This document shows positions 1 to 64,000 of a stretch of DNA of 64,000 nt, in pieces (within the stretch, counting starts at the first letter, position 1; every line of letters starts with the position of its first letter). The stretch lies in the NCBI GenBank assembly GCA_015056085.1, contig SVHA01000001.1, positions 124,001-188,000 of the forward strand, given 5' to 3'. A model generated the notes under the pieces. It saw nothing but the letters and a program-made list of their open reading frames with translations, was not told the origin of the DNA and did not search any database. Source of the DNA: Clostridiales bacterium. GTDB taxonomy: Bacteria > Bacillota > Clostridia > Christensenellales > Aristaeellaceae. A program made the translations under genes and the position numbers.

Positions 1-2
1 GT

Positions 3-1823
3 GTGGGCTTGGAAATCCGTCTTGAAGACGACAGCATTTCCATCACCATGCCCGGTGACAGCATCTACGAATATCCGGCGTCCCTTGGCTTCAAGAAGAA
101 CAAAAATGCCAAAGAGGGCGAACCGGACAAGATTGAAGAGTTCACTGATAACGGCGTGACCGGCGTGTATCTGGCTCCCTGCTTCGGCGCGACCACGCTG
201 ACCGAAAAGGCTGGCTACATGTTCGTGCCTGAAGCCGCCGGCGCCATCATCAACCTGACGGACGGCCGCGGCATCGGCCAGACTCCTTACAGCAAGAAGT
301 TCTACGGTACCAACGTGGGTGTGGAACGCACGATTCTTGCCAAACTCAACAAGGAATCCGAAAAGGTGACCATGCCCATCTTCGGCATGGCATACACCGA
401 TGAGAAGTTGGGCTTCCTGGCAGTGGTGGAAAACGGCGCTGAGTCTGCGGATATCCTGGCATATCCCGGCGGCGTTATCACCGACTACAACTGGATCACC
501 GCCCATTTCCTGGTGCGTGACCAGTACGTCATGCAGACCTCCCGTACTTCCGGCCTGAATCGCCGCGAAGTCAAGGGCTATATGCGTGACATGACCATCC
601 GCTACTACATTCTTAGCGGCGATCAGGCCAACTACACCGGCATGGCGCAGCGCTATCGTCAGCTGCTGGAAGAAGAAGGCAAGCTCGTCAAGCGCGACAC
701 TGCCTATCGTCCCCGCATCGACTTCCTGGGCGCTGAAGCGTCCCAGTTCCTGATGTGGTACACCGTGGTGCCCATGACCAGTTTCGACCAGGCGCTGGCG
801 ATTCTGGAAGAGTGCAAGGAACATGGCCTCACTTCTCCTCTGGTGGTCTACAAGGGCTGGCAGGCCGGCGGCATGAGCCTGGCCTACGGCACCGCCACCA
901 CTGCCATTGACGGCTCCGTCGGCAACCGCGGCTCTCTGGAAAACCTCCAGACCTGGGTTGAGGAAAACGGCGGTAAGTTCTATCTGGGTCAGGAAGGCGC
1001 GATGGGCAACACCACCCGTACCTACGACACCCGTGAGGAAGTCGTGCGTACCGTCGGCCAGGTGGAAGCCACCGTTACCACCGGTATGCATCTGTTCCCC
1101 GTCATGTACTACATGACGCCCTACTGGTCCCAGAACATGATCAACTACCACCAGGATTCCTACGAAGATGTGGGCGGTCTTGCCCTGTTCGGTATGCCCA
1201 ATGTGCTCTACTCCCGTTATTACAACGGCGAGACTATCACCCGCGGCGATACCATGCAGGCCTACTATGACGTCTTCAAGAGCCTGGAAGATGAAGACCT
1301 GGCGCTGGAACTGCCCTTTGTGCAGTACTGGGATATGACTGACGTCTATCTCGACCTACCCATGGGTACCACTTCCTACTCCTTCCTGGCAGCGGAAGTT
1401 CCCTTCCTGCCCATGGTCCTCAGCGGCTACATTCCGTATTACAGCACCTACAACAACTCTGACGCCAACGAAACCCGCCAGATGCTCAAGCAGGTGGAAT
1501 ACGGTGCGTACCCCTCCTACTTGATCACTCACGAAGACGTTCAGGCTCTGAGCAACACCAACTCCAGCGAGTATTTCTCCGGCACTTGGAATTCCATCAA
1601 GGAAAACGTCTACCAGCGTGACGCTGAGCTGCGTGCTTACTACGCTGAGCTGGAAGGCGCTCACATGGTCGCCCATGAGATTCTCAAGGAAAAGGTTGTC
1701 AAGACCACCTGGAGCAACGGCACGGAAGTGATCGTCAACTACACCGAAAAGCCTTACACCTATGAGGACACGGTGGTTCCCGCAATGGATTACACGATGC
1801 TGAAAGGAGAGAACACGCTGTGA
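3..1823 (+). CDS. DUF5696-type protein, 5' end outside window
   Basis: The frame is already open at the window edge and the first residues read as mid-domain sequence, so the true start lies upstream; 606 codons are visible. The protein resembles the large DUF5696 proteins that clostridia encode beside carbohydrate ABC transporters. Biochemical function is not established; a glycoside-hydrolase-like barrel is my inference from the aromatic- and acid-rich sequence and from the neighbours. The stop overlaps the GTG start of the first permease by 4 bp, so the two are probably translationally coupled and belong to one sugar-uptake operon. Family call fairly confident, function uncertain. Confidence 0.7.
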   Translation: MGLEIRLEDDSISITMPGDSIYEYPASLGFKKNKNAKEGEPDKIEEFTDNGVTGVYLAPCFGATTLTEKAGYMFVPEAAGAIINLTDGRGIGQTPYSKKFYGTNVGVERTILAKLNKESEKVTMPIFGMAYTDEKLGFLAVVENGAESADILAYPGGVITDYNWITAHFLVRDQYVMQTSRTSGLNRREVKGYMRDMTIRYYILSGDQANYTGMAQRYRQLLEEEGKLVKRDTAYRPRIDFLGAEASQFLMWYTVVPMTSFDQALAILEECKEHGLTSPLVVYKGWQAGGMSLAYGTATTAIDGSVGNRGSLENLQTWVEENGGKFYLGQEGAMGNTTRTYDTREEVVRTVGQVEATVTTGMHLFPVMYYMTPYWSQNMINYHQDSYEDVGGLALFGMPNVLYSRYYNGETITRGDTMQAYYDVFKSLEDEDLALELPFVQYWDMTDVYLDLPMGTTSYSFLAAEVPFLPMVLSGYIPYYSTYNNSDANETRQMLKQVEYGAYPSYLITHEDVQALSNTNSSEYFSGTWNSIKENVYQRDAELRAYYAELEGAHMVAHEILKEKVVKTTWSNGTEVIVNYTEKPYTYEDTVVPAMDYTMLKGENTL

Positions 1824-2794
1824 AAAAGCTTCGTATCGGGCTTGTGACCCGGCGTGAGTTGAAGGGCTGGATCTTCCTGGCTCCCTGGGTCATTGGTTTC
1901 ATTGCCTTCTTCCTCTATCCCATCGTGCAGTCTGTTATTTACAGCTTCCATTCTGTGAAGATCACTGCTATTGCGCGTGAAATGCATTATGTTGGCACCT
2001 ACAACTACGGTCAGGTGTTCACAGCGGCAAATGTCACCAAGTACATTTCCTTCTTCACATCGGCTATTCTGCAGCTGGCGGTCGTTTTGGTGTTCTCCCT
2101 GATCATCGCCATGATGCTGAACAAGCCCATTCGCGGCAAGGGTTTCTTCCGCACCCTGTTCTTCCTGCCTGTTGTGGTCGTTTCCGGTCCCGTGCTTTCC
2201 CGACTGGTCAGCACCGGCGGTACTTCCATTCCCTTCATCGAGGCCTACGGCATTACGGGTATCATCACTAGCATCTTGCCTGAGGCGCTGGCTACACCCA
2301 TTGCCCAGCTGTTCTCTCAGTTGATTCTGGTTCTGTGGTATTCCGGTGTGCCGATCCTGTTCTACATGACCGGTCTGCAGAAGATCGACGATGTGATCTA
2401 TGAAGCGGCGCTGATCGACGGCGCTGACTCCTGGGTCGCCTTCTGGAAGATCACCCTGCCGGCTATCCGTCAGTACATTATGATCTGCGGTGTGTATACC
2501 ATCGTGTTCCTGGCGACCAACAGTGAGAACGTCATCGTCAAGGACATGAGAAGCAGAATGTACACTGCCGGTTACTACGGCATCCAGTCCGCTGAAGCGG
2601 TATGGTACGCGTTCTTCATTTCCCTGATCGTCGTTGCGATCTTCCTGCTTTGCAGGGAACGCAAGGGCAAGAAGGTGGAAGAGGTCAAGACCATGGAGCA
2701 GATGCGTGTGGCCCGTATGCACGCTGAGCGTGCAAAGCGCATGACTAACTATAAGGAGAGAAAGGAGAGGAAGATCCTTGGCAAAAAGCATTGA
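1820..2794 (+). CDS. ABC sugar transporter permease, MalF/UgpA type
   Basis: A 324-residue inner-membrane permease of the binding-protein-dependent sugar (MalF/UgpA/LplB-like) class. The N-terminus has the usual GWIFLAPWVIGF segment followed by about six membrane spans. The ATPase-contact EAA loop is seen as EAALIDGAD around residue 195. The GTG start overlaps the upstream stop (GTGA) and has AAAGGAG upstream. It pairs with the MalG-type permease that begins 17 bp before its own stop. No ATP-binding subunit is encoded nearby, which is common in Firmicutes where one shared MsmX-type ATPase serves many importers. The basic C-terminal tail (from about residue 285) is longer than usual. Substrate is not predictable beyond a carbohydrate. 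Confidence 0.9.
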   Translation: MKKLRIGLVTRRELKGWIFLAPWVIGFIAFFLYPIVQSVIYSFHSVKITAIAREMHYVGTYNYGQVFTAANVTKYISFFTSAILQLAVVLVFSLIIAMMLNKPIRGKGFFRTLFFLPVVVVSGPVLSRLVSTGGTSIPFIEAYGITGIITSILPEALATPIAQLFSQLILVLWYSGVPILFYMTGLQKIDDVIYEAALIDGADSWVAFWKITLPAIRQYIMICGVYTIVFLATNSENVIVKDMRSRMYTAGYYGIQSAEAVWYAFFISLIVVAIFLLCRERKGKKVEEVKTMEQMRVARMHAERAKRMTNYKERKERKILGKKH

Positions 2795-3758
2795 GGCCCG
2801 TAAGGCGATTCTGCGCAAGCGGATTCTGGGCACCTATGAGCAGATGGGTCTGCTCCCCAAACTCTTCCTGTATGTCATGCTCATCGCCATCGGCTTTGTG
2901 TATGTGTTCCCGCTGCTGAGTATGCTGGTCATGTCCTTCGAAACGCTGGAAGACCTGCTTGACTCTTCCGTTAAGTGGATTCCCAATACCCTGTGCTGGG
3001 ATAACTACAAAAAGGCCTTTGAGGTCATGGAATTCACTGAGCACATCCAGGACACCCTGCTGCTGACCGCTGTTCCCGCCCTTTTCCAGACCATTTCCTG
3101 CGGTCTGGCTGGCTACGGCCTGGCCCGCTTCAACTTCAAGGGCAAGAATATTCTGATGCTGCTGGTGTTGCTCACCTTCATCGTGCCTTTCCCGCTGATC
3201 ATGCTGCCCACTTACATGATGTACTCCGACTACGGCATCCTGGGCTCTGCCTGGACGATGCTGCTGCCGGCACTGTTTGGTCAGGGTCTGCGCTCTGCGA
3301 TCTTCATCCTGATCTTCAAGGCCATGTTTGAGCAGACTCCCCGCTCTCTGGACGAAGCCGCCCGAGTGGACGGCGCCAGTGAGAAGCGCGTCTTCTTCAC
3401 CATCGGCATTCCTCTGGGCGTGTCTGGTATGCTGACCACGTTCCTGTTCTCCTTCGTGTGGTACTGGAATGAGACTTACACCACCAGCCTGTACATCACC
3501 AACACGGGCCGCAACGTGAACCTGTCCACCCTGATGATGGAACTGGACCGCTTCGAAGCCAGTTATTCTGCTTACCTGCAGAATCAGTACGGCGGCACGG
3601 CCGTTGGCGCCGCTGCTGCGTCCTCTGGTAACGCCCTGAACGAAGCCGTCACCATGGCCGGTGTTATGATCACCATCCTGGTGCCCCTGCTGATCTACTT
3701 CTGCTTGCAGCGCTACTTCGTGCAGGCTATCGACCGCAGCGGTATCACCGGCGAATAA
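2778..3758 (+). CDS. ABC sugar transporter permease, MalG/UgpE type
   Basis: A 326-residue permease of the MalG/UgpE (YtcP-like) class, the usual partner of the preceding MalF-type permease. It shows an N-terminal membrane span, a periplasmic-type loop, and the EAA motif DEAARVDGAS near residue 193 that docks the ATPase. I use the TTG start at 2778 because GAGAGGAAG lies just upstream and the sequence from there matches the expected N-terminus; this gives a 17 bp overlap with the upstream gene. An unusual Ala/Ser/Gly-rich insertion (about residues 270-290) sits before the last span. A strong terminator follows the gene. Confidence 0.9.
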   Translation: MAKSIEARKAILRKRILGTYEQMGLLPKLFLYVMLIAIGFVYVFPLLSMLVMSFETLEDLLDSSVKWIPNTLCWDNYKKAFEVMEFTEHIQDTLLLTAVPALFQTISCGLAGYGLARFNFKGKNILMLLVLLTFIVPFPLIMLPTYMMYSDYGILGSAWTMLLPALFGQGLRSAIFILIFKAMFEQTPRSLDEAARVDGASEKRVFFTIGIPLGVSGMLTTFLFSFVWYWNETYTTSLYITNTGRNVNLSTLMMELDRFEASYSAYLQNQYGGTAVGAAAASSGNALNEAVTMAGVMITILVPLLIYFCLQRYFVQAIDRSGITGE

Positions 3759-3803
3759 GTTTTCTTCCGACCCGGAAGGGGAGGGCAGAACAAAATCTCT
3801 TTG

Positions 3804-3840
3804 CCCCGACAGTTTGCATCTGCAATCTGTCGGGGTTTTT
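3804..3840 (+). terminator. Rho-independent terminator after the permease pair
   Basis: CCCCGACAG (3804-3812) pairs with CTGTCGGGG (3827-3835), with an inner TTGCA/TGCAA extension, followed by five T. It separates the permease operon from the solute-binding protein gene. Confidence 0.9.
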
Positions 3841-4025
3841 GCAAAAATAGCAGGATAATATGTGAAGTCAGCAGGAATGATGGTTGTGTTTTCGCCATAT
3901 TGTCGGAAAAATGTGTTCAGAAGGTTGATTTGACTGTTTGCACTGCCGATGGGAAGGGCAGAATCCGATGTTCATTCCGCTTCTTGCTAAAGAAGCGTAT
4001 GAAATAACATAAGGAGGTACCCAAA

Positions 4026-5399
4026 ATAAAGAAAATTGTCTCCCTCGTCCTGTGCCTGATGCTGCTCCTGGGCACCGTTTCCGCTCTGGCTGACATTGAA
4101 ATCACCACGGAAGAAATCACCCTGCGCTACGCCACCAACGGCGAAGACCCTGACCTGACCAAGACGTTGGCTGATCAGTTCATGGCTGCGTATCCCAACA
4201 TCAAGGTGGAAATCGTTGACATCGACCCTTCCACCTACAACGAGGGCCTGATGAACCTGGCTTCCGAGCAGAAGCTGCCTGACGTGTTCTGGGCTCCCAA
4301 CGTGTGCGACGCCATCAACAATGGCTGGGCGCTGCGTCTGGATGACTACTACGCCAACGACCCCGATGCCACTTTCACCGAGAGCATCCTGAAGTATGCT
4401 CAGGTGGACGGCCGCCGGTACTCCGTGCCCGCCAAGAGCCGCCCCACCATGATGGTCATCAACAAGTCCGTGTTTGATCTGTACAACATGGAGCTGCCCA
4501 ATCCTGACTGGGATTTCGAAGAGTTCGTTCAGGTTGTGGAAACCATTGGTCATCCTGAAGATGGCTACTATGGCTACGGCTTCAACACCACCAGTGACTT
4601 CTTCATGCCCCGCTACGGCTGGGACGGCGACAGCTACACCTTCGATGAGACCTGGGTGTACTTCGAAGAGACCGTGGATCTGGTTTCCCGTCGTTTGGCT
4701 GAAAACGCCGACACCGAAGCCCGTCTGGGCGCCCTGGGCGACGACGAAGACGACTTCTCCGGCTTCGTGACCGGCCATGCCGCCATGAACGTGGTTTCCT
4801 ACGACTCCGGTGGACAGGGCTACATCGACGGCTCCGTGGCTGACGGCCTGGGCTGCGAATTCGTGATCTATCCCGTGCCTTCTCCCATCAACCTGCATCC
4901 CGACGATATGTGGTTCGTCTGAATCTCCATGGGCACGCAGCATCCCAACGAGGCCTGGGAACTGGCCAAGTGGATGACCTGGGGCAAGGAAGCCACCATC
5001 TGCCGCAACACCTGGTTCCAGGAGAACGAGATTGCCCATAACATGCTGCCCTTCATCACTGATGAAGAAGTGTGGGCCGACACCAAGGCCAAGGCGCATC
5101 CCAGCACTGTGACCTTCTACGAGCACGTGAAGGATCCCTATCCCAGCATCGACACTCACGCTCCCAACATCATCATGTGCAATGTGATGTACTTCTTCGG
5201 CTCTGTGCCCAACTCGTTCTATCGTGGCGAGCGCCAGCCTGCCGACTATGCCTCCACCCTGCGCACCCAGTACAACGGCTATCGTGATGACTGGTACAAG
5301 GGCTGCTCCGAATTCGGTGCTGTGCCCGAGCGTCTCGTGACGGTTGCTACCCCCACCGACGCTACCGCTACCGACGCCACTGCCACTGACGCAGAGTAA
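4026..5399 (+). pseudogene. Extracellular sugar-binding protein gene with ATA start and in-frame TGA
   Basis: The frame encodes a 457-codon ABC solute-binding protein of the extracellular sugar-binding class. It has a typical signal peptide (KKIVSLVLCLML..., probable cleavage after SALA, no lipobox cysteine) and a Thr/Asp/Ala-repeat tail. Two lesions are visible. The codon correctly spaced after AAGGAGGT (4011-4018) is ATA at 4026, where ATG would be expected. TGA at 4920-4922 interrupts the same frame between MWFV and ISMGTQHP, with full similarity and no frame change on both sides. The next in-frame ATG (4059) would remove most of the signal peptide. TGA is a normal stop for many genes here, so recoding is unlikely. 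Either a recent pseudogene or assembly errors. Confidence 0.8.
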
Positions 5400-5412
5400 A
5401 TCTGGTTCCACA

Positions 5413-5441
5413 GCCCTGCCGGTTTCCGGCGGGGCTTTTTT
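5413..5441 (+). terminator. Rho-independent terminator after the binding-protein gene
   Basis: GCCCTGCCGG (5413-5422) pairs with CCGGCGGGGC (5426-5435) around a TTT loop and is followed by six T. Confidence 0.88.
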
Positions 5442-5670
5442 GATGATGATTTTTCGGCTGATGATAAACGACTCGGGTCTGTTTTTTCGGTGAATGATTC
5501 AACTCTGGCGGGGGAGTCGGAGGCATTTCAAAAGATTTTTTGCGCTGTAATGGAAATGAATTCCAAAATGCCGGATGGGGGAGTTGTTGTCAGACGGAAA
5601 ATCGCCGCTGATTTGTCGGAAAACTGGACAAATTTTGCAAAAAAATATCGCAAACATAATCACTAAGGGC

Positions 5671-5698
5671 TTGCAAACTCAGGAATTTGTGATACAAT
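5671..5698 (+). promoter_or_regulatory. Sigma-A type promoter for the orphan permease operon
   Basis: TTGCAA (5671-5676) and TACAAT (5693-5698) are 16 bp apart in an A/T-rich stretch, oriented toward the permease at 5841. Confidence 0.65.
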
Positions 5699-5840
5699 AG
5701 TATCAGGCAGAAAGTTGCAAGCTATGGTACAACTATGTCAACTTGGAAACAGCTGCTTCTTTCGTCCCGGATACCGTTATTCATCATGGTCTCCCGCAGG
5801 TGCGGGGGATGTATCACAACAAAGGAAGGCAGGCATATCC
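5699..5840 (+). other. Leader region with GC-rich hairpin upstream of permease
   Basis: The 441-base gap 5400-5840 holds a terminator, the promoter at 5671 and this roughly 140-nt leader. The leader contains an inverted repeat, CTCCCGCA (5791-5798) and TGCGGGGG (5801-5808), not followed by a T-run. An open frame from a TTG at 5715 runs in frame into the permease, but it lacks a good ribosome binding site there and its 42-residue extension resembles nothing I know. I see no T-box or other named riboswitch. Confidence 0.4.
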
Positions 5841-6704
5841 ATGAAAAGAACTTGCTTTAACCCCGACAAGTTTCATGCCAATCAGATTCCGATCTATCTC
5901 TTTTTGATCCCGCTGGCTATCTTCATGGGTATGCCCATTGTGTTTATCATCAACCACGCCTTCAAGCCCCTGTCTGAGCTGTTTGCGTTCCCGCCGCGCT
6001 TCTTCGTGGAAAACCCCAGCTTTGAGAACTTCCAGAAGCTCTTCCAGCAGGCTTCCACCAGCGCTGTGCCGCTGAGCCGCTATATCTTCAACAGCGGTGT
6101 GGTCACCGTCATCGTGCTGATTGCCAACATCGTCATCGGCGCCCTGGCTGCCTTCGCCATGAGTAAGCTGCGCTTCAAGGGCAAGTATACGATGCTGGAA
6201 GTCAACAACCTGGCCATGATGTTCGTCGGCGTCGCCGTGGTGATTCCGCGCTATCTGGTTATCGACCACATGGGCATTACCAACACCTACTGGGCTCACG
6301 TGTTGCCTCTGCTGGCTGCGCCTGTTGGCGTCTTCCTGATCAAACAGTTCACCGACCAGGTGCCTGACTCTCTGGTGGAAGCCGCCATCATCGACGGCGC
6401 CTCCTACTGGCAGGTGTTCCTCAAGGTGATCATGCCCATGGTCAAGCCCGCTCTGGCCACCATCGCCGTGATGACCTTCCAGTCCGTCTGGGGCAACGTG
6501 GAAACCTCTTCCATGTTCACCACCCGTGAGAGTATGCGTACGCTGACGTTCTTCATGAACTCTCTGGCGACAAATACTGGCTCCGTGGCTGGACAGGGTA
6601 TGGCTGCTGCCGCTTCCCTGATCATGTTCCTGCCCAACCTGATTATCTTCATCGCTATGCAGAGCAAGGTGATGAACACCATGGCGCACTCCGGCATCAA
6701 GTAA
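5841..6704 (+). CDS. ABC sugar transporter permease, MalG type, without partner
   Basis: A 287-residue MalG-type carbohydrate ABC permease. Membrane spans begin at IPIYLFLIPLAIF, and the EAA loop reads VEAAIIDGAS near residue 178, which binds the ATPase. Start ATG at 5841 is chosen because AAAGGAAGG lies at 5822-5830 and the protein from there has the normal family length; the longer in-frame extension to 5715 looks like leader. Such permeases work as heterodimers with a MalF-type subunit, yet none precedes it here. It may pair with the permease at 1820 or with one encoded elsewhere. It is followed closely by the metallo-beta-lactamase-fold and mannosidase genes, suggesting one mannoside-utilisation operon. 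Confidence 0.88.
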   Translation: MKRTCFNPDKFHANQIPIYLFLIPLAIFMGMPIVFIINHAFKPLSELFAFPPRFFVENPSFENFQKLFQQASTSAVPLSRYIFNSGVVTVIVLIANIVIGALAAFAMSKLRFKGKYTMLEVNNLAMMFVGVAVVIPRYLVIDHMGITNTYWAHVLPLLAAPVGVFLIKQFTDQVPDSLVEAAIIDGASYWQVFLKVIMPMVKPALATIAVMTFQSVWGNVETSSMFTTRESMRTLTFFMNSLATNTGSVAGQGMAAAASLIMFLPNLIIFIAMQSKVMNTMAHSGIK

Positions 6705-6734
6705 GCCGACGCGCTGCAAAGGAGAAAATTATAT

Positions 6735-7919
6735 ATGGCAAGTTTGCCGATTCTCGTTTGTACTGGACCTGTGCCGACGCTCTTGCGCCAGGCACAGGTC
6801 CATGGTTGTATTCACCTGATTTCGGGTGAAACAGACCTGGATACCATCTTTCGCCTGAAGGAAGATGCCGCTGAAAATGGCGGCGATCGAAACAGGTGCT
6901 ATGTCGTCATCGGCGGGGAGGACGCCCTCGTTGGATGGCACTATGCCGCCCGCTTTGCTGATTGCGTGACGGCTATTGTTGCCACCGACGGCGCTTTCAA
7001 CCCCGATGTGGCGGTGCTCCTCCGCAATGTGCCGGTGATGGCCCCTGCGGACATTGTGCGGCTCCTCCACATGGAAGGCAACCGTGTGTGCGTCAAAATC
7101 AACAATGGTTTTGATCAGGCCGCCATGGACTGGCTGATGGCGCAGGACCTTTCCCTGCAGCAGCGGGTGTCCATCTATCAACCAGGACTCTATGGCATCG
7201 AAGCCGGCGTGATGGACTCCTTCTATCTGGTGGAAGGCGCCGACAAGGCCATGCTCATCGATACGGGTATGTCCAAAACCAATATGCGCCCCATGGTGGA
7301 GCGGCTGACCCGCCTGCCCATTGAGTGCGCTGCCACCCATGTCCACGGCGATCACATCTATCACTGCGATGAGTTTGACAAGGTCTATCTCTGTGAGGAT
7401 GACTATCCCCTCATCCAGACCTATGTGGACATGATGATGAAGGACAAGGGCTACACGGAAGCCACCTTCACCCCCTTCAAGGACGGCGACGTGTTTGATC
7501 TGGGCGGCGGTGTGACGCTGGAAGCGGTGCAGATCGGCGGTCACACCCCCGGCTCTGTGTGCTTTGTGGACAGGTATCACGAGGCTGTTTTTGCCGGTGA
7601 CGCCATCGGCTCAGGCTATGGCGTGTACATGGCCCTTCCGGGCAGCATGTGCGTGAGTGAGTACCGCAAGAATCTGATCACTTTCCGTGAGAAGATGGAG
7701 CCCTTCCGGGACTTCAGCTTCTACGGCGGTCATCGCCCGCAAGAGCGAGGCATGGATCCCACGAAGCATCAGCGCAATCCCTTGTGCCTGGAACTGGTGG
7801 ACGACATGATCTCCCTGTGCGATCAGGTGCTGGCAGAAGGGGAGAACTTCGGTGAAGAAACCCGTTACGTCACCTTTGGCCGGGCCAATATGTGGATTGA
7901 CGGCCAGCGGGTGCGGTAA
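6735..7919 (+). CDS. Metallo-beta-lactamase-fold hydrolase with degenerate N-terminal esterase-like domain
   Basis: A 394-residue protein. The second half (about 150-394) is a metallo-beta-lactamase fold with the metal motifs THVHGDH (about residue 199), GGHTPGS, FAGDAIG and a final GGHRP, so a two-metal hydrolase is expected. The first 145 residues are reminiscent of the nucleophile-to-acid part of an alpha/beta-hydrolase, but at the place of a GxSxG elbow it reads IGGEDAL, so that part would be inactive; this domain call is inference. It sits between an ABC permease and a GH38 mannosidase, so a role in processing substituted glycans is possible but unproven. RBS AAAGGAG lies 10 nt before the ATG. 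Confidence 0.75.
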   Translation: MASLPILVCTGPVPTLLRQAQVHGCIHLISGETDLDTIFRLKEDAAENGGDRNRCYVVIGGEDALVGWHYAARFADCVTAIVATDGAFNPDVAVLLRNVPVMAPADIVRLLHMEGNRVCVKINNGFDQAAMDWLMAQDLSLQQRVSIYQPGLYGIEAGVMDSFYLVEGADKAMLIDTGMSKTNMRPMVERLTRLPIECAATHVHGDHIYHCDEFDKVYLCEDDYPLIQTYVDMMMKDKGYTEATFTPFKDGDVFDLGGGVTLEAVQIGGHTPGSVCFVDRYHEAVFAGDAIGSGYGVYMALPGSMCVSEYRKNLITFREKMEPFRDFSFYGGHRPQERGMDPTKHQRNPLCLELVDDMISLCDQVLAEGENFGEETRYVTFGRANMWIDGQRVR

Positions 7920-7962
7920 ATCAAAAAATCAACAACAGTGATTTTCGGAAAGGAACATGAAC

Positions 7963-10728
7963 ATGGCTTTTGCAGAGAGAATCATCAACATCAAGCGGGC
8001 GCTGCAGCTGCCCAGCGGTGACGCCTACGACCACTATGTGGGCTCTTACCCCCACATTCCCTCCCATCTGCGCAGGATTCTCGGTCAGGTGGAATACGCC
8101 GTTGCCATGGAACAGGCCGGCTGTGAACTGGACACTTCCCTGATCGATCAGGCCATCGCCTGCCTGGAAGACGCCCTGGTGAAGGAAGGCACTGTTTCTG
8201 CTGCGGCAGCGCTGAAGGCTGAAGAAATCCTGCTGCCCCTGAAGGACGCCGCCAAGCAGTTCACCGTGCACATGGTGGCCCATGCCCACATCGACATGAA
8301 CTGGATGTGGCCCTGGCACGAAACGGTGGAAATCACTCTGGAAACCTTCCGTACCATGCTCAAACTCATGGATGAAGACCCGGAATTCAAGTTCTCCCAG
8401 TCTCAGGCTTCAACCTATAAGATTGTGGAAGAATTTGAGCCTGAAATGCTGGACGCCATTCGCCAGCGTGTGAAGGAAGGCCGCTGGGAAGTGACCGCCG
8501 CCACCTGGGTGGAGGCGGACAAGAATATGCCCAACGGCGAGAGCATGGTGCGCCATCTGCTCTACACCAGGAAGGCCATGCAGGATCTGTTTGGCATCGA
8601 AGGCTCCTTTGTTGACTATGAGCCCGACACCTTCGGCCATGCCGCCGGCGTGCCGGAGATTCTGCATCAGGGCGGCGTGAAGTATTACTATCATTGCCGC
8701 GGCTATCAGGGCCATTCCATCTATCGCTGGCGCGCTGCCAATGGTCACGAGGTGCTGGCCTACCGGGAGCCCCGGTGGTATCTGGGCGGCATCAGCAATG
8801 CCTTTGCCAACTATATTCCCAGCTACTGCAAGGAATACGGCATCACCGAGGCCATGGAAGTCTACGGAGTGGGCGACCACGGCGGCGGACCGACCCGCAA
8901 GGACCTGCGGTTGATTCACGAGATGCAGCAGTGGCCTGTGTTCCCCACGCTGGCGTTCTCCACCTACAACGCCTTCTTTGGCAGCCTTGAAAAACACATC
9001 GAGAACTTCCCCGTGGTGCAGGACGAGCACAACGTGGTTTTCACCGGCTGCTACACCACCCAGGTCAGCATCAAGGCGGGCAACCGCCGTGGTGAATACA
9101 TGCTGGCCCGCACGGAAAGCGCTGCAACGGCCCTCCATGCCCTCACCGGCGCGCCCTATCACAAGGAGCGCTTCGAGCAGGCATGGGTGAACGTGCTGTT
9201 CAACCAGTTCCATGATATTCTCACCGGTTCCGGCGTGCAGGCGACCCGCCATTACGCCAACGCCAAGTATTCCGCAACCCAGGCCACTGCGGAGCGGGAG
9301 TATGCCGCTGCCATGCGCCGCCTGTCCGCTGCGGTGGATACCTCTGCTTTTGCAGACAAAATGCCGGAAAAGACGGGCTTCCAGCCTGAAATCGATACCT
9401 ATTTCCAGCGGGGCAACCGTGTTTTCACCATCGCAAACTTCACCCAGACGCCCTGGAGCGGCCCTGTGAAGGTCACCGCCTGGGACTGGTATGGCCGCAG
9501 CGACACCGCTGTGGTGCTGGATAAGGACGGCAACACGCTGCCTGTGCAGTGGGTGTGCGGTCCTACCCCCAAGGACGCCAACACCTTCCAGGATTTCCTG
9601 GTGGACATTACCCTTCCCGCCTACAGCTGGACGACCATCTGTCTGGTGGATGGCGCCGTGAAGCCCCTGCCTCTGCCTCTGCCCAACGACCCCCGCAAGC
9701 ATCATCCCGATGTGTTTGTGCTGGAAAATGAGATCATTAAGGCCACCTTTGATTCCGTTTCCGGCAATCTGAAGGAACTGCTGGACAAGCGTACCGGCAA
9801 GGTGATGGGCGGCGGTAAGTTCATCCTCGTGGAAGAAGCCACCGACAAGGGTATGACCAGTTGGGTGACCGGGCGTTATCGCAAGGAAATCGCCCTGGAC
9901 AGCAAGAACATCCTCCACACCTGCGGAGGTGCCCTGCGTTCCGGCCTGCAGATGACCTACACCTTTGGTCAGCGGGATTCCAGCCTTCGTGTGGACGTCA
10001 CCCTGGACAAGGGCAGCGATACGCTGGTGTTCAATGGCAGGGTGGATTGGCACGAGCGTGGCACAAAGCAGACCAAGATTCTCCAGCTTGCCTTTGTGGC
10101 TGATTGCGCCGATGACTTCTCCCGTGTGCGCTATATGCAGCCCACCGGGCTGATTGAGCGACCCACCTGCGCCATGGAAATGCCCACCATCGGTATGGCG
10201 GTGGCTCTGCCTGAAAATGCTGACCGTGTGCTTGAGCTTTCCTCCACCGGCAAGTATGCCGTGCGTGGTGATGAAAACCGTCTGCATATGCCCATCATCC
10301 GCTCCGCCTTCGATCCTGATGCGCTGCCCGATCAGGGCGCCCATGATTTCTGCGTGGCCCTGAGTGTGGTGGATCGTGAAGACACCGTGCGGCAGATGAA
10401 CATTCCTGAGTGGCTGTATCAGCCCGTGACGTCCTGGCCTGCCCAGGTGCAGAAGGGGAGCCTCCCTGCCAGCTATCAGCTGCTGGAAGTGACCGGCGCC
10501 CGTGTCAGCGCTGTGAAGGCCTCTGAAGACGGCAAGGCTGTCATCGTGCGTGTGTATGAAGGCGCCGGCTGTCCCGGCGAGGCTGTGGTGAAGTTCAACG
10601 CTCCCGCCAGCAAGGCGCTGCGCTGCAACCTGCACGAAGCAGGGGAGGAAGAACTTCCCCTTCAGGGCGGCGAAGTGACCCTGCAGCTCAAGGCTCACGA
10701 GATCGCCACCATCCGATTTGAAAAGTAA
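7963..10728 (+). CDS. Alpha-mannosidase, GH38
   Basis: A 921-residue glycoside hydrolase family 38 alpha-mannosidase, predicted cytoplasmic because no signal peptide is seen. The N-terminal catalytic domain has the metal-binding HAHIDMNW motif near residue 107, PDTFGHA near residue 222 containing the nucleophile Asp, and NQFHDILTG near 412, all GH38 hallmarks; beta domains follow to the C-terminus. The ATG at 7963 is preferred over 7957 because AAAGGA (7949-7954) is then 8 nt away. It likely trims alpha-linked mannose from imported glycans. It is last in the operon starting at 5841 and is followed by a terminator. Confidence 0.95.
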   Translation: MAFAERIINIKRALQLPSGDAYDHYVGSYPHIPSHLRRILGQVEYAVAMEQAGCELDTSLIDQAIACLEDALVKEGTVSAAAALKAEEILLPLKDAAKQFTVHMVAHAHIDMNWMWPWHETVEITLETFRTMLKLMDEDPEFKFSQSQASTYKIVEEFEPEMLDAIRQRVKEGRWEVTAATWVEADKNMPNGESMVRHLLYTRKAMQDLFGIEGSFVDYEPDTFGHAAGVPEILHQGGVKYYYHCRGYQGHSIYRWRAANGHEVLAYREPRWYLGGISNAFANYIPSYCKEYGITEAMEVYGVGDHGGGPTRKDLRLIHEMQQWPVFPTLAFSTYNAFFGSLEKHIENFPVVQDEHNVVFTGCYTTQVSIKAGNRRGEYMLARTESAATALHALTGAPYHKERFEQAWVNVLFNQFHDILTGSGVQATRHYANAKYSATQATAEREYAAAMRRLSAAVDTSAFADKMPEKTGFQPEIDTYFQRGNRVFTIANFTQTPWSGPVKVTAWDWYGRSDTAVVLDKDGNTLPVQWVCGPTPKDANTFQDFLVDITLPAYSWTTICLVDGAVKPLPLPLPNDPRKHHPDVFVLENEIIKATFDSVSGNLKELLDKRTGKVMGGGKFILVEEATDKGMTSWVTGRYRKEIALDSKNILHTCGGALRSGLQMTYTFGQRDSSLRVDVTLDKGSDTLVFNGRVDWHERGTKQTKILQLAFVADCADDFSRVRYMQPTGLIERPTCAMEMPTIGMAVALPENADRVLELSSTGKYAVRGDENRLHMPIIRSAFDPDALPDQGAHDFCVALSVVDREDTVRQMNIPEWLYQPVTSWPAQVQKGSLPASYQLLEVTGARVSAVKASEDGKAVIVRVYEGAGCPGEAVVKFNAPASKALRCNLHEAGEEELPLQGGEVTLQLKAHEIATIRFEK

Positions 10729-10741
10729 ACAAGGTTTTCTT

Positions 10742-10773
10742 GAGGGAGAGGCAAGCGCTTTTCCCTCTTTTTT
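10742..10773 (+). terminator. Rho-independent terminator after GH38 gene
   Basis: GAGGGA (10742-10747) pairs with TCCCTC (10762-10767) and is followed by six T. Confidence 0.75.
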
Positions 10774-10842
10774 GCTGCAGTGAAGTCAATCTGATGCGAT
10801 ATTGTGATTTGTTTAACATAACCAAAAAACTGGGAAATCCTA

Positions 10843-10871
10843 TTGAAACTTGCCTGTTTACCTGATATAAT
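10843..10871 (+). promoter_or_regulatory. Promoter of the ATP synthase operon
   Basis: TTGAAA (10843-10848), a 17 bp spacer and a perfect TATAAT (10866-10871). It is the only strong promoter seen before the atp genes, which are all tightly packed on this strand. Confidence 0.88.
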
Positions 10872-10914
10872 GATAGAGTCGATGAAATTAGGCTTTTAGG
10901 AGGTCAATACGCAC

Positions 10915-11304
10915 ATGGCATTCAAGGTTGATCCCACCGTCCGCCGGGAATCATTGTATATTGCTGCGGTGACGGTGCTGCTTTCTGCGGTGATGCAGGC
11001 GGTGTATCTGATCATCGGGCAGTGGAATGTAACGGTGCTGCTGGGCAACCTGCTGGGCGGCTTTGCGGCTGTGCTGAACTTCTTCCTGATGGGTCTGACG
11101 GTGCAGAAGGTCCTGGGCATGGAAGAAAAGGACGCCCGCACCCGCATCAGGACCTCCCAGCATTTGCGGATGCTGATGCTGGCCATTTTCGCCGTCATCG
11201 GAGCAGCGGTGCCCTGCTTTGATCTGCTGGCTACGCTGCTGCCTCTTCTGTTCCCCCGCATCGGCGTGACGCTCCGTCCGCTGATGGACAAAAAGCGTTC
11301 CTGA
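10915..11304 (+). CDS. atpI: ATP synthase subunit I-like membrane protein
   Basis: A 129-residue protein with four predicted membrane spans and the LLGNLLGGFAAVLNFFLMG stretch typical of clostridial ATP synthase protein I, encoded first in the operon. In other bacteria AtpI assists assembly of the c-ring and may take part in Mg2+ handling. The start is fixed by AGGAGG at 10898-10903. Sequence conservation in this family is low, so the call rests on the membrane pattern and on its position directly before atpB. Confidence 0.8.
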   Translation: MAFKVDPTVRRESLYIAAVTVLLSAVMQAVYLIIGQWNVTVLLGNLLGGFAAVLNFFLMGLTVQKVLGMEEKDARTRIRTSQHLRMLMLAIFAVIGAAVPCFDLLATLLPLLFPRIGVTLRPLMDKKRS

Positions 11305-11377
11305 CTGCCGGAGCGATTGCCCGGCGATAAAACCCACAACCCTATGAAAGCGAATGACTGAAAGGAGGTGAGAGACG

Positions 11378-12283
11378 ATGAAAGAGAAAGATAAGCGGTA
11401 TCGCATCAAAGACTATCTCTACATTGCCATGATGATCCTGCCGCTGCTTGTGGGCATCGTCATCCAGATTCTCACCAAACCTGCCTCGGAGGGTCTGTCC
11501 ATTTCCGGCGCGCGGATCTTCTTCACCATTCCCATGCCGCTGATGGATCTGCCCATCACGGAATCCCAGATCAACACCTGGCTGGTGATGATCACCCTGC
11601 TGGGCCTGTGCCTGTTCCTCACCAACGGCATCAGCGAAGACCGCCGCAACTTCCGCCAGATGGCGGCAGAGTGGCTGGTGGAGCAGATGGACAAGCTGGT
11701 GGGCAGCAACATGGAGCCCATCTTTGCCGGCTATGCGCCCTTCATCGGCGCCGTGATGGCACTGTCTGTGTTCTCCAGCCTGCAGAGTCTGCTGGGTTTG
11801 TATCCCCCCACGTCCGACCTGAACGTGGTGGCGGGCTGGGCGATTCTGGTGTTCGCTCTGATCACAAAGAATAAACTCAAGGCTGGCGCCTGGGGCTATG
11901 CAAAGGGTTTTGCCGAGCCCATCCCGGTGATGCTGCCCATGAACATCATCAGCGAGGTCGCCACGCCCGTGTCGATGGCGTTCCGTCATTTCGGCAACGT
12001 GCTGTCCGGCTCGGTCATTGCTGCGCTGGTGGCCTGGGCGCTGCAGGGCGCATCTGCTGCCCTGTTTGGCTGGCTGCCCGGCATTCTGGGAGAGATTCCC
12101 TTCCTGCAGGTAGGCCTTCCCGCCATCCTCAGCGCATACTTCGATGTGTTCAGCGGATGCATCCAGGCCTTCATCTTCGCCATGCTGACCATGCTCTACG
12201 TTTCGGGCGGCTATCCCGGAGACGACGTGGTGGAAGCCCTTGCTCTCAAGCGCCGTCAGCGCCGGGAGCGCAAGGCTGCCTGA
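11378..12283 (+). CDS. atpB: F-type ATP synthase subunit a
   Basis: A 301-residue F0 subunit a that forms the ion half-channels beside the c-ring. The conserved region EVATPVSMAFRHFGNVLSG near residue 200 contains the essential arginine. It is longer than the roughly 240-residue forms of bacilli, with an extended N-terminal hydrophilic part before the second span. The start ATG follows AAGGAGGTGAG. It is preceded by atpI and followed by atpE after 65 nt. Ion specificity cannot be read from this subunit alone; the c subunit suggests sodium. Confidence 0.95.
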   Translation: MKEKDKRYRIKDYLYIAMMILPLLVGIVIQILTKPASEGLSISGARIFFTIPMPLMDLPITESQINTWLVMITLLGLCLFLTNGISEDRRNFRQMAAEWLVEQMDKLVGSNMEPIFAGYAPFIGAVMALSVFSSLQSLLGLYPPTSDLNVVAGWAILVFALITKNKLKAGAWGYAKGFAEPIPVMLPMNIISEVATPVSMAFRHFGNVLSGSVIAALVAWALQGASAALFGWLPGILGEIPFLQVGLPAILSAYFDVFSGCIQAFIFAMLTMLYVSGGYPGDDVVEALALKRRQRRERKAA

Positions 12284-12303
12284 TTTTCCCCATTAACTTG
12301 TGA

Positions 12304-12633
<330 letters not shown>

Positions 12634-12654
12634 TCTGATTGACAGGTGAGAGAT

Positions 12655-13158
12655 ATGCAGTCATTGGAAGTTATTTCGGTCAATCTTTGGCAGATTCTCA
12701 TTTCCATGGCGAACCTTGCGATTCTCTTCTGGCTGATCAAAAAGTTCCTGTACGGCCCGGTGAAAAAGACCATTGCCAAGCGTCAGGCTGCCATTGATGA
12801 AACGTATCAGGCGGCCCGTGAAGCGAGGGAGTCTGCCGAAAAGAGCCGGGACGCCTATGCTGAAAAGCTTTCCGGCGCCCGTCAGGAAGCGGATGAAATC
12901 GTCAAGAGTGCGACGGTCAACGCCAACCGGCGTTCCGAGCGCATTGTGTCTGATGCCCAGGACAAGGCGGATGGCATCATCCGTCAGGCACAGACGGAAG
13001 CCGAACTGGAAAAGAAGAAGGCGCAGGAGTCCATCCGGCACGAGATTGCCGACGTCTCCGCCGCCCTTGCTGAGAAACTGCTGGGTCGTGAAATGTCCAA
13101 GCAGGATCACCATGAAGTGATCGACTCGTTCCTGAATGAAATGGGTGAGCAGCAATGA
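12655..13158 (+). CDS. atpF: F-type ATP synthase subunit b
   Basis: A 167-residue peripheral-stalk subunit: one N-terminal membrane span (about residues 8-30, ISMANLAILFWLIKKF) followed by a long charged alpha-helix rich in Ala, Glu, Arg and Lys that dimerises and holds delta. The ATG at 12655 is chosen because AGGTGAG lies 5 nt upstream; a GTG at 12646 in the same frame overlaps that ribosome binding site. The stop overlaps the atpH start (ATGA). Confidence 0.94.
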   Translation: MQSLEVISVNLWQILISMANLAILFWLIKKFLYGPVKKTIAKRQAAIDETYQAAREARESAEKSRDAYAEKLSGARQEADEIVKSATVNANRRSERIVSDAQDKADGIIRQAQTEAELEKKKAQESIRHEIADVSAALAEKLLGREMSKQDHHEVIDSFLNEMGEQQ

Positions 13159-13685
13159 CGAATTTGAGCAAAGAATTCTCTGCTGCCCTGTTTGACCTGG
13201 CCATGGACGAGAAGCGGGAAGAGGAAGTGCTGGAAGAACTCAAACTCGTCAAATCCGTGTTTGATGTCACCCCCGGCGCTTTGAGCACCCTGGCTTCTCC
13301 GGCCATCCCCCGCACAGAGCGCCTTGCCCTGATGGAATCATCCCTGAAGGATCAGGTGTCCCAGACGGTGATCAGTTTCCTGGCAGTCCTTATTTCCCGT
13401 GGGGGAATCCGCAATTTCGACGATTGCCTCAAGGGCTATGAGGAAATGTACAATTCCGCTAAGAAACTTTCCACCGCCAAGGTGGTCAGCGCTGTGGAAC
13501 TGACGGACGCTGAAAAAGAAAAGCTTCTCTCCCAGCTGGAAAAGAAACTTGGACGCACCATCTACCTGGAATGCAGCGTGGATGAAACCCTGCTGGGCGG
13601 CCTGAAGGTCGAAGTGGACGGCAAGGTTATGGACGGCAGCCTGAAACACCGGCTGCAACAAATCAAGGAAGTGATGAACGCATGA
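13155..13685 (+). CDS. atpH: F-type ATP synthase subunit delta
   Basis: A 176-residue delta (OSCP-like) subunit that caps F1 and links it to the b-stalk. It has the N-terminal helical bundle, then the conserved C-terminal pattern [21 protein letters not shown] around residues 133-154, typical of the family. It overlaps atpF and atpA by 4 bp each (ATGA), consistent with coupled translation and fixed stoichiometry. Confidence 0.95.
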
Positions 13686-15175
13686 GCAACAAGCCTGAGG
13701 AAATCAGCAGTATTCTGAAAGAGCAAATCAGGAACTACCAGTCCCGGGTGGAAATGTCCGAAACCGGCACGGTCATCACCGTCGGTGACGGCATTGCCCG
13801 TGTTTATGGTCTGCGCAGCTGTATGGCTAACGAACTGCTGATCTTTGAAGATGGCAGTTACGGCATGGCGCAGAACCTGGAAGAGGAAACGGTGTCCGTT
13901 GCCGTTTTGTCTGACACCGATGAAATCCGTGAAGGCAGCACGGTCAAGCGCACCGGTCGGGCACTGTCTGTGCCGGTGGGTGAAGCGCTGCTGGGCCGTG
14001 TGGTCAACGCTCTTGGCCAGCCCATCGACGGCAAGGGCCCTGCTCAGTGCAGTGAAACCCGCCCCATCGAGTCCGAGGCTCCCGGCATCATCGAGCGCAA
14101 GAGCGTCTCTGTGCCTCTGCAGACGGGCATCAAGGCCATTGACTCCATGATTCCCATTGGCCGCGGTCAGCGTGAATTGATCATCGGTGACCGTCAGACG
14201 GGCAAGTCCACCATCGCCATTGATACCATCATCAACCAAAAGAACACGGGCGTTCTGTGCATCTACGTGGCCATCGGCCAGAAGCGCACCTCCGTGGTGC
14301 AGATTGCCAACGAGCTGGAAAAGGCCGGCGCCATGGCGTACACCATCATCGTGTCTGCTTCCGCTGCTGAAAGCGCCCCCCTGCAGTACATTGCGCCCTA
14401 TGCGGGCTGCGCCATGGCGGAATACTTCCGTGAGCAGGGCAAGGACGTGCTGATCGTGTATGACGATCTGTCCAAGCACGCTGTGGCTTATCGTGCGCTG
14501 TCCCTGCTGATTCGCCGTCCTCCGGGCCGTGAAGCCTATCCCGGCGACGTCTTCTATCTCCATTCCCGCCTGCTGGAACGTGCCGCCTGCGTGGCTCCCG
14601 AGTTCGGTGGAGGCTCCATCACCGCCCTGCCGATTATCGAAACCCAGGCCGGTGACGTGTCTGCCTACATCCCCACCAATGTCATTTCCATCACCGATGG
14701 CCAGATTTTCCTGGAGACGGAACTGTTCCACTCCGGCGTCATGCCTGCCATCAACCCCGGCATCTCCGTCAGTCGTGTGGGCGGCAGCGCCCAGAAGAAG
14801 GGCATGAAGAAGGTCGCCGGCGAACTGAAGCTGCTCTACTCCCAGTATCTGGAACTGAAGTCTTTTGCCCAGTTCGGCTCTGACCTGGACGCTGACACCA
14901 AGTCCCGTCTGGCGCTGGGCGCCCGCATTGTGGAAGTGCTCAAGCAGCGCCGCAATGCCCCTGTGCGTGTGGGCTGCCAGATCGCCATCGTGTATGCTGT
15001 GATTCATGGCTACCTCAACGATGTGCCTGTGAACGGCGTGCGTGACTGGGAAGAGAAACTCTTTGACAAGCTGGAAGCGGAATATCCAGCCCTGCTGGCT
15101 CGCCTGGAAGACGGTCAGTACGAGGACAGCGATATTACCGAGATGGAAGCGGCGCTTGACAGCATGCGGAGGTGA
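13682..15175 (+). CDS. atpA: F-type ATP synthase subunit alpha
   Basis: A 497-residue alpha subunit of F1, the non-catalytic nucleotide-binding partner of beta. Walker [10 protein letters not shown] is near residue 170, followed by the family signature [14 protein letters not shown] around residue 358. Length and domain order (beta barrel, nucleotide fold, C-terminal helices) are normal. The start ATG overlaps the atpH stop, and the gene is followed within 6 nt by the atpG start, whose ribosome binding site lies inside the atpA 3' end. Confidence 0.98.
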
Positions 15176-15180
15176 TCAGC

Positions 15181-17698
<2,518 letters not shown>

Positions 17699-17703
17699 CT
17701 TTT

Positions 17704-17738
17704 CATCCCTTGCCTGATTGTCCGGGCAAGGGATGTTT
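17704..17738 (+). terminator. Terminator of the atp operon
   Basis: A perfect 11 bp stem, CATCCCTTGCC (17704-17714) with GGCAAGGGATG (17725-17735), followed by TTTCC. The T-run is short, so some read-through to the next gene is possible. Confidence 0.75.
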
Positions 17739-17758
17739 CCTGTGAAAGGAGATTCACC

Positions 17759-18170
17759 ATGGTCAGACCCATCATGAAAGACCCGCTGTTTCTGTCCGTG
17801 CCCTCTGTAGATGCTACGCCTGCTGATAAACCTGTCATCCGTGATCTGCTGGACACCCTTCATCATCATGCGGATGGCTGTGTGGGCATGGCGGCGAACA
17901 TGATCGGCGTGAGCAAGCGCATCATTGCGGTGAACATGGGCGCTATGAATGTCGCCATGGTTAATCCGGTCATTCTCAAAAAGTCCGGTCCTTATTAGGC
18001 GGAAGAAGGCTGCCTTTCCCTGACCGGCGTGAGAAAAACCACCCGGTATCAGGACATCGAAGTGTCCTTCCTGACGGCGGACTTTGTGCCCATGCAGGGT
18101 AAATATTCCGGCTGGGTAGCGCAGATCATTCAGCATGAGATCGATCACCTGAATGGTGTGCTGATCTGAG
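17759..18170 (+). pseudogene. Peptide deformylase-like gene interrupted by one in-frame TAG
   Basis: Reading through the TAG at 17996-17998 (codon 80) gives a 136-codon peptide-deformylase-like protein of the short clostridial type, with EGCLS and the metal-binding HEIDH motif after the stop. Motif 1 reads GMAANMIG, so the usual Gln of GxAAxQ is Met; the family member may be a divergent deformylase even when intact. There is no frame change on either side of the TAG. AAAGGAG lies upstream of the ATG. Termination at the TAG would yield 79 residues without the metal site. Either a nonsense mutation, an assembly error, or a read-through codon; see findings on TAG usage. Confidence 0.85.
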
Positions 18171-18182
18171 GAGGAAAACAAA

Positions 18183-18641
18183 ATGCACGTTTTCGTGGAC
18201 GCCGACGCCTGCCCGGTGGTGGCGTTGGTGGAAGAAATCAGCACGAAGCACCACGTCCCGGTGACGCTTCTGTGCGACACCAATCACGTCTTGCGCTCCG
18301 ATGTGAGCGAGGTGCGAATCATCGGCGCAGGGCGGGATGCGGTGGACTTCGCCCTCATCAATGCCTGTCATAGGGGCGATGTGGTTGTCACCCAGGATTA
18401 CGGTGTGGCCGCCATGGCCCTGGGAAAGGGCGCCTATGCCATTCATCAGAGCGGCAGGTGGTATTTAAACGACAACATCGACCAACTGCTGATGGAACGC
18501 CACGTGGCCGCCAAGGCCCGCAGAGCCTTCGGCAAGCACCATTTCAAGGGCCCAGCCAAGCGAACAGCCGAGGATGACACACGTTTTGCGGAATCCTTCG
18601 AAAGGCTGCTGATGATGGCTGTTGAATCGGAAAACAAATGA
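18183..18641 (+). CDS. YaiI/YqxD family protein (UPF0178, DUF188)
   Basis: A 152-residue protein of the YaiI/YqxD family, opening with HVFVDADACPV, the conserved acidic motif, and containing VVTQDYGVAAMAL near residue 62 and the FKGPAKRT stretch. The family has a PIN-like fold with clustered aspartates, but its substrate is not known; nuclease activity is an inference. AGGAGG precedes the ATG, and the gene starts 12 nt after the deformylase-like frame, so the two were probably cotranscribed. A terminator follows. Confidence 0.9.
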   Translation: MHVFVDADACPVVALVEEISTKHHVPVTLLCDTNHVLRSDVSEVRIIGAGRDAVDFALINACHRGDVVVTQDYGVAAMALGKGAYAIHQSGRWYLNDNIDQLLMERHVAAKARRAFGKHHFKGPAKRTAEDDTRFAESFERLLMMAVESENK

Positions 18642-18662
18642 GCCGCATTTTGCGGCTTTTTT
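18641..18662 (+). terminator. Rho-independent terminator after yaiI-like gene
   Basis: AGCCGCA (18641-18647) pairs with TGCGGCT (18651-18657) and runs into six T; it begins inside the stop codon. Confidence 0.88.
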
Positions 18663-18730
18663 GCATGAAATCAATGTAAGCCGAACACAATACCTTCGAC
18701 AAACCAAAAGTCGGTTAAAGGAGGATGGTT

Positions 18731-18916
18731 ATGCGGTTTGCAGTCAATGATAAGTGCATCGCCTGCGGTCTGTGCGAGGCGGTGTGCCCGGAAGTGTTTT
18801 CTCTGGACGGTGACAAGGCCCAAGCCAAGCAGGAGGATATCACCGGCAGCGTGAAGGAAGGCGCTCTGGAAGCCATGCACGGCTGCCCGGTGGCAGCCAT
18901 TGAGGAAAAAGACTAA
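18731..18916 (+). CDS. Small 4Fe-4S ferredoxin
   Basis: A 61-residue ferredoxin. CIACGLC (C9, C12, C15) and C52 in GCPVAAI can ligate one 4Fe-4S cluster; C19 in AVCP remains and in related single-cluster ferredoxins is not a ligand. The acidic composition fits a soluble electron carrier. I take the ATG at 18731, 6 nt after AAAGGAGG (18717-18724); the ATG at 18725 abuts the ribosome binding site. The electron partner is not evident from the neighbours. A 7 bp inverted repeat (18929-18935 with 18954-18960) lies downstream without a T-run. Confidence 0.92.
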   Translation: MRFAVNDKCIACGLCEAVCPEVFSLDGDKAQAKQEDITGSVKEGALEAMHGCPVAAIEEKD

Positions 18917-18964
18917 GCGTCGTGACAATTCAGGCGGAAAAATGTATCTTTCAGCCTGAACTGG

Positions 18965-18993
18965 TTGACGGAAGGGTGCCTTTGTGTTAAGAT
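18965..18993 (+). promoter_or_regulatory. Promoter of the riboswitch-P-type ATPase unit
   Basis: TTGACG (18965-18970), 17 bp spacer, TAAGAT (18988-18993), placed about 15 bp before the riboswitch begins. Confidence 0.7.
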
Positions 18994-19007
18994 TTCCCAC
19001 GAATAGA

Positions 19008-19141
19008 AGACCCGTGAGGGAGTAGTTCACGCTACAGGTGGCAAAGCGCAGCAAGTCAACATACATGGCAGGGCGACCTGTCTGGCTTGCTCTGATGAAC
19101 GAGACTCATGTGACAGCACTGGCTGACACATGGGTTTTCTT
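19008..19141 (+). ncRNA. yybP-ykoY manganese riboswitch
   Basis: The leader holds the hallmarks of the yybP-ykoY aptamer: GAGGGAGTAG (19016-19025) for the first metal-binding loop, GTCAACATAC in the middle, and GAACGAGAC (19097-19105) for the second loop. The 3' arm forms CTCATGTG (19105-19112) pairing with CACATGGG (19127-19134), followed by TTTTCTTGT, so a terminator can form and be avoided when Mn2+ stabilises the aptamer. The downstream gene is a P-type metal ATPase, a known target class of this RNA. Confidence 0.88.
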
Positions 19142-19174
19142 GTATTTGATCACAATACAGGAAGGAGTTTGCCC

Positions 19175-21805
19175 ATGAAACCTTACCGCTTATCCTCAAA
19201 TGACGTCCTTGAACAGCTTCGCTCCGGCCCCACAGGGCTGACACAACAGGAAGCCGCCCGCCGCAGGGAAACCCACGGCCCCAACAAACTCAAAGAGGCT
19301 GAAAAGGAAACGCTGATTCATCGCTTCCTGCGCCAGCTGGCGGACCCGATGATCATTGTGCTGCTGATTGCTGCGCTGATTTCCGGAGTGACGGCAGTGT
19401 ACAGCGGTGAATCCCTGGCGGATGTGTTCATCATCCTGTTCGTTGTGCTGCTCAACAGCGTGCTGGGCGTCATTCAGGAAAACAAGGCAGAGGAAGCCAT
19501 TGCCGCCCTCAAGGACATGACCGCCGCCAGCTGCAAGGTGATGCGGGACGGCGTGATGGTCGTCACCAATGCAGAAGACCTTGTGCCCGGCGACGTCATT
19601 GTGCTGGAAGCAGGCGACAGCGTCCCGGCGGACGCCCGTATCATGGAGTGCGCCTCTCTGAAGGTGGAGGAATCCGCCCTGACAGGAGAATCTGTGCCTG
19701 TTGAAAAGGATGTAGTTGTCCTGAAGGGTGACAATGTCCCCCTGGGCGACCGCAGAAATATGCTCTACATGGGTTCCAGCGTGGTGTATGGGCGTGGCAC
19801 AGCTGTTGTGTGTGAAACCGGCATGAAGACGGAAATGGGCAAGATTGCCGACGCCCTGACACAAGCCCAGGAAGAAAAAACGCCCCTGCAAAAGAAACTC
19901 CACGGCCTGTCCAAAACGCTGACATGGATTGTGCTGGGCGTGTGCGTGGTCATGTTCATCGGCGGCATCATCCGGCAGGGCGCTGTGACCATGGACGTGG
20001 TGATGAGCACCTTCATGATGTCTGTGTCGCTGGCAGTGGCGGCCATTCCCGAAGGGCTTGCTGCGGTGGTGACCATCGTGCTTTCGATGGGCGTGACAAA
20101 GATGAGCAAGCGAAACGCCGTCATTCGCCGCCTGACGGCAGTGGAAACCCTCGGCTGTGCCCAGGTCATCTGCTCTGATAAAACGGGAACGCTGACACAG
20201 AACAAAATGACCGTCACGGAATGCCACAGTGAGGATGAATTCACTCTGCGTATGGGTATGGCACTGTGCTGTGATGCGAAACTAAACCGCCATCATGAAG
20301 CCGTGGGAGAGCCGACGGAATGTGCGCTGGTCGATCACGCCTGGAAAAACGGCCTGGACAAGGGCGCATTGGAAAGCGAGATGCCCCGCATTGCCGAGGC
20401 TCCCTTTGACTCCATACGTAAGATGATGTCCACGCTGCACCGCACCGAAAAGGGCGTGACACAGTTCACCAAAGGTGCGCCGGATGAAATACTGCGGCGG
20501 TGCAGCCGGATCCTCACTGCCCAGGGCGTGCGGCCCATGACGGAGGAAGACCGCAGCCGGATTCTTGCCACTAACAAGCAGATGGCAGACAAGGCACTGC
20601 GTGTGCTGGCACTGGCCAGAGTAGAGTACGCCGAAGTGCCGGAAGATACCCGTCCGGAGAAAATCGAAAGCGCCATGACCTTTGTGGGTATGATGGGCAT
20701 GATTGACCCTGTTCGCCCGGAAGTCAAGGACGCCGTGGCGCTGTGTCGTGGCGCCGGCATCCGACCGGTGATGATCACCGGCGACCACATCGACACCGCT
20801 GTGGCCATCGCAAAGGAACTGGGCATTATCGTGAGCCGTGATCAGGCCATGCTGGGCGCTGAGCTGGATGCTCTCACAGACGAACAACTCGACCTTCAGG
20901 TGGAAAATGTGGGTGTCTATGCCAGGGTGCAGCCAGAACACAAGGTGCGTATCGTCCAGGCATGGAAGCGCAAGGGCATGATCGTTGCCATGACGGGCGA
21001 CGGAGTCAACGATGCGCCCTCCATCAAGGCGGCGGACATTGGCGTGGGCATGGGCATCACGGGCACGGACGTGACCAAGGGCGTAGCAGATATGATTCTG
21101 GCGGATGACAACTTCGCCACCATTGTCACGGCGGTGGAGGAAGGCCGGCGCATCTATGCCAACATCCGCAAGGCAATTCAGTTCCTGCTGTCCTCCAATC
21201 TGAGCGAGGTCATCAGCATTTTCACCGCCACCATGCTTGGATTCACCATCCTCAAGCCCGCTCACATTCTGTGGATCAACCTCATCACCGATTCCATTCC
21301 CGCCTTGGCGCTGGGCATGGAGGAAGGGGAGGACGACGCCATGAAGCAGCCGCCCCGCAATGCCAATGAGGGCGTGTTTGCCGGCGGCGTGGGGGCTGAT
21401 GTGGCCTATCAGGGCCTGATTGTGGCGCTGCTTACGCTGGCGGCGTACTTTGTGGGGCACTTCATGGAAAGCGGCGTATGGGAGATCGCCAACAGCCCCG
21501 ATGGCATGACGATGGCTTTCCTGACCATGTCGCTGGCGGAAATCTTCCAGTCCTTCAATATGCGTTCCCGCAGAGGGAGCATCTTCACACTGAAGAAGCA
21601 GAACAAGTGGCTTTGGGGCGGCGCTGTTGCGGCGTTCCTGCTGACCACGGCTGTGATTTTCGTGCCCTTCCTTGCTGAACTCTTCGGCTTCACGGCGATT
21701 TCTGCTGCGGAATATATCGTGGCGATCCTGCTGTCTGCTTTGGTGATTCCTGCGGTGGAGGCGGTCAAGTGGGTGCAGCGTCGACATCAGAAAACTGCGG
21801 ATTGA
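19175..21805 (+). CDS. P-type cation ATPase, Ca2+/Mn2+ export type
   Basis: An 876-residue P2-type ATPase. It has an N-terminal cation-transporter domain, actuator motif LTGES, membrane-4 motif IPEGLAAVV, phosphorylation site SDKTGTLTQ with D335, the GDGVND hinge, and the INLITDSIPALALG membrane-6 motif seen in calcium/manganese pumps. The riboswitch upstream points to manganese efflux, as shown for Lactococcus YoaB; calcium transport remains possible. The ATG at 19175 follows GGAAGGAG; the longer frame to 19130 begins inside the riboswitch terminator. Predicted in the plasma membrane. Confidence 0.93.
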   Translation: MKPYRLSSNDVLEQLRSGPTGLTQQEAARRRETHGPNKLKEAEKETLIHRFLRQLADPMIIVLLIAALISGVTAVYSGESLADVFIILFVVLLNSVLGVIQENKAEEAIAALKDMTAASCKVMRDGVMVVTNAEDLVPGDVIVLEAGDSVPADARIMECASLKVEESALTGESVPVEKDVVVLKGDNVPLGDRRNMLYMGSSVVYGRGTAVVCETGMKTEMGKIADALTQAQEEKTPLQKKLHGLSKTLTWIVLGVCVVMFIGGIIRQGAVTMDVVMSTFMMSVSLAVAAIPEGLAAVVTIVLSMGVTKMSKRNAVIRRLTAVETLGCAQVICSDKTGTLTQNKMTVTECHSEDEFTLRMGMALCCDAKLNRHHEAVGEPTECALVDHAWKNGLDKGALESEMPRIAEAPFDSIRKMMSTLHRTEKGVTQFTKGAPDEILRRCSRILTAQGVRPMTEEDRSRILATNKQMADKALRVLALARVEYAEVPEDTRPEKIESAMTFVGMMGMIDPVRPEVKDAVALCRGAGIRPVMITGDHIDTAVAIAKELGIIVSRDQAMLGAELDALTDEQLDLQVENVGVYARVQPEHKVRIVQAWKRKGMIVAMTGDGVNDAPSIKAADIGVGMGITGTDVTKGVADMILADDNFATIVTAVEEGRRIYANIRKAIQFLLSSNLSEVISIFTATMLGFTILKPAHILWINLITDSIPALALGMEEGEDDAMKQPPRNANEGVFAGGVGADVAYQGLIVALLTLAAYFVGHFMESGVWEIANSPDGMTMAFLTMSLAEIFQSFNMRSRRGSIFTLKKQNKWLWGGAVAAFLLTTAVIFVPFLAELFGFTAISAAEYIVAILLSALVIPAVEAVKWVQRRHQKTAD

Positions 21806-21813
21806 TTTCCCTC

Positions 21814-21842
21814 TTGACGCAGGGCGAATGGTGAATTATACT
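21814..21842 (+). promoter_or_regulatory. Promoter of the TetR-family gene
   Basis: TTGACG (21814-21819), exactly 17 bp, then TATACT (21837-21842), 31 bp before the tetR-type ATG. Confidence 0.8.
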
Positions 21843-21873
21843 GGCACAAAGGCAGCCTATCAGGAGGTGCATC

Positions 21874-22569
21874 ATGCGCAAAGGGGACGAAAAACGCCGG
21901 GAGATGCTGACGGTGGCAGAGCGATTGTTCTGTCTCAGGGGGTATGAAGCCACCAGCGTCCAGGATATTCTGGACGTGCTGGGCGCCAGCAAGGGCGGAT
22001 TCTACCATCATTTCGCCAGCAAGGAAGCGCTGCTTGTCACCCTGTGTGAGCAGCGTGCCCAACAGGCGCTGGAAGCAACGGAACAGGCACTTCTTCAACA
22101 TGCCAAGCCCATGGAGCGCCTGAATTGCGTGCTGCATGGCTTTCTGCCCCTTCGCCTGACAGAAGTGCCTTTCCTGAATATGCTCCTGCCCCTGATGAGC
22201 AAGCCACAGAACAAGGCATTGCTCCTGCAGTATGAAGAGTCCATCACGGCGTCTTTTCTTCCCGTGATGGAACGTGAAATCTCCTTTGCGGAAAAATCCG
22301 AGGTGATCTTCCCCCACATCCGCAACAGCGCATCCATGGTGGCGGCGATTCTCCACACCTGTTGGAAGGAAATCGCACGGGAGATGCTCGACTGGATGGA
22401 AGGCATCGCTGACATGGACGTATCGGCGCTCCTTGAACACCTCACCCGGATGCGTAAGGCCATTGAAGTACTGCTGGACGCACCTTATGGCTCCGTGGAA
22501 GTCATCACCCTGCCGGAGTGGGGCGATGTAGCTGCTGAACTGATTCGCCTGCGGATGGCAGATGAATAA
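21874..22569 (+). CDS. TetR/AcrR family transcriptional regulator
   Basis: A 231-residue regulator with an N-terminal TetR helix-turn-helix (about residues 8-55: LTVAERLFCLRGYEATSV, then GASKGGFYHHFASKEAL). The C-terminal two thirds is an all-helical ligand domain without a recognisable effector class. AGGAGG precedes the ATG. It is monocistronic, with its own promoter and a terminator shared with the convergent ygiQ-type gene. Its targets are not shown by the sequence; the P-type ATPase directly upstream has its own riboswitch control. Confidence 0.9.
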   Translation: MRKGDEKRREMLTVAERLFCLRGYEATSVQDILDVLGASKGGFYHHFASKEALLVTLCEQRAQQALEATEQALLQHAKPMERLNCVLHGFLPLRLTEVPFLNMLLPLMSKPQNKALLLQYEESITASFLPVMEREISFAEKSEVIFPHIRNSASMVAAILHTCWKEIAREMLDWMEGIADMDVSALLEHLTRMRKAIEVLLDAPYGSVEVITLPEWGDVAAELIRLRMADE

Positions 22570-22575
22570 TTAACA

Positions 22576-22615
22576 AAAGCGCTGCTGTACTTACGGGTAC
22601 AGCAGCGTGTTTTAT
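22576..22615. terminator. Bidirectional terminator between tetR-type and ygiQ-type genes
   Basis: An 11 bp perfect stem, CGCTGCTGTAC (22580-22590) with GTACAGCAGCG (22597-22607), flanked by AAAA on the left and TTTT on the right, serving both convergent genes. Confidence 0.88.
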
Positions 22616-24618
22616 TTGCCGGATTTGCCCTTCTTTCTGGGCCTCTGGGTCGATTTGCGCTCCGTGCGGCTGCGGGGAGAAGGAGTGGAATCGGGATAGA
22701 TCGTCTTGCCGCCCTCACGATGATGCCTGCGGGGCTTGGGGGTTTCCGTGTCCTTCTTTCGGCGATGCTCTCCGGCGCCGTTGCGGGGTTGCTTGGTGCT
22801 GTTTTCCGGACGGCGGCCTTCTTCAGGAGCAACGAGACAGCCGGGACGGAAGCCGATGAGGTCCTCCCGACCGGCAAGGCGCAGCGCTTTGCGTACCAGT
22901 TCCCGGTTGGCGGGATTGCGGTATTGCATCAGCGCCCGCTGCATGGTTTTCTCTTCGGGAGAGCGGGCCACATAGACCGTCTTCATGGTGCGGGGATCAA
23001 GGCCTGTGTAGAACATACAGGTGGAAAGGGTGCCGGGCGTGGGATAGAAATCCTGCACCTGATCGGGCTGGAAGCCTGTATCCCTGAGATAGCACGCCAG
23101 CTCCACGGCGGCCTTCAGGTCGGAGCCGGGGTGGCTGCTCATCAGGTAGGGGATCAGATATTGCTTGAGCCCCAGGCGCTCGTTCATTTCGGTATAGCGC
23201 TTCACAAAGGCGTCGTAGGTCTCCCGGTGGGGCTTGCCCATCCTGTCCAGCACATTGGGGCAGACGTGTTCCGGCGCCACCTTTAGCTGACCGGAAATGT
23301 GGTGCTGGCAAAGCTCTTTCAGGAAGGTCGTGTCCTTGTCCGCCATGATGTAGTCATACCGCAATCCGGATCGGATGAACACCTTCTTGACTTTTGGCAG
23401 CGCACGCAGTTTCCGCAGGATGGACACAAATTCTGAGTGATCCACCGTCATGTTCTTGCAGGGGGAAGGGTAGAGGCACTGCCGGTTTTTGCAGGTGCCG
23501 CAGGTGAGTTGCTTTTCGCAGGAAGGCTTGCGGAAATTGGCGGTCGGGCCGCCCACATCGTGGATATACCCCTTGAAGTGCGGCAGGGTGGTGAGCAGTT
23601 TGCCTTCTTTCAGGATGCTTTCTTCGCTGCGGGACTGGATGATGCGCCCCTGATGGAAGGTGATGGCGCAGAAACTGCAGGAGCCGAAACAGCCTCTGGT
23701 GGCTGCAATGGAAAACTCCACTTCCTGCAGAGCCGGAATGCCGCCGTCCTTGTCATACATGGGGTGCCATTTGCGGGTGAAAGGCAGTTCATACACATCG
23801 TCCAGCGCCTGGCGGTTCAGGGGCAGACAGGGCTGATTCTGAATCAGATATCTGTCCGTGTCCTGCTTCTGACACAGGCGCTTGCCTCTGATGGCGTCCT
23901 GCTCGGTGTATTGGGTCAGGAAGGCTTCCGCATATTTGCGTTTGTCGCTGATGACTTCGTCATGTCCCGGCAGCTGTTCACAGGAAGCATCGGGCGTCTT
24001 GCTCATGTAACAGATGCCCCGCATTCTGGGCAGTTCAGCGGGATTCATGCCGTCAGCCACCCAGTTGGCGCATTCAATGATGCTGGTTTCGCCCATGCCG
24101 TACATGAGCAGCGTTGCGCCGGAATCCACCAAAATGGAGTGACGCACCTTGTCGTCCCAGTAGTCATAATGGGAAAACCGGCGCAGACTGGCCTCCACGC
24201 CACCGATGAGAATCGGCACATCCCGGTAGGCCTGCCTGATCTTGTTGCAATAAACGATGGTGGCCCGGTCCGGGCGCATATTGCCCTTGCCGCCGGGGGC
24301 GTAGGCATCGTCATGGCGCCGCTTTTTGGCCACAGTATAGTGGTTCACCATGCTGTCGATGACGCCTGCCGTCACCAGAAAGCCCAGTCGGGGCTTGCCA
24401 AACCGGGTGAAGGCAGAAGCGTCCTGCCAGGGCGGCAAGCACAGCATGGCCACCCGGTATCCGGCCTTTTCCAGTATGCGGCTGATGATGGCATGACCAA
24501 AAGAGGGATGGTCCACATAAGCGTCGCCGCAGACGAACACAAAGTCCGGTACATCCCAGCCGAGCTGCTGGCATTCCTGCATTGTGACTGGCAAAAATCC
24601 ATGCATCAGGGTGTTCAT
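22612..24618 (-). CDS. YgiQ family radical SAM protein
   Basis: A 668-residue protein of the YgiQ (UPF0313) family. The N-terminal region resembles a cobalamin-binding-like domain, then the radical SAM cluster motif CFGSCSFC occurs near residue 312, and the region around 570 has the family's PDQVQDFYPTPGT. The family's reaction is unknown. The C-terminal 70 residues are basic and low in complexity (Lys, Arg, Pro, Thr), suggesting nucleic-acid contact or a flexible tail. Its start overlaps the stop of the upstream unknown gene by 4 bp, indicating coupled expression. Confidence 0.92.
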   Translation of the reverse strand: MNTLMHGFLPVTMQECQQLGWDVPDFVFVCGDAYVDHPSFGHAIISRILEKAGYRVAMLCLPPWQDASAFTRFGKPRLGFLVTAGVIDSMVNHYTVAKKRRHDDAYAPGGKGNMRPDRATIVYCNKIRQAYRDVPILIGGVEASLRRFSHYDYWDDKVRHSILVDSGATLLMYGMGETSIIECANWVADGMNPAELPRMRGICYMSKTPDASCEQLPGHDEVISDKRKYAEAFLTQYTEQDAIRGKRLCQKQDTDRYLIQNQPCLPLNRQALDDVYELPFTRKWHPMYDKDGGIPALQEVEFSIAATRGCFGSCSFCAITFHQGRIIQSRSEESILKEGKLLTTLPHFKGYIHDVGGPTANFRKPSCEKQLTCGTCKNRQCLYPSPCKNMTVDHSEFVSILRKLRALPKVKKVFIRSGLRYDYIMADKDTTFLKELCQHHISGQLKVAPEHVCPNVLDRMGKPHRETYDAFVKRYTEMNERLGLKQYLIPYLMSSHPGSDLKAAVELACYLRDTGFQPDQVQDFYPTPGTLSTCMFYTGLDPRTMKTVYVARSPEEKTMQRALMQYRNPANRELVRKALRLAGREDLIGFRPGCLVAPEEGRRPENSTKQPRNGAGEHRRKKDTETPKPRRHHREGGKTIYPDSTPSPRSRTERKSTQRPRKKGKSGK

Positions 24619-25055
24619 GGAGTCTCCTTTTCAAGGGGGATTTCAATGGCGGCACGGGTCATCTGGTACATTTCCAGTGCCTGGGGGAGCATCAGCACTT
24701 GGACGCCGCTTGAAGAAACAGTTTTTGTTGATTTCTCCCGGAGAAGGTCGTTGATGGCTTCCCGGCATGCCTGGGTGGATTCATTCAGCACACCGCTGAC
24801 GTCACACCACCCGGGATAGCATTTTGCCTGCCCGGATTCATCCACGCCGAAGCGTGTCAGCCGCAGGATGATGCAACCATTGGCATCGTCTCCGCAGGTG
24901 ATGTGCATCATCTGGGGCAGATGGTTGAATCCCATGGGGTCGACGGTATGCTTTTCACCTTCCGGCGTGCGGATGGTCATCTCAAACCCGGATAATTCAG
25001 CGAGAAGTGCATACATTTCAGCGCTGCTTAAGGCAAAATACGTCCTGTTGGTCAT
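24615..25055 (-). CDS. Unknown protein coupled to YgiQ-type gene
   Basis: A 146-residue protein that I do not recognise. It is hydrophilic, without signal peptide or membrane span, and contains three cysteines, in the segments HITCGDD, AKCYPGWCD; no metal motif is clear. The start at 25055 is chosen because GAAGGAG lies just upstream; the frame could extend to a TTG at 25070. The stop overlaps the ygiQ-type ATG, so it is probably cotranslated with that radical SAM protein and might be an accessory or substrate; this is inference from position only. Confidence 0.7.
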   Translation of the reverse strand: MTNRTYFALSSAEMYALLAELSGFEMTIRTPEGEKHTVDPMGFNHLPQMMHITCGDDANGCIILRLTRFGVDESGQAKCYPGWCDVSGVLNESTQACREAINDLLREKSTKTVSSSGVQVLMLPQALEMYQMTRAAIEIPLEKETP

Positions 25056-25127
25056 GAGCGGCTCCTTCAAATGGAATCATGTTTATTGTACAGGAGATGA
25101 TGCCCCCTGTCAAGAAAGGGAAAGGGC

Positions 25128-25157
25128 TTGCGCATCTGCATCAAGGCATGGTATAAT
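25128..25157 (+). promoter_or_regulatory. Promoter of deoD
   Basis: TTGCGC (25128-25133), 18 bp spacer, perfect TATAAT (25152-25157), 49 bp before the start codon. Confidence 0.75.
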
Positions 25158-25205
25158 CAGTTCAAGAGACATCATCCGCTGATGATGCAGGAAAGGAGTT
25201 TTTCC

Positions 25206-25919
25206 ATGAGCAATCCTAACATTCCTACGCCCCACATCACCGCCAAAGAGGGTGACTTTGCCCCCACTGTGCTGATGCCCGGCGATCCCCTTCGGGCCAA
25301 ATACATTGCTGAACACTATCTGGAAGATGCTGTGCTGGTGAACAACACCCGCGGCGTGCAGGGCTATACAGGCTATTACAAGGGCAAGCGTGTGTCCGTG
25401 ATGGCTTCCGGCATGGGTATGCCCTCCATTGGCATCTATTCCTATGAACTGTACAACTTCTACGGCGTGGAAAACATCATCCGCATCGGTTCCGCCGGTC
25501 AGATCGATCAGAATCTGAAACTGCGGGATATCGTCGTCGGCATGAGCTGCTATACCAACTCCAATTTCGGCGCTCAGTTCGGCTTCAACGGCTACACGGC
25601 TCCCTGCTGTTCCTGGAAACTGCTGAAGGCCGCCATGGAAGCGGGCGAGAAACTGGGCCAGGTGCCCGTTCCCGGCGCTCTTTATTCCTCTGACACCTTC
25701 TATGACGAGTCTGCGCCCGCCGGCAAGCTGCAGAAGCTGGGCGTGCTGGCTGTGGAAATGGAAGCCGCTGCGCTGTATCTCAACGCTGCCCGTGCCGGTA
25801 AGCACGCGCTGGCACTGTGCACCATCTCCGATAATGTCTTCACCGGCGAAGGACTGGACGCCGAAGCCCGTCAGAACACCTTCACCAAGATGATGGAGAT
25901 CGCCCTGGAAATCGCCTGA
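25206..25919 (+). CDS. deoD: Purine-nucleoside phosphorylase, DeoD type
   Basis: A 237-residue hexameric-type purine nucleoside phosphorylase that splits purine (deoxy)nucleosides with phosphate into base and pentose-1-phosphate for salvage. The LMPGDPLRAKYIAE motif near residue 23, the GMGMPS phosphate-site region near 65, RIGSAGQ near 90, and VEMEAAALY near 182 are typical. GTG/ATG ambiguity is absent: GGAAAGGAG lies before the ATG at 25206. It is followed after 23 nt by a small iron-sulfur protein gene. Confidence 0.97.
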   Translation: MSNPNIPTPHITAKEGDFAPTVLMPGDPLRAKYIAEHYLEDAVLVNNTRGVQGYTGYYKGKRVSVMASGMGMPSIGIYSYELYNFYGVENIIRIGSAGQIDQNLKLRDIVVGMSCYTNSNFGAQFGFNGYTAPCCSWKLLKAAMEAGEKLGQVPVPGALYSSDTFYDESAPAGKLQKLGVLAVEMEAAALYLNAARAGKHALALCTISDNVFTGEGLDAEARQNTFTKMMEIALEIA

Positions 25920-25942
25920 TATTTCATCAAGGAGACGCAACC

Positions 25943-26200
25943 ATGATCAAAATCAGCATCTGCGGCGGCGGAAACTGCGATATGAATGGCTCCTTTGAGA
26001 CCATGGCGGCCTTTATCAAAGCGGTGGATGACGCCGGGTTGTACAGCGACGTCGTTCTCACCAAGGCCTTCTGCATGGGCGAGTGTAACAACGGCCCCTG
26101 TGTGCGCATTGATGGCGTCAAGTTCCGCCATGTGCATCCTGAAGATGTGGCGGTACTCATGGCGACGGAAGTCGTGCCCAAGGTCAGGGCGGAACAGTAA
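25943..26200 (+). CDS. Thioredoxin-fold 2Fe-2S ferredoxin-like protein
   Basis: An 85-residue protein of the thioredoxin-like 2Fe-2S ferredoxin group (related to the NuoE/HydA-associated subunits). The cysteine spacing C7-x4-C12 and C44-x3-C48 fits the NuoE-type cluster ligands, with an additional C53. It stands alone and not in a hydrogenase or complex I operon, so the electron partner is unknown. It follows deoD by 23 nt and ends before a strong terminator, so it is probably cotranscribed with deoD, but a functional link is not evident. Confidence 0.85.
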   Translation: MIKISICGGGNCDMNGSFETMAAFIKAVDDAGLYSDVVLTKAFCMGECNNGPCVRIDGVKFRHVHPEDVAVLMATEVVPKVRAEQ

Positions 26201-26212
26201 CATACACATTTT

Positions 26213-26241
26213 CCGGCCCGGAAATCTCCGGGCCGGTTTTT
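26213..26241 (+). terminator. Rho-independent terminator after the deoD unit
   Basis: CCGGCCCGGA (26213-26222) pairs with TCCGGGCCGG (26227-26236) around AATC, then five T. Confidence 0.93.
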
Positions 26242-26303
26242 GATTGCAACTGATTTCAAAAAAATAAACAGGCACAGCGCAAGCCGTGCCTGATGTGATG
26301 TGG

Positions 26304-28385
26304 TTATACGTTGAACAGGAGATCAGCGTAGGTGGGGAAGGGCCAGTCCTTGCGGCCCACCAGCAGTTCCAGTTCGTCGGCGATGGATCGCACCAGATTC
26401 ATGGCGGGAATGATGACGTCATGCTCGTACCGGGCGTCCAGATAATGATTCACCGTGGGCTGATGGGAAGTAACCGCCGCCCGCAGCGCATCGATGGCGT
26501 CGGAGAGTTCAGTGATGCGCTCGTCCAGCTTGGCCAGAATGCGATGGGGGGCGGTTGCCGGAAGCCCTGCCGCATTCACGCTGTTGCAGGTGTCCGCCAC
26601 ATGGCCCATGTAGGTCATGCAGCAGGGGAGAATCTGCCTTTCCGCCATCATGAGGGTGGTTTCCGCCTCGATGTTGATGACCTTGGCGTAATTGTCCAGG
26701 CGGATTTCATGGCGGGCACGCAGTTCCGCCTCGGAGAACACATGGTGGCGTTCAAACAGAGCGATGTTTTCCGGGGAAATCAGGGCTTCCACGGCGTCCA
26801 GCGTGTTGGTGAGGTTCGGCAGGCCGCGGCGGGCTGCTTCTTCCACCCATTCGTCGGAATATCCGTTGCCGTTGAAGATGATGCGCTTGTGCTTTTTGAG
26901 CGTCCTGACGATCAGGTTGTGCAGCGTTGACTGGAAGTCCTCGGCTGCCTCCAGTTCGTCGGCAAACTGCCGCAAAGACTCCGCCACGATGGTGTTGATC
27001 ATCACGTTGGCGCTGGAAATGGACTCACTGGCGCCCAGGGAGCGGAATTCAAACTTGTTGCCGGTGAAGGCGAAGGGGGAGGTGCGGTTGCGGTCGGTGT
27101 TGTCCTTGGGGAACTTGGGCAAAACGTGTACGCCGATCTCCAGATCCATCTTTTCAGAGGCCTGATATTCTTTGTCTGCCACAAAGGCGTCCACAATGGC
27201 GGTCAGTTCATCGCCCAGGAACATGGAGATAATCGCCGGGGGCGCTTCGTGGCCGCCCAGACGATGGTCGTTGCCGGCAGAGGATACAGCGGCCCGGAGC
27301 AGATCGGCGTGTTCATCCACCGCCTTGATGACAGCCGTCAGGAACAGCATAAACTGGGCGGAGGTGGAAGGATCATCGCCGGGATCCAGCAGGTTATAGC
27401 CGGTGTTGGTGGTCATGGACCAGTTGTTGTGCTTGCCGCTGCCGCTGACGCCGGCGAAGGGTTTTTCGTGTAGCAGACACACCATGCCATGACGCAGGGC
27501 TACCTTCTTCATGATTTCCATGGTCAGCTGGTTGTGATCCGTGGCCACGTTGCACACGGTGAAGATGGGCGCCATCTCGTGCTGGGCAGGAGCGGCTTCG
27601 TTGTGCTGGGTCTTGGCAAGGATACCCAACTTCCACAGTTCCTCGTTCAGCTCCGTCATAAAGGCATGAATGCGGGGCTTGATGCTGCCGAAGTAGTGGT
27701 CTTCCATTTCCTGACCCTTGGGCGGCTTGTTGCCAAACAACGTGCGGCCGGTGAAGATCAGGTCCTTGCGGTGATCGTGGATTTTCTTGTCCACCAGGAA
27801 GTATTCCTGTTCGGGGCCGACGGTGGGCACAACACGCGTGGCGTCCCGGCCGAAGAGCTTCAGGATGCGCACGGCGTGCTTGTTCAGCGTCTGCATGGAG
27901 CGCAAAAGAGGCGTTTTCTGATCCAGCGCCAGACCGCCGTAGGAGCAGAAAGCGGTGGGGATGCAAAGAACGCCGTCCTTGATAAAGGCGTAACTGGTGG
28001 GATCCCACGCAGTATAGCCGCGGGCTTCAAAGGTGGAGCGCAGGCCGCCGGAAGGGAAGGAAGAAGCGTCGGGCTCGCCCCGCACCAGTTCCTTGCCGCT
28101 GAATTCAAGAATCACCCGTCCGCCGGGCAGGGGGTGAATAAAGCTGTCGTGCTTTTCGGCGGTGATGCCGGTGAGGGGCTGAAACCAGTGGGTGAAGTGG
28201 GTCACACCACGCTCCACAGCCCAGTCCTTCATGGCATTTGCCACCACGTTGGCCAGTTCGGGGTTAAGCTGTCGCCCTTCTTCGATGGTTTTGTTCAGGG
28301 CCTGATAGGTATCCCGGGGCAGGCGTTCCTGCATGACGGCGTCGTTGAAAACGTTGCTGCCAAAGAGTTCTTCCATCGTGGGCAT
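26304..28385 (-). CDS. glnN: Glutamine synthetase type III
   Basis: A 693-residue GSIII enzyme, the large dodecameric glutamine synthetase found in Bacteroidetes and Clostridia, which makes glutamine from glutamate, ammonia and ATP. Typical signatures are seen: [13 protein letters not shown] near residue 212, [10 protein letters not shown] near 275, and [16 protein letters not shown] near 445. The ATG at 28385 is fixed by AAGGAGG just upstream; a longer open frame to 28562 crosses the promoter and is not used. It is monocistronic. Regulation by nitrogen is likely but no operator is visible. Confidence 0.96.
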
Positions 28386-28475
28386 GAGGGCGCCTCCTTG
28401 CTGACTGGGTGCATGATCAATGTAGAAATGGGCACTGCGAACAACACGCTCACAGCACCCATGCTGACGGGAAAA

Positions 28476-28504
28476 AGTATATCCTTTCAGCCCTTGTTTG
28501 TCAA
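28476..28504 (-). promoter_or_regulatory. Promoter of glutamine synthetase III
   Basis: On the minus strand, TTGACA (28504-28499), 17 bp, TATACT (28481-28476), about 90 bp before the start codon. A near-consensus promoter. The 333-base gap 28386-28718 holds this element and the divergent pcrA promoter and nothing else that I can name. Confidence 0.88.
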
Positions 28505-28595
28505 GCATTTTTCGCCGTTTTTCCTGTTTTTCCGCTGATTTTTCCGCTGCGTGGATTTTCATGCAAAAATCAATTCACCAGGCGCAAAAATCGGC

Positions 28596-28624
28596 TGGTC
28601 ATCAGGGGGAAAATGTGGTATACT
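28596..28624 (+). promoter_or_regulatory. Probable promoter of pcrA-ligA
   Basis: TGGTCA (28596-28601), 17 bp spacer, TATACT (28619-28624), about 95 bp before the pcrA start. Confidence 0.6.
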
Positions 28625-28718
28625 GTTTTTGTATGATACCATGAAGAGGTTTTGGGTTTTTCGCCCTCAAAAAGGCGATTTCGCCCTGACGTCAGCCTGA
28701 TGTGACGGAGGTGATCAC

Positions 28719-30992
28719 ATGGACCTGAGTATGCTCAATCCCCAGCAGCGGCTGGCCGCCCAGACGCTGGAAGGCCCTGTGCTGATTCTGGCCGGTGCCG
28801 GTAGCGGAAAGACTCGTGCGCTCACCTGCCGAGTGGCCAACCTGATGGATTCGGGCGTCCCTGCGTGGAATATTCTCGCCCTGACCTTCACCAATAAGGC
28901 CGCCAATGAAATGAAAACCCGCATTGCCCATCTGGTGGGGGAGGAAAAGGCGGAGGACGCCTGGATTTCCACCTTCCATTCCACCTGCGCACGGATTCTC
29001 CGCCGGGATATTGAAAAGATCGGCTATACCCGCTCCTTTGTCATTTATGACGATGATGACCAGCTGGCAGTGCTCAAGGAAATCATCAAGCGGATGAACA
29101 TTGATGAAAAATATCTGCCTCCCAAGGAACTCAGGGCGAAGATTTCCGACGCCAAGAACAAACTCCTGGGGCCCGATGAGTGGTTTCAGCGCACCGACAG
29201 GGATCGCCGCTGCCAGTTGATTCACGACGTTTTCCTTGAATATGAAACCCGGCTGAAGGGCCTCAATGCTCTGGACTTTGACGACCTGCTGGTAAAGACG
29301 CTGGAACTGATGGCGGATCATCCCCCGGTGCTGGACAGTTACCGCAATCGCTTCCGCTATGTAATGGTGGATGAGTATCAGGATACCAACTACGCCCAGT
29401 ATATGCTCATCAAACTCCTGACGGACAAGAGCCGCAATCTGTGTGTGGTGGGCGATGACGATCAGTCCATCTATGGCTGGCGTGGCGCTGATATCCGCAA
29501 TATCCTCGATTTTGAGAAGGATTACCCAGACGCCACTGTCATTAAACTGGAACAGAACTACCGCTCCACCGCTAATATCCTGGATGCAGCCAATCAGGTC
29601 ATCGCCCACAACGCCGGGCGCAAGGAAAAGGTGCTGTGGACGGAAGCCGGCGAAGGCGAGCTCATTCAACTTTTTGCTGCCGGTGATGAGCGGGAGGAAG
29701 CGGCCTGGATTGCCGATCGCATCCGTCAATTGCATAAGCAGCAGTCCCCGTATGGCACGGTGGCGGTGCTGTACCGCACCAATGCCCAGTCCCGTGTGCT
29801 GGAAGAAATGCTCATGCGCTCCGGCATTCCGTACAAGGTGTTCGGCGGACAGAAGTTCTACGAGCGCCGGGAAGTCCGGGATGTGATCGCCTATTTGCGT
29901 GTGCTGGCAAACCCCAACGACGATGTGTCCCTCAGGCGCATCATCAACGTGCCTAAGCGGGCCATCGGCGACACCACCGTGCAGGAACTGGTCAACCACG
30001 CTCACCTGAATGATATGCCCCTGTACAGCGCCCTGTCGGATATGCCCGATTCCCTCGGCTCCCGGCCCCGCAAGAGCGTCAGCGACTTTTTCTCCATGAT
30101 CAGTATGCTGGGCGCCATGAAGGAAGCCATGCCTCTGACGGATTTTGTCAAGGCGCTGATTGACACCACCGGGCTGATGACCCAGTATCAGAAAGAAGAC
30201 ACGGATGACGCCCGTTCCCGGGTGGAAAACATCATGGAATTCATGGGTGCAGTGGAGGAATTCGCCCGTGAAATGCCTGATGCCACCGTGGAAGCCTATC
30301 TGGAAAACGTGGCGCTGGTCACCGATCTGGACATGGCGGAGGACAGCCGTGGCTATGTAACGCTGATGACCCTCCATTCCGCCAAGGGCCTGGAATTCCC
30401 CAATGTGTTCATCTGCGGCATGGAGGAAGGCGTGTTCCCCTCGGGTCGCAGCCTGATGGACCCCGAGCGCATGGAAGAGGAACGCCGCCTGTGCTATGTG
30501 GGCATCACCCGTGCCCAGAAGCGGCTGTATCTCTCCCGTGCCTGCCAGCGGATGCTGTATAATCAGGTCAACCGCAATGACCCCAGCCGATTCCTCGGCG
30601 AGATTCCTGAGCGGTTGCTGGAAGACGAATGGGCGCAGAAGCGCTCTGTGGCCTTTGGTGGGCCTTCTGTGCAGCAGCGTCGGAATTCCTACGGCGCACC
30701 CCGGACGGCCCCTGCGGCGGCTCCCAGGGCCGTTGGCGGCGGCTTGCTGAACATTCCCGGCGTGCAGAAGGGCACGTCTGCCATTCCTTCCCCGGCGAGG
30801 GCTTACGGCGCCAGCGCCATGCAGAAGGTGTTCGCCAAGGGAGACCGGGTCATGCACCGCAAATTCGGCGAAGGCACCGTTGTGTGCGTGATTGGCTCCG
30901 GCGCTTCCGCCCGGATTCAGATTGAATTCACCGCCTACGGCGTGAAGGAGTTTGCCCTGACCATTGCCCCCATCATCAAACTGGAGGATTGA
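28719..30992 (+). CDS. pcrA: ATP-dependent DNA helicase PcrA (UvrD/Rep family)
   Basis: A 757-residue SF1A helicase that unwinds DNA 3' to 5' in repair and plasmid replication. Walker A GAGSGKT is near residue 28, followed by TFTNKAANEM, DEYQDTN (Walker B) near 218, GDDDQSIYGWRGAD, QNYRST and the C-terminal VTLMTLHSAKGLEFP motif. A Pro/Ala/Gly-rich linker precedes the C-terminal Tudor-like domain (KGDRVMHRKFGEG) that contacts RNA polymerase in this family. GGAGGTGATC lies before the ATG. ligA follows after 2 nt, the usual pcrA-ligA operon. Confidence 0.97.
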   Translation: MDLSMLNPQQRLAAQTLEGPVLILAGAGSGKTRALTCRVANLMDSGVPAWNILALTFTNKAANEMKTRIAHLVGEEKAEDAWISTFHSTCARILRRDIEKIGYTRSFVIYDDDDQLAVLKEIIKRMNIDEKYLPPKELRAKISDAKNKLLGPDEWFQRTDRDRRCQLIHDVFLEYETRLKGLNALDFDDLLVKTLELMADHPPVLDSYRNRFRYVMVDEYQDTNYAQYMLIKLLTDKSRNLCVVGDDDQSIYGWRGADIRNILDFEKDYPDATVIKLEQNYRSTANILDAANQVIAHNAGRKEKVLWTEAGEGELIQLFAAGDEREEAAWIADRIRQLHKQQSPYGTVAVLYRTNAQSRVLEEMLMRSGIPYKVFGGQKFYERREVRDVIAYLRVLANPNDDVSLRRIINVPKRAIGDTTVQELVNHAHLNDMPLYSALSDMPDSLGSRPRKSVSDFFSMISMLGAMKEAMPLTDFVKALIDTTGLMTQYQKEDTDDARSRVENIMEFMGAVEEFAREMPDATVEAYLENVALVTDLDMAEDSRGYVTLMTLHSAKGLEFPNVFICGMEEGVFPSGRSLMDPERMEEERRLCYVGITRAQKRLYLSRACQRMLYNQVNRNDPSRFLGEIPERLLEDEWAQKRSVAFGGPSVQQRRNSYGAPRTAPAAAPRAVGGGLLNIPGVQKGTSAIPSPARAYGASAMQKVFAKGDRVMHRKFGEGTVVCVIGSGASARIQIEFTAYGVKEFALTIAPIIKLED

Positions 30993-30994
30993 CC

Positions 30995-32959
30995 ATGTCA
31001 GACGTTTCCGTTCAGATGCGTGAACTGGTGGATCGCCTCAATGAGACCGCCTATGCCTACTATGTGCTGGATAATCCCGTGATTTCCGACAAGCAGTGGG
31101 ATGAACTCTACGATGCGCTGAAGAAACTGGAGAAAGAAACAGGCGTGATTCTGCCTGATTCACCCACCAGACGTGTGGGCGGCGAGCCCCTCAAGGGCTT
31201 TGAGCAGCATACCCACATCACCCGCCTGTGGTCGATGGATAAGGTGCAGTCCATTTCCGAACTGGAAGATTGGATTCGCCGCACGGAGAAACTCACCGGC
31301 AGGGAAGACTTGCAGTACTATGTGGAATACAAGTTCGACGGCCTGACTCTCAACCTGACCTATCGTGAAGGGCGCCTGGTACAGGCTGCCACCCGTGGCA
31401 ACGGCGTCACCGGCGAGGCGATTCTGCCCCAGGCGATGACAGTGCAGTCCGTGCCGCTGACCATTCCTTATCAGGGCGTGCTGGAAGCGCAGGGCGAGTG
31501 CATTATGCGCCTGTCCACGCTGGAAAAGTACAATCAGATGGCCAAAGAACCCCTGAAAAACGCCCGCAATGCCGCCGCCGGCGCACTACGCAATCTTGAC
31601 CCGGCAGTGACCGCCTCCCGCCATCTGGACGCCTTCTTCTATCAGGTGGGTACCATTGACGATGCGCCCTATCATTCCCAGCCGGAAATGCTGGACTTCC
31701 TTCGGGAAAACCATTTCCCGGTGAGCGATTATCTGGGCCGTCCCTGCAACCGGCAGGAACTGCTGGACTGCATCAAGGAAATTGAAAACAGGCGCAGCAG
31801 CCTGGATTTCCTGATCGACGGCGTGGTCATCAAGGTGGGCGATTTTGCCCTCCGGGAGCAGATGGGTTTCACGGAGAAATTTCCCCGCTGGGCTGTGGCG
31901 TACAAGTTCGAGGCCGAAGAGAGTGTTACCATCCTGCGGGAAGTCACCTGGGAACTGGGCCGAACCGGCAAACTGACGCCCCTGGCCCACCTTGAACCTG
32001 TGGACTTCTATGGCGTGACCGTCCGCAAAGCAACGCTGAACAATTTTGGTGACATTCAGCGCAAACAGGTGGCTGTTAATGCTCCTGTGTGGATTCGACG
32101 CTCTAATGACGTCATTCCTGAAATCATGGGCCGGGCAGGGGAGCCTGTCGCTGATGAAGTGCCGATTCTTCCGCCGGAAAAATGTCCTGCCTGCGGCGGA
32201 CCGCTGATTCAGCGGGGCGCACACATCTTCTGCATGAACCGCACGGACTGCCGCCCCCAGGCGGTGGCACGCATCAGCCATTTTGCCGGCAGGGATGCCA
32301 TGGACATTGACGGTTTGTCTGAAAAGACAGCCGATCAACTTTATGATCAGATGGGCGTCCGGGACCCTGCAGACCTGTACCGTCTGACCATGGAACAGGT
32401 GCTGACGCTGGACGGCTTCAAGGAAAAGAAGGCCGGGAATCTGCTGGCGGCACTGGAAAAATCCAAGCATTGTCCGCTGGACGCATTCCTGTTCGCCATC
32501 GGCATTCCCAACATCGGCAGAAAGACTGCCCGTGACCTGGCCAATGCCTTTGGCACACTGCAGGGAGTGGAAAATGCCACCATGGAACAGCTGATCGCCC
32601 TGCCTGATGTGGGTGAAATCGTCGCTGCCAGTGTGGTGGAATTCTTCTCCTTCCCGGAAAATACCCAAATGGTGGAGCGATTGCTTGAATCCGGTGTTAC
32701 ACCGGCTGAGACGCAGGCCCCCAAGGACGGCGCTTTCACCGGCATGAGCATTGTGGTCACCGGCACGCTGCCGAACCTGTCCCGCAAGGAAGCTGAGGAT
32801 CTTATCCGCTCCATGGGCGGAACGGCTGCGTCCTCTGTCAGCAAAAAAACGGCCTTTGTCGTTGCTGGCGAGGCCGCCGGAAGCAAACTGACAAAGGCAC
32901 AGAATCTGGGGATTGAAGTGATCGACGAAGCCGAACTGCTCAGACGTTGCGGGCGCTGA
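30995..32959 (+). CDS. ligA: NAD-dependent DNA ligase LigA
   Basis: A 654-residue NAD+-dependent ligase that seals nicks in replication and repair. It has the NMN-binding N-terminus, the adenylated lysine in VEYKFDGLTL near residue 112, OB fold, a four-cysteine zinc finger (CPACGGPL ... CMNRTDC), helix-hairpin-helix repeats and a C-terminal BRCT domain (SIVVTGTLPNLSR). The ATG at 30995 is preferred over TTG at 30989 because GGAGG (30983-30987) is then 7 nt away. Its last 20 bp overlap the convergent GerQ-like gene. Confidence 0.97.
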   Translation: MSDVSVQMRELVDRLNETAYAYYVLDNPVISDKQWDELYDALKKLEKETGVILPDSPTRRVGGEPLKGFEQHTHITRLWSMDKVQSISELEDWIRRTEKLTGREDLQYYVEYKFDGLTLNLTYREGRLVQAATRGNGVTGEAILPQAMTVQSVPLTIPYQGVLEAQGECIMRLSTLEKYNQMAKEPLKNARNAAAGALRNLDPAVTASRHLDAFFYQVGTIDDAPYHSQPEMLDFLRENHFPVSDYLGRPCNRQELLDCIKEIENRRSSLDFLIDGVVIKVGDFALREQMGFTEKFPRWAVAYKFEAEESVTILREVTWELGRTGKLTPLAHLEPVDFYGVTVRKATLNNFGDIQRKQVAVNAPVWIRRSNDVIPEIMGRAGEPVADEVPILPPEKCPACGGPLIQRGAHIFCMNRTDCRPQAVARISHFAGRDAMDIDGLSEKTADQLYDQMGVRDPADLYRLTMEQVLTLDGFKEKKAGNLLAALEKSKHCPLDAFLFAIGIPNIGRKTARDLANAFGTLQGVENATMEQLIALPDVGEIVAASVVEFFSFPENTQMVERLLESGVTPAETQAPKDGAFTGMSIVVTGTLPNLSRKEAEDLIRSMGGTAASSVSKKTAFVVAGEAAGSKLTKAQNLGIEVIDEAELLRRCGR

Positions 32960-33425
32960 CGCCGGGGAATCCCCTTCGCACGGCATGGGCATAGGCTGCC
33001 TGCGAGGGCGTAGCTGTGTTCTCTCTGGGGGATGATGCCGGGGTTTCCAACTCATCAGACGCATTGACTGGCGCGGGCGCTGGCTGCTGATACGTCCCCA
33101 TACCTGTCAGGATTCCGTTGGTGCGGTCAAAAGTGCGGCAACCGGGCATCAGGAAGGTGACAAACTTCACCGAGAAGATGTCGCACACGATGTAATGCAG
33201 ATACACCTCGTCATACAGTACGAGGAACTGCGTGCCCACGTAGTACAGCAGCCCCTGTCTGGATGTGAGGGTGCCTGTACCCATCAGGAATTCCACCACC
33301 ACATAGCTGCCTACGTTTTCCTGCAGCACCTGCTGCATCGACCCCTGAAAACCAAGGGTGTTGAAGTCCTGCGCGGCAGGCACGCTGAAAGAAGCTCCCA
33401 TAACATTCTGACCCATTTCGCTCAT
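32940..33425 (-). CDS. GerQ-like putative spore coat protein
   Basis: A 161-residue protein without signal peptide or membrane span. Residues 25-95 resemble the GerQ-like domain of clostridial proteins: a segment GSYVVVEFLMGTGTLTSRQG followed by LYYVGTQFLVLYD and CDIFSVKFVTFL. GerQ in Bacillus is a coat protein cross-linked during sporulation. The C-terminal 60 residues are a Pro/Ala/Ser-rich tail. AGGAGGAG lies before the ATG. A CATA-type -10 lies 37 nt upstream. The 3' end overlaps ligA by 20 bp on the opposite strand. Family call moderate; coat role is inferred. Confidence 0.6.
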   Translation of the reverse strand: MSEMGQNVMGASFSVPAAQDFNTLGFQGSMQQVLQENVGSYVVVEFLMGTGTLTSRQGLLYYVGTQFLVLYDEVYLHYIVCDIFSVKFVTFLMPGCRTFDRTNGILTGMGTYQQPAPAPVNASDELETPASSPRENTATPSQAAYAHAVRRGFPGVSARNV

Positions 33426-33461
33426 GATACTCTCCTCCTGAAAAGGTTTTCTGGGTGTTTC

Positions 33462-33490
33462 AACCTATGCCCCGAAGGAGACCTTCATGC
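33462..33490 (-). promoter_or_regulatory. Candidate sporulation-sigma promoter for the GerQ-like gene
   Basis: On the minus strand GCATGAA (33490-33484), 14 bp, then CATAGGTT (33469-33462). The CATA-type -10 and GCAT -35 resemble sigma-E/sigma-K promoters. No good sigma-A pair is seen in this 93 bp gap. Confidence 0.4.
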
Positions 33491-33518
33491 CATCATCTTT
33501 GAGAAAGGAAGCGCCGCC

Positions 33519-34679
33519 ATGAATGCACCTTATCGCACATGGATTGATGTGGATCTTGACGCCATCATCAGGAATTATCGCACCGCCTGTTCCCTGACGG
33601 ACAGTGTCGTGACCTGCGTGCTCAAGTCTAATGCTTATGGCCACGGAGCCGTCATGGTGGCGAAATGCCTGCAGGAAGCCGGCTGCCGCAGTTTTGCGGT
33701 GAGTTGCATACGGGAAGGCATCGAACTGCGCCAAAACGGCATTTCGGGCGAGGTGCTCATCATGGGGGCAGGTGAGACATCCTGGCTTCAGCGGGCCATC
33801 ATGAATGACCTGACGCTGACGGCTTCTTCCCTTGCGGAATTGGATGAAATCAGTGACGCTGCCGAGCGGATGGAACAGGCTGCATCTGTTCATTTGAAAA
33901 TCAACACTGGCTTCCATCGTCTGGGCTTTGACTGCACAAGGGAAAACGCTGCTGCCATCGGGCAATTCTGCCGAGAGCACCCGCAGGTGCAGGTCAAAGA
34001 GGCTTTCAGCCATCTGGGGCTGATCAACCTGGAAAGGGACACCATGCAGCACGACCAGCTGGTGCGCTTTGCGGCCTGGCTGGAAGAGGAAAACGTGCTG
34101 CCGAAGGAGAACATCCACCTGTGCGACAGCATCGGGCTGGTGCGATACCCCGATTGGCACGGTTGCCGTGTCCGGGTGGGAGCGCTGCTCTTCGGCGTGC
34201 GGCCATCCCACAGCGAGCATTTGCCTTTTGAGAATCCTGAAACCCTTGTTTTCCGGGCCAGTTTGGCGCAGATTCACGATGTGCCTGCCGGGGAAATTGT
34301 GGGCTACGGCGACGACGTGATTCTCACACGGGACAGCCGCATTGCTACCATCTGTGCAGGATACGGCGACGGGTATCCCCGCTGCCTGTCCAACGGGCGG
34401 GGCAGCGTGTTCATCCGAGGCAGCCTTGCGCCTGTGGTGGGCCTTGTGTGCATGGATCAGATGATGGTGGACGTCACGGACATCCCCGACGCCGCCGTGG
34501 GCGATGCCGCCGATCTGCTGGGCGGCGCCATTTCCTATGACGTGATGGCGAAATGGCAGAACACTAACCGCAACGAATGCATTTCCATCCTGTCCCGGCG
34601 GCCTGTGCGGGTGTATCATCAGCATGGGCGCAGGGACATTGTGGTGGACGAACTGATTTCCGGGGAGGGAGACGCATGA
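33519..34679 (+). CDS. alr: Alanine racemase
   Basis: A 386-residue PLP-dependent racemase supplying D-alanine for peptidoglycan (and possibly spore germination control). The PLP lysine lies in VLKSNAYGHG near residue 36, and the catalytic tyrosine region CAGYGDGYPR is near 282. The start at 33519 is chosen from GAAAGGAAG upstream and the N-terminus YRTWIDVDLDAI matching the family; the frame open to 33195 is opposite the GerQ-like gene. It overlaps the next gene by 4 bp (ATGA). A D,D-carboxypeptidase and UppP gene occur 5-8 kb away. Confidence 0.95.
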   Translation: MNAPYRTWIDVDLDAIIRNYRTACSLTDSVVTCVLKSNAYGHGAVMVAKCLQEAGCRSFAVSCIREGIELRQNGISGEVLIMGAGETSWLQRAIMNDLTLTASSLAELDEISDAAERMEQAASVHLKINTGFHRLGFDCTRENAAAIGQFCREHPQVQVKEAFSHLGLINLERDTMQHDQLVRFAAWLEEENVLPKENIHLCDSIGLVRYPDWHGCRVRVGALLFGVRPSHSEHLPFENPETLVFRASLAQIHDVPAGEIVGYGDDVILTRDSRIATICAGYGDGYPRCLSNGRGSVFIRGSLAPVVGLVCMDQMMVDVTDIPDAAVGDAADLLGGAISYDVMAKWQNTNRNECISILSRRPVRVYHQHGRRDIVVDELISGEGDA

Positions 34680-35839
34680 ACCTGAAAATGTGGCAGGAGG
34701 AACTGCGGGAGATTCTTCCGCAGGTCCGGGCGTATTATCGGGATTTTCATCAGCATCCCGAACTCAGCGGGCAGGAGGTCCGCACGGCGGATATCATCGC
34801 CAGCGCGTTGAACTCCCTGGGCGTGGAAGTGACCCGCTTTGAAGGCTGCCATGGCCTGATGGGCACGCTGCGCAACGGCGAAGGCAAATGCGTAGCCATC
34901 CGGGCGGACATGGACGCCCTGCCGGTGACGGAAGCGTCTCACATCGACTGCCCCAGCACGGTGGAAGGCGTCATGCACGCCTGCGGTCACGACGTGCACA
35001 TGGCGCTGGCTTTGGGCTCCTGCCTGTGGCTGAGCCAAAACCGGGACAAGTGGTCCGGCACGGTGAAGTGGCTCTTTGAGCCGGCAGAGGAGACCATCGG
35101 CGGCGGAAAAATGATGGTGGAACAGGGCTGCATGGAGAATCCTCATGTGGACGTCGTCATCGGTCAGCATGTCAACCCGAATTATGAGGCGGGCAAGGTC
35201 TACACCAAGCCCGGATACGTCAGCGGCGCTTCCGACGAACTGTTCATCACCGTGACGGGCAGAAGCTGCCATGGCGCCTATCCTGAAAAGGGCGTGGACG
35301 CCATCGTGATCGCCGCCCAGATCGTGACGGCGCTGCAGTCGCTGGTCAGCCGCAGGTGCAGTCCCTTCGAACCGGCAGTGGTGACCATTGGCACCATTTC
35401 CGGCGGCACGGCCAACAATATCATCTGCGGTGAAGTGAAAATGCACGGCACCATCCGCACGCTCTCCCCGAAGACGAGGGAGATGCTGCGCTATGCGGTG
35501 ATGGAAACCGTCAGCGGCATTGCCACCGGCATGGGCGGCGAAGCGGAAGCCACGATTCGACCCAGTTATGGGGCAGTGTTCAATCATGAGGGCTATCATG
35601 CCATCGTGGAAAGCACGGTGAAGGAGTTGCTGGGGGAGGACGCCCTGATCCTGCGGCAGCAGCCGAGCCTGGGCGTAGAAAGTTTCTGCTACTTTGTGGA
35701 AAAGACGCCGGGCGTGTATTATGACATCGGCTGCGGTGTGGGTACGGCACTGCATACCCCAACATTCTGTGCAAGCGAAGACTGCCTGCTGCCTGGCGTT
35801 GCGCTGCAGTGCGCCAACGTGCTGGCACTGCTGAAATAA
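34676..35839 (+). CDS. M20 family amidohydrolase (N-acyl amino acid/hippurate type)
   Basis: A 387-residue metal-dependent amidohydrolase of the M20D (HipO/AmhX-like) group that removes acyl groups from amino acids. Metal-site motifs HACGHDVHMALA near residue 101 and EPAEETIGGGKMM near 134 are present, followed by the dimerisation domain and a C-terminal HTPTFCASEDCLL. The GGAGGGAG site is inside the 3' end of alr. Translational coupling with alanine racemase suggests a role in amino acid or peptidoglycan-derived amide turnover, but the substrate is not predictable. Confidence 0.92.
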   Translation: MNLKMWQEELREILPQVRAYYRDFHQHPELSGQEVRTADIIASALNSLGVEVTRFEGCHGLMGTLRNGEGKCVAIRADMDALPVTEASHIDCPSTVEGVMHACGHDVHMALALGSCLWLSQNRDKWSGTVKWLFEPAEETIGGGKMMVEQGCMENPHVDVVIGQHVNPNYEAGKVYTKPGYVSGASDELFITVTGRSCHGAYPEKGVDAIVIAAQIVTALQSLVSRRCSPFEPAVVTIGTISGGTANNIICGEVKMHGTIRTLSPKTREMLRYAVMETVSGIATGMGGEAEATIRPSYGAVFNHEGYHAIVESTVKELLGEDALILRQQPSLGVESFCYFVEKTPGVYYDIGCGVGTALHTPTFCASEDCLLPGVALQCANVLALLK

Positions 35840-35869
35840 TCAGTTATCTGCTTATTCGAAAGGGAAAAT

Positions 35870-36658
35870 ATGTTTTCAAGACTTGAAATGTACGGAGAAT
35901 GGCTGCGGGCAGACCCGCTGGGGCTGATCGTGTATATGCTCTATTTTACCCTGACGGTGCTGTTGAGCCTGATTCTCCACGAGTGCGCCCACGGCTATGT
36001 GGCGCTGCGCTGCGGCGATCCCACAGCCAAAATGCTGGGTCGACTGACGCTGGATCCCCGTAAGCATCTGGACCCCATCGGAACGGTGACCATGTTTCTG
36101 CTGGGTTTTGGCTGGGCAAAGCCTGTGCCAGTCAATCCCCGCAACTTCCGCTCCTATCGGCGGGATGATTTTCTCGTGTCCATTGCGGGTATCGTCACCA
36201 ACCTGAGCCTGTTCCTGATTTGCACGGTGCTTTCCGTCATTGTCAACAACCTGATGGCGGGCCCGGTGCTGTATCAGCAGTTTGCTTCGTCGCCTGAAGA
36301 CAAGCGCCTGCTTTATGACATCCTCAGCAGCTATCTGTACACTGGCAACCTCTACGAAGGTCTGGCGGCCTTGTGCGCCATGCCCTGGTTGCAGTACATC
36401 CAGCGCTTCCTGCTGATGATGCAGTCGGTGAATCTGTCGTTGGCTCTGTTCAATCTTCTGCCCATTCCGCCGCTGGACGGTTATCATCTGCTGAATGACA
36501 CGCTGCTCAAAGGCCGCCTTCAGCTGGATCGCCGGGTGTTTGAAATGACCCGTGTGGTGCTGCTGGTGCTGTGCCTTTCCGGCGCACTGAACGGTCTGCT
36601 GTCCACCATGCACGAAGCTGTGGAGAATGCGGTGCTGAATTTGCTGATGCTGATCTAA
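35870..36658 (+). CDS. M50 family membrane metalloprotease (site-2 protease type)
   Basis: A 262-residue membrane protein with zinc motif HECAH (near residue 37, SLILHECAHGY) and the second motif NLLPIPPLDGYH near 196, whose Asp is the third ligand. Five to six membrane spans. This short form without PDZ domain occurs next to scpA-scpB in many clostridia. It is probably an intramembrane protease, but no substrate is known. AAAGGG before the ATG is a modest ribosome binding site. scpA follows by 11 nt. Confidence 0.92.
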   Translation: MFSRLEMYGEWLRADPLGLIVYMLYFTLTVLLSLILHECAHGYVALRCGDPTAKMLGRLTLDPRKHLDPIGTVTMFLLGFGWAKPVPVNPRNFRSYRRDDFLVSIAGIVTNLSLFLICTVLSVIVNNLMAGPVLYQQFASSPEDKRLLYDILSSYLYTGNLYEGLAALCAMPWLQYIQRFLLMMQSVNLSLALFNLLPIPPLDGYHLLNDTLLKGRLQLDRRVFEMTRVVLLVLCLSGALNGLLSTMHEAVENAVLNLLMLI

Positions 36659-36669
36659 GGAGGATCGCC

Positions 36670-37431
36670 ATGGGAATGACTTTTCAGCTCAAGGACTTTG
36701 ACGGCCCTCTTGATCTGCTGCTGTTTCTGATCAACAAGGAAAAGGTGGACATCAAGGACGTCTTCATCAGCCAGATCACCGATCAGTATATTGAGTCCGT
36801 CCGCAATGCGCCTGACCTGGACATGGACGACGCCACAGACTTCCTGGTGATGGCGGCGACGCTGCTGGAAATCAAGAGCCGGGCTATGCTGCCCAAGCCG
36901 CCCCAACTGGATGAAAACGAGGAAGACCCTGAGCAGGCGCTGATCCGCCGCCTGGAAGAATACAAGCGCTTCAGGGAAACGGCCCAGGCCATGAAGGAAT
37001 TCGAGCATGCCGCTTCGGAACTGTTCACCAAACTGCCGGAGGAATACCCTCTGCCGCCCCAGGAAACGGAACTGGTGGGTCTGACGCTGCAGGGCCTGAC
37101 AGATGCCTTCCTGCGCATCTGGTCGCGCAAGCCTGCGCTGGATGAAAATGACGAAGGCAACCGCTATGCTCCAAGAGACATCCACCGGGATGAGCACACC
37201 GTGCAGGAATGTATGCTGACGCTGCTCAAAGGCATCCGCCATCAGGGCCGTATGCGCTTTGATGAAGCCTTCAGCGCCTGTCCCACAAGGGAAGAGGTCG
37301 TGACGCTGTTCCTGGCGCTACTGGAGCTGCTGAAACTGGGAGAGACCCACATCGAACAGGACGAAATCTGCGGCGAAATCCTGCTGCTGCCCGGCAGGAA
37401 AGTGGATACGGAGGATGAAACCGATGACTGA
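36670..37431 (+). CDS. scpA: Segregation and condensation protein A
   Basis: A 253-residue kleisin that with ScpB and SMC forms the bacterial condensin. The N-terminus FQLKDFDGPLDLLLFLI and the DIKDVFISQITDQY stretch are diagnostic, with the winged-helix C-terminus contacting SMC. The start ATG follows AAGGAGG that overlaps the M50 stop. It overlaps scpB by 8 bp. The smc gene is not in this window. Confidence 0.96.
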   Translation: MGMTFQLKDFDGPLDLLLFLINKEKVDIKDVFISQITDQYIESVRNAPDLDMDDATDFLVMAATLLEIKSRAMLPKPPQLDENEEDPEQALIRRLEEYKRFRETAQAMKEFEHAASELFTKLPEEYPLPPQETELVGLTLQGLTDAFLRIWSRKPALDENDEGNRYAPRDIHRDEHTVQECMLTLLKGIRHQGRMRFDEAFSACPTREEVVTLFLALLELLKLGETHIEQDEICGEILLLPGRKVDTEDETDD

Positions 37432-38005
37432 AGAAATCAAGAACGACCTGCCGCAGCAGGAAGGCACGCTGACGGGCCGAATTGAGGCCATTCTCTTTGT
37501 GGCGGGCGAAGCTATCCGGGTGGATGATCTTGCCCGGTCACTGCTCACGGACGAGGAGACGGTTGAAAAGGCTATCAAGGAACTGAAGGACGAATACGAC
37601 TTTGCTCAGCGAGGCTTTGCCATCAAGCGCTTTGGTCATCAGGTACAGCTGGCCACAAGAGGGCTGTATTCTGCGGATGTGGTGCGGCTTCTGCAGCCGG
37701 TGCAGCGTCAGTCGCTGTCTCAGGCTATCATGGAGACGCTGGCAGTGGTGGCTTACAAGCAGCCTGTCACCCGTGCGGATGTGGAGCAGGTGCGCGGCGT
37801 AAAGTGCGACTACTCCATTCAGTCCCTGGTCAACAAGCAGCTCATTCAGGAAGTGGGCCGCAAAGACACTCTTGGCCGGCCTATCCTCTACGGCACTACG
37901 GAGGCATTCCTGAGCCACTTCGGCATTTCTTCCCTGGATGAACTACCGCCGATTCCTGAAATTCTGCCCGAAGACACGCAAGATCATGAGGAACTCGTTC
38001 CCTGA
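37424..38005 (+). CDS. scpB: Segregation and condensation protein B
   Basis: A 193-residue protein with two winged-helix domains that binds ScpA in the SMC complex. Diagnostic motifs are RIEAILFVAGEAI near residue 16 and ALAVVAYKQPVTR-like LAVVAYKQPVTRADVEQVRG near 105, then GRKDTLGRPILYGTT. The ATG at 37424 is preferred over 37415 because GGAGG (37410-37414) is then 9 nt away and the other ATG abuts it. A small metal-binding protein gene follows after 32 nt. Confidence 0.96.
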   Translation: MTEEIKNDLPQQEGTLTGRIEAILFVAGEAIRVDDLARSLLTDEETVEKAIKELKDEYDFAQRGFAIKRFGHQVQLATRGLYSADVVRLLQPVQRQSLSQAIMETLAVVAYKQPVTRADVEQVRGVKCDYSIQSLVNKQLIQEVGRKDTLGRPILYGTTEAFLSHFGISSLDELPPIPEILPEDTQDHEELVP

Positions 38006-38037
38006 CAGAAAAAATCAATCAACAGGAGGAATGAACC

Positions 38038-38247
38038 ATGGAAAAGAAGTTTACGGTGGATGGCATGATGTGCAAGCACTGCACAGCCAAAGTGGAAAAG
38101 GTGCTGATGGCGATTCCTGGCGTGGAAAAAGCGACTGCCGACCTGGAAACCAAGGTTGTGACGGTGGAATTAACTGAAGAAGTGCCCACTTCCGTCATGT
38201 TTGAAGCCATCGAGGAGAAGGGCTTCAAGCCCGATGAAATTATGTAA
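38038..38247 (+). CDS. Heavy-metal-associated domain protein (CopZ-like)
   Basis: A 69-residue single HMA domain with the metal motif GMMCKHC (C12, C15) near the N-terminus and a ferredoxin-like beta-alpha-beta pattern. Such proteins bind Cu(I) and hand it to CopA-type pumps or regulators. No copper ATPase is nearby, so the partner is elsewhere; other soft metals are possible. ACAGGAGG precedes the ATG. A strong bidirectional terminator follows. Confidence 0.93.
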   Translation: MEKKFTVDGMMCKHCTAKVEKVLMAIPGVEKATADLETKVVTVELTEEVPTSVMFEAIEEKGFKPDEIM

Positions 38248-38267
38248 TCCAACCAAAATGAAAAGAG

Positions 38268-38296
38268 TCCCGCAGCGGAAACGCTGCGGGATTTTT
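38268..38296. terminator. Terminator between the HMA gene and the convergent coat-type gene
   Basis: TCCCGCAGCG (38268-38277) pairs with CGCTGCGGGA (38282-38291) around GAAA, followed by TTTTT on the plus strand. Upstream AAAAG gives only a weak T-run for the minus strand. Confidence 0.9.
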
Positions 38297-38301
38297 GTGT
38301 T

Positions 38302-39105
38302 TTAACCGTTGCGACGGCAGCAGGTGTTGCCGCAGTTACAGCCGTTGTTGCAAGTGTTGGTCAGGCCACCGGCAGCTACCGTGCCTTCGTTGCACAGGGA
38401 GGCAGGCGGGAACAGAGGCAGGCTGAAGAATTCGTCGCAGACGGACTCTGCAAACTCTTCTGCCGGGGGAATGGGGCAGAAGCCGTAGGAGGGGATGAGA
38501 ATTTCCACATCCGCCAGCACCTTCAGGATGATGGTGACGCAGATGGTCATCTGGAACTGGTTGTTGCCCAGATAAGTGCCCGCCACGCAGATGGCGCTCA
38601 CCATGGCTTCCAGTGAGTAGGGCACGATGGATTCGTCGGGGATGCTCAGCAGCACGTCCCGGTTCACGCTGACCACGCCCTTGCCGATGTATTCCACATT
38701 GCGGCTGTCCGTGAACAGAATGTCGATGGGCACATCCACCGTGCAACGCACACGGGCAAAGCAGGGACGGTCACAGAGGCGGTCCACCGTCAGGTTGCGG
38801 ATGGTGCCCTGGGTGGAGGTGCTGCGGCAGCTTTCAAAAGTGATGGGCGGAACAGGCGCAGACGTGGGCGTTACAGGTTCCTGCACTTCCTGGCAGCCGC
38901 AAGTGTTGCACTGGCAAGTGGTGTTCACCTGGGCGTAACTGGTGATGGTCACGACCTGTCTGTCGAGCTGCTCCTGCATCAGCGCGCTGTCATACACACG
39001 CTTGACCTGCACGCAGACCTTCTCTTGCAAACCGTCGATGGCATTGCCGGAAATGGTGCCGGGGCAGCAGTTGTTGTTGGCGTTTTTGTAGGAATAGAAA
39101 GACAT
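38302..39105 (-). CDS. Cysteine-rich putative spore coat protein
   Basis: A 267-residue protein of a family common in spore-forming Clostridia. The N-terminus has NNCCPGTISGNAI and KVCVQVKRVYDS, the middle has a TCQCNTCGCQE cluster, and the end is NGCNCGNTCCRRNG; about 20 cysteines in all. The central part (110-220) resembles SPOCS/DUF3794-like domains of coat-morphogenesis proteins. There is no signal peptide, consistent with assembly from the mother-cell cytoplasm and disulfide cross-linking, which I infer. AAAAGGAGG precedes the ATG at 39105. A CATA-type -10 lies about 50 nt upstream. Confidence 0.75.
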   Translation of the reverse strand: MSFYSYKNANNNCCPGTISGNAIDGLQEKVCVQVKRVYDSALMQEQLDRQVVTITSYAQVNTTCQCNTCGCQEVQEPVTPTSAPVPPITFESCRSTSTQGTIRNLTVDRLCDRPCFARVRCTVDVPIDILFTDSRNVEYIGKGVVSVNRDVLLSIPDESIVPYSLEAMVSAICVAGTYLGNNQFQMTICVTIILKVLADVEILIPSYGFCPIPPAEEFAESVCDEFFSLPLFPPASLCNEGTVAAGGLTNTCNNGCNCGNTCCRRNG

Positions 39106-39155
39106 CAAACCATTCCTCCTTTTCGCGGCCCCCTGCGGTGGGAGCCTTCACCAGC

Positions 39156-39182
39156 AAAGTATGAGGCAGATGGAAAGTGGTG
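39156..39182 (-). promoter_or_regulatory. Candidate sporulation-sigma promoter for the cysteine-rich protein
   Basis: On the minus strand a CACC box (39182-39179), 15 bp, then CATACTTTG (39163-39155). This resembles the AC ... CATAnnnTA layout of sigma-K promoters. Distance to the ATG is about 50 nt. Confidence 0.4.
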
Positions 39183-39190
39183 CAACAAAA

Positions 39191-39218
39191 GAAAAATCCC
39201 TCCGGCGATGTGCCGGAG
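39191..39218 (-). terminator. Terminator of the D,D-carboxypeptidase gene
   Basis: On the minus strand CTCCGGC (39218-39212), loop, GCCGGAG (39206-39200), GGATTTTTC. It lies 13 bp after the stop codon. Confidence 0.85.
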
Positions 39219-39230
39219 AGAATCGAATCT

Positions 39231-40703
39231 TTACTTAAGGTATCTGCGGCTGTTGCGGGGCAGGCGTTCCTGCCGCTTGTGGATGCGCCGGTAAATGCGC
39301 CGGGCGATAAGGAGAATCACCACGAAGGCAATCAGGGGAGAGAGGAAAATCAGCAGCAGATCGAGGGAGAAAGGCGGGAAGGGATTCTCGTCGGATTCTG
39401 TTTCGGCGACGATTTCTTCCAGCGTCTTGGGGATATTTTCGCGCCTTGCCACAGAGCGGTTTGCGGTGAGGTTGAAAACGGCCAGATCGCCTTCCTGGGT
39501 GACATAGGTCATCGTGCCCAGAACTTCGCCGGCAGTGATGGGCGCAGAGAAGTCACGGGCATATTCAATCAGCACCGTGTCCCGAAGGTGCCCGGCCATG
39601 TACTCCACTTCGTCCTTGGTGGCGGTGATTTTGACCTGGGAGGCCGCCTCGTCCGCCGGGACGCAGCTGAGGGTCACCTGGCCCATCATGGTATCGTTGA
39701 GGGAAAAGTTGCTGGCTTCCAGCGTGATGGGATTCATGTTGTACAGTTCCACCGGCGTGACGCTGATGAACTGGGAGAAGCCGTATTCCATCAACTTTTT
39801 TGTGTCGCCGTACATATCAGAGGAATTGGAGTATAGCACCACGCTGATCAGATCGACGCCTTCTTTGGTGGCGGAACCGACATAGCAGTAAGCTGCACGG
39901 CTGTGGGAGCCGGACTTGACGCCGGTGATGTACTGATAATAATGACGGTTGGGATTGTCTTCTGTGGGCACACGCATGATTTTATGGCGTGTGGTGATGG
40001 TGCGGCTGCGCTGTGCGTTGGTGCGGGGCAGGTTGTAACTGGTGGTCCCGGCAATCTTACGGAAGGTCTCGTTGTCCATGGCGACACGGGTCAGCATGGC
40101 CAAATCCCGGGCAGTGGAGTAATGGGCGTCGTCATGCAGGCCGTGGGGGTTGACAAAATGGGTATTGTAGCATCCGTTGAGCACCGCAAACTCGTTCATC
40201 AGATCCACAAATGCTTCCACCGAGCCGGAAACGTGCTCTGCAATGGCGATGGCGCCGTCGTTACCTGAGCGCAGCATGGTGCCGTAGAGCAGATCCCGCA
40301 TGATGATCTGTTCCCCTTCACGCAGCCCCATGGTGGAGGAATCTTCCGGCAGATTGACAGCACGGGCGCTGACGGTCACGACTTCGTCCATCTCGCACAT
40401 CATGATGCCCAGCAGCACCGTCACGATCTTCGTGGTGGAAGCGGGATACATGATAGCGTCGGGATTTTTCTCAAAGATAACACGCCCGGTGTGCTCTTCA
40501 ATCAGGATGGCAGCAGCAGCCACCAACTGATCTTCATCCAGCAGTTCGGGGTGATCGGAATCATAAGGATTGGCGTCAGGATTCCGGGTGGGAGAGGGCA
40601 TCTCGTCAGCCAGTGCGATGCTGAAAAGCATCAGCAGCGCCATTAGCAGGCTGATGAGGCGCAGTCCGCCGCGGCGCAGGCGGATGAATATGCTTTTGTC
40701 CAC
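39231..40703 (-). CDS. D-alanyl-D-alanine carboxypeptidase (S11, DacA-like)
   Basis: A 490-residue penicillin-binding protein of the S11 family that trims the terminal D-Ala from peptidoglycan stems or serves spore cortex remodelling. N-terminal signal sequence (about 10-32) ends near ALADEM. Active-site motifs are ASTTK near residue 87, SGN near 148, and KSG near 267 in place of KTG. A C-terminal beta domain and a membrane span (LDLLLIFLSPLIAFVVILLI) followed by a basic tail anchor it. The GTG at 40703 is chosen because AAGGAGG is 8 nt upstream; the GTG at 40712 overlaps that site. Confidence 0.94.
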   Translation of the reverse strand: MDKSIFIRLRRGGLRLISLLMALLMLFSIALADEMPSPTRNPDANPYDSDHPELLDEDQLVAAAAILIEEHTGRVIFEKNPDAIMYPASTTKIVTVLLGIMMCEMDEVVTVSARAVNLPEDSSTMGLREGEQIIMRDLLYGTMLRSGNDGAIAIAEHVSGSVEAFVDLMNEFAVLNGCYNTHFVNPHGLHDDAHYSTARDLAMLTRVAMDNETFRKIAGTTSYNLPRTNAQRSRTITTRHKIMRVPTEDNPNRHYYQYITGVKSGSHSRAAYCYVGSATKEGVDLISVVLYSNSSDMYGDTKKLMEYGFSQFISVTPVELYNMNPITLEASNFSLNDTMMGQVTLSCVPADEAASQVKITATKDEVEYMAGHLRDTVLIEYARDFSAPITAGEVLGTMTYVTQEGDLAVFNLTANRSVARRENIPKTLEEIVAETESDENPFPPFSLDLLLIFLSPLIAFVVILLIARRIYRRIHKRQERLPRNSRRYLK

Positions 40704-40737
40704 GGCGGTCACCTCCTTGTGTCCTCAGAATGAAGTC

Positions 40738-40766
40738 ATTATAACATGGTTGGGGGATTTTGTGAA
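40738..40766 (-). promoter_or_regulatory. Promoter of the D,D-carboxypeptidase gene
   Basis: On the minus strand TTCACA (40766-40761), 17 bp, TATAAT (40743-40738). Confidence 0.75.
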
Positions 40767-40812
40767 TTCCTGGCAGGTTGCGGGGCGATATTTTACCCTT
40801 GTAACTGAGATG

Positions 40813-41652
40813 TTACAGGGGGAGGGCAGCAGCTTCCGGCATTGCAAAGGGCGGCATGCCATTGACGCCGATGAGCTGCATCACCAGGAAAGCCACACCC
40901 AGAATGGCCACATACAGCGCAAACCAGTTCAGCGAAACCCTCGTGATGAGCCGCAGCATGAATCGGATGGCGAGATAGCCGCTGACCGCAGCCACAGCGA
41001 TGCCAATCAGCGTGGGCAGCAGGGAGAGTTCCGCCAGCAGGCCATCCTTCATGGCGCCATAGCCTTCAATGAACAGGCTGGCTGCGATGGCAGGAGCGCT
41101 CATCATGAAGGAGAACTTCGCTGCGCCCTTGCGGTCAACGCCAGCAAGCAAGCCGCCCGCCAGCGTGGAGCCGCTACGGCTTACGCCGGGCAGAAGGGCA
41201 ACGCCTTGCATCACGCCCATGATGATGGACTGCAGCAGATTGGGTGATTCCGTTTTCGCTTTCATCCTATTGGACAGGGTTTCGGCCAGCAGCAGGAAGA
41301 AACCAGTCATCAGGAAAGAAATGCCCATGAACCAGCCGGTGTCAGCACCGTCGAGGAAGTCATCAAAGAGCACCTTCACCACCAGCGCAGGCAGGGACGC
41401 CACAAAGAGCATCAATAGCGTCTTGGACTTGAAGGGGTTTTTCAGGATGGCAAGCCAATCCTTGCGGAAGACGATCAGCACAGGAATCAGCGTGCCGACG
41501 TGAAGGAAAATGTCCAGCATCTTATAAGCAGCGGTCTGATCGTTAAGACCCATGAAGATGCGCCCCAGCAGCAGATGTCCGCTGGAAGAAATGGGAAGGA
41601 ATTCCCCCAGGCCCTGAACAAGGCCCAGCAAAGCCGCCTGAAGAATGTTCAT
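40813..41652 (-). CDS. uppP: Undecaprenyl-diphosphatase UppP/BacA
   Basis: A 279-residue polytopic membrane enzyme that dephosphorylates undecaprenyl pyrophosphate, recycling the lipid carrier for cell-wall synthesis and giving bacitracin resistance. Signature motifs EFLPISSSGHL near residue 17 and GVSRSGSTL near 157 are present, along with about eight spans. The ATG at 41652 follows AAAGGAG; a longer frame to 41727 crosses the promoter. It stands as a single gene with its own promoter. Confidence 0.96.
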   Translation of the reverse strand: MNILQAALLGLVQGLGEFLPISSSGHLLLGRIFMGLNDQTAAYKMLDIFLHVGTLIPVLIVFRKDWLAILKNPFKSKTLLMLFVASLPALVVKVLFDDFLDGADTGWFMGISFLMTGFFLLLAETLSNRMKAKTESPNLLQSIIMGVMQGVALLPGVSRSGSTLAGGLLAGVDRKGAAKFSFMMSAPAIAASLFIEGYGAMKDGLLAELSLLPTLIGIAVAAVSGYLAIRFMLRLITRVSLNWFALYVAILGVAFLVMQLIGVNGMPPFAMPEAAALPL

Positions 41653-41694
41653 TGTCAATCTCCTTTCCTGCGGGTTGACCTGTATAACCTCTGA

Positions 41695-41723
41695 ATTATA
41701 CCACACAATTGCCAATCTGTCAT
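41695..41723 (-). promoter_or_regulatory. Promoter of uppP
   Basis: On the minus strand ATGACA (41723-41718), 17 bp, perfect TATAAT (41700-41695), 43 bp before the start. Confidence 0.82.
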
Positions 41724-41815
41724 CCACAGGTTGGGTTTGAAGGCTGATTTTTCTGCGTGAATGTGATTTTTCTTCGCCTAAACCGTAAATTCAGACCGTT
41801 TGGGTGGCTTTTGAA

Positions 41816-41844
41816 TTGCAACAACGGGATAAATATGTTACAAT
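41816..41844 (+). promoter_or_regulatory. Promoter of the rbgA-rnhB-yraN unit
   Basis: TTGCAA (41816-41821), 17 bp, TACAAT (41839-41844). These two hexamers are the same as in the promoter at 5671. Confidence 0.78.
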
Positions 41845-41911
41845 ATCTTGGATATACAAAAGATAAACTGGGGGAAATGTTTCCCTGAAAGAAATCAGGC
41901 AGGTGAATTGT

Positions 41912-42826
41912 ATGGACATTAACTGGTATCCGGGACATATGGCAAAATCCAAACGTCTGCTGGCTGAACAGCTGCGCCGGGTGGATGTGGTGATCGAACT
42001 GTGCGACGCCCGTTTGCCGTATTCCAGCCGCAACCCGGATCTGGATAAACTCATCAACGGAAAAAAGAGGGTACTGCTGCTCAATAAGGCTGATTTGGCA
42101 GATCAGACGTCGACCTCTATGTGGCTGAACTATTTCCGCACCCAGGGCATTGATGCGGCGCCTTATAATGCCGCTTCCGGCAAGGCGAAGGACGCCCTGG
42201 CGGTGATTGACCGTGCCGCTAAGGAAGCCGTGGAAAGGGCAGCTGCCAAGGGTATTCGCAAGACGGTGCGGGCCATGGTGGTGGGCGTGCCCAATGTGGG
42301 CAAGAGCACCTTCACCAACAAGCTCCACGGCGGCAATGTGGCTAAAACGGGCGATCGACCCGGCGTGACACGCAACAATCAGTGGGTGAGAATTTCCCCC
42401 TATCTGGAACTGATGGACACCCCCGGCTTGCTCTGGCCCCGGCTGGATGACCAGCTGGCGGCACGTCGTCTGTGCTACATCGGAACGGTGAAGGATGACG
42501 TGGTGGATCTGCCCATGCTGACGATTCATCTGCTGCAGGATATGCTGAACGTCAAGCCCCAGCAGGTGATGGAACGATTCCGCTTTGACAATCCCGACCT
42601 TCGGGGAGAGGAACTGCTGGAAGCGGTGTGCAAGGGACGAGGCTTCCTGATGAAGGGCGGCGTATGCGACTACGATCGTTGCTGCTCTGTTGTGCTGGAT
42701 GAATTCCGTGCTGGCAAACTGGGTCGCATCACCCTGGAAACACCCGCCAAACCCAAGCCCCGGCTGACAATTCCCGGGGCAAAGGACGAAAAGGCTCCTC
42801 AGGAGGGAAATCATGGCGAAGACTGA
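41912..42826 (+). CDS. rbgA: Ribosome biogenesis GTPase RbgA (YlqF)
   Basis: A 304-residue circularly permuted GTPase needed for late 50S subunit assembly in Firmicutes. The order of G motifs is permuted: NKAD (G4) near residue 53 comes before the P-loop GVPNVGKST near 126 and DTPG (G3) near 168. The N-terminus INWYPGHMAKSKR is diagnostic. The ATG at 41912 follows AGGTGA; the GTG at 41903 lies inside that site. It overlaps rnhB by 14 bp. Confidence 0.96.
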   Translation: MDINWYPGHMAKSKRLLAEQLRRVDVVIELCDARLPYSSRNPDLDKLINGKKRVLLLNKADLADQTSTSMWLNYFRTQGIDAAPYNAASGKAKDALAVIDRAAKEAVERAAAKGIRKTVRAMVVGVPNVGKSTFTNKLHGGNVAKTGDRPGVTRNNQWVRISPYLELMDTPGLLWPRLDDQLAARRLCYIGTVKDDVVDLPMLTIHLLQDMLNVKPQQVMERFRFDNPDLRGEELLEAVCKGRGFLMKGGVCDYDRCCSVVLDEFRAGKLGRITLETPAKPKPRLTIPGAKDEKAPQEGNHGED

Positions 42827-43430
42827 CAGGGAAGCCCATGCCAGAGCGCTGCTCAATCATGACGCTCGTTTTACGGGCTGCGTGGTGGCTGGCATCGATG
42901 AAGTCGGCAGAGGGCCGCTGGCGGGCAATGTGGTCACGGCTTGCGTTGTGATGCCCCCGGAGCCGCTGCTGATCTGGGTGGATGACAGCAAGAAACTGTC
43001 AGAATCCCGCCGGGAGAAGGTCTATGAGGAAATCATGGAACACGCCATCTATGTGGGCGTCGGCCAGGCAAGCCCGGAGGAAATCGACGAAATCAACATT
43101 CTGAATGCCACCAAGAAGGCCATGCAGGAAGCAGCGGCCCAGGTGCCTGCTGATGTGTTCCTTATCGACGCCGTGACGAATCTGGGCCTGAAAGGGGAGG
43201 AAGTCGCCATCATCAAAGGCGACGCCACTTCCTATGCCATTGCGGCAGCCAGCATCGTGGCCAAGGTCACCCGTGACCGCCAGATGCTTGAGGCAGACAA
43301 ACTCTATCCCCAGTACGGATTTGCCCGAAACAAGGGATATGGCACGGCGGAACATATTGCCGCCCTGAAGGAATTCGGCCCTTGCCCGCTGCATCGGCGC
43401 TCCTTCATCAAGAATTTCGTGGCAGAGTAA
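42813..43430 (+). CDS. rnhB: Ribonuclease HII
   Basis: A 205-residue RNase HII that removes ribonucleotides and RNA primers from DNA. The catalytic region GIDEVGRGPLAG near residue 28 gives the Asp-Glu pair; further acidic residues in LIDAVTNL fit the family. The C-terminal HRRSFIKNF is typical. AGGAGG lies 14 nt before the ATG's upstream neighbour within rbgA, and the overlap indicates coupling. yraN follows after 15 nt, as in many clostridia. Confidence 0.96.
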   Translation: MAKTDREAHARALLNHDARFTGCVVAGIDEVGRGPLAGNVVTACVVMPPEPLLIWVDDSKKLSESRREKVYEEIMEHAIYVGVGQASPEEIDEINILNATKKAMQEAAAQVPADVFLIDAVTNLGLKGEEVAIIKGDATSYAIAAASIVAKVTRDRQMLEADKLYPQYGFARNKGYGTAEHIAALKEFGPCPLHRRSFIKNFVAE

Positions 43431-43445
43431 ATTCAGGAGCAAGCA

Positions 43446-43799
43446 ATGAAACAGTATGCAACCGGCCTGGAAGGGGAGAATATCGCAGAAGAATTTCTCC
43501 TTGCCAAGGGGATGACTTGCCTCGAAAAGCGATTTCGGGGTGCTGACGGTGAAATTGACCTGATTATGCTCGACGGCGAAACCGTGGTGTTCGTGGAGGT
43601 CAAGTCCCGCCCGGACAGCCGGAAGGGGATGGGGCTGATGGCCGTCACCCCCGCCAAGCAGCGCAGGATGGCCCATGCCGCCCTTGCTTTTCTTGCAAAA
43701 AGGGAATGGATGAACGTTCCTGTTCGTTTTGATGTTATCGAGATCAGCCGCAGCGGTGTGATGCATATTTCCAATGCCTTCATGCCGCCAGCGGAGTGA
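43446..43799 (+). CDS. YraN family protein (UPF0102)
   Basis: A 117-residue protein with an endonuclease-like core: GLEGENIAEEFL near the N-terminus, then GEIDLIM and FVEVKSR, the E/D ... ExK pattern of restriction-type nucleases. The family occurs next to rnhB and comM, and a role in DNA processing is suspected but not proven. CAGGAGC before the ATG is a moderate ribosome binding site. In many clostridia comM follows directly; here a giant glycosyltransferase gene intervenes. Confidence 0.92.
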   Translation: MKQYATGLEGENIAEEFLLAKGMTCLEKRFRGADGEIDLIMLDGETVVFVEVKSRPDSRKGMGLMAVTPAKQRRMAHAALAFLAKREWMNVPVRFDVIEISRSGVMHISNAFMPPAE

Positions 43800-43823
43800 T
43801 CATTATTCAGAAAGAGGTGTCCT

Positions 43824-46800
43824 ATGACCCGAGTGAAGACAGGCAGGCTGCTATTGGCCCTTCTGCTGATGCTGCTGTTTATTTTCCCTGCAGTTGCTGA
43901 GGAAGGTCCCAACCTGCTGTATAACGGTGATTTTGAAGAACTGGACGAAGACGGCCTGCCCGTGGGCTGGTATACCGACGAATGGATCCATCAGGAAGGG
44001 TATACCCTCTATCAGACGTCTGATGACGCCCGAAGCGGCGAAAAATCCGCCGTGGTGAACAATCTGGGTCTGAATGACGCCCGGTTTGCCCAGACGGTTT
44101 CTGTGGAGCCGGAATCGCTGTATTGCCTGTCCGGGTGGATCAAGGCAACGGATGTTTCTGAAGAAGGCCGGGGCGCCAATCTTTCTATTGAGGGCCTGTA
44201 TGCCTTTTCTCAGAGCCTGTATGAAACCGACGGCGAATGGTGCCTGGTGGAAATGTACGGCGAAACGGGTCCCGAACAGTATGGAGTGACCGTGTTTGCC
44301 CGGTTGGGCGGTTACAGCGGCGAAAGCACCGGCGTGGCCCAGTTTGACGGCCTTTCCCTGCGGAAAGTGGATTCTGTTCCGGGCGATGGTGTGGCGAAAT
44401 TGTGGTTTACCCCCGAAGTGCCGGAAATTCAGCCCATGCCCGAAGAGTCAGAGCCGGAAGATGCCAAGCCTTTCCTGCCTTGGCTTATGGGAATCGCCGC
44501 CGTGTATGCCTTTGCAGTATTCACGGTGATGAAGCGCTTCAGGAAGAACGAACTTGCCATGAATCCGTACAGCGCTTTCATGCCCTGGGTGCTGGGTGCT
44601 GGTCTGCTGGTAGCCTTTGCTGTGCGGGTAGTGGTGGCTTCCTTTGTGACTGGCTATCCGGTGGACGTGAACTGCTTCCTGTCCTGGGGCAATACCATGG
44701 CTCAGGTGGGACCCGGTGCGTTCTATCAGACCACTTCCTTCTGTGATTATGCTCCCGGTTATATCTATGTGATGGGCCTCAACGGCTGGATCACTAATCT
44801 TTTGGACAATTATCAATACGGCGCCATGGTTCACAAGATGATCCCCATGATCTGCGATGTGGTGATGGCCATGCTGCTGTATGTGATCGGACGACAGCGC
44901 AAGCTGGATGACCGAACCTCCACTGCTGTGGCGCTGCTGTTTGCCTTCAACCCCGCCATGATTCTCAACAGCGCCGCATGGTGCCAGATCGACAGCGTGC
45001 TGTGCCTGCTGCTGATGCTGGTGGCGTGGCTGGCTATCCGGGAAAAGTGGGCGGCGGTGCTGCCGGTATACGTGCTGGCGATCCTCGTGAAGCCTCAGGC
45101 GCTGATGATGGGCTTTCTGGGACTGGCGGCAATCATCCTGCATCTGATTCAGCATCGCAAGGACAACAAGGCCGTCTGGCTGCAACTGCTGATCGGTCTG
45201 GGTCTGTCTGCCGTTGTGGCAGCAGTGATTGTGCTGCCTTTCAGCCCGAATCAGGAAACGCCCTTGTGGCTGATCAATCTCTACGGCGAAACGCTGGCTT
45301 CCTATCCCTATGCGACGGTCAACGCCGCCAACATTTACTACCTCTTCGGCGCCAATTGGAGTCCCATTGCAGACCTTTGCGGTGTTGCGCCTGCTCTGGT
45401 GTTCTGCGGGCTGAGCATCCTGTGGACCGTGTACATCTTCATCACACACCGGCGAAATGTGGACTGGTACGCCGTTGTGCAGATGGTGGTGGGCAGCGTG
45501 TTTGCGCTGGCTTTCATGGTGATGGCCTTCCTGCCTGTGTCCTGGACAGTACTGGGTACTTCTGCCATGGTCATGGCTTTCCTACTGATTCTGCCCATGT
45601 ACTTCCGTGGTGGCAAACTGGAAAACCTGCCCCTGTGCGGCGCTGCGATTTTCCTGCTGTTGCACGTTTTCGGTATCAAGATGCACGAGCGGTATCTTTT
45701 CCCCGCGCTGATTCTGCTGGCCATGGCAGCCTTGCTGCGCCGTGATCGCCGGATTCTGATCCTGCTGGGTATGTCCACTGTGACCGTGTTCCTTAACGAG
45801 GGCATCGTGCTGGACAACGCCATCCGGTTGGGGTCCTCCATGGGCCACCTGAACAATGACACGTTGGTTATCAACAACATCATTTCCGCCATCAGCGTGC
45901 TGACGGCTCTGTTGGGCGTGTGGACGTGCCACAGCGTCTGCCTGGGGGTGGAAAATGACGGCTTCCGGCTGCTTCATAAGGTACTGGCGCTGAAGATTTT
46001 CCGCACCCGGGAGGTGAAAGAGACTCCCGGAACGCCGGAACAGTACCGTACCTGGAACAAGGACGCTTCCCTCCACTGGAAGGGCCTTGACTGGCTGCTG
46101 ATGCTGTCTGTGACGATTGTGTACGCTGTGGTGTGCCTGTTGACGCTGGGTTCCACCAAGGCGCCGCAAACCCCGTGGAAATCCACCTCTGTCAACGAGC
46201 AGGTGATCATCGACCTGGGGCAGCATTACGACGATGTGTCCATGCTGTATTTTGCTCAGGTGTCCTACCACAATTTCACCGTAGCGGTGAGCGATGACGG
46301 CGAGAACTGGTCGGAGGAATACTGGGCACAGATGAATGAAGGCCAGTGCTTCCGCTGGGTATATCTTGTGCCCGCCATGGAGCATTCCAGCGGGGAAGTG
46401 CTGTACACCACGCCCAATACAGTGGACGGCGTGCAGAAACTTTCCGGGCGATATGTGCGCATCAGTGCCCGGCAGATTGGCCTGACACTCAACGAGGTCA
46501 TCTTCAAGGACAGCGAGGGTGAAATCATTCCCGCCAGGGCGATTTCCCAGCATTATGCCCTCCCTGAATCACCCAACTATTCCGACATCAGCCTGCTGAC
46601 GGACGAGCAGGACACCCTTGACGGTGAACCGGGCTGGTGGAATTCCACCTACTTTGATGAAATCTATCATGCCCGCACGGCCTACGAACATCTCCACGGC
46701 CTGACCACCTACGAGGTCAGCCATCCGCCGCTGGGCAAGGTGATCATGTCCTGGGCGGTGGGCATTTTCGGCATGACGCCCTTTGGCTGGCGCTTTGCCG

Positions 46801-47966
46801 GCGCCATGGCGGGCATCCTGATGCTTCCGGCGATGTATCAGCTGGGCAAGCAACTCACGAAAAAGAGCGGGCTGGCCTTTGCGGCCATGCTGCTGATGGC
46901 GTTGGACTGTATGCACTTCACCCAGACCCGCATCGCCACCATCGACAGCTATCCGGTGCTGTTTATCATTCTCAGTTACCTGTTTATGCTCAGGTTTATG
47001 CAACGGGATATCATCCTCAACCCGATGAAGAAGTTGCTCCCCGATCTGGCTCTGAGCGGCCTGTTCATGGGCTGCGGCATCGCCAGCAAATGGATCGGCC
47101 TGTATTCCGCTGTGGGCCTGGCGCTGCTGTACTTCTGGACATGCTTGCGCCATGTTCGCCTCGGATTCATCCTCCGCAGGCGCATCCTGAACGGACAGGA
47201 GGTCACGGAAGCGGACCGCAAGCGGGCAGAGACCTGCGTCCAGCGCATCATTTACCTCTGCCTGTGCTGTGTGGGCTTCTTCGTGGCCGTGCCGGCAGTG
47301 ATTTACGTTCTGTCCTACATCCCGTATTTTGCCTATCGTGATCCCGGCAGCATCGGTGAGTTCCTGCACCTTGTGATTGATGCCCAGGAGAATATGTTCT
47401 CCTATCATTCCACGCCGGGACTGGGCATGGATCATCCCTTCTATTCTCCGTGGTATGAGTGGCCGCTGATTTCCCGCCCGATGTACTACGCTTCGCCCCG
47501 CTTTGTGCCGGAAGGATGGAGTTACGCCCTGTTCTGCTTCGGCAATCCTGCGGTGTGGGTGTTCGGCCTCGTGGCCGTCCTGTGGGTGGCCCTTGTTTGG
47601 GCAAAGCGTCACAGGTACGCCCTTGCCGGGTCTGATTACCTCTGGCACCTGAAGAGCAAGACCTTTGATGTGTCGCCTGCCGTGGTGCTCATCGGCCTGA
47701 TGGCGCAATTCATTCCCTGGGTGCTGGTGCCCCGCAGCACCTTCATCTACCACTATTTCGCCAGCGTACCGTTCCTGATTCTCGGCACAGTGCTGGTGTT
47801 CCACTGGTTCATCAGCCGCTTCCCTCGAAATGGAAAAACCTGGCTTGCGCTGCTTCTGGTGGTGTCTCTGGCCTTCTTCATCGGCTTTTTCCCCTATGCA
47901 AGCGGACTGCTGGCCCCCACGGGGTGGCTTGACTTCATGCAGAATTTCCTCCACGTTTACTATTGA
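43824..47966 (+). CDS. Giant fused GT-C glycosyltransferase with lectin-like domains
   Basis: A 1380-residue membrane protein. Residues 1-26 are a signal sequence; 28-190 look like a carbohydrate-binding (CBM4/9-like) domain beginning NLLYNGDFEELD. Residues about 215-745 form a polytopic GT-C module with an early acidic motif (YPVDVNCF near 278). About 790-920 resembles an F5/8-type discoidin domain. From 935 a second GT-C module matches the protein-O-mannosyltransferase (GT39) pattern, with FDEIYHA near 944, HPPLGK near 966, and a multi-span C-terminus. It likely transfers sugars from polyprenyl-phosphate to extracellular proteins or glycans. Domain borders are my estimates; acceptor unknown. 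RBS AAAGAGGTG is moderate. Confidence 0.82.
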   Translation: MTRVKTGRLLLALLLMLLFIFPAVAEEGPNLLYNGDFEELDEDGLPVGWYTDEWIHQEGYTLYQTSDDARSGEKSAVVNNLGLNDARFAQTVSVEPESLYCLSGWIKATDVSEEGRGANLSIEGLYAFSQSLYETDGEWCLVEMYGETGPEQYGVTVFARLGGYSGESTGVAQFDGLSLRKVDSVPGDGVAKLWFTPEVPEIQPMPEESEPEDAKPFLPWLMGIAAVYAFAVFTVMKRFRKNELAMNPYSAFMPWVLGAGLLVAFAVRVVVASFVTGYPVDVNCFLSWGNTMAQVGPGAFYQTTSFCDYAPGYIYVMGLNGWITNLLDNYQYGAMVHKMIPMICDVVMAMLLYVIGRQRKLDDRTSTAVALLFAFNPAMILNSAAWCQIDSVLCLLLMLVAWLAIREKWAAVLPVYVLAILVKPQALMMGFLGLAAIILHLIQHRKDNKAVWLQLLIGLGLSAVVAAVIVLPFSPNQETPLWLINLYGETLASYPYATVNAANIYYLFGANWSPIADLCGVAPALVFCGLSILWTVYIFITHRRNVDWYAVVQMVVGSVFALAFMVMAFLPVSWTVLGTSAMVMAFLLILPMYFRGGKLENLPLCGAAIFLLLHVFGIKMHERYLFPALILLAMAALLRRDRRILILLGMSTVTVFLNEGIVLDNAIRLGSSMGHLNNDTLVINNIISAISVLTALLGVWTCHSVCLGVENDGFRLLHKVLALKIFRTREVKETPGTPEQYRTWNKDASLHWKGLDWLLMLSVTIVYAVVCLLTLGSTKAPQTPWKSTSVNEQVIIDLGQHYDDVSMLYFAQVSYHNFTVAVSDDGENWSEEYWAQMNEGQCFRWVYLVPAMEHSSGEVLYTTPNTVDGVQKLSGRYVRISARQIGLTLNEVIFKDSEGEIIPARAISQHYALPESPNYSDISLLTDEQDTLDGEPGWWNSTYFDEIYHARTAYEHLHGLTTYEVSHPPLGKVIMSWAVGIFGMTPFGWRFAGAMAGILMLPAMYQLGKQLTKKSGLAFAAMLLMALDCMHFTQTRIATIDSYPVLFIILSYLFMLRFMQRDIILNPMKKLLPDLALSGLFMGCGIASKWIGLYSAVGLALLYFWTCLRHVRLGFILRRRILNGQEVTEADRKRAETCVQRIIYLCLCCVGFFVAVPAVIYVLSYIPYFAYRDPGSIGEFLHLVIDAQENMFSYHSTPGLGMDHPFYSPWYEWPLISRPMYYASPRFVPEGWSYALFCFGNPAVWVFGLVAVLWVALVWAKRHRYALAGSDYLWHLKSKTFDVSPAVVLIGLMAQFIPWVLVPRSTFIYHYFASVPFLILGTVLVFHWFISRFPRNGKTWLALLLVVSLAFFIGFFPYASGLLAPTGWLDFMQNFLHVYY

Positions 47967-48015
47967 TTCCTGTTCCTTCCCATTTCACCGTACAAAAGCA
48001 AGGAGGGCGTCAACA

Positions 48016-49548
48016 ATGCTGGCACGAACACTGGGATATGGTCTGAGCGGCGTGAGCGGCTTTGCAGTCAAGGTGGAAGTCTACGCCGCAAATGGCTTAC
48101 CTGCGCTGGAAATCATCGGTCTGCCGGATGCTTCCGTCAAGGAGAGCCGGGACAGAGTCAGCGCTGCCATTGTCAACAGCGGATTCGCCATGCCCATCGC
48201 CCGCCTGACGGTCAATCTGGCTCCTGCCGACACCCGTAAGGAAGGCCCTGCCTTTGATCTGCCCATTGCCGTTGCGGTGCTGATGGCTTCCGGCCAGCTG
48301 GAAGGCATGGATTTGAGCAAGACCCTCATGCTGGGTGAACTGTCCCTGGATGGCACGCTGCAGCCTGTCAGAGGTGCGCTGCCCATGGTCATCAGCGCCA
48401 GCGAGCAGGGCATTGAGGACGTCATCCTGCCTCAAGGCAACGCCGAAGAAGTGGCCTGCATTCAGGGCATCAGGGTGTATCCGGCAAACAGCCTCCGTAC
48501 GGTGGTCAACCACCTGAAGGGCAAAGAGCGCATCCCGGCGCAGATTCAGCGCACCTATCAGGAGATTTTACAGAAGTCTTTCTGCCCAGTGGATCTTTCT
48601 CAGGTGCAGGGTCAGGCGGGCGCCCGTCGGGCGCTGGAAATTGCCGCTGCCGGCGGCCACAATATGCTCATGGTGGGCGTTCCCGGTTCTGGCAAAACCA
48701 TGTTGGCACGGTGTCTGCCGGGCATTCTGCCGCCTCTGACCTTTGACGAGGCGCTGGAGACTACCCGCATTCATTCCATTGCCGGGAAATTGACTCCGGG
48801 CAGCGGCCTGATGGCTACACGGCCTTTCAGTGCGCCCCATCACAGCGCCTCGGTGGCCAGCCTCATCGGCGGCGGCTCCAATGCACGGCCTGGTGAAGTC
48901 TCACTGGCCCACAATGGCGTGCTGTTTCTGGACGAACTGCCTGAATTCAGCCGCAATGCACTGGAAGCATTGCGCCAGCCGCTGGAAGATGGTGTGGTGT
49001 CCGTCACCCGTGTGCATAATCAGGCCCAGTATCAGTCCAGTTTCATGCTGGTGGCCAGCATGAATCCCTGTCCCTGCGGCTTTTATGGCAGCAAGCAGCG
49101 CCAGTGCCGGTGCAGTCAGCATGAAATCCGGCGGTATCTGGACCGGGTCTCCGGGCCACTGCTGGACCGCATCGACATCCAGATTGAAGTGGATGCCGTA
49201 CCGGTGAAGGAAATCAGCACCGGCAGCGAAGCGGAATCTTCCGCTGTGGTGGGCGCCCGTGTACGCAAGGCGAGAGAGTTGCAGCACAAGCGCTACCGGC
49301 TGGATGGCATTCACTGCAACGCCCAGCTGGACGCACGGCTCATCAAGCGCTATTGTGCTTTGACACCGGAAGCCACGCAGATTCTTCACATGGCTGTCGA
49401 TCGCATGGGCATGAGTATGCGTGCATATAACCGTGTGCTGAAGGTGGCCCGTACCATTGCCGACCTGGCAGGGGAGGAGAACATCACTACTGCCCATGTC
49501 GCCGAGGCCATCCAGTATCGTGAACTGGACGGAAAATATTGGCGCTAA
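48016..49548 (+). CDS. comM: YifB/ComM family Mg-chelatase-like AAA+ ATPase
   Basis: A 510-residue AAA+ protein of the ComM/YifB family. N-terminal Lon-protease-like fold (GLPDASVKESRDRV), Walker A GVPGSGKTM near residue 221, Walker B FLDELPEF near 305, a four-cysteine zinc motif (CPCGFYGSKQRQCRC), and the C-terminal Mg-chelatase domain. In naturally competent bacteria ComM is a branch-migration helicase for integrating transformed DNA. The start ATG follows AAGGAGG; the longer frame to 47830 lies within the upstream gene. dprA, another recombination gene, lies 7 kb downstream. Confidence 0.94.
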   Translation: MLARTLGYGLSGVSGFAVKVEVYAANGLPALEIIGLPDASVKESRDRVSAAIVNSGFAMPIARLTVNLAPADTRKEGPAFDLPIAVAVLMASGQLEGMDLSKTLMLGELSLDGTLQPVRGALPMVISASEQGIEDVILPQGNAEEVACIQGIRVYPANSLRTVVNHLKGKERIPAQIQRTYQEILQKSFCPVDLSQVQGQAGARRALEIAAAGGHNMLMVGVPGSGKTMLARCLPGILPPLTFDEALETTRIHSIAGKLTPGSGLMATRPFSAPHHSASVASLIGGGSNARPGEVSLAHNGVLFLDELPEFSRNALEALRQPLEDGVVSVTRVHNQAQYQSSFMLVASMNPCPCGFYGSKQRQCRCSQHEIRRYLDRVSGPLLDRIDIQIEVDAVPVKEISTGSEAESSAVVGARVRKARELQHKRYRLDGIHCNAQLDARLIKRYCALTPEATQILHMAVDRMGMSMRAYNRVLKVARTIADLAGEENITTAHVAEAIQYRELDGKYWR

Positions 49549-49560
49549 GTGATATCAAGC

Positions 49561-49590
49561 GGCTATCCTGTAAAGGGTAGCCCTTTTCCT
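49561..49590 (+). terminator. Terminator after comM
   Basis: GGCTATCC (49561-49568) pairs with GGGTAGCC (49575-49582) with one G-T, followed by CTTTTCCTTTT. Confidence 0.72.
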
Positions 49591-49631
49591 TTTGGGTACA
49601 CAAAAAGAACAGGCGATTGATGGTTGATTCA

Positions 49632-49660
49632 TTGCAAATATCCTGATTGTGTGGTAGCAT
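49632..49660 (+). promoter_or_regulatory. Promoter of the DUF5058 unit
   Basis: TTGCAA (49632-49637), 17 bp, TAGCAT (49655-49660), 51 bp before the GTG start. Confidence 0.6.
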
Positions 49661-49710
49661 GGAAACAATTCATGGCCCGGTATTTCGGGCGTGCGGAAGG
49701 AGGAAATGCT

Positions 49711-50451
49711 GTGAATCAACCTGTTTTTGATGTCAACAGCGGATTTCTGTATACCCTGACTGTGATTGTGATTCTGTTTGTGCTTGCCCAGTCCGTGTTT
49801 TTCCTTTTGAAGGCTTCCCGTCGGGCGAAGGAACTGGGTATCACCGGATCTGTTATCCGCAAGACGGTGGCGTCCAGCGCCCTGTTCACCATTGCGCCTG
49901 CTGTGGCGATTCTCCTGGGCGTGATCACCCTGTCCCAGTTCCTGGGTCTGCCTTTCCCCTGGCTGCGCCTGAGCGTGCTGGGTGCACTGACCTACGAGCT
50001 GCCCGCTGCCACGACAACGGCTTCTGCCATCGGCATCTCCACCTCCCAGGCGGTGTCTTCTGCTGCTGATTTTGCTGCCATTGCCTGGGTGATGACCCTG
50101 GGCATCATCCCCGGCATCTTCCTGGTGCTCTTCGGCCTGAAGAAGATTCAGGGTGGGCTCAACAACATCCGCCAGCGGGATACCAAGTGGGGCAACATCA
50201 TGATGGACAGCCTTTTCATGGGCATGATTTCCGCCTTCACCGGCCTTTTGTTTGCAGATATCCGGGAGGGTCTGTCCGGCTATGTGCCTCTTGTGGTGGC
50301 GCTGATTTCTGCTGTCATCATGGGTGTTTGCGGCATTCTGATCAAGGTGTGCAAGATCAAGTGGCTGGAGCAGTACGCCATGCCCATCAGTATGCTGGGT
50401 GCCATGGCGGCCTCCATTCCTGTGACGGCCTTGATGGGAGGTGCTGTGTGA
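49711..50451 (+). CDS. DUF5058 family membrane protein
   Basis: A 246-residue polytopic membrane protein (about six spans) resembling the DUF5058 family of Firmicutes. Function unknown; the paired arrangement with a second membrane protein and an adjacent M20 peptidase suggests a two-subunit transporter. A notable glycine/threonine-rich stretch TYELPAATTTASAIGIST lies near residue 97. The GTG at 49711 is used because GGAAGGAGG is just upstream. The stop overlaps the next start by one base (TGATG). Confidence 0.75.
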   Translation: MNQPVFDVNSGFLYTLTVIVILFVLAQSVFFLLKASRRAKELGITGSVIRKTVASSALFTIAPAVAILLGVITLSQFLGLPFPWLRLSVLGALTYELPAATTTASAIGISTSQAVSSAADFAAIAWVMTLGIIPGIFLVLFGLKKIQGGLNNIRQRDTKWGNIMMDSLFMGMISAFTGLLFADIREGLSGYVPLVVALISAVIMGVCGILIKVCKIKWLEQYAMPISMLGAMAASIPVTALMGGAV

Positions 50452-51107
50452 TGAAGCGTGATTACATTTCTTCCGTGCACTTTTACGGGCGCATCTGGGT
50501 GGCAACAGCCATTGCCATGTTCCTGATGGTGCCCATGGCGGTGTGCCTGTATTACGGCGTGTGGCCCCAGTGGGAGCACGTTCTGAAAGGCCTGTTGGGC
50601 GTTGCACCCATCTTCTGGACCGTTGGCATCATTGAGGTGCTGACTTTTTCGCCCATGCTGGGCACAGGCGGAACGTATCTGGGCTTTGTGACGGGGAACC
50701 TGACGAACCTGAAGGTTCCTGCGGCTCTCAATGCCATGGAAGCCGCCAAGGTCAAGGCTGGCAGCGAGGAAGGCGAGGTCATTTCCACCATCGCCATCGC
50801 CACTTCTTCCATCACCACCACGCTGGTGATTGCCCTGGGCGTGCTGCTGCTGGGGTATCTGCAGCCTGTGCTGCAGTCTCCTGTGCTAGCGCCCGCCTTT
50901 GATAACATCATGCCGGCATTGATTGGCGGTCTGGGTGTGGTGTATATCTCCAAGAGCCCCAAAATCGCTGTGGCGCCTCTGGTGTTCATGGTGGCACTGT
51001 TCCTGGCTGTACCGTCTCTGGCAGGCAGTGTAGGCGTGCTGGTGCCCGTGGGCGCACTGATCTGCATGGGCGTGAGCCGCATCCTGTATAAGAAGGGCAA
51101 GCTGTAA
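50451..51107 (+). CDS. Membrane protein paired with DUF5058 protein
   Basis: A 218-residue polytopic membrane protein (about five to six spans) that I do not recognise as a named family beyond its usual pairing with DUF5058 proteins. It has a small-residue segment TFSPMLGTGGTYLGFVTG near residue 60 and a second, IATSSITTTLVIA, near 118, reminiscent of discontinuous substrate-binding helices in transporters (inference). It overlaps its partner by 1 bp and precedes an M20 peptidase gene by 19 nt, forming a three-gene operon. Confidence 0.7.
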   Translation: MKRDYISSVHFYGRIWVATAIAMFLMVPMAVCLYYGVWPQWEHVLKGLLGVAPIFWTVGIIEVLTFSPMLGTGGTYLGFVTGNLTNLKVPAALNAMEAAKVKAGSEEGEVISTIAIATSSITTTLVIALGVLLLGYLQPVLQSPVLAPAFDNIMPALIGGLGVVYISKSPKIAVAPLVFMVALFLAVPSLAGSVGVLVPVGALICMGVSRILYKKGKL

Positions 51108-51126
51108 GGAAAGAGGTTGATTTCGG

Positions 51127-52557
51127 GTGCTTTGGCTGATTGTACTGGCTATCGTGGCGCTGCTGGCGGTGATTATCGTCCGTGCGGCATTGTTCACGCC
51201 CAAGGAAGAAGAAACGGTGGCTCCTGCGCAGGAAGCCTTTTCTCAGGAGGATGCTGTCAGGATTCTTCAGGAAATGATTCAGATCAAGACTGTTTCCTAT
51301 CGGGACGGCTCTTTGGAAGACGAAAGGGAATTCGCTCGCTTTGACGAAATGCTGCCGAAATGGTTTCCGGGTGTGTTCAGCACCTGCAGCCATGAAAAGG
51401 TCTCACCCCGCAGCTGGCTTTTCTGCTGGAAGGGCGAATCTTCAGACAACCCCGGCGTGCTGATGGCTCACTACGATGTGGTGCCCGCCAATGAGGACGC
51501 CTGGGAGGAGCCGCCGTTCTCCGGCACCATCAGGGATGGCGTCCTGTGGGGCAGGGGCGCTATCGACACCAAAATCACCGTCATGGGTGTGCTGCAAAGC
51601 GTGGAAACGCTGATCTCCGAGGGTTTTCAGCCGCAAAACGATCTGTATCTCGCCTTTGCTGGCAATGAGGAAATCTCCGGCGACGGCGCTCCTGCCATCG
51701 TCCGCTGGTTTGAGAAAAAAGGCATCAAACCCGCCTTTGTGCTGGATGAAGGCGGCGCTGTGGTGGAGAAGGTCTTCCCCGGCGTGTCCCAGCCTGCTGC
51801 CATGGTGGGCATTGCGGAAAAGGGCCCGACGGACGTCACTCTCACCATCGAAACCGCTGGCGGACACGCATCCACCCCGCCGCCCCGAACTTCTGTGGGA
51901 CGGCTGGCAAAGGCCGTTACCCGCATTGAGAAGCATCCTTTCCCGTTCACGCTGACGCCGCCTGTCAAGCAGCTATTTGACCGCATGGGCAGGCGCTCCA
52001 CATTCCTCTACCGGGTGATTTTTGCCAACCTGTGGTGCTTTGCACCGCTGCTGAACTTGATTTGCAAACTTTCCGGCGGTGAACTCAACGCCCTGGTGCG
52101 CACCACGGTGGCCTTCACCCAGATGCAGGGCAGCAGCGCCTCCAACGTGCTGCCGCCTAAGGCGACTGTGGGCGCTAATCTGCGGCTGATTCCCGGTCAG
52201 ACGGTGGAAGACGCCCGGGAATACCTTCAGAAGCAGACCGGTGACAATGATATCCGTGTGGACGTGGTCTTCGGCATGAATCCTTCGCCGGTCAGCACTA
52301 CAGAAGGCGCTCCGTGGGAGCATCTGGAAAAGGCCATCCGTGCCACCTGGCAGGGCGTCATCGTCACGCCGTATCTGATGCTGGCCTGCAGCGATTCCCG
52401 CCATTATGGGCAGATCTGTGACCGTGTTTACCGTTTCTCCGCCATGGCTCTGACCAAGGAGGAACGGGCTATGATTCACGGCAACAATGAGAGGATTCCT
52501 TTGGAAACCATCGCAAAGACGGTGACATTCTACCGCCAGTTCATCAAAATGTGCTGA
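51127..52557 (+). CDS. Membrane-anchored M20 peptidase (PM20D1-like)
   Basis: A 476-residue M20 metallopeptidase with an N-terminal membrane anchor (LWLIVLAIVALLAVIIVRA). Metal motifs: LMAHYDVVPA near residue 113, GRGAIDTK near 143, AGNEEISGDG near 178, VLDEGG near 201; the central dimerisation part and a C-terminal ACSDSRHYG histidine follow. The pattern is closest to the PM20D1/CPS1 carboxypeptidase-N-acyl-amino-acid hydrolase group. Probably hydrolyses peptides or N-acyl amino acids at the membrane, with the two upstream membrane proteins as possible transport partners. The GTG start at 51127 is the only good N-terminus. Confidence 0.88.
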   Translation: MLWLIVLAIVALLAVIIVRAALFTPKEEETVAPAQEAFSQEDAVRILQEMIQIKTVSYRDGSLEDEREFARFDEMLPKWFPGVFSTCSHEKVSPRSWLFCWKGESSDNPGVLMAHYDVVPANEDAWEEPPFSGTIRDGVLWGRGAIDTKITVMGVLQSVETLISEGFQPQNDLYLAFAGNEEISGDGAPAIVRWFEKKGIKPAFVLDEGGAVVEKVFPGVSQPAAMVGIAEKGPTDVTLTIETAGGHASTPPPRTSVGRLAKAVTRIEKHPFPFTLTPPVKQLFDRMGRRSTFLYRVIFANLWCFAPLLNLICKLSGGELNALVRTTVAFTQMQGSSASNVLPPKATVGANLRLIPGQTVEDAREYLQKQTGDNDIRVDVVFGMNPSPVSTTEGAPWEHLEKAIRATWQGVIVTPYLMLACSDSRHYGQICDRVYRFSAMALTKEERAMIHGNNERIPLETIAKTVTFYRQFIKMC

Positions 52558-52571
52558 TGTTTCATTCTCGG

Positions 52572-52599
52572 GTCCCATCCAGCTGGATGGGACTTTTTC
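52572..52599 (+). terminator. Terminator after the M20 peptidase gene
   Basis: GTCCCATCCA (52572-52581) pairs with TGGATGGGAC (52584-52593) and is followed by TTTTTCTT. Confidence 0.9.
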
Positions 52600-52699
52600 T
52601 TGTATTCTCAACGAAAGTTGATGTACAGTTGACCGTCAGTTGCATTTGATGGATTATACTTGTAACGTACCCGAGTTTTTCCTCAAGGAGACGCATTTG

Positions 52700-53281
52700 A
52701 TGAAGAACAGACAAGTCCTTTTCCGGGATACAAAGCCCGCTTCGAAGATTTTCACCATCCCCAATATCCTCTCCATGGTGCGCCTTGCGATGATTCCTGT
52801 AATTGTTTGGGCATACTTTGCTTTTGAAAGCAAGGTGCTGGCAGCAGTGCTGCTGCTTTTATCCGGCCTGACGGATATCGTGGACGGCTATATCGCACGG
52901 CATTACAATATGATCAGCGACCTGGGCAAGGCACTGGACCCCGTGGCGGATAAACTGACACAGGCATCGATGATGTGCTGTCTGGCGGTGGATCATCCGG
53001 GCGTCCGTTTGCCTTTGGTTTTGCTGGTCATCAAAGAAATTCCATCGGCATTGGCAGCACTGGGAGCCATTCATAAATCCGGCAAGGTAGAAGGCGCCCA
53101 GTGGCACGGAAAAGTGACGACGGTGTTGATTCACACCATGATGATCCTCCACCTGCTGTGGGAGGAAATGCCCGACTGGGCGTCGAATGTTCTGATTGCT
53201 GCGTGTGTGGGCATGATGCTGTATTCCTTTGTCAGATATCTCACCCGCAGCGTCAAAACCATGCGGGAGGAATCCAAATGA
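52700..53281 (+). CDS. CDP-alcohol phosphatidyltransferase (PgsA-like)
   Basis: A 193-residue membrane enzyme with the CDP-alcohol transferase motif D-x2-DG-x2-AR-x8-G-x3-D-x3-D, seen as DIVDGYIAR ... GKALDPVADKL around residues 57-82. TIPNILSMVRLAMIPV at the N-terminus is typical of phosphatidylglycerophosphate synthases, so glycerol-3-phosphate is the likely acceptor; other alcohols cannot be excluded. The ATG at 52700 follows AAGGAG. It overlaps the next gene by 4 bp (ATGA). Confidence 0.9.
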   Translation: MKNRQVLFRDTKPASKIFTIPNILSMVRLAMIPVIVWAYFAFESKVLAAVLLLLSGLTDIVDGYIARHYNMISDLGKALDPVADKLTQASMMCCLAVDHPGVRLPLVLLVIKEIPSALAALGAIHKSGKVEGAQWHGKVTTVLIHTMMILHLLWEEMPDWASNVLIAACVGMMLYSFVRYLTRSVKTMREESK

Positions 53282-53937
53282 CCTATCGTCCGTCTGTGCT
53301 GGAAAAACTGGAACGAAAGCTGAGACCCTACGCCGTCCGCAATCTGATGCTGTACATCGTTTGCGCCATGGCGACGGTGTATGTGCTGGATTATCTGCTG
53401 TATCCCAGGTTTCAGTTCACCGCATCCCATTGGCTTTTCTTTAGCCGGGACGCTATTTTCGCCGGTCAGGTGTGGCGGCTTGTTACTTTCATCATCGTCC
53501 CTTCCCATGACAATTTCGTGTTCGTTGCCTTGTCGCTGTATCTGGATTATCTGGTGGGCTCGGCGCTGCAGAATCAGTGGGGGAGCGTGAAGTTCAACCT
53601 GTATTACCTCTGCGGCATGGTGGGCGCCATCATTTCCGGCTTGATCACCGGGTTTACCACCAATATGTACCTGAATATGTCTCTGTTCTTCGCCTTTGCC
53701 ATCATTTATCCGAATTTCGAATTGATGGTAATGATGCTCCTGCCCGTGAAGGTGAAGTTCCTCGCCATTCTCAGCGGCATCAGCGTGTTGCTGTCGCTGA
53801 TTGCCAGTGGTTGGGACGATCGGCTGGCGATTGTGATGTCCCTTGCCAATGTGGCGCTGTTTTTCTGGAAAGACGTGTACAACCTGATTCATAACGCGTA
53901 CAGACGGTATCAGTGGAAAAAGAACTGGCGCAGATGA
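53278..53937 (+). CDS. Rhomboid-like membrane protein lacking catalytic motif
   Basis: A 219-residue membrane protein with about six spans and a rhomboid-like start, GQVWRLVTFIIVP near residue 63 and the YYLCGMVGAIISG region. Where active rhomboids have GxSG, it reads YLNMSLFFAFA, and no matching catalytic histidine is evident; this points to a pseudoprotease (derlin/iRhom-like) rather than an active enzyme. It is translationally coupled to the phospholipid-synthesis gene and lies before a two-component system, so a membrane-homeostasis role is possible. Function is not established. Confidence 0.75.
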   Translation: MTYRPSVLEKLERKLRPYAVRNLMLYIVCAMATVYVLDYLLYPRFQFTASHWLFFSRDAIFAGQVWRLVTFIIVPSHDNFVFVALSLYLDYLVGSALQNQWGSVKFNLYYLCGMVGAIISGLITGFTTNMYLNMSLFFAFAIIYPNFELMVMMLLPVKVKFLAILSGISVLLSLIASGWDDRLAIVMSLANVALFFWKDVYNLIHNAYRRYQWKKNWRR

Positions 53938-53967
53938 TGCGCCTCCATTCAAAAGGAGATTTTTGCG

Positions 53968-54639
53968 GTGTTCAAGATTCTGATTGCTGAAGACGATACG
54001 GAGCTGCGACAGTTGTTCACCCATGTGCTCAACCGCAACGGTTATGACGTGGTGGGCGTGGATAACGGCCACAAGGCTATGGACGCTCTGCTGGCGGATT
54101 ATTACGACATGATCATTTCCGACATCATGATGCCCGTGATGGACGGCTATGAACTGGTACGGGCCATGCGGGAGAGCAACATCAACATTCCCGTGATGAT
54201 GATCACCGCCAAAGACGCCTTTGATGATATGCGCATGGGCTTCCTCTCCGGCACGGATGATTATATGGTCAAGCCTGTCAACGTCAACGAAATGGTGCTG
54301 CGGGTGGGGGCGCTGCTGCGCCGGGCACAGATGATCTCCGAGCGAAAACTGACCATCGGTCAGACCACGCTGGAGTGTGATTCCATGACCATGATTCATC
54401 AGGGAAAGAGTTCCATCCTGCCGCAGAAGGAATTTATGCTGCTGTATAAGATGGCTTCTTTCCCGGGAAAGATCTTCACACGCCAGCAGCTGATGGACGA
54501 AATCTGGGGTTATGAGAGCGAGACGGACAGCCACACGGTGGATGTGCATATCGGTCGCCTTCGGGATCGACTCAGGGACAACGAGGACTTCCGCATTGTG
54601 ACCATGCGTGGCGTGGGATACAAGGTGATCAAGCAATGA
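53968..54639 (+). CDS. OmpR-family response regulator
   Basis: A 223-residue response regulator. The receiver domain has the acidic pair E8/D9, phosphoacceptor D52 in IISDIMMP, and K in YMVKPVN; the C-terminal winged helix (residues 130-223) ends with HIGRLRDRLRDNEDFRIVTMRGVGYKV, typical of OmpR/PhoB. AAAGGAG precedes the GTG start. It overlaps the sensor kinase gene by 4 bp. Target genes are not evident, but the upstream phospholipid and rhomboid-like genes are on the same strand with only a 30 nt gap. Confidence 0.95.
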   Translation: MFKILIAEDDTELRQLFTHVLNRNGYDVVGVDNGHKAMDALLADYYDMIISDIMMPVMDGYELVRAMRESNINIPVMMITAKDAFDDMRMGFLSGTDDYMVKPVNVNEMVLRVGALLRRAQMISERKLTIGQTTLECDSMTMIHQGKSSILPQKEFMLLYKMASFPGKIFTRQQLMDEIWGYESETDSHTVDVHIGRLRDRLRDNEDFRIVTMRGVGYKVIKQ

Positions 54640-55661
54640 AACAAAAATCAGGCCTGCAATTGAATATCCGCCTGGTGTTCATCCTCGTGGCCTTGTTGGA
54701 GATTATGGGCACGCTGGGCGCAGCGTCTCTTCTGACGTATCTGCTGGAAGATGTGTTGAAAATCAACGTCGAACTGCATCCGGCAGTGTGGCTTGCAATC
54801 TTCTCCGTAGGCATTGGCGTGGCGGTTACTGTCGTGGTGAATGTTCTTCTGCTTCGTCCCATTGTGCGGATGAACCGGGCCATGAAGCAGGTGGCGTCGG
54901 GCGATTTCACTGTGCGGCTGGAAAGCAACAGCTTCGTGCGGGAAGTGCAGGATTCCTGCAGCAGTTTCAACACCATGGTGAGCGAACTGGGCAACACAGA
55001 AACGCTGCAGAGTGATTTCGTGTCCAACGTCAGCCACGAATTCAAAACGCCGATCAACGCCATTGAGGGCTATGCAACGCTTCTGCAGGGCGCACAGACC
55101 AAGGAAGAGCAGGACACTTATGTGGAACGCATCCTGATGAATACCCAACGCCTTTCCACGCTGGTGGGCAATATTCTGCTCCTGTCCAAGGTATCCAATC
55201 ACACCATTCCCATGGCGAAAGCACCTTATCGGCTGGATGAACAAATCCGCCAGGTGCTATTGCAGATGGAATCCCGCTGGACGGAAAAGGAAATCGAGTT
55301 TGATGTTGATCTGGATTCCGTCACCATCAATGCCAATGAAAACCTGCTGTATCATGTGTGGAGTAATCTCCTGAGCAATGCGGTGAAATTCACTCCGGAA
55401 GGCGGGCTCATCTCCATGCGATTGACGGCGGAAGGGGAGTACATTGACTTCGTGATTGAAGACAATGGCCCCGGTATCCCTGAAGCGGCTATGGAGAAGA
55501 TTTTCCACCGGTTTTATCAGCTGGACGGCACCCACCGTCAGGAAGGCAACGGCCTGGGTTTGGCGCTGTGCAAACAGATTCTTGATACCTGTTCCGGCTC
55601 TGTGAAGGTGGAAAACCTGCCCACGCAGGGCTGCAGATTCACTGTCAGACTCCCGAAATAA
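54636..55661 (+). CDS. Sensor histidine kinase, partner of the OmpR-type regulator
   Basis: A 341-residue kinase with two membrane spans (about 12-37 and 50-73) separated by only about a dozen residues, so it has practically no external sensor domain. A HAMP domain follows (74-125), then the H-box SNVSHEFKTP with H134, an N-box (LLSNAVKFTP), DNGPGIP and GNGLGLALCKQ. The short loop suggests intramembrane sensing, for example of cell-envelope stress, in the manner of BceS/LiaS kinases; this is inference. A terminator follows. Confidence 0.94.
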   Translation: MKQKSGLQLNIRLVFILVALLEIMGTLGAASLLTYLLEDVLKINVELHPAVWLAIFSVGIGVAVTVVVNVLLLRPIVRMNRAMKQVASGDFTVRLESNSFVREVQDSCSSFNTMVSELGNTETLQSDFVSNVSHEFKTPINAIEGYATLLQGAQTKEEQDTYVERILMNTQRLSTLVGNILLLSKVSNHTIPMAKAPYRLDEQIRQVLLQMESRWTEKEIEFDVDLDSVTINANENLLYHVWSNLLSNAVKFTPEGGLISMRLTAEGEYIDFVIEDNGPGIPEAAMEKIFHRFYQLDGTHRQEGNGLGLALCKQILDTCSGSVKVENLPTQGCRFTVRLPK

Positions 55662-55668
55662 CCCTTCA

Positions 55669-55695
55669 TCCCGGCAATTGCTGCCGGGATTTTTT
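55669..55695 (+). terminator. Terminator after the two-component system
   Basis: TCCCGGCA (55669-55676) pairs with TGCCGGGA (55682-55689), then six T. Confidence 0.92.
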
Positions 55696-55723
55696 CACCC
55701 CTGATGACACTTCTTCATACAAT
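55696..55723 (+). promoter_or_regulatory. Candidate sporulation-sigma promoter for the DUF11 gene
   Basis: CACC (55696-55699), 16 bp, CATACAAT (55716-55723). The -10 matches the sigma-E consensus CATACAnT, and the CACC-16-CATA layout also fits sigma-K. Distance to the ATG is 52 nt. Confidence 0.45.
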
Positions 55724-55775
55724 GAAGCGTAGCGGAGCAGCAAAGTGTTTCTCCGCTGTAAAGGAGGAATCAGGG

Positions 55776-56633
55776 ATGGCAACGCCCTTTACAAATCAGG
55801 CTACCATTTCTTATCGCAACTGTCTGGCTGCGTCCAATGTGGTCAGCGGCATTCTTCAGGACGAACTCACCATGACGAAAACAGCCATCAGCGAGGGCTA
55901 TCAGTCCTGCTGTGGTATCACCTATGCTGTGAGCATCGTCAACAGCGGTCAGACTGTCTATACCGGCCTGACGCTGACGGACGACCTGGGCGCTTATACC
56001 CTCGCCGGCGGAACCTCTGTCACGCCTTTAACCTACGCAGACGGTTCTGTAGTGATGTATCAGAATGGCGTGCTGACAACGGTGCCCACTGTTGCTGGTG
56101 AGGATCCGCTGACGCTCACGAGCATTACCGTGCCTGCCGGCGGCAATGTGCTGATTCTTTACCGCGCCACGCCCAACCAGTATGCGCCTCTGGGCACGGA
56201 TGCCGTGATTACCAACACCGCAGCGCTCACTGGCGCTGGCGTGGACAACGTGACCGCCTCTGCCACCACCAATGCGGCCACCGGCCCCAGCCTGACGATT
56301 CTGAAGGCCGTGGATCCCGCTGTGGTGACGCCTGATGACACTGTGACGTACACCTTTACCATTCAGAACTACGGCCCTGAAGCAACTGTCGCCACGGATA
56401 ACGTGGTGCTGACGGATGTGTTTGATCTCATCCTCACCCTCACCGATGTGACGCTGGACGGCGCCGCTCTTATCTCTGGGCTGGATTATACCTACGATGA
56501 AGCCACTGGCGAATTCACCACTACGATTGGCACCATTACTGTGCCTGCGGCGGCTTATACCCAGAATGCAACCACCGGCGAGTGGACCGTCATACCCGGC
56601 GTGACCACTCTTGTGGTGACGGGAACGGTGTAA
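55776..56633 (+). CDS. DUF11-repeat protein without signal peptide
   Basis: A 285-residue protein with two DUF11-like beta-sandwich repeats. The first runs about 30-165, including AVSIVNSGQTVYTGLTLTDD. The second runs about 180-285, including TFTIQNYGPEATVATDN. It starts directly with TPFTNQATISYRNCLAASN, with no signal peptide, membrane span or sorting motif. Similar proteins occur in spore-forming clostridia. Given the missing export signal and the CATA-type promoter, a spore-surface role is inferred; export by another route is possible. AAAGGAGG lies before the ATG at 55776. It is monocistronic between two terminators. Confidence 0.75.
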   Translation: MATPFTNQATISYRNCLAASNVVSGILQDELTMTKTAISEGYQSCCGITYAVSIVNSGQTVYTGLTLTDDLGAYTLAGGTSVTPLTYADGSVVMYQNGVLTTVPTVAGEDPLTLTSITVPAGGNVLILYRATPNQYAPLGTDAVITNTAALTGAGVDNVTASATTNAATGPSLTILKAVDPAVVTPDDTVTYTFTIQNYGPEATVATDNVVLTDVFDLILTLTDVTLDGAALISGLDYTYDEATGEFTTTIGTITVPAAAYTQNATTGEWTVIPGVTTLVVTGTV

Positions 56634-56642
56634 TCTGATCGG

Positions 56643-56674
56643 GTCTGCCCTGAAAATGGGCAGGCTTTTTCTTT
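56643..56674 (+). terminator. Terminator after the DUF11 gene
   Basis: GTCTGCCC (56643-56650) pairs with GGGCAGGC (56658-56665), followed by TTTTTCTTT. Confidence 0.85.
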
Positions 56675-56713
56675 ATGTGCGATAAAAAAACAATGATAAA
56701 CTTTCATCCCTCG

Positions 56714-56742
56714 TTGATTTTTTGAAAAAACTGTGATAGCAT
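56714..56742 (+). promoter_or_regulatory. Possible promoter of the dprA-topA-trmFO-hslVU unit
   Basis: TTGATT (56714-56719), 17 bp, TAGCAT (56737-56742), the same -10 hexamer as at 49655. About 115 bp before the dprA start. Confidence 0.5.
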
Positions 56743-56752
56743 AGGGGGCGTT

Positions 56753-56794
56753 GAGGCGAACCTGTTTTTCTTAAGAAGTTTACAAAACCGCCTC
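56753..56794 (+). repeat. Nested inverted repeat in the dprA leader
   Basis: GAGGCG (56753-56758) and CGCCTC (56789-56794) flank a palindrome TTCTTAAGAA (56768-56777). It lies just after the putative promoter and could be an operator or an RNA hairpin; there is no adjacent T-run. Confidence 0.4.
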
Positions 56795-56855
56795 GCACTG
56801 GCAATATATGGAAATTCTGTGTTGAATTCCCGTAATTTTGCCAGAAAGGATGAAA

Positions 56856-57962
56856 ATGCGCTACAAAAGAGAAGATGGCTGCCGTGCATGGCTGACCCAC
56901 GGGGAACTCCCACCGGAGACCTTGCGGGAAATCCTGAGGGAATATGGCTCCTGTGAAGCGCTGTATGAACGCTTTGTCGCCACCAAGGGCAGTTGCCTGC
57001 AGGGGAAAGTCACCTCCCTCCAGCTGGAATGGCTGCGCCGTTATGCCCAGCCAGACGAGATGCACCGCATGATGCAGACGATGAAGGATCATGATATGGG
57101 CATCCTGTCTGAGGAAGACTTCGGCTTTCCTGACACGCTGCGGGACATTCCCGACGCACCGGTGTTTCTGTTCTACATCGGCAATCCCGACGTGCTGATG
57201 GGCCGCTGCCTGACCATGGTGGGCGCACGAAAGGCGTCTCCGGCAGGAAGCGACGCTACCCGCACTGTGGCACGGGAACTGAGCCTGCAGGGTGTGACCA
57301 TCATCAGCGGTCTGGCCATGGGCATTGACACACAAGCCCATGAAGGCTGTCTGGAAGGGGAGTCCCCCACGGTGGGCGTAATGGCCTGCGGACTGGATAT
57401 CGATTATCCCGTGGAAAATGCAGCCCTGAAGAAAGAGATCATCCAGCGGGGTGGTTTGCTCCTGAGCGAATATCCTCCTGGCACACCGGCGCTGCCGTTC
57501 CGCTTTCCGGTGCGCAACCGAATTCTGGCGGGACTTGGCCGGGCGGTGATCATGATGGAATGCCAGATCAAGTCCGGTTCCATGACCACCGTTACCCATG
57601 CCCTCAATCAGGGCAAGGACGTCTATGCCTATCCCGGCATCCCCGGCACACCCTGGGCGGAAGGCGCTCATCAGCTGCTGCGGGAGGGCGCCAGTTTCTT
57701 CGCCAAGGCAGAGGACATTCTGGAAGACCTCTCCTGGCTGGATGACAAGCCCATGCTCAAACAGCAGGCTGCGGAAGCACTGCCGTCCCTGACGCCGGAT
57801 CAGCGCAAGATCATGATGATTCTCACCCAGGGCGAACAGTCCTTTGATCAGCTTTGCGCTGCATCGGGTCTGGACACATCAACCCTGTCTGCCTCGCTGA
57901 CCATGCTTCAAATTATGGGGCTGATCAAATCCCTTCCCGGCAAGAGTTACATCAGGGCATAA
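56856..57962 (+). CDS. dprA: DNA-processing protein DprA (Smf)
   Basis: A 368-residue DprA. The Rossmann-like core has VGARKASPAG near residue 122, SGLAMGIDTQAHEG near 150, FPVRNRILAGLG near 218, and KSGSMTTVTHALNQG near 240; the C-terminal winged helix (about 305-368) is present. In competent bacteria it loads RecA on incoming single-stranded DNA. Start ATG at 56856 is favoured over 56850, because AAAGG (56845-56849) then has room. It is first in the dprA-topA-trmFO order known from Firmicutes. Confidence 0.94.
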   Translation: MRYKREDGCRAWLTHGELPPETLREILREYGSCEALYERFVATKGSCLQGKVTSLQLEWLRRYAQPDEMHRMMQTMKDHDMGILSEEDFGFPDTLRDIPDAPVFLFYIGNPDVLMGRCLTMVGARKASPAGSDATRTVARELSLQGVTIISGLAMGIDTQAHEGCLEGESPTVGVMACGLDIDYPVENAALKKEIIQRGGLLLSEYPPGTPALPFRFPVRNRILAGLGRAVIMMECQIKSGSMTTVTHALNQGKDVYAYPGIPGTPWAEGAHQLLREGASFFAKAEDILEDLSWLDDKPMLKQQAAEALPSLTPDQRKIMMILTQGEQSFDQLCAASGLDTSTLSASLTMLQIMGLIKSLPGKSYIRA

Positions 57963-58007
57963 TTCACTCATTCACCTGAATTCAGGCTTTTATGGAGGCT
58001 ACCGATC

Positions 58008-60131
58008 ATGGCTGCTACGAAACAGAAACTCATTATCATCGAATCTCCCGCCAAAGCACGCACCATCAGCAAGTTCCTGGGCAAGGGCTACAAGGTGGAA
58101 GCGTGCCAGGGTCATGTGTGCGATATGCCCAAGTCCCAGATTGGCGTAGATGTGGACAACGACTTCGAAATCAAGTACATCACGATCCGCGGCAGGGGAG
58201 ACATCCTCAGCCGCATTCGCAAGGAAGCCAAGAATGCTTCCCAGATTTATCTTGCAACTGACCCGGACCGTGAAGGTGAAGCCATTTCCTGGCACCTGTC
58301 TCACATCCTGGGTATTGAGCCGGAGAAGGTCTGCCGCATTGAGTTCCACGAAGTCACCAAGAAGGCCGTGCAGGCAGCGCTGAAGCAGCCCCGTTCTCTG
58401 GACATGGGCCGTGTGGACGCCCAGCAGGCCCGCCGTGTGCTGGATCGCCTGATTGGCTATAAAATCAGCCCCCTTCTGTGGGCGAAGGTGAAAAAAGGCC
58501 TGTCCGCCGGTCGTGTACAGTCCGTCGTCACCCGGATGGTGGTGGCCCGTGAACAGGAGATCGAGGAGTTCATCCCTGAAGAGTACTGGGATATTTCCGC
58601 CCGGATGCAGTCCGTGCAGAACAAGGGCCGCAAGTTCAAGTTCACCGCCCGCCTGAACACCATCGACGGCGAAAAGGTGGAAATCACCAATGCAGAAGAC
58701 GCCGCCAAGGCCGTTGCCCGCATCGAAAAGGCGCATTTTGCCGTGTCTTCCGTCAAGAGCAGCATCCGTCGCAAGATGCCCGCTGCACCCTTCACTACCT
58801 CCAGCCTGCAGCAGGAAGCCAGCCGCAAACTGGGCTTCACCACCGCCAAGACCATGCAGGTGGTGCAGAACCTCTATGAAGGCGTGGATCTGGAAAATGA
58901 AGGCACGCAGGGTATTGTCACCTACATCCGTACCGATTCCGTCCGCGTGAGCGACGAGGCACTGTCTTCCCTGCGGGCATTCATTCCCCAGCGCTTCGGC
59001 GAGGAATATCTGCCGGAAGAGCCCAATGAATTCCGTGGCAGGAAAAACTCTCAGGATGCCCACGAGGCCATCCGTCCTACGGACATCACCCGTACCCCTG
59101 AAAAGATCAAGTCCTCCCTGACGAAGGAGCAGTATAACCTCTATCGCCTGATTTACAACCGCTTCCTGGCCAGCCAGATGATGCCTGCCCAGTATGAAAC
59201 CCTCACCGCTGAACTGTCCGGCGATGGCGTGTCCATGCGCTTCTACGGCGAGCACAAGACCTTTGCCGGCTTCACTTCCGTGTATGAAGAGGGCACCGAC
59301 GATGAGGTCGCAGCGGCTGATATGACCCTGCCTGCGCTGACGGAAGGCGCTGCCGTGTCGCTGGAAGAAGTGCTGTCCGAACAACATTTCACCCAGCCGC
59401 CGCCCCGATACAACGAAGCTTCCCTCGTCCGTGCCATGGAAGAAAAGGGCATTGGCCGTCCTTCCACCTATGCGCCCACCATCACCACCATTGTGGCCCG
59501 TGGATACGTCAGCCGGGAGAAGAAGAGGCTCTATCCCACAGAACTGGGCCGTATGATCACTGGCATGATGGAAGAATACTTCGCCGACATCGTCAACACG
59601 GAATTCACTGCCGAGATGGAAAATCAGCTGGACAAGGTGGAAGAAGGCGAGTTGGAATGGAAGCAGGTCCTGCGGGATTTCTATCCGCCCTTTGCCAAAA
59701 CGCTGTCCCTTGCTGAAAAGAAGATCGAAAAGGTGGAAGTCAAGGACGAGCCCAGCGACGTACCCTGCGATAAGTGCGGCGCCATGCTGGTGTACAAGAT
59801 GGGCCGTTTCGGCCGCTTCCTGGCGTGCCCCAATTTCCCGGATTGCCGCAACACCAAACCCATCATTCAGTACATCGAAGCGCCCTGTCCTGCTTGCGGC
59901 GCCCGCCTGATGGAAAAGACCAGCAAGAAAAATCGCAAGTTCTACGGCTGCGAGCATTATCCCGAGTGCGACTTTGTGTCCTGGGAGAAGCCTGTGACGG
60001 AGAAATGCCCCCAGTGCGGCTCCTACATGGTGGAGAAGTACAACCGCAAGGGTGAAATGTGGCATCTGTGCGCCAATGAGACCTGCCGCTGCCGTGTGGA
60101 AGTGAAGCAGAGAGAGAGCGAGGAAGAATAA
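58008..60131 (+). CDS. topA: DNA topoisomerase I
   Basis: A 707-residue type IA topoisomerase that relaxes negative supercoils. The Toprim domain has IESPAKA near residue 12 and DPDREGEAIS near 85; the active-site tyrosine is in TYIRTDS near residue 306. The C-terminus carries three four-cysteine zinc ribbons (CDKCGAML ..., CPACGARL ..., CPQCGSYM ...). The start ATG has GGAGG upstream. trmFO begins immediately after its stop codon. Confidence 0.98.
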   Translation: MAATKQKLIIIESPAKARTISKFLGKGYKVEACQGHVCDMPKSQIGVDVDNDFEIKYITIRGRGDILSRIRKEAKNASQIYLATDPDREGEAISWHLSHILGIEPEKVCRIEFHEVTKKAVQAALKQPRSLDMGRVDAQQARRVLDRLIGYKISPLLWAKVKKGLSAGRVQSVVTRMVVAREQEIEEFIPEEYWDISARMQSVQNKGRKFKFTARLNTIDGEKVEITNAEDAAKAVARIEKAHFAVSSVKSSIRRKMPAAPFTTSSLQQEASRKLGFTTAKTMQVVQNLYEGVDLENEGTQGIVTYIRTDSVRVSDEALSSLRAFIPQRFGEEYLPEEPNEFRGRKNSQDAHEAIRPTDITRTPEKIKSSLTKEQYNLYRLIYNRFLASQMMPAQYETLTAELSGDGVSMRFYGEHKTFAGFTSVYEEGTDDEVAAADMTLPALTEGAAVSLEEVLSEQHFTQPPPRYNEASLVRAMEEKGIGRPSTYAPTITTIVARGYVSREKKRLYPTELGRMITGMMEEYFADIVNTEFTAEMENQLDKVEEGELEWKQVLRDFYPPFAKTLSLAEKKIEKVEVKDEPSDVPCDKCGAMLVYKMGRFGRFLACPNFPDCRNTKPIIQYIEAPCPACGARLMEKTSKKNRKFYGCEHYPECDFVSWEKPVTEKCPQCGSYMVEKYNRKGEMWHLCANETCRCRVEVKQRESEEE

Positions 60132-61499
60132 TTGTCAGAACAACTCAAAGCCACCGTGGTGGGGGCAGGTCTGGCGGGCTGTGAAGCGGCATGGCAGCTT
60201 GTCCGGCAGGGGATTGCCGTGACGCTGATCGAGATGAAACCGGAGAAAAAGTCTCCTGCCCATCACAGCGATCTGTTTGCGGAACTGGTGTGCTCCAACT
60301 CCCTGCGCTCTGACCGCCTGACCAACGCCGTGGGCCTTCTCAAGGAAGAAATGCGGATGTGCGACAGCCTGATCATGAAAGCGGCTGATGCAGCCCGTGT
60401 GCCCGCCGGAGGCGCATTGGCGGTGGATCGTAACACCTTCTCCGGGTATATCACCAAGGCACTTCGGGAAAATCCGCTGGTGACTGTGGAGAGCCGGGAA
60501 GTCACGCAAATTCCCGATGGCCCTGTCATTATCGCCACGGGACCGCTGACATCCGACGCCCTGTCTGATGAAATCGCCAAGCTGCCGGGTCTGGAAACGC
60601 TGAACTTCTATGACGCTGCTGCGCCTATCGTTCATGCGGATTCACTGAACATGGACAGGATTTTCCGTCAGTCCCGGTATGACCGGGGCGACGATTACCT
60701 CAATTGCCCTATGACCGAGGAGGAATACAATGCCTTTGTGGATGCGCTTCTCAGCGCTGAAACGGCGGAAATCCACGGCTTTGAGGAAAAGAAAGTCTTT
60801 GAAGGTTGTATGCCGGTGGAATCCATGGCCCGCAGAGGCCGTATGGTGCTGGCCTTTGGCCCCATGAAGCCGGTGGGTCTCAGAGACCCCCGCACCGGCA
60901 AGGAAGCCTTCGCAGTAGTACAGTTGCGGCAGGACAACAATACAGGCAGCCTGTATAATATCGTCGGTTTCCAGACGCGCCTCAAGTGGCCGGAGCAGAA
61001 GCGAGTTTTCGGCATGATTCCCGGTCTGGAAAACGCTGATTACGCCCGTTACGGCGTGATGCACCGCAACACTTTCCTGCAGTCTCCGGGCTTCCTGAAT
61101 GCCCATTTTGAGATGATCAGCCGTCCGCAGTGCTACTTTGCCGGGCAGATGACGGGCGTGGAGGGCTATGTGGAAAGCGCCGCCAGCGGCCTGCTCTGCG
61201 GCTTGTCGCTGGGCCGTGACCTGAAGGGTCTGGGCACAGTGGAACTGCCGGGTATCACGGCGCTGGGCGCCATGGGGCGCTACATTTCCACGCCAGCCAA
61301 GCATTTTCAGCCCATGAATTGCTCCTTTGGTCTGATTGACGGTCTGGTGGTGGACAAGCAGCACAAGAAAATCCGCAGCAAGGTGCAGCGGTATGAGATC
61401 ATCGCTCAGCGCTCCCTTGATTTCATGCGGGAATGGTGCAGGGAAATGTACCCTGATGTAAACCATCAGGAAGTTCACAGTGATTTCACCGAAGGATAA
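60132..61499 (+). CDS. trmFO: Folate/FAD-dependent tRNA (uracil-54-C5)-methyltransferase TrmFO
   Basis: A 455-residue enzyme that makes ribothymidine at tRNA position 54 using methylene-tetrahydrofolate and FADH2. FAD-binding [12 protein letters not shown] is at residues 10-21, and the [10 protein letters not shown] stretch and CNSLRSD follow as in the family; FEGCMPVE near residue 219 carries the conserved cysteine. The start is TTG directly adjoining the topA stop, with GAGGAAG inside topA as ribosome binding site. In Bacillus xerC follows; here hslV comes next. Confidence 0.96.
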
Positions 61500-61567
61500 T
61501 ACAATGAAAGCATCGGCAAGGGAGGCAATCGTGCCGATCCTGCCTGCTTTTTGATGGAGGAACAACT

Positions 61568-62107
61568 ATGAGCAGCGAATTCCGTGGAACGACGATCTGC
61601 GCCGTAAAAAAGGACGGCAAAATCGCCCTGGCCGGTGATGGTCAGGTGACCGTTGGGCAGAGCGTGATTTTCAAGTCCAACGCCCGTAAGGTGCGCAGGC
61701 TGTATAACGATCAGGTAGTGGTCGGCTTTGCCGGCGGCGTGGCGGACGCCTTCACCATGTGCGAAAAGTTCGAAGAAAAACTGACCCAGTGCGGCGGTAA
61801 TCTGGAAAGGGCCGCTGTGGCCATGGCGCAGATGTGGCGGGGCGAGCAGTCTATGCGGCAACTGGAAAGCCAGATGATCGTTGCCAACAAGGAATCCCTG
61901 CTGGTGCTGTCCGGTTCCGGAGAGGTCATTGACCCCGACGAGGGCGTCATCGCCATCGGCTCCGGCGGCAACTATGCGCTGGCCGCAGCCAGAGCACTGA
62001 CGGAGAACACCGATCTGTCCGCCGCTGAAATCGCCGAAAAGGCGCTGCGCATTGCGGCGTCCATCTGCGTGTTCACCAACGATCACATCATCGTGGAAGA
62101 AGTGTAA
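61568..62107 (+). CDS. hslV: ATP-dependent protease subunit HslV (ClpQ)
   Basis: A 179-residue proteasome-like peptidase subunit. After the short propeptide MSSEFRG, the mature chain starts with TTICAV, so a threonine is the nucleophile. LAGDGQVT and FAGGVADAF are typical motifs, and [11 protein letters not shown] is near residue 137. It forms a double hexamer capped by HslU. GGAGG lies before the ATG. hslU follows after 13 nt. Confidence 0.97.
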
Positions 62108-62120
62108 GGAGGGGCAAATC

Positions 62121-63485
62121 ATGGCAGAACTGACGCCCCGCCAGATCGTGCGGGAACTGGATAGGTACATCATCGGTCAGGACGAAGCAAAAAAATCCGT
62201 GGCCATCGCCCTGCGAAACAGGTATCGTCGCTCTATGGTGGATCCCGCCATGCGGGAGGAAATCAGCCCGAAGAATATTCTTATGATTGGTCCCACCGGC
62301 GTGGGCAAGACGGAAATTGCCCGCAGGCTGGCCAAACTGGTGGCAGCTCCCTTCGTGAAGGTGGAAGCCACCAAGTTCACCGAAGTGGGCTATGTGGGCC
62401 GGGATGTGGAAAGCATCGTGCGGGATTTGGTGGAGAACGCCATCCGCATGGTGAAGGACGAGCACAGCGCCCGTGTCGCCCCCAGAGCGAAGGTTATCGC
62501 CGAGGATCGTCTGGCGGAACTGATGGTGCATCCTCCGAAAAAGCACAACGGCTTCTCGCTGGATTATCTGCTGGGCCGCAAGCCGGCCGAACCTGCACCT
62601 CAGACGGATGACGTCCAGCTGGCCAATGAAAAGGAAGACATTCGTCTTCGGCTGATGAGGGGCGAACTGGAAGACCGGGAACTGGAAATCGAGGTGGAAG
62701 AAGCAGCGCCCTCTCTGGATGTGGGCGGCGGATCCATCAGCCTGGGCGATATGATGGGCAACATGATGCCTCGCCGGACGAAAATGCGCCGTGTGAAGGT
62801 CAGCGAGGCCCGCAAAATTCTGGAATCCGAGGAAACGGATAAACTCATCGACATGGACGCCGTGCAGGATGAAGCTGTGCGCCGTGCGGAACAGAACGGT
62901 ATCGTGTTCATCGACGAGATTGACAAGATTGCCGGTCACCGTGGCGGCAGTGGCCCCGATGTGAGCCGTGAAGGCGTGCAGCGGGACATCCTGCCCATTG
63001 TGGAAGGTTCCACCGTTAACACCAAGTATGGCCCCGTCAAAACGGACTATATGCTCTTTATCGCCGCCGGAGCTTTCCATGTGGCGAAGGTCAGCGACCT
63101 GATTCCCGAACTGCAGGGCCGTTTCCCCGTGCGTGTAACGCTGAAATCCCTGACGAGAGAGGATTTCCAGAAGATCCTGACCCAGCCGGATAATGCCCTG
63201 ACGCTGCAGTATCAGGCGCTGCTGGCGGTGGACAAGGTGCTGCTCACCTTTGAAGACAGTGCCATCGAGGCCATTGCTGATGCTGCTTATTCCGCCAACG
63301 AAACGGCGGAGGACATCGGCGCCCGCCGCCTCCACGCTGTGTTTGAGCAGCTGCTGGAGGACATCGCCTTCAACGCCGGCGATGAGGATATGCCCCCGGT
63401 GGAACTGAAAATCAACGGCGATTACGTCCGCAGCCACCTTTCCGGCGAACTGCGACCCACTGATCTCAAAAAGTACATTCTCTAA
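62121..63485 (+). CDS. hslU: ATP-dependent protease ATPase subunit HslU (ClpY)
   Basis: A 454-residue AAA+ unfoldase that feeds HslV. N-terminal [20 protein letters not shown], Walker [10 protein letters not shown] near residue 57, a long I-domain (about 110-240), Walker [12 protein letters not shown] near 263, and the C-terminal LKKYIL tail that activates HslV. AAGGAGG precedes the ATG. In Bacillus codY follows; here the operon ends at a terminator and the next gene is a convergent antiporter. Confidence 0.97.
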
Positions 63486-63500
63486 CCAAATCCGAAATAA

Positions 63501-63530
63501 AAAAACAGCTGCACTTTTCCGGTGCAGCTG
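63501..63530. terminator. Terminator shared by hslU and the convergent antiporter gene
   Basis: CAGCTGCAC (63506-63514) pairs with GTGCAGCTG (63522-63530). The run of A on the left gives a strong T-run for the minus-strand gene; the plus-strand side reads CTTGTTT and is weaker. Confidence 0.8.
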
Positions 63531-63553
63531 CTTGTTTATGTGGCTGAAAGAAA

Positions 63554-64000
63554 TTAGGCTGTCTTTCTGCGCTGCCAGGTGCGGACAATCAGCAAGCTGA
63601 CCACCAGCAGCAACAGGGAGAAGGGGAGGGACAACAGGGCCGTCTGGCTGCCAAAATGGTAGCCCAACACGCCCGCCAGCAGGTATCCCACAAAGGAGAT
63701 CACTGCTACGAAGATGGCGTAGGGCAACTGTGTAGAGATGTGGTTGACATGGTCGCAGTTCGCACCGGCGGAGGCCATGATGGTGGTATCGGAAATGGGG
63801 GAGCAATGATCGCCGCTGACGGCGCCGGAAAGGCAGGCCGCAATGGAAATGATCATCATATCAGGCGTTGAACCGAAGACGTCGCACACGATGGGAATCA
63901 GAATGGCGAAGGTGCCCCAGCTGGTGCCCGTGGAGAAGGCCAGGAAGGCCGCCACCGCAAAGATGATGCAGGGCAGGAACATCTGCAGGCCCATGGCGGA
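63554..64000 (-). CDS. NhaC-type Na+/H+ antiporter, N-terminal part outside window
   Basis: Only the C-terminal part (about 147 codons) is inside the window; the gene continues past base 64000. It has membrane spans and the motif GDHCSPISDTTIMASAGANC, typical of the NhaC/YheL-type antiporter group, followed by the last two spans and a basic tail. It would exchange Na+ for protons or an organic counter-ion across the plasma membrane; it lies in a genome whose ATP synthase also looks sodium-linked. The exact substrate cannot be told from this part. Confidence 0.85.
   Translation of the reverse strand, partial: SAMGLQMFLPCIIFAVAAFLAFSTGTSWGTFAILIPIVCDVFGSTPDMMIISIAACLSGAVSGDHCSPISDTTIMASAGANCDHVNHISTQLPYAIFVAVISFVGYLLAGVLGYHFGSQTALLSLPFSLLLLVVSLLIVRTWQRRKTA

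Follow-up and report, generated by a model that had tools for sequence, protein, structure and literature searches.

One gene in the window, the 64,000-nucleotide stretch of a Clostridiales bacterium genome (a gut-type member of the Clostridia) analysed here, encodes a 1380-residue protein in which a GT87/ALG6-like and a GT39-like glycosyltransferase are fused. This protein probably attaches one sugar to secreted proteins and then extends it with another, both taken from undecaprenyl-phosphate-sugar. What the analysis shows directly is the architecture, the invariance of both active sites, the association of the two modules throughout the family and the existence of split forms.

The complete fusion gene, identified by ORF analysis of the window, begins with an ATG behind a good Shine-Dalgarno sequence, AGAGGTG. 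Relatives of the protein occur in 47 of 60 related genomes, most of them with full-length copies, so the reading frame is not a chance one. An earlier, sequence-only reading had placed the gene correctly between yraN and comM but took it to be inserted there; this does not hold, as the rnhB-yraN-comM slot is occupied widely in the order and is the gene's ancestral place across it. This order-wide use and the native GC content (0.570 for the gene, 0.568 for the window) rule out a recent insertion into the yraN-comM interval. The features referred to below, all on the forward strand, are as follows.

43446–43799 (+): yraN, upstream neighbour, context only (synteny)
43824–47966 (+): fusion gene (ORF, Shine-Dalgarno sequence)
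43824–43898 (+): predicted signal peptide, residues 1–25 (hydropathy segment 7–25; helix 5–19 in the model)
43905–44372 (+): N-terminal CBM-like beta sandwich, residues 28–183, predicted extracytoplasmic (PDB profile match 4d0q, Foldseek, Pfam CBM_4_9)
44475–44540 (+): predicted membrane anchor helix after the CBM, residues 218–239 (model, hydropathy)
44580–45941 (+): first GT-C module, GT87/ALG6/PIG-M-like, residues 253–706 (Foldseek, Pfam in relatives, PIG-M profile)
44664–44666 (+): D281, candidate catalytic acid in external loop 1 (EL1) of the first GT-C module (conserved in 67/67; analogy with other GT-C enzymes)
45684–45695 (+): H621-E-R-Y624 motif of the first GT-C module (67/67)
45942–46082 (+): linker joining the modules, residues 707–753, predicted cytoplasmic (K+R in excess of D+E; model, hydropathy)
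46083–46142 (+): TM1 of the PMT module, residues 754–773 (helix in model, hydropathy)
46167–46553 (+): discoidin/CBM32-like domain in EL1 of the PMT module, residues 782–910 (Pfam in relatives, Foldseek)
46632–47927 (+): PMT (GT39-like) core, residues 937–1368 (Pfam PMT and PMT_4TMC; Foldseek Pmt4)
46656–46661 (+): catalytic D945-E946, corresponding to ScPmt1 D77-E78 and MtPMT D74-E75 (alignment; 67/67)
46944–46946 (+): D1041, corresponding to ScPmt1 D189 and MtPMT D176 (alignment; 67/67; function from PMC12331936)
47733–47744 (+): R1304-x2-F1307, corresponding to MtPMT R441-x2-Y444 and ScPmt1 R649-x2-F652 (R in 67/67; F in 35 and Y in 32 of 67)
48016–49548 (+): comM, downstream neighbour, context only (ORF list, synteny)

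The order of domains is thus CBM (CBM_4_9-like, residues 28–183), GT-C module (about 253–706) and PMT module (PMT and PMT_4TMC, 981–1362), with the discoidin/CBM32-like domain (F5/8 type C, about 782–910) inside the last. AlphaFold models of two parts of the chain have high confidence (pLDDT 90 and 94); one matches CBMs and ALG6, the other Pmt4 and Pmt1. Models, folds and conservation therefore bear out the original proposal of two GT-C modules and two lectin-like domains in one chain, and structure prediction of the modules, which had been suggested as a check, gave two different GT-C families with both active sites intact by conservation. Since the modules match different families in both Foldseek and Pfam, an internal duplication of a single GT-C is ruled out. 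The discoidin-like domain had been placed between the two GT-C modules, and here the earlier layout was wrong: TM1 of the PMT module precedes it, which makes it an insert within EL1 of that module, lying between TM1 and the catalytic DE in the model and hydropathy profile, and not an inter-module linker.

The N-terminal domain is CBM family 4/9/16-like by Pfam (CBM_4_9 matches in 16 of 67 relatives) and predicted fold, and so is a putative carbohydrate binder; its PDB profile match is 4d0q, a hyaluronan-binding module, and CBM structures head the Foldseek search made with the N-terminal model. For the first GT-C module the closest solved fold is ALG6 (E 2.2e-4, TMt 0.60, 536 columns), and a PIG-M profile matches it at E 8e-10. 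Relatives reach Pfam GT87 (PF09594, 20/67 at E <= 1e-3, best 7e-12), Alg6_Alg8 (9/67) and ALG3 (8/67), whereas the N module of the window protein itself reaches no Pfam family, GT87 included. D281 and H621-E-R-Y624 are conserved in all 67 fusions compared, so that a GT-C fold is combined with an invariant acid in the first external loop; by likeness to other GT-C enzymes, D281 is the candidate catalytic acid. An acidic EL1 residue is likewise shared by ALG6, PIG-M and GT87 enzymes, but their acceptors are lipid-linked glycans, GPI or PIMs, and the module found here is joined to a CBM and a PMT.

The C-terminal module scores 54.1 bits against PMT (PF02366, cut-off 22.7) and 69.4 bits against PMT_4TMC (PF16192, cut-off 32.4), and both families lie above the curated cut-off in 25/25 relatives. 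Its best solved folds are the fungal Pmt4 (E 1.4e-13, TMt 0.70), Pmt1 and Pmt2, and ScPmt1 D77, D189, R138 and R649 all have counterparts in it. The PMT active-site set, D945 in the EL1 DE motif, D1041 in EL2 and R1304-x2-F/Y1307 in EL5, is complete, and the four corresponding residues have been proven essential in M. tuberculosis PMT (PMC12331936). The score against the NCBIfam Pmt equivalog NF058602 is 45.7 bits with a cut-off of 800, which separates the protein from the orthologues of actinobacterial Pmt; we class the module as GT39-like by sequence, a name that does not imply mannose transfer from lipid-P-Man to Ser/Thr. A Pfam search of the window protein gave no match to MIR domains, which lie in EL4 of eukaryotic PMTs only and are absent from bacterial PMTs. 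The inserted domain matches F5_F8_type_C in 14/25 members (best 1.8e-17) with the window protein below cut-off (15.3 vs 28.2 bits), and its fold match is CBM32 4a42. Bacteria too thus equip a PMT with an accessory lectin domain, in EL1 here and in EL4 (MIR) in the fungal enzymes, which also have no second enzyme attached.

Extending the comparison, as had been suggested, recovered the same fusion across the order and in Paenibacillaceae, and the fusion is ancient. Split versions are divided at the same module boundary, two with ATGA overlaps (L041 and L147) and three as adjacent genes (L050, L185 and L190). Split orthologues with unrelated roles had been named as grounds for rejecting the idea; instead the split genes adjoin or overlap, which is Rosetta-stone evidence in favour of the bifunctional reading. 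GT2 and GtrA genes lie beside the fusion or split genes in L120, L122, L123, L185 and L189, and GtrA without GT2 beside L050. The Paenibacillus cluster has GT2, a GtrA flippase, a sortase and a transglutaminase-core protein as neighbours. It resembles the Gtr/Csb three-component systems (GtrA, GtrB, GT-C) but differs in that a double enzyme takes the place of the single GT-C, while another GT-C, of PMT_2 type, lies upstream and the sortase downstream. Such linkage is limited to the Paenibacillus relatives and some split clusters; the window's own genome encodes unlinked candidates only, among them a GT2-GtrA protein. Within the order, this protein is present in 9/13 genomes with a PMT module and in 0/11 without one (Fisher p = 0.0006).

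Deletion of the C. bescii GT39 gene Cbes_1864 abolishes protein glycosylation (PMC6151902), and the glycan, on CelA, is reported to be a galactose disaccharide; in the literature found, Cbes_1863 is mentioned only as the gene adjacent to GT39. Locus L190 agrees with the published cluster Cbes_1861–1864 in gene order, and its GT39 has exactly the described length of 1701 bp. The match is based on these two features, and L190 is on a long branch; the next gene downstream of its GT39 is an N module. Like the window protein, both Cbes_1864 and L190 have a GT39/PMT core whose loop 1 carries a carbohydrate-binding-like domain, and L190 has the same active-site residues in both modules. The C. bescii-type locus differs in having two separate genes, an N module without the N-terminal CBM, only about 27–29% identity to the window protein and a position beside cellulase genes.

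An unlikely but substantial alternative is that both modules are active on cell-wall polymers or other glycans and not on proteins, or work independently on different acceptors. The two sugar-binding domains would suit this, as would the GtrA/GT2 neighbours, since the GT-C enzymes of three-component systems decorate teichoic acids (PMC8035078), and Pro-Thr linker acceptors show no excess in the window's own genome (6 vs 4 in the control). However, wall-polymer GT-Cs are PMT_2-only or YfhO type, while the PMT module here shows PMT_4TMC together with every residue of the PMT active-site set; the member that has apparently been tested, the C. bescii GT39, is needed for protein glycosylation; and the Paenibacillus cluster, with its sortase and transglutaminase-core protein, suggests a link with surface proteins.

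The order of the two transfers is suggested by the distribution of the modules. In 30/30 further copies from genomes with a PMT module, the HE/DRY residues of the N module are intact, and in 58/58 copies without a PMT module in the genome the N-module active site is lost. The tree puts these 58 in one clade, so the contrast amounts to about one evolutionary event, and we dropped the view that they are independent losses. In L186 and L188, moreover, an intact PMT module stands without any N module, and together these patterns argue that the PMT module acts first. A disaccharide preassembled on lipid phosphate by the N module and transferred en bloc by the PMT module would also account for an N active site that is kept strictly with its PMT partner, but this is improbable given that known GT39 enzymes use lipid-P-monosaccharides, that the known GT39/GT87 pair acts on protein in sequence and that PMT modules stand without N modules. 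More doubtful still is that the PMT module alone is catalytic and the N module an acceptor-binding or chaperone-like pseudoenzyme: such N modules are known in one clade and that of the window protein matches no Pfam family by itself, but the N signature residues are invariant in the 67 fusions, kept in split copies and retained exactly where a PMT is present. Most copies come from metagenome assemblies, but the fusion is almost certainly not an assembly or annotation artefact, as the architecture recurs in dozens of assemblies made independently, and its presence in isolates of Paenibacillus and Cohnella grown in culture refutes this.

In the sequential reading that we prefer, the fusion protein would be a bifunctional, membrane-embedded, extracytoplasmic glycosyltransferase with both active sites facing outwards. 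A GT2 enzyme would make undecaprenyl-phosphate-sugar in the cytoplasm, GtrA would turn it over, and each active site would take single sugars from it. The C-terminal module would place the first sugar on Ser/Thr of exported proteins, with the discoidin domain helping to hold acceptor or glycan, and the N-terminal module would add the second sugar to the first, while the CBM may bind the glycan as it is extended, or else the cell surface. For the window protein, we infer the protein acceptors, the order of action and the sugar identity. The adjoining split genes, the C. bescii galactose disaccharide, the GT39/GT87 pair and the loss of the N site without PMT all lend indirect support to the disaccharide proposed at the outset, but not to its synthesis in one step, as two active sites mean two transfers.

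In actinobacteria a GT39 enzyme adds the first sugar and a GT87 enzyme the second, in mycobacteria PMT and then PimE, on proteins. The parallel is close in that GT39 starts and GT87 extends from polyprenyl-P-sugar outside the membrane, and the Pmt tetrad is that of our C-terminal module; unlike the window protein, which falls outside the Pmt equivalog, Pmt and PimE are separate proteins without lectin domains in a mannose pathway. AftD is a large GT-C enzyme with lectin-like domains, and it and EmbA/B/C resemble the window protein in this, but have one catalytic GT-C module each. The lectin-like module of EmbC has been described (PMC3044687). We found no description of a PMT and GT-C tandem in one protein in the literature searched. 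Where studied in bacteria, two separate enzymes carry out the two transfers; here one protein most likely does both.

A broader and more tentative view, to which we give slightly less than an even chance, is that this is a self-contained, single-polypeptide O-glycan disaccharide synthase, with initiating PMT and elongating GT-C acting on the same protein acceptor and built-in lectin domains handing that acceptor on between the sites, first with one sugar and then with two. Throughout a large order of gut Clostridia, and in Paenibacillaceae, it would serve as the standard apparatus for glycosylating the surface, and cellulolytic thermophiles would have their missing second-sugar transferase in the gene that follows the known GT39. 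If so, the gene after Cbes_1864 becomes a candidate for adding the second sugar to C. bescii cellulases, and the fusion would offer a one-gene tool for placing a disaccharide on secreted proteins. Uncultured gut Clostridia and Paenibacillaceae would then have as a core trait a general system that O-glycosylates exported proteins with a defined disaccharide, encoded by a single gene whose name in databases would reflect its PMT half only.

The gene at 43824-47966 (+) is an intact open reading frame of 1380 codons; its ribosome-binding site is clear, its GC content is native, and it contains the only PMT domain in the 2.08-Mb genome. Its product is arranged as follows (in residues):

N end, ahead of 28: signal peptide
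28-183: CBM-like beta sandwich
218-239: membrane anchor
253-706: first GT-C module (N module)
707-753: basic linker, presumably cytoplasmic
754-773: TM1 of the second, PMT (C) module
782-910: discoidin/CBM32-like domain
945-946: catalytic DE of the PMT module
after the DE, to about 1368: remainder of the PMT module

The sequence-only reading of two distinct GT-C modules is borne out by AlphaFold models of the two halves, built separately from the window and relatives' sequences: the N half (pLDDT 89.9) matches CBM structures and ALG6 in Foldseek, and the C half (pLDDT 94.2) matches Pmt4, Pmt1/2 and CBM32. Mutagenesis of M. tuberculosis PMT identified four essential residues (PMC12331936), and the C module has a counterpart of each, mapped via alignment to Pmt1 (D945, D1041, R1304 and aromatic 1307); the set is invariant or conservative across 67 fusions (position 1307 is F in 35 and Y in 32). 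Invariant in the N module are D281, D308-Y309, D345, D390, K423-P-Q and H621-E-R-Y, and by analogy with GT-C enzymes in general D281 is the candidate catalytic acid. Both modules are very likely competent enzymes.

In 67 relatives the catalytic Asp lies 130-226 residues (median 166) past TM1. The corresponding Asp of yeast Pmt1 is residue 77 counted from the start of the protein, and that of M. tuberculosis PMT is residue 74. The discoidin domain is part of the PMT unit, since split second-module genes (loci L041, L147 and L050) start just ahead of TM1. With the CBM behind the signal peptide and the basic linker presumably cytoplasmic, this topology would place the two acidic sites, like the two lectin-like domains, on the outer side of the membrane. 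Two fusions are longer, L066 (1694 aa) and L036 (1611 aa): their first GT-C module and PMT core are set further apart by additional residues that may represent a second copy of the external loop 1 domain.

At least 557 relatives came from a single scan of GTDB species genomes, and the best 80 of these include full-length fusions in many Christensenella-type Clostridia and also in cultured Paenibacillus and Cohnella. The gene does lie between yraN and comM, but it is no recent insertion there, since the order ylqF-rnhB-(yraN)-X-comM, X being this gene, is shared nearly everywhere in the order. The slot holds the fusion, N and C genes with an ATGA overlap (L041, L147), adjoining N, C and GtrA genes (L050), C alone where N is encoded at another place (L033/L034), or N alone. 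A recurring form of about 910-960 aa has CBM, anchor and PMT module but lacks the first GT-C module (L116:7911-10640, L273, L274, G477:C14, G501:C23; G488 has an ORF similar to that of L116); some genomes have it next to an N-module gene of its own or to a full fusion. In a midpoint-rooted C-module tree of moderate support, several split or lone forms branch close to the base, and the fusions have L041, L147 and L185 in their midst, which points to an ancient pair of genes whose fusion was sometimes undone later. The fused form at L187:5521-8589, 1023 aa long and lacking the N-terminal CBM, is possibly an independent fusion.

The N-module sites follow the presence of a PMT module. Thirty further copies from genomes with a PMT module retain HE/DRY (30/30), K-x-Q (30/30), D281 (29/30) and DY (28/30), whereas HERY, DY and K-x-Q are each absent from all 58 copies from genomes without one; these 58 form one clade, so the loss counts as roughly one event. 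Lone PMT modules without an N module have intact sites (L186, with E for D1041, and L188), and this asymmetry fits an order in which C acts first and N second. A clade of lone N-module homologues (L198-L237, L261-L272, L035, L037-L040, L042) keeps the CBM and GT-C layout and has lost the GT-C signature residues; L035, L037-L040 and L042 occupy the yraN-comM slot and, given their lipobox-like signal peptides, look like lipoprotein pseudoenzymes.

Donor-supply genes recur nearby. In Paenibacillus (L120, L122, L123, L142, L185; not every member in each) the fusion or split pair is preceded by a PMT_2-type GT-C gene and followed by genes for a GtrB/CsbB-type GT2, the flippase GtrA, a sortase and a protein with a transglutaminase core, possibly tying glycosylation to sortase-anchored surface proteins. 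GtrA and/or GT2 genes adjoin the split forms L050, L185 and L189, and the window's own genome encodes a GT2-GtrA protein unlinked to the fusion. Of 13 order-level genomes with the PMT module, 9 have homologues of this protein, against 0 of the 11 that lack the module (Fisher p = 0.0006), a difference to which genome size could contribute. By eye, an uppP-like undecaprenyl-pyrophosphate phosphatase gene lies a few genes upstream on the opposite strand (40813-41727, -), whose product would supply this lipid carrier, and 38302-39108 (-) encodes a Cys-rich 268-aa protein of spore-coat or exosporium appearance.

The split locus L190 reads GH9-CBM3-GH5, PMT module (566 aa; 1701 bp including the stop codon), N module (497 aa), WG-repeat protein, PPIase and GH74-like. 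This order matches that of the glucan degradation locus in C. bescii, in which the GT39 gene Cbes_1864, 1701 bp long, is first of a four-gene cluster (1861-1864). Loop 1 of its product contains a carbohydrate-binding-like domain, and deletion of the gene abolishes all detectable protein glycosylation (PMC6151902). From order and length, L190 is probably Caldicellulosiruptor. The CelA glycan has been reported as galactose disaccharides (PMC7142884), which is disputed (PMC12757957).

The literature searched contained no report of a GT39-like module fused to a GT87-like one together with two lectin domains; the parts are of known kinds, and the widespread fusion is apparently uncharacterised. In mycobacteria a GT39 adds the first mannose and the GT87 PimE extends it (PMC12757957), and the window protein has GT39-like and GT87/ALG6-like modules in one chain. 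We suggest that GT2 would make the Und-P-sugar and GtrA turn it over; the C module would transfer the first sugar to Ser/Thr of an exported protein, as supported by its family, its residues and the knockout of the distant C. bescii homologue; the N module may add the second, given the L190/C. bescii phenotype, the mycobacterial precedent and the N-site dependence; and the lectin domains may hold acceptor or product. The acceptor is probably a protein, and we lean, somewhat less firmly, towards the two modules acting in sequence on the same glycan.
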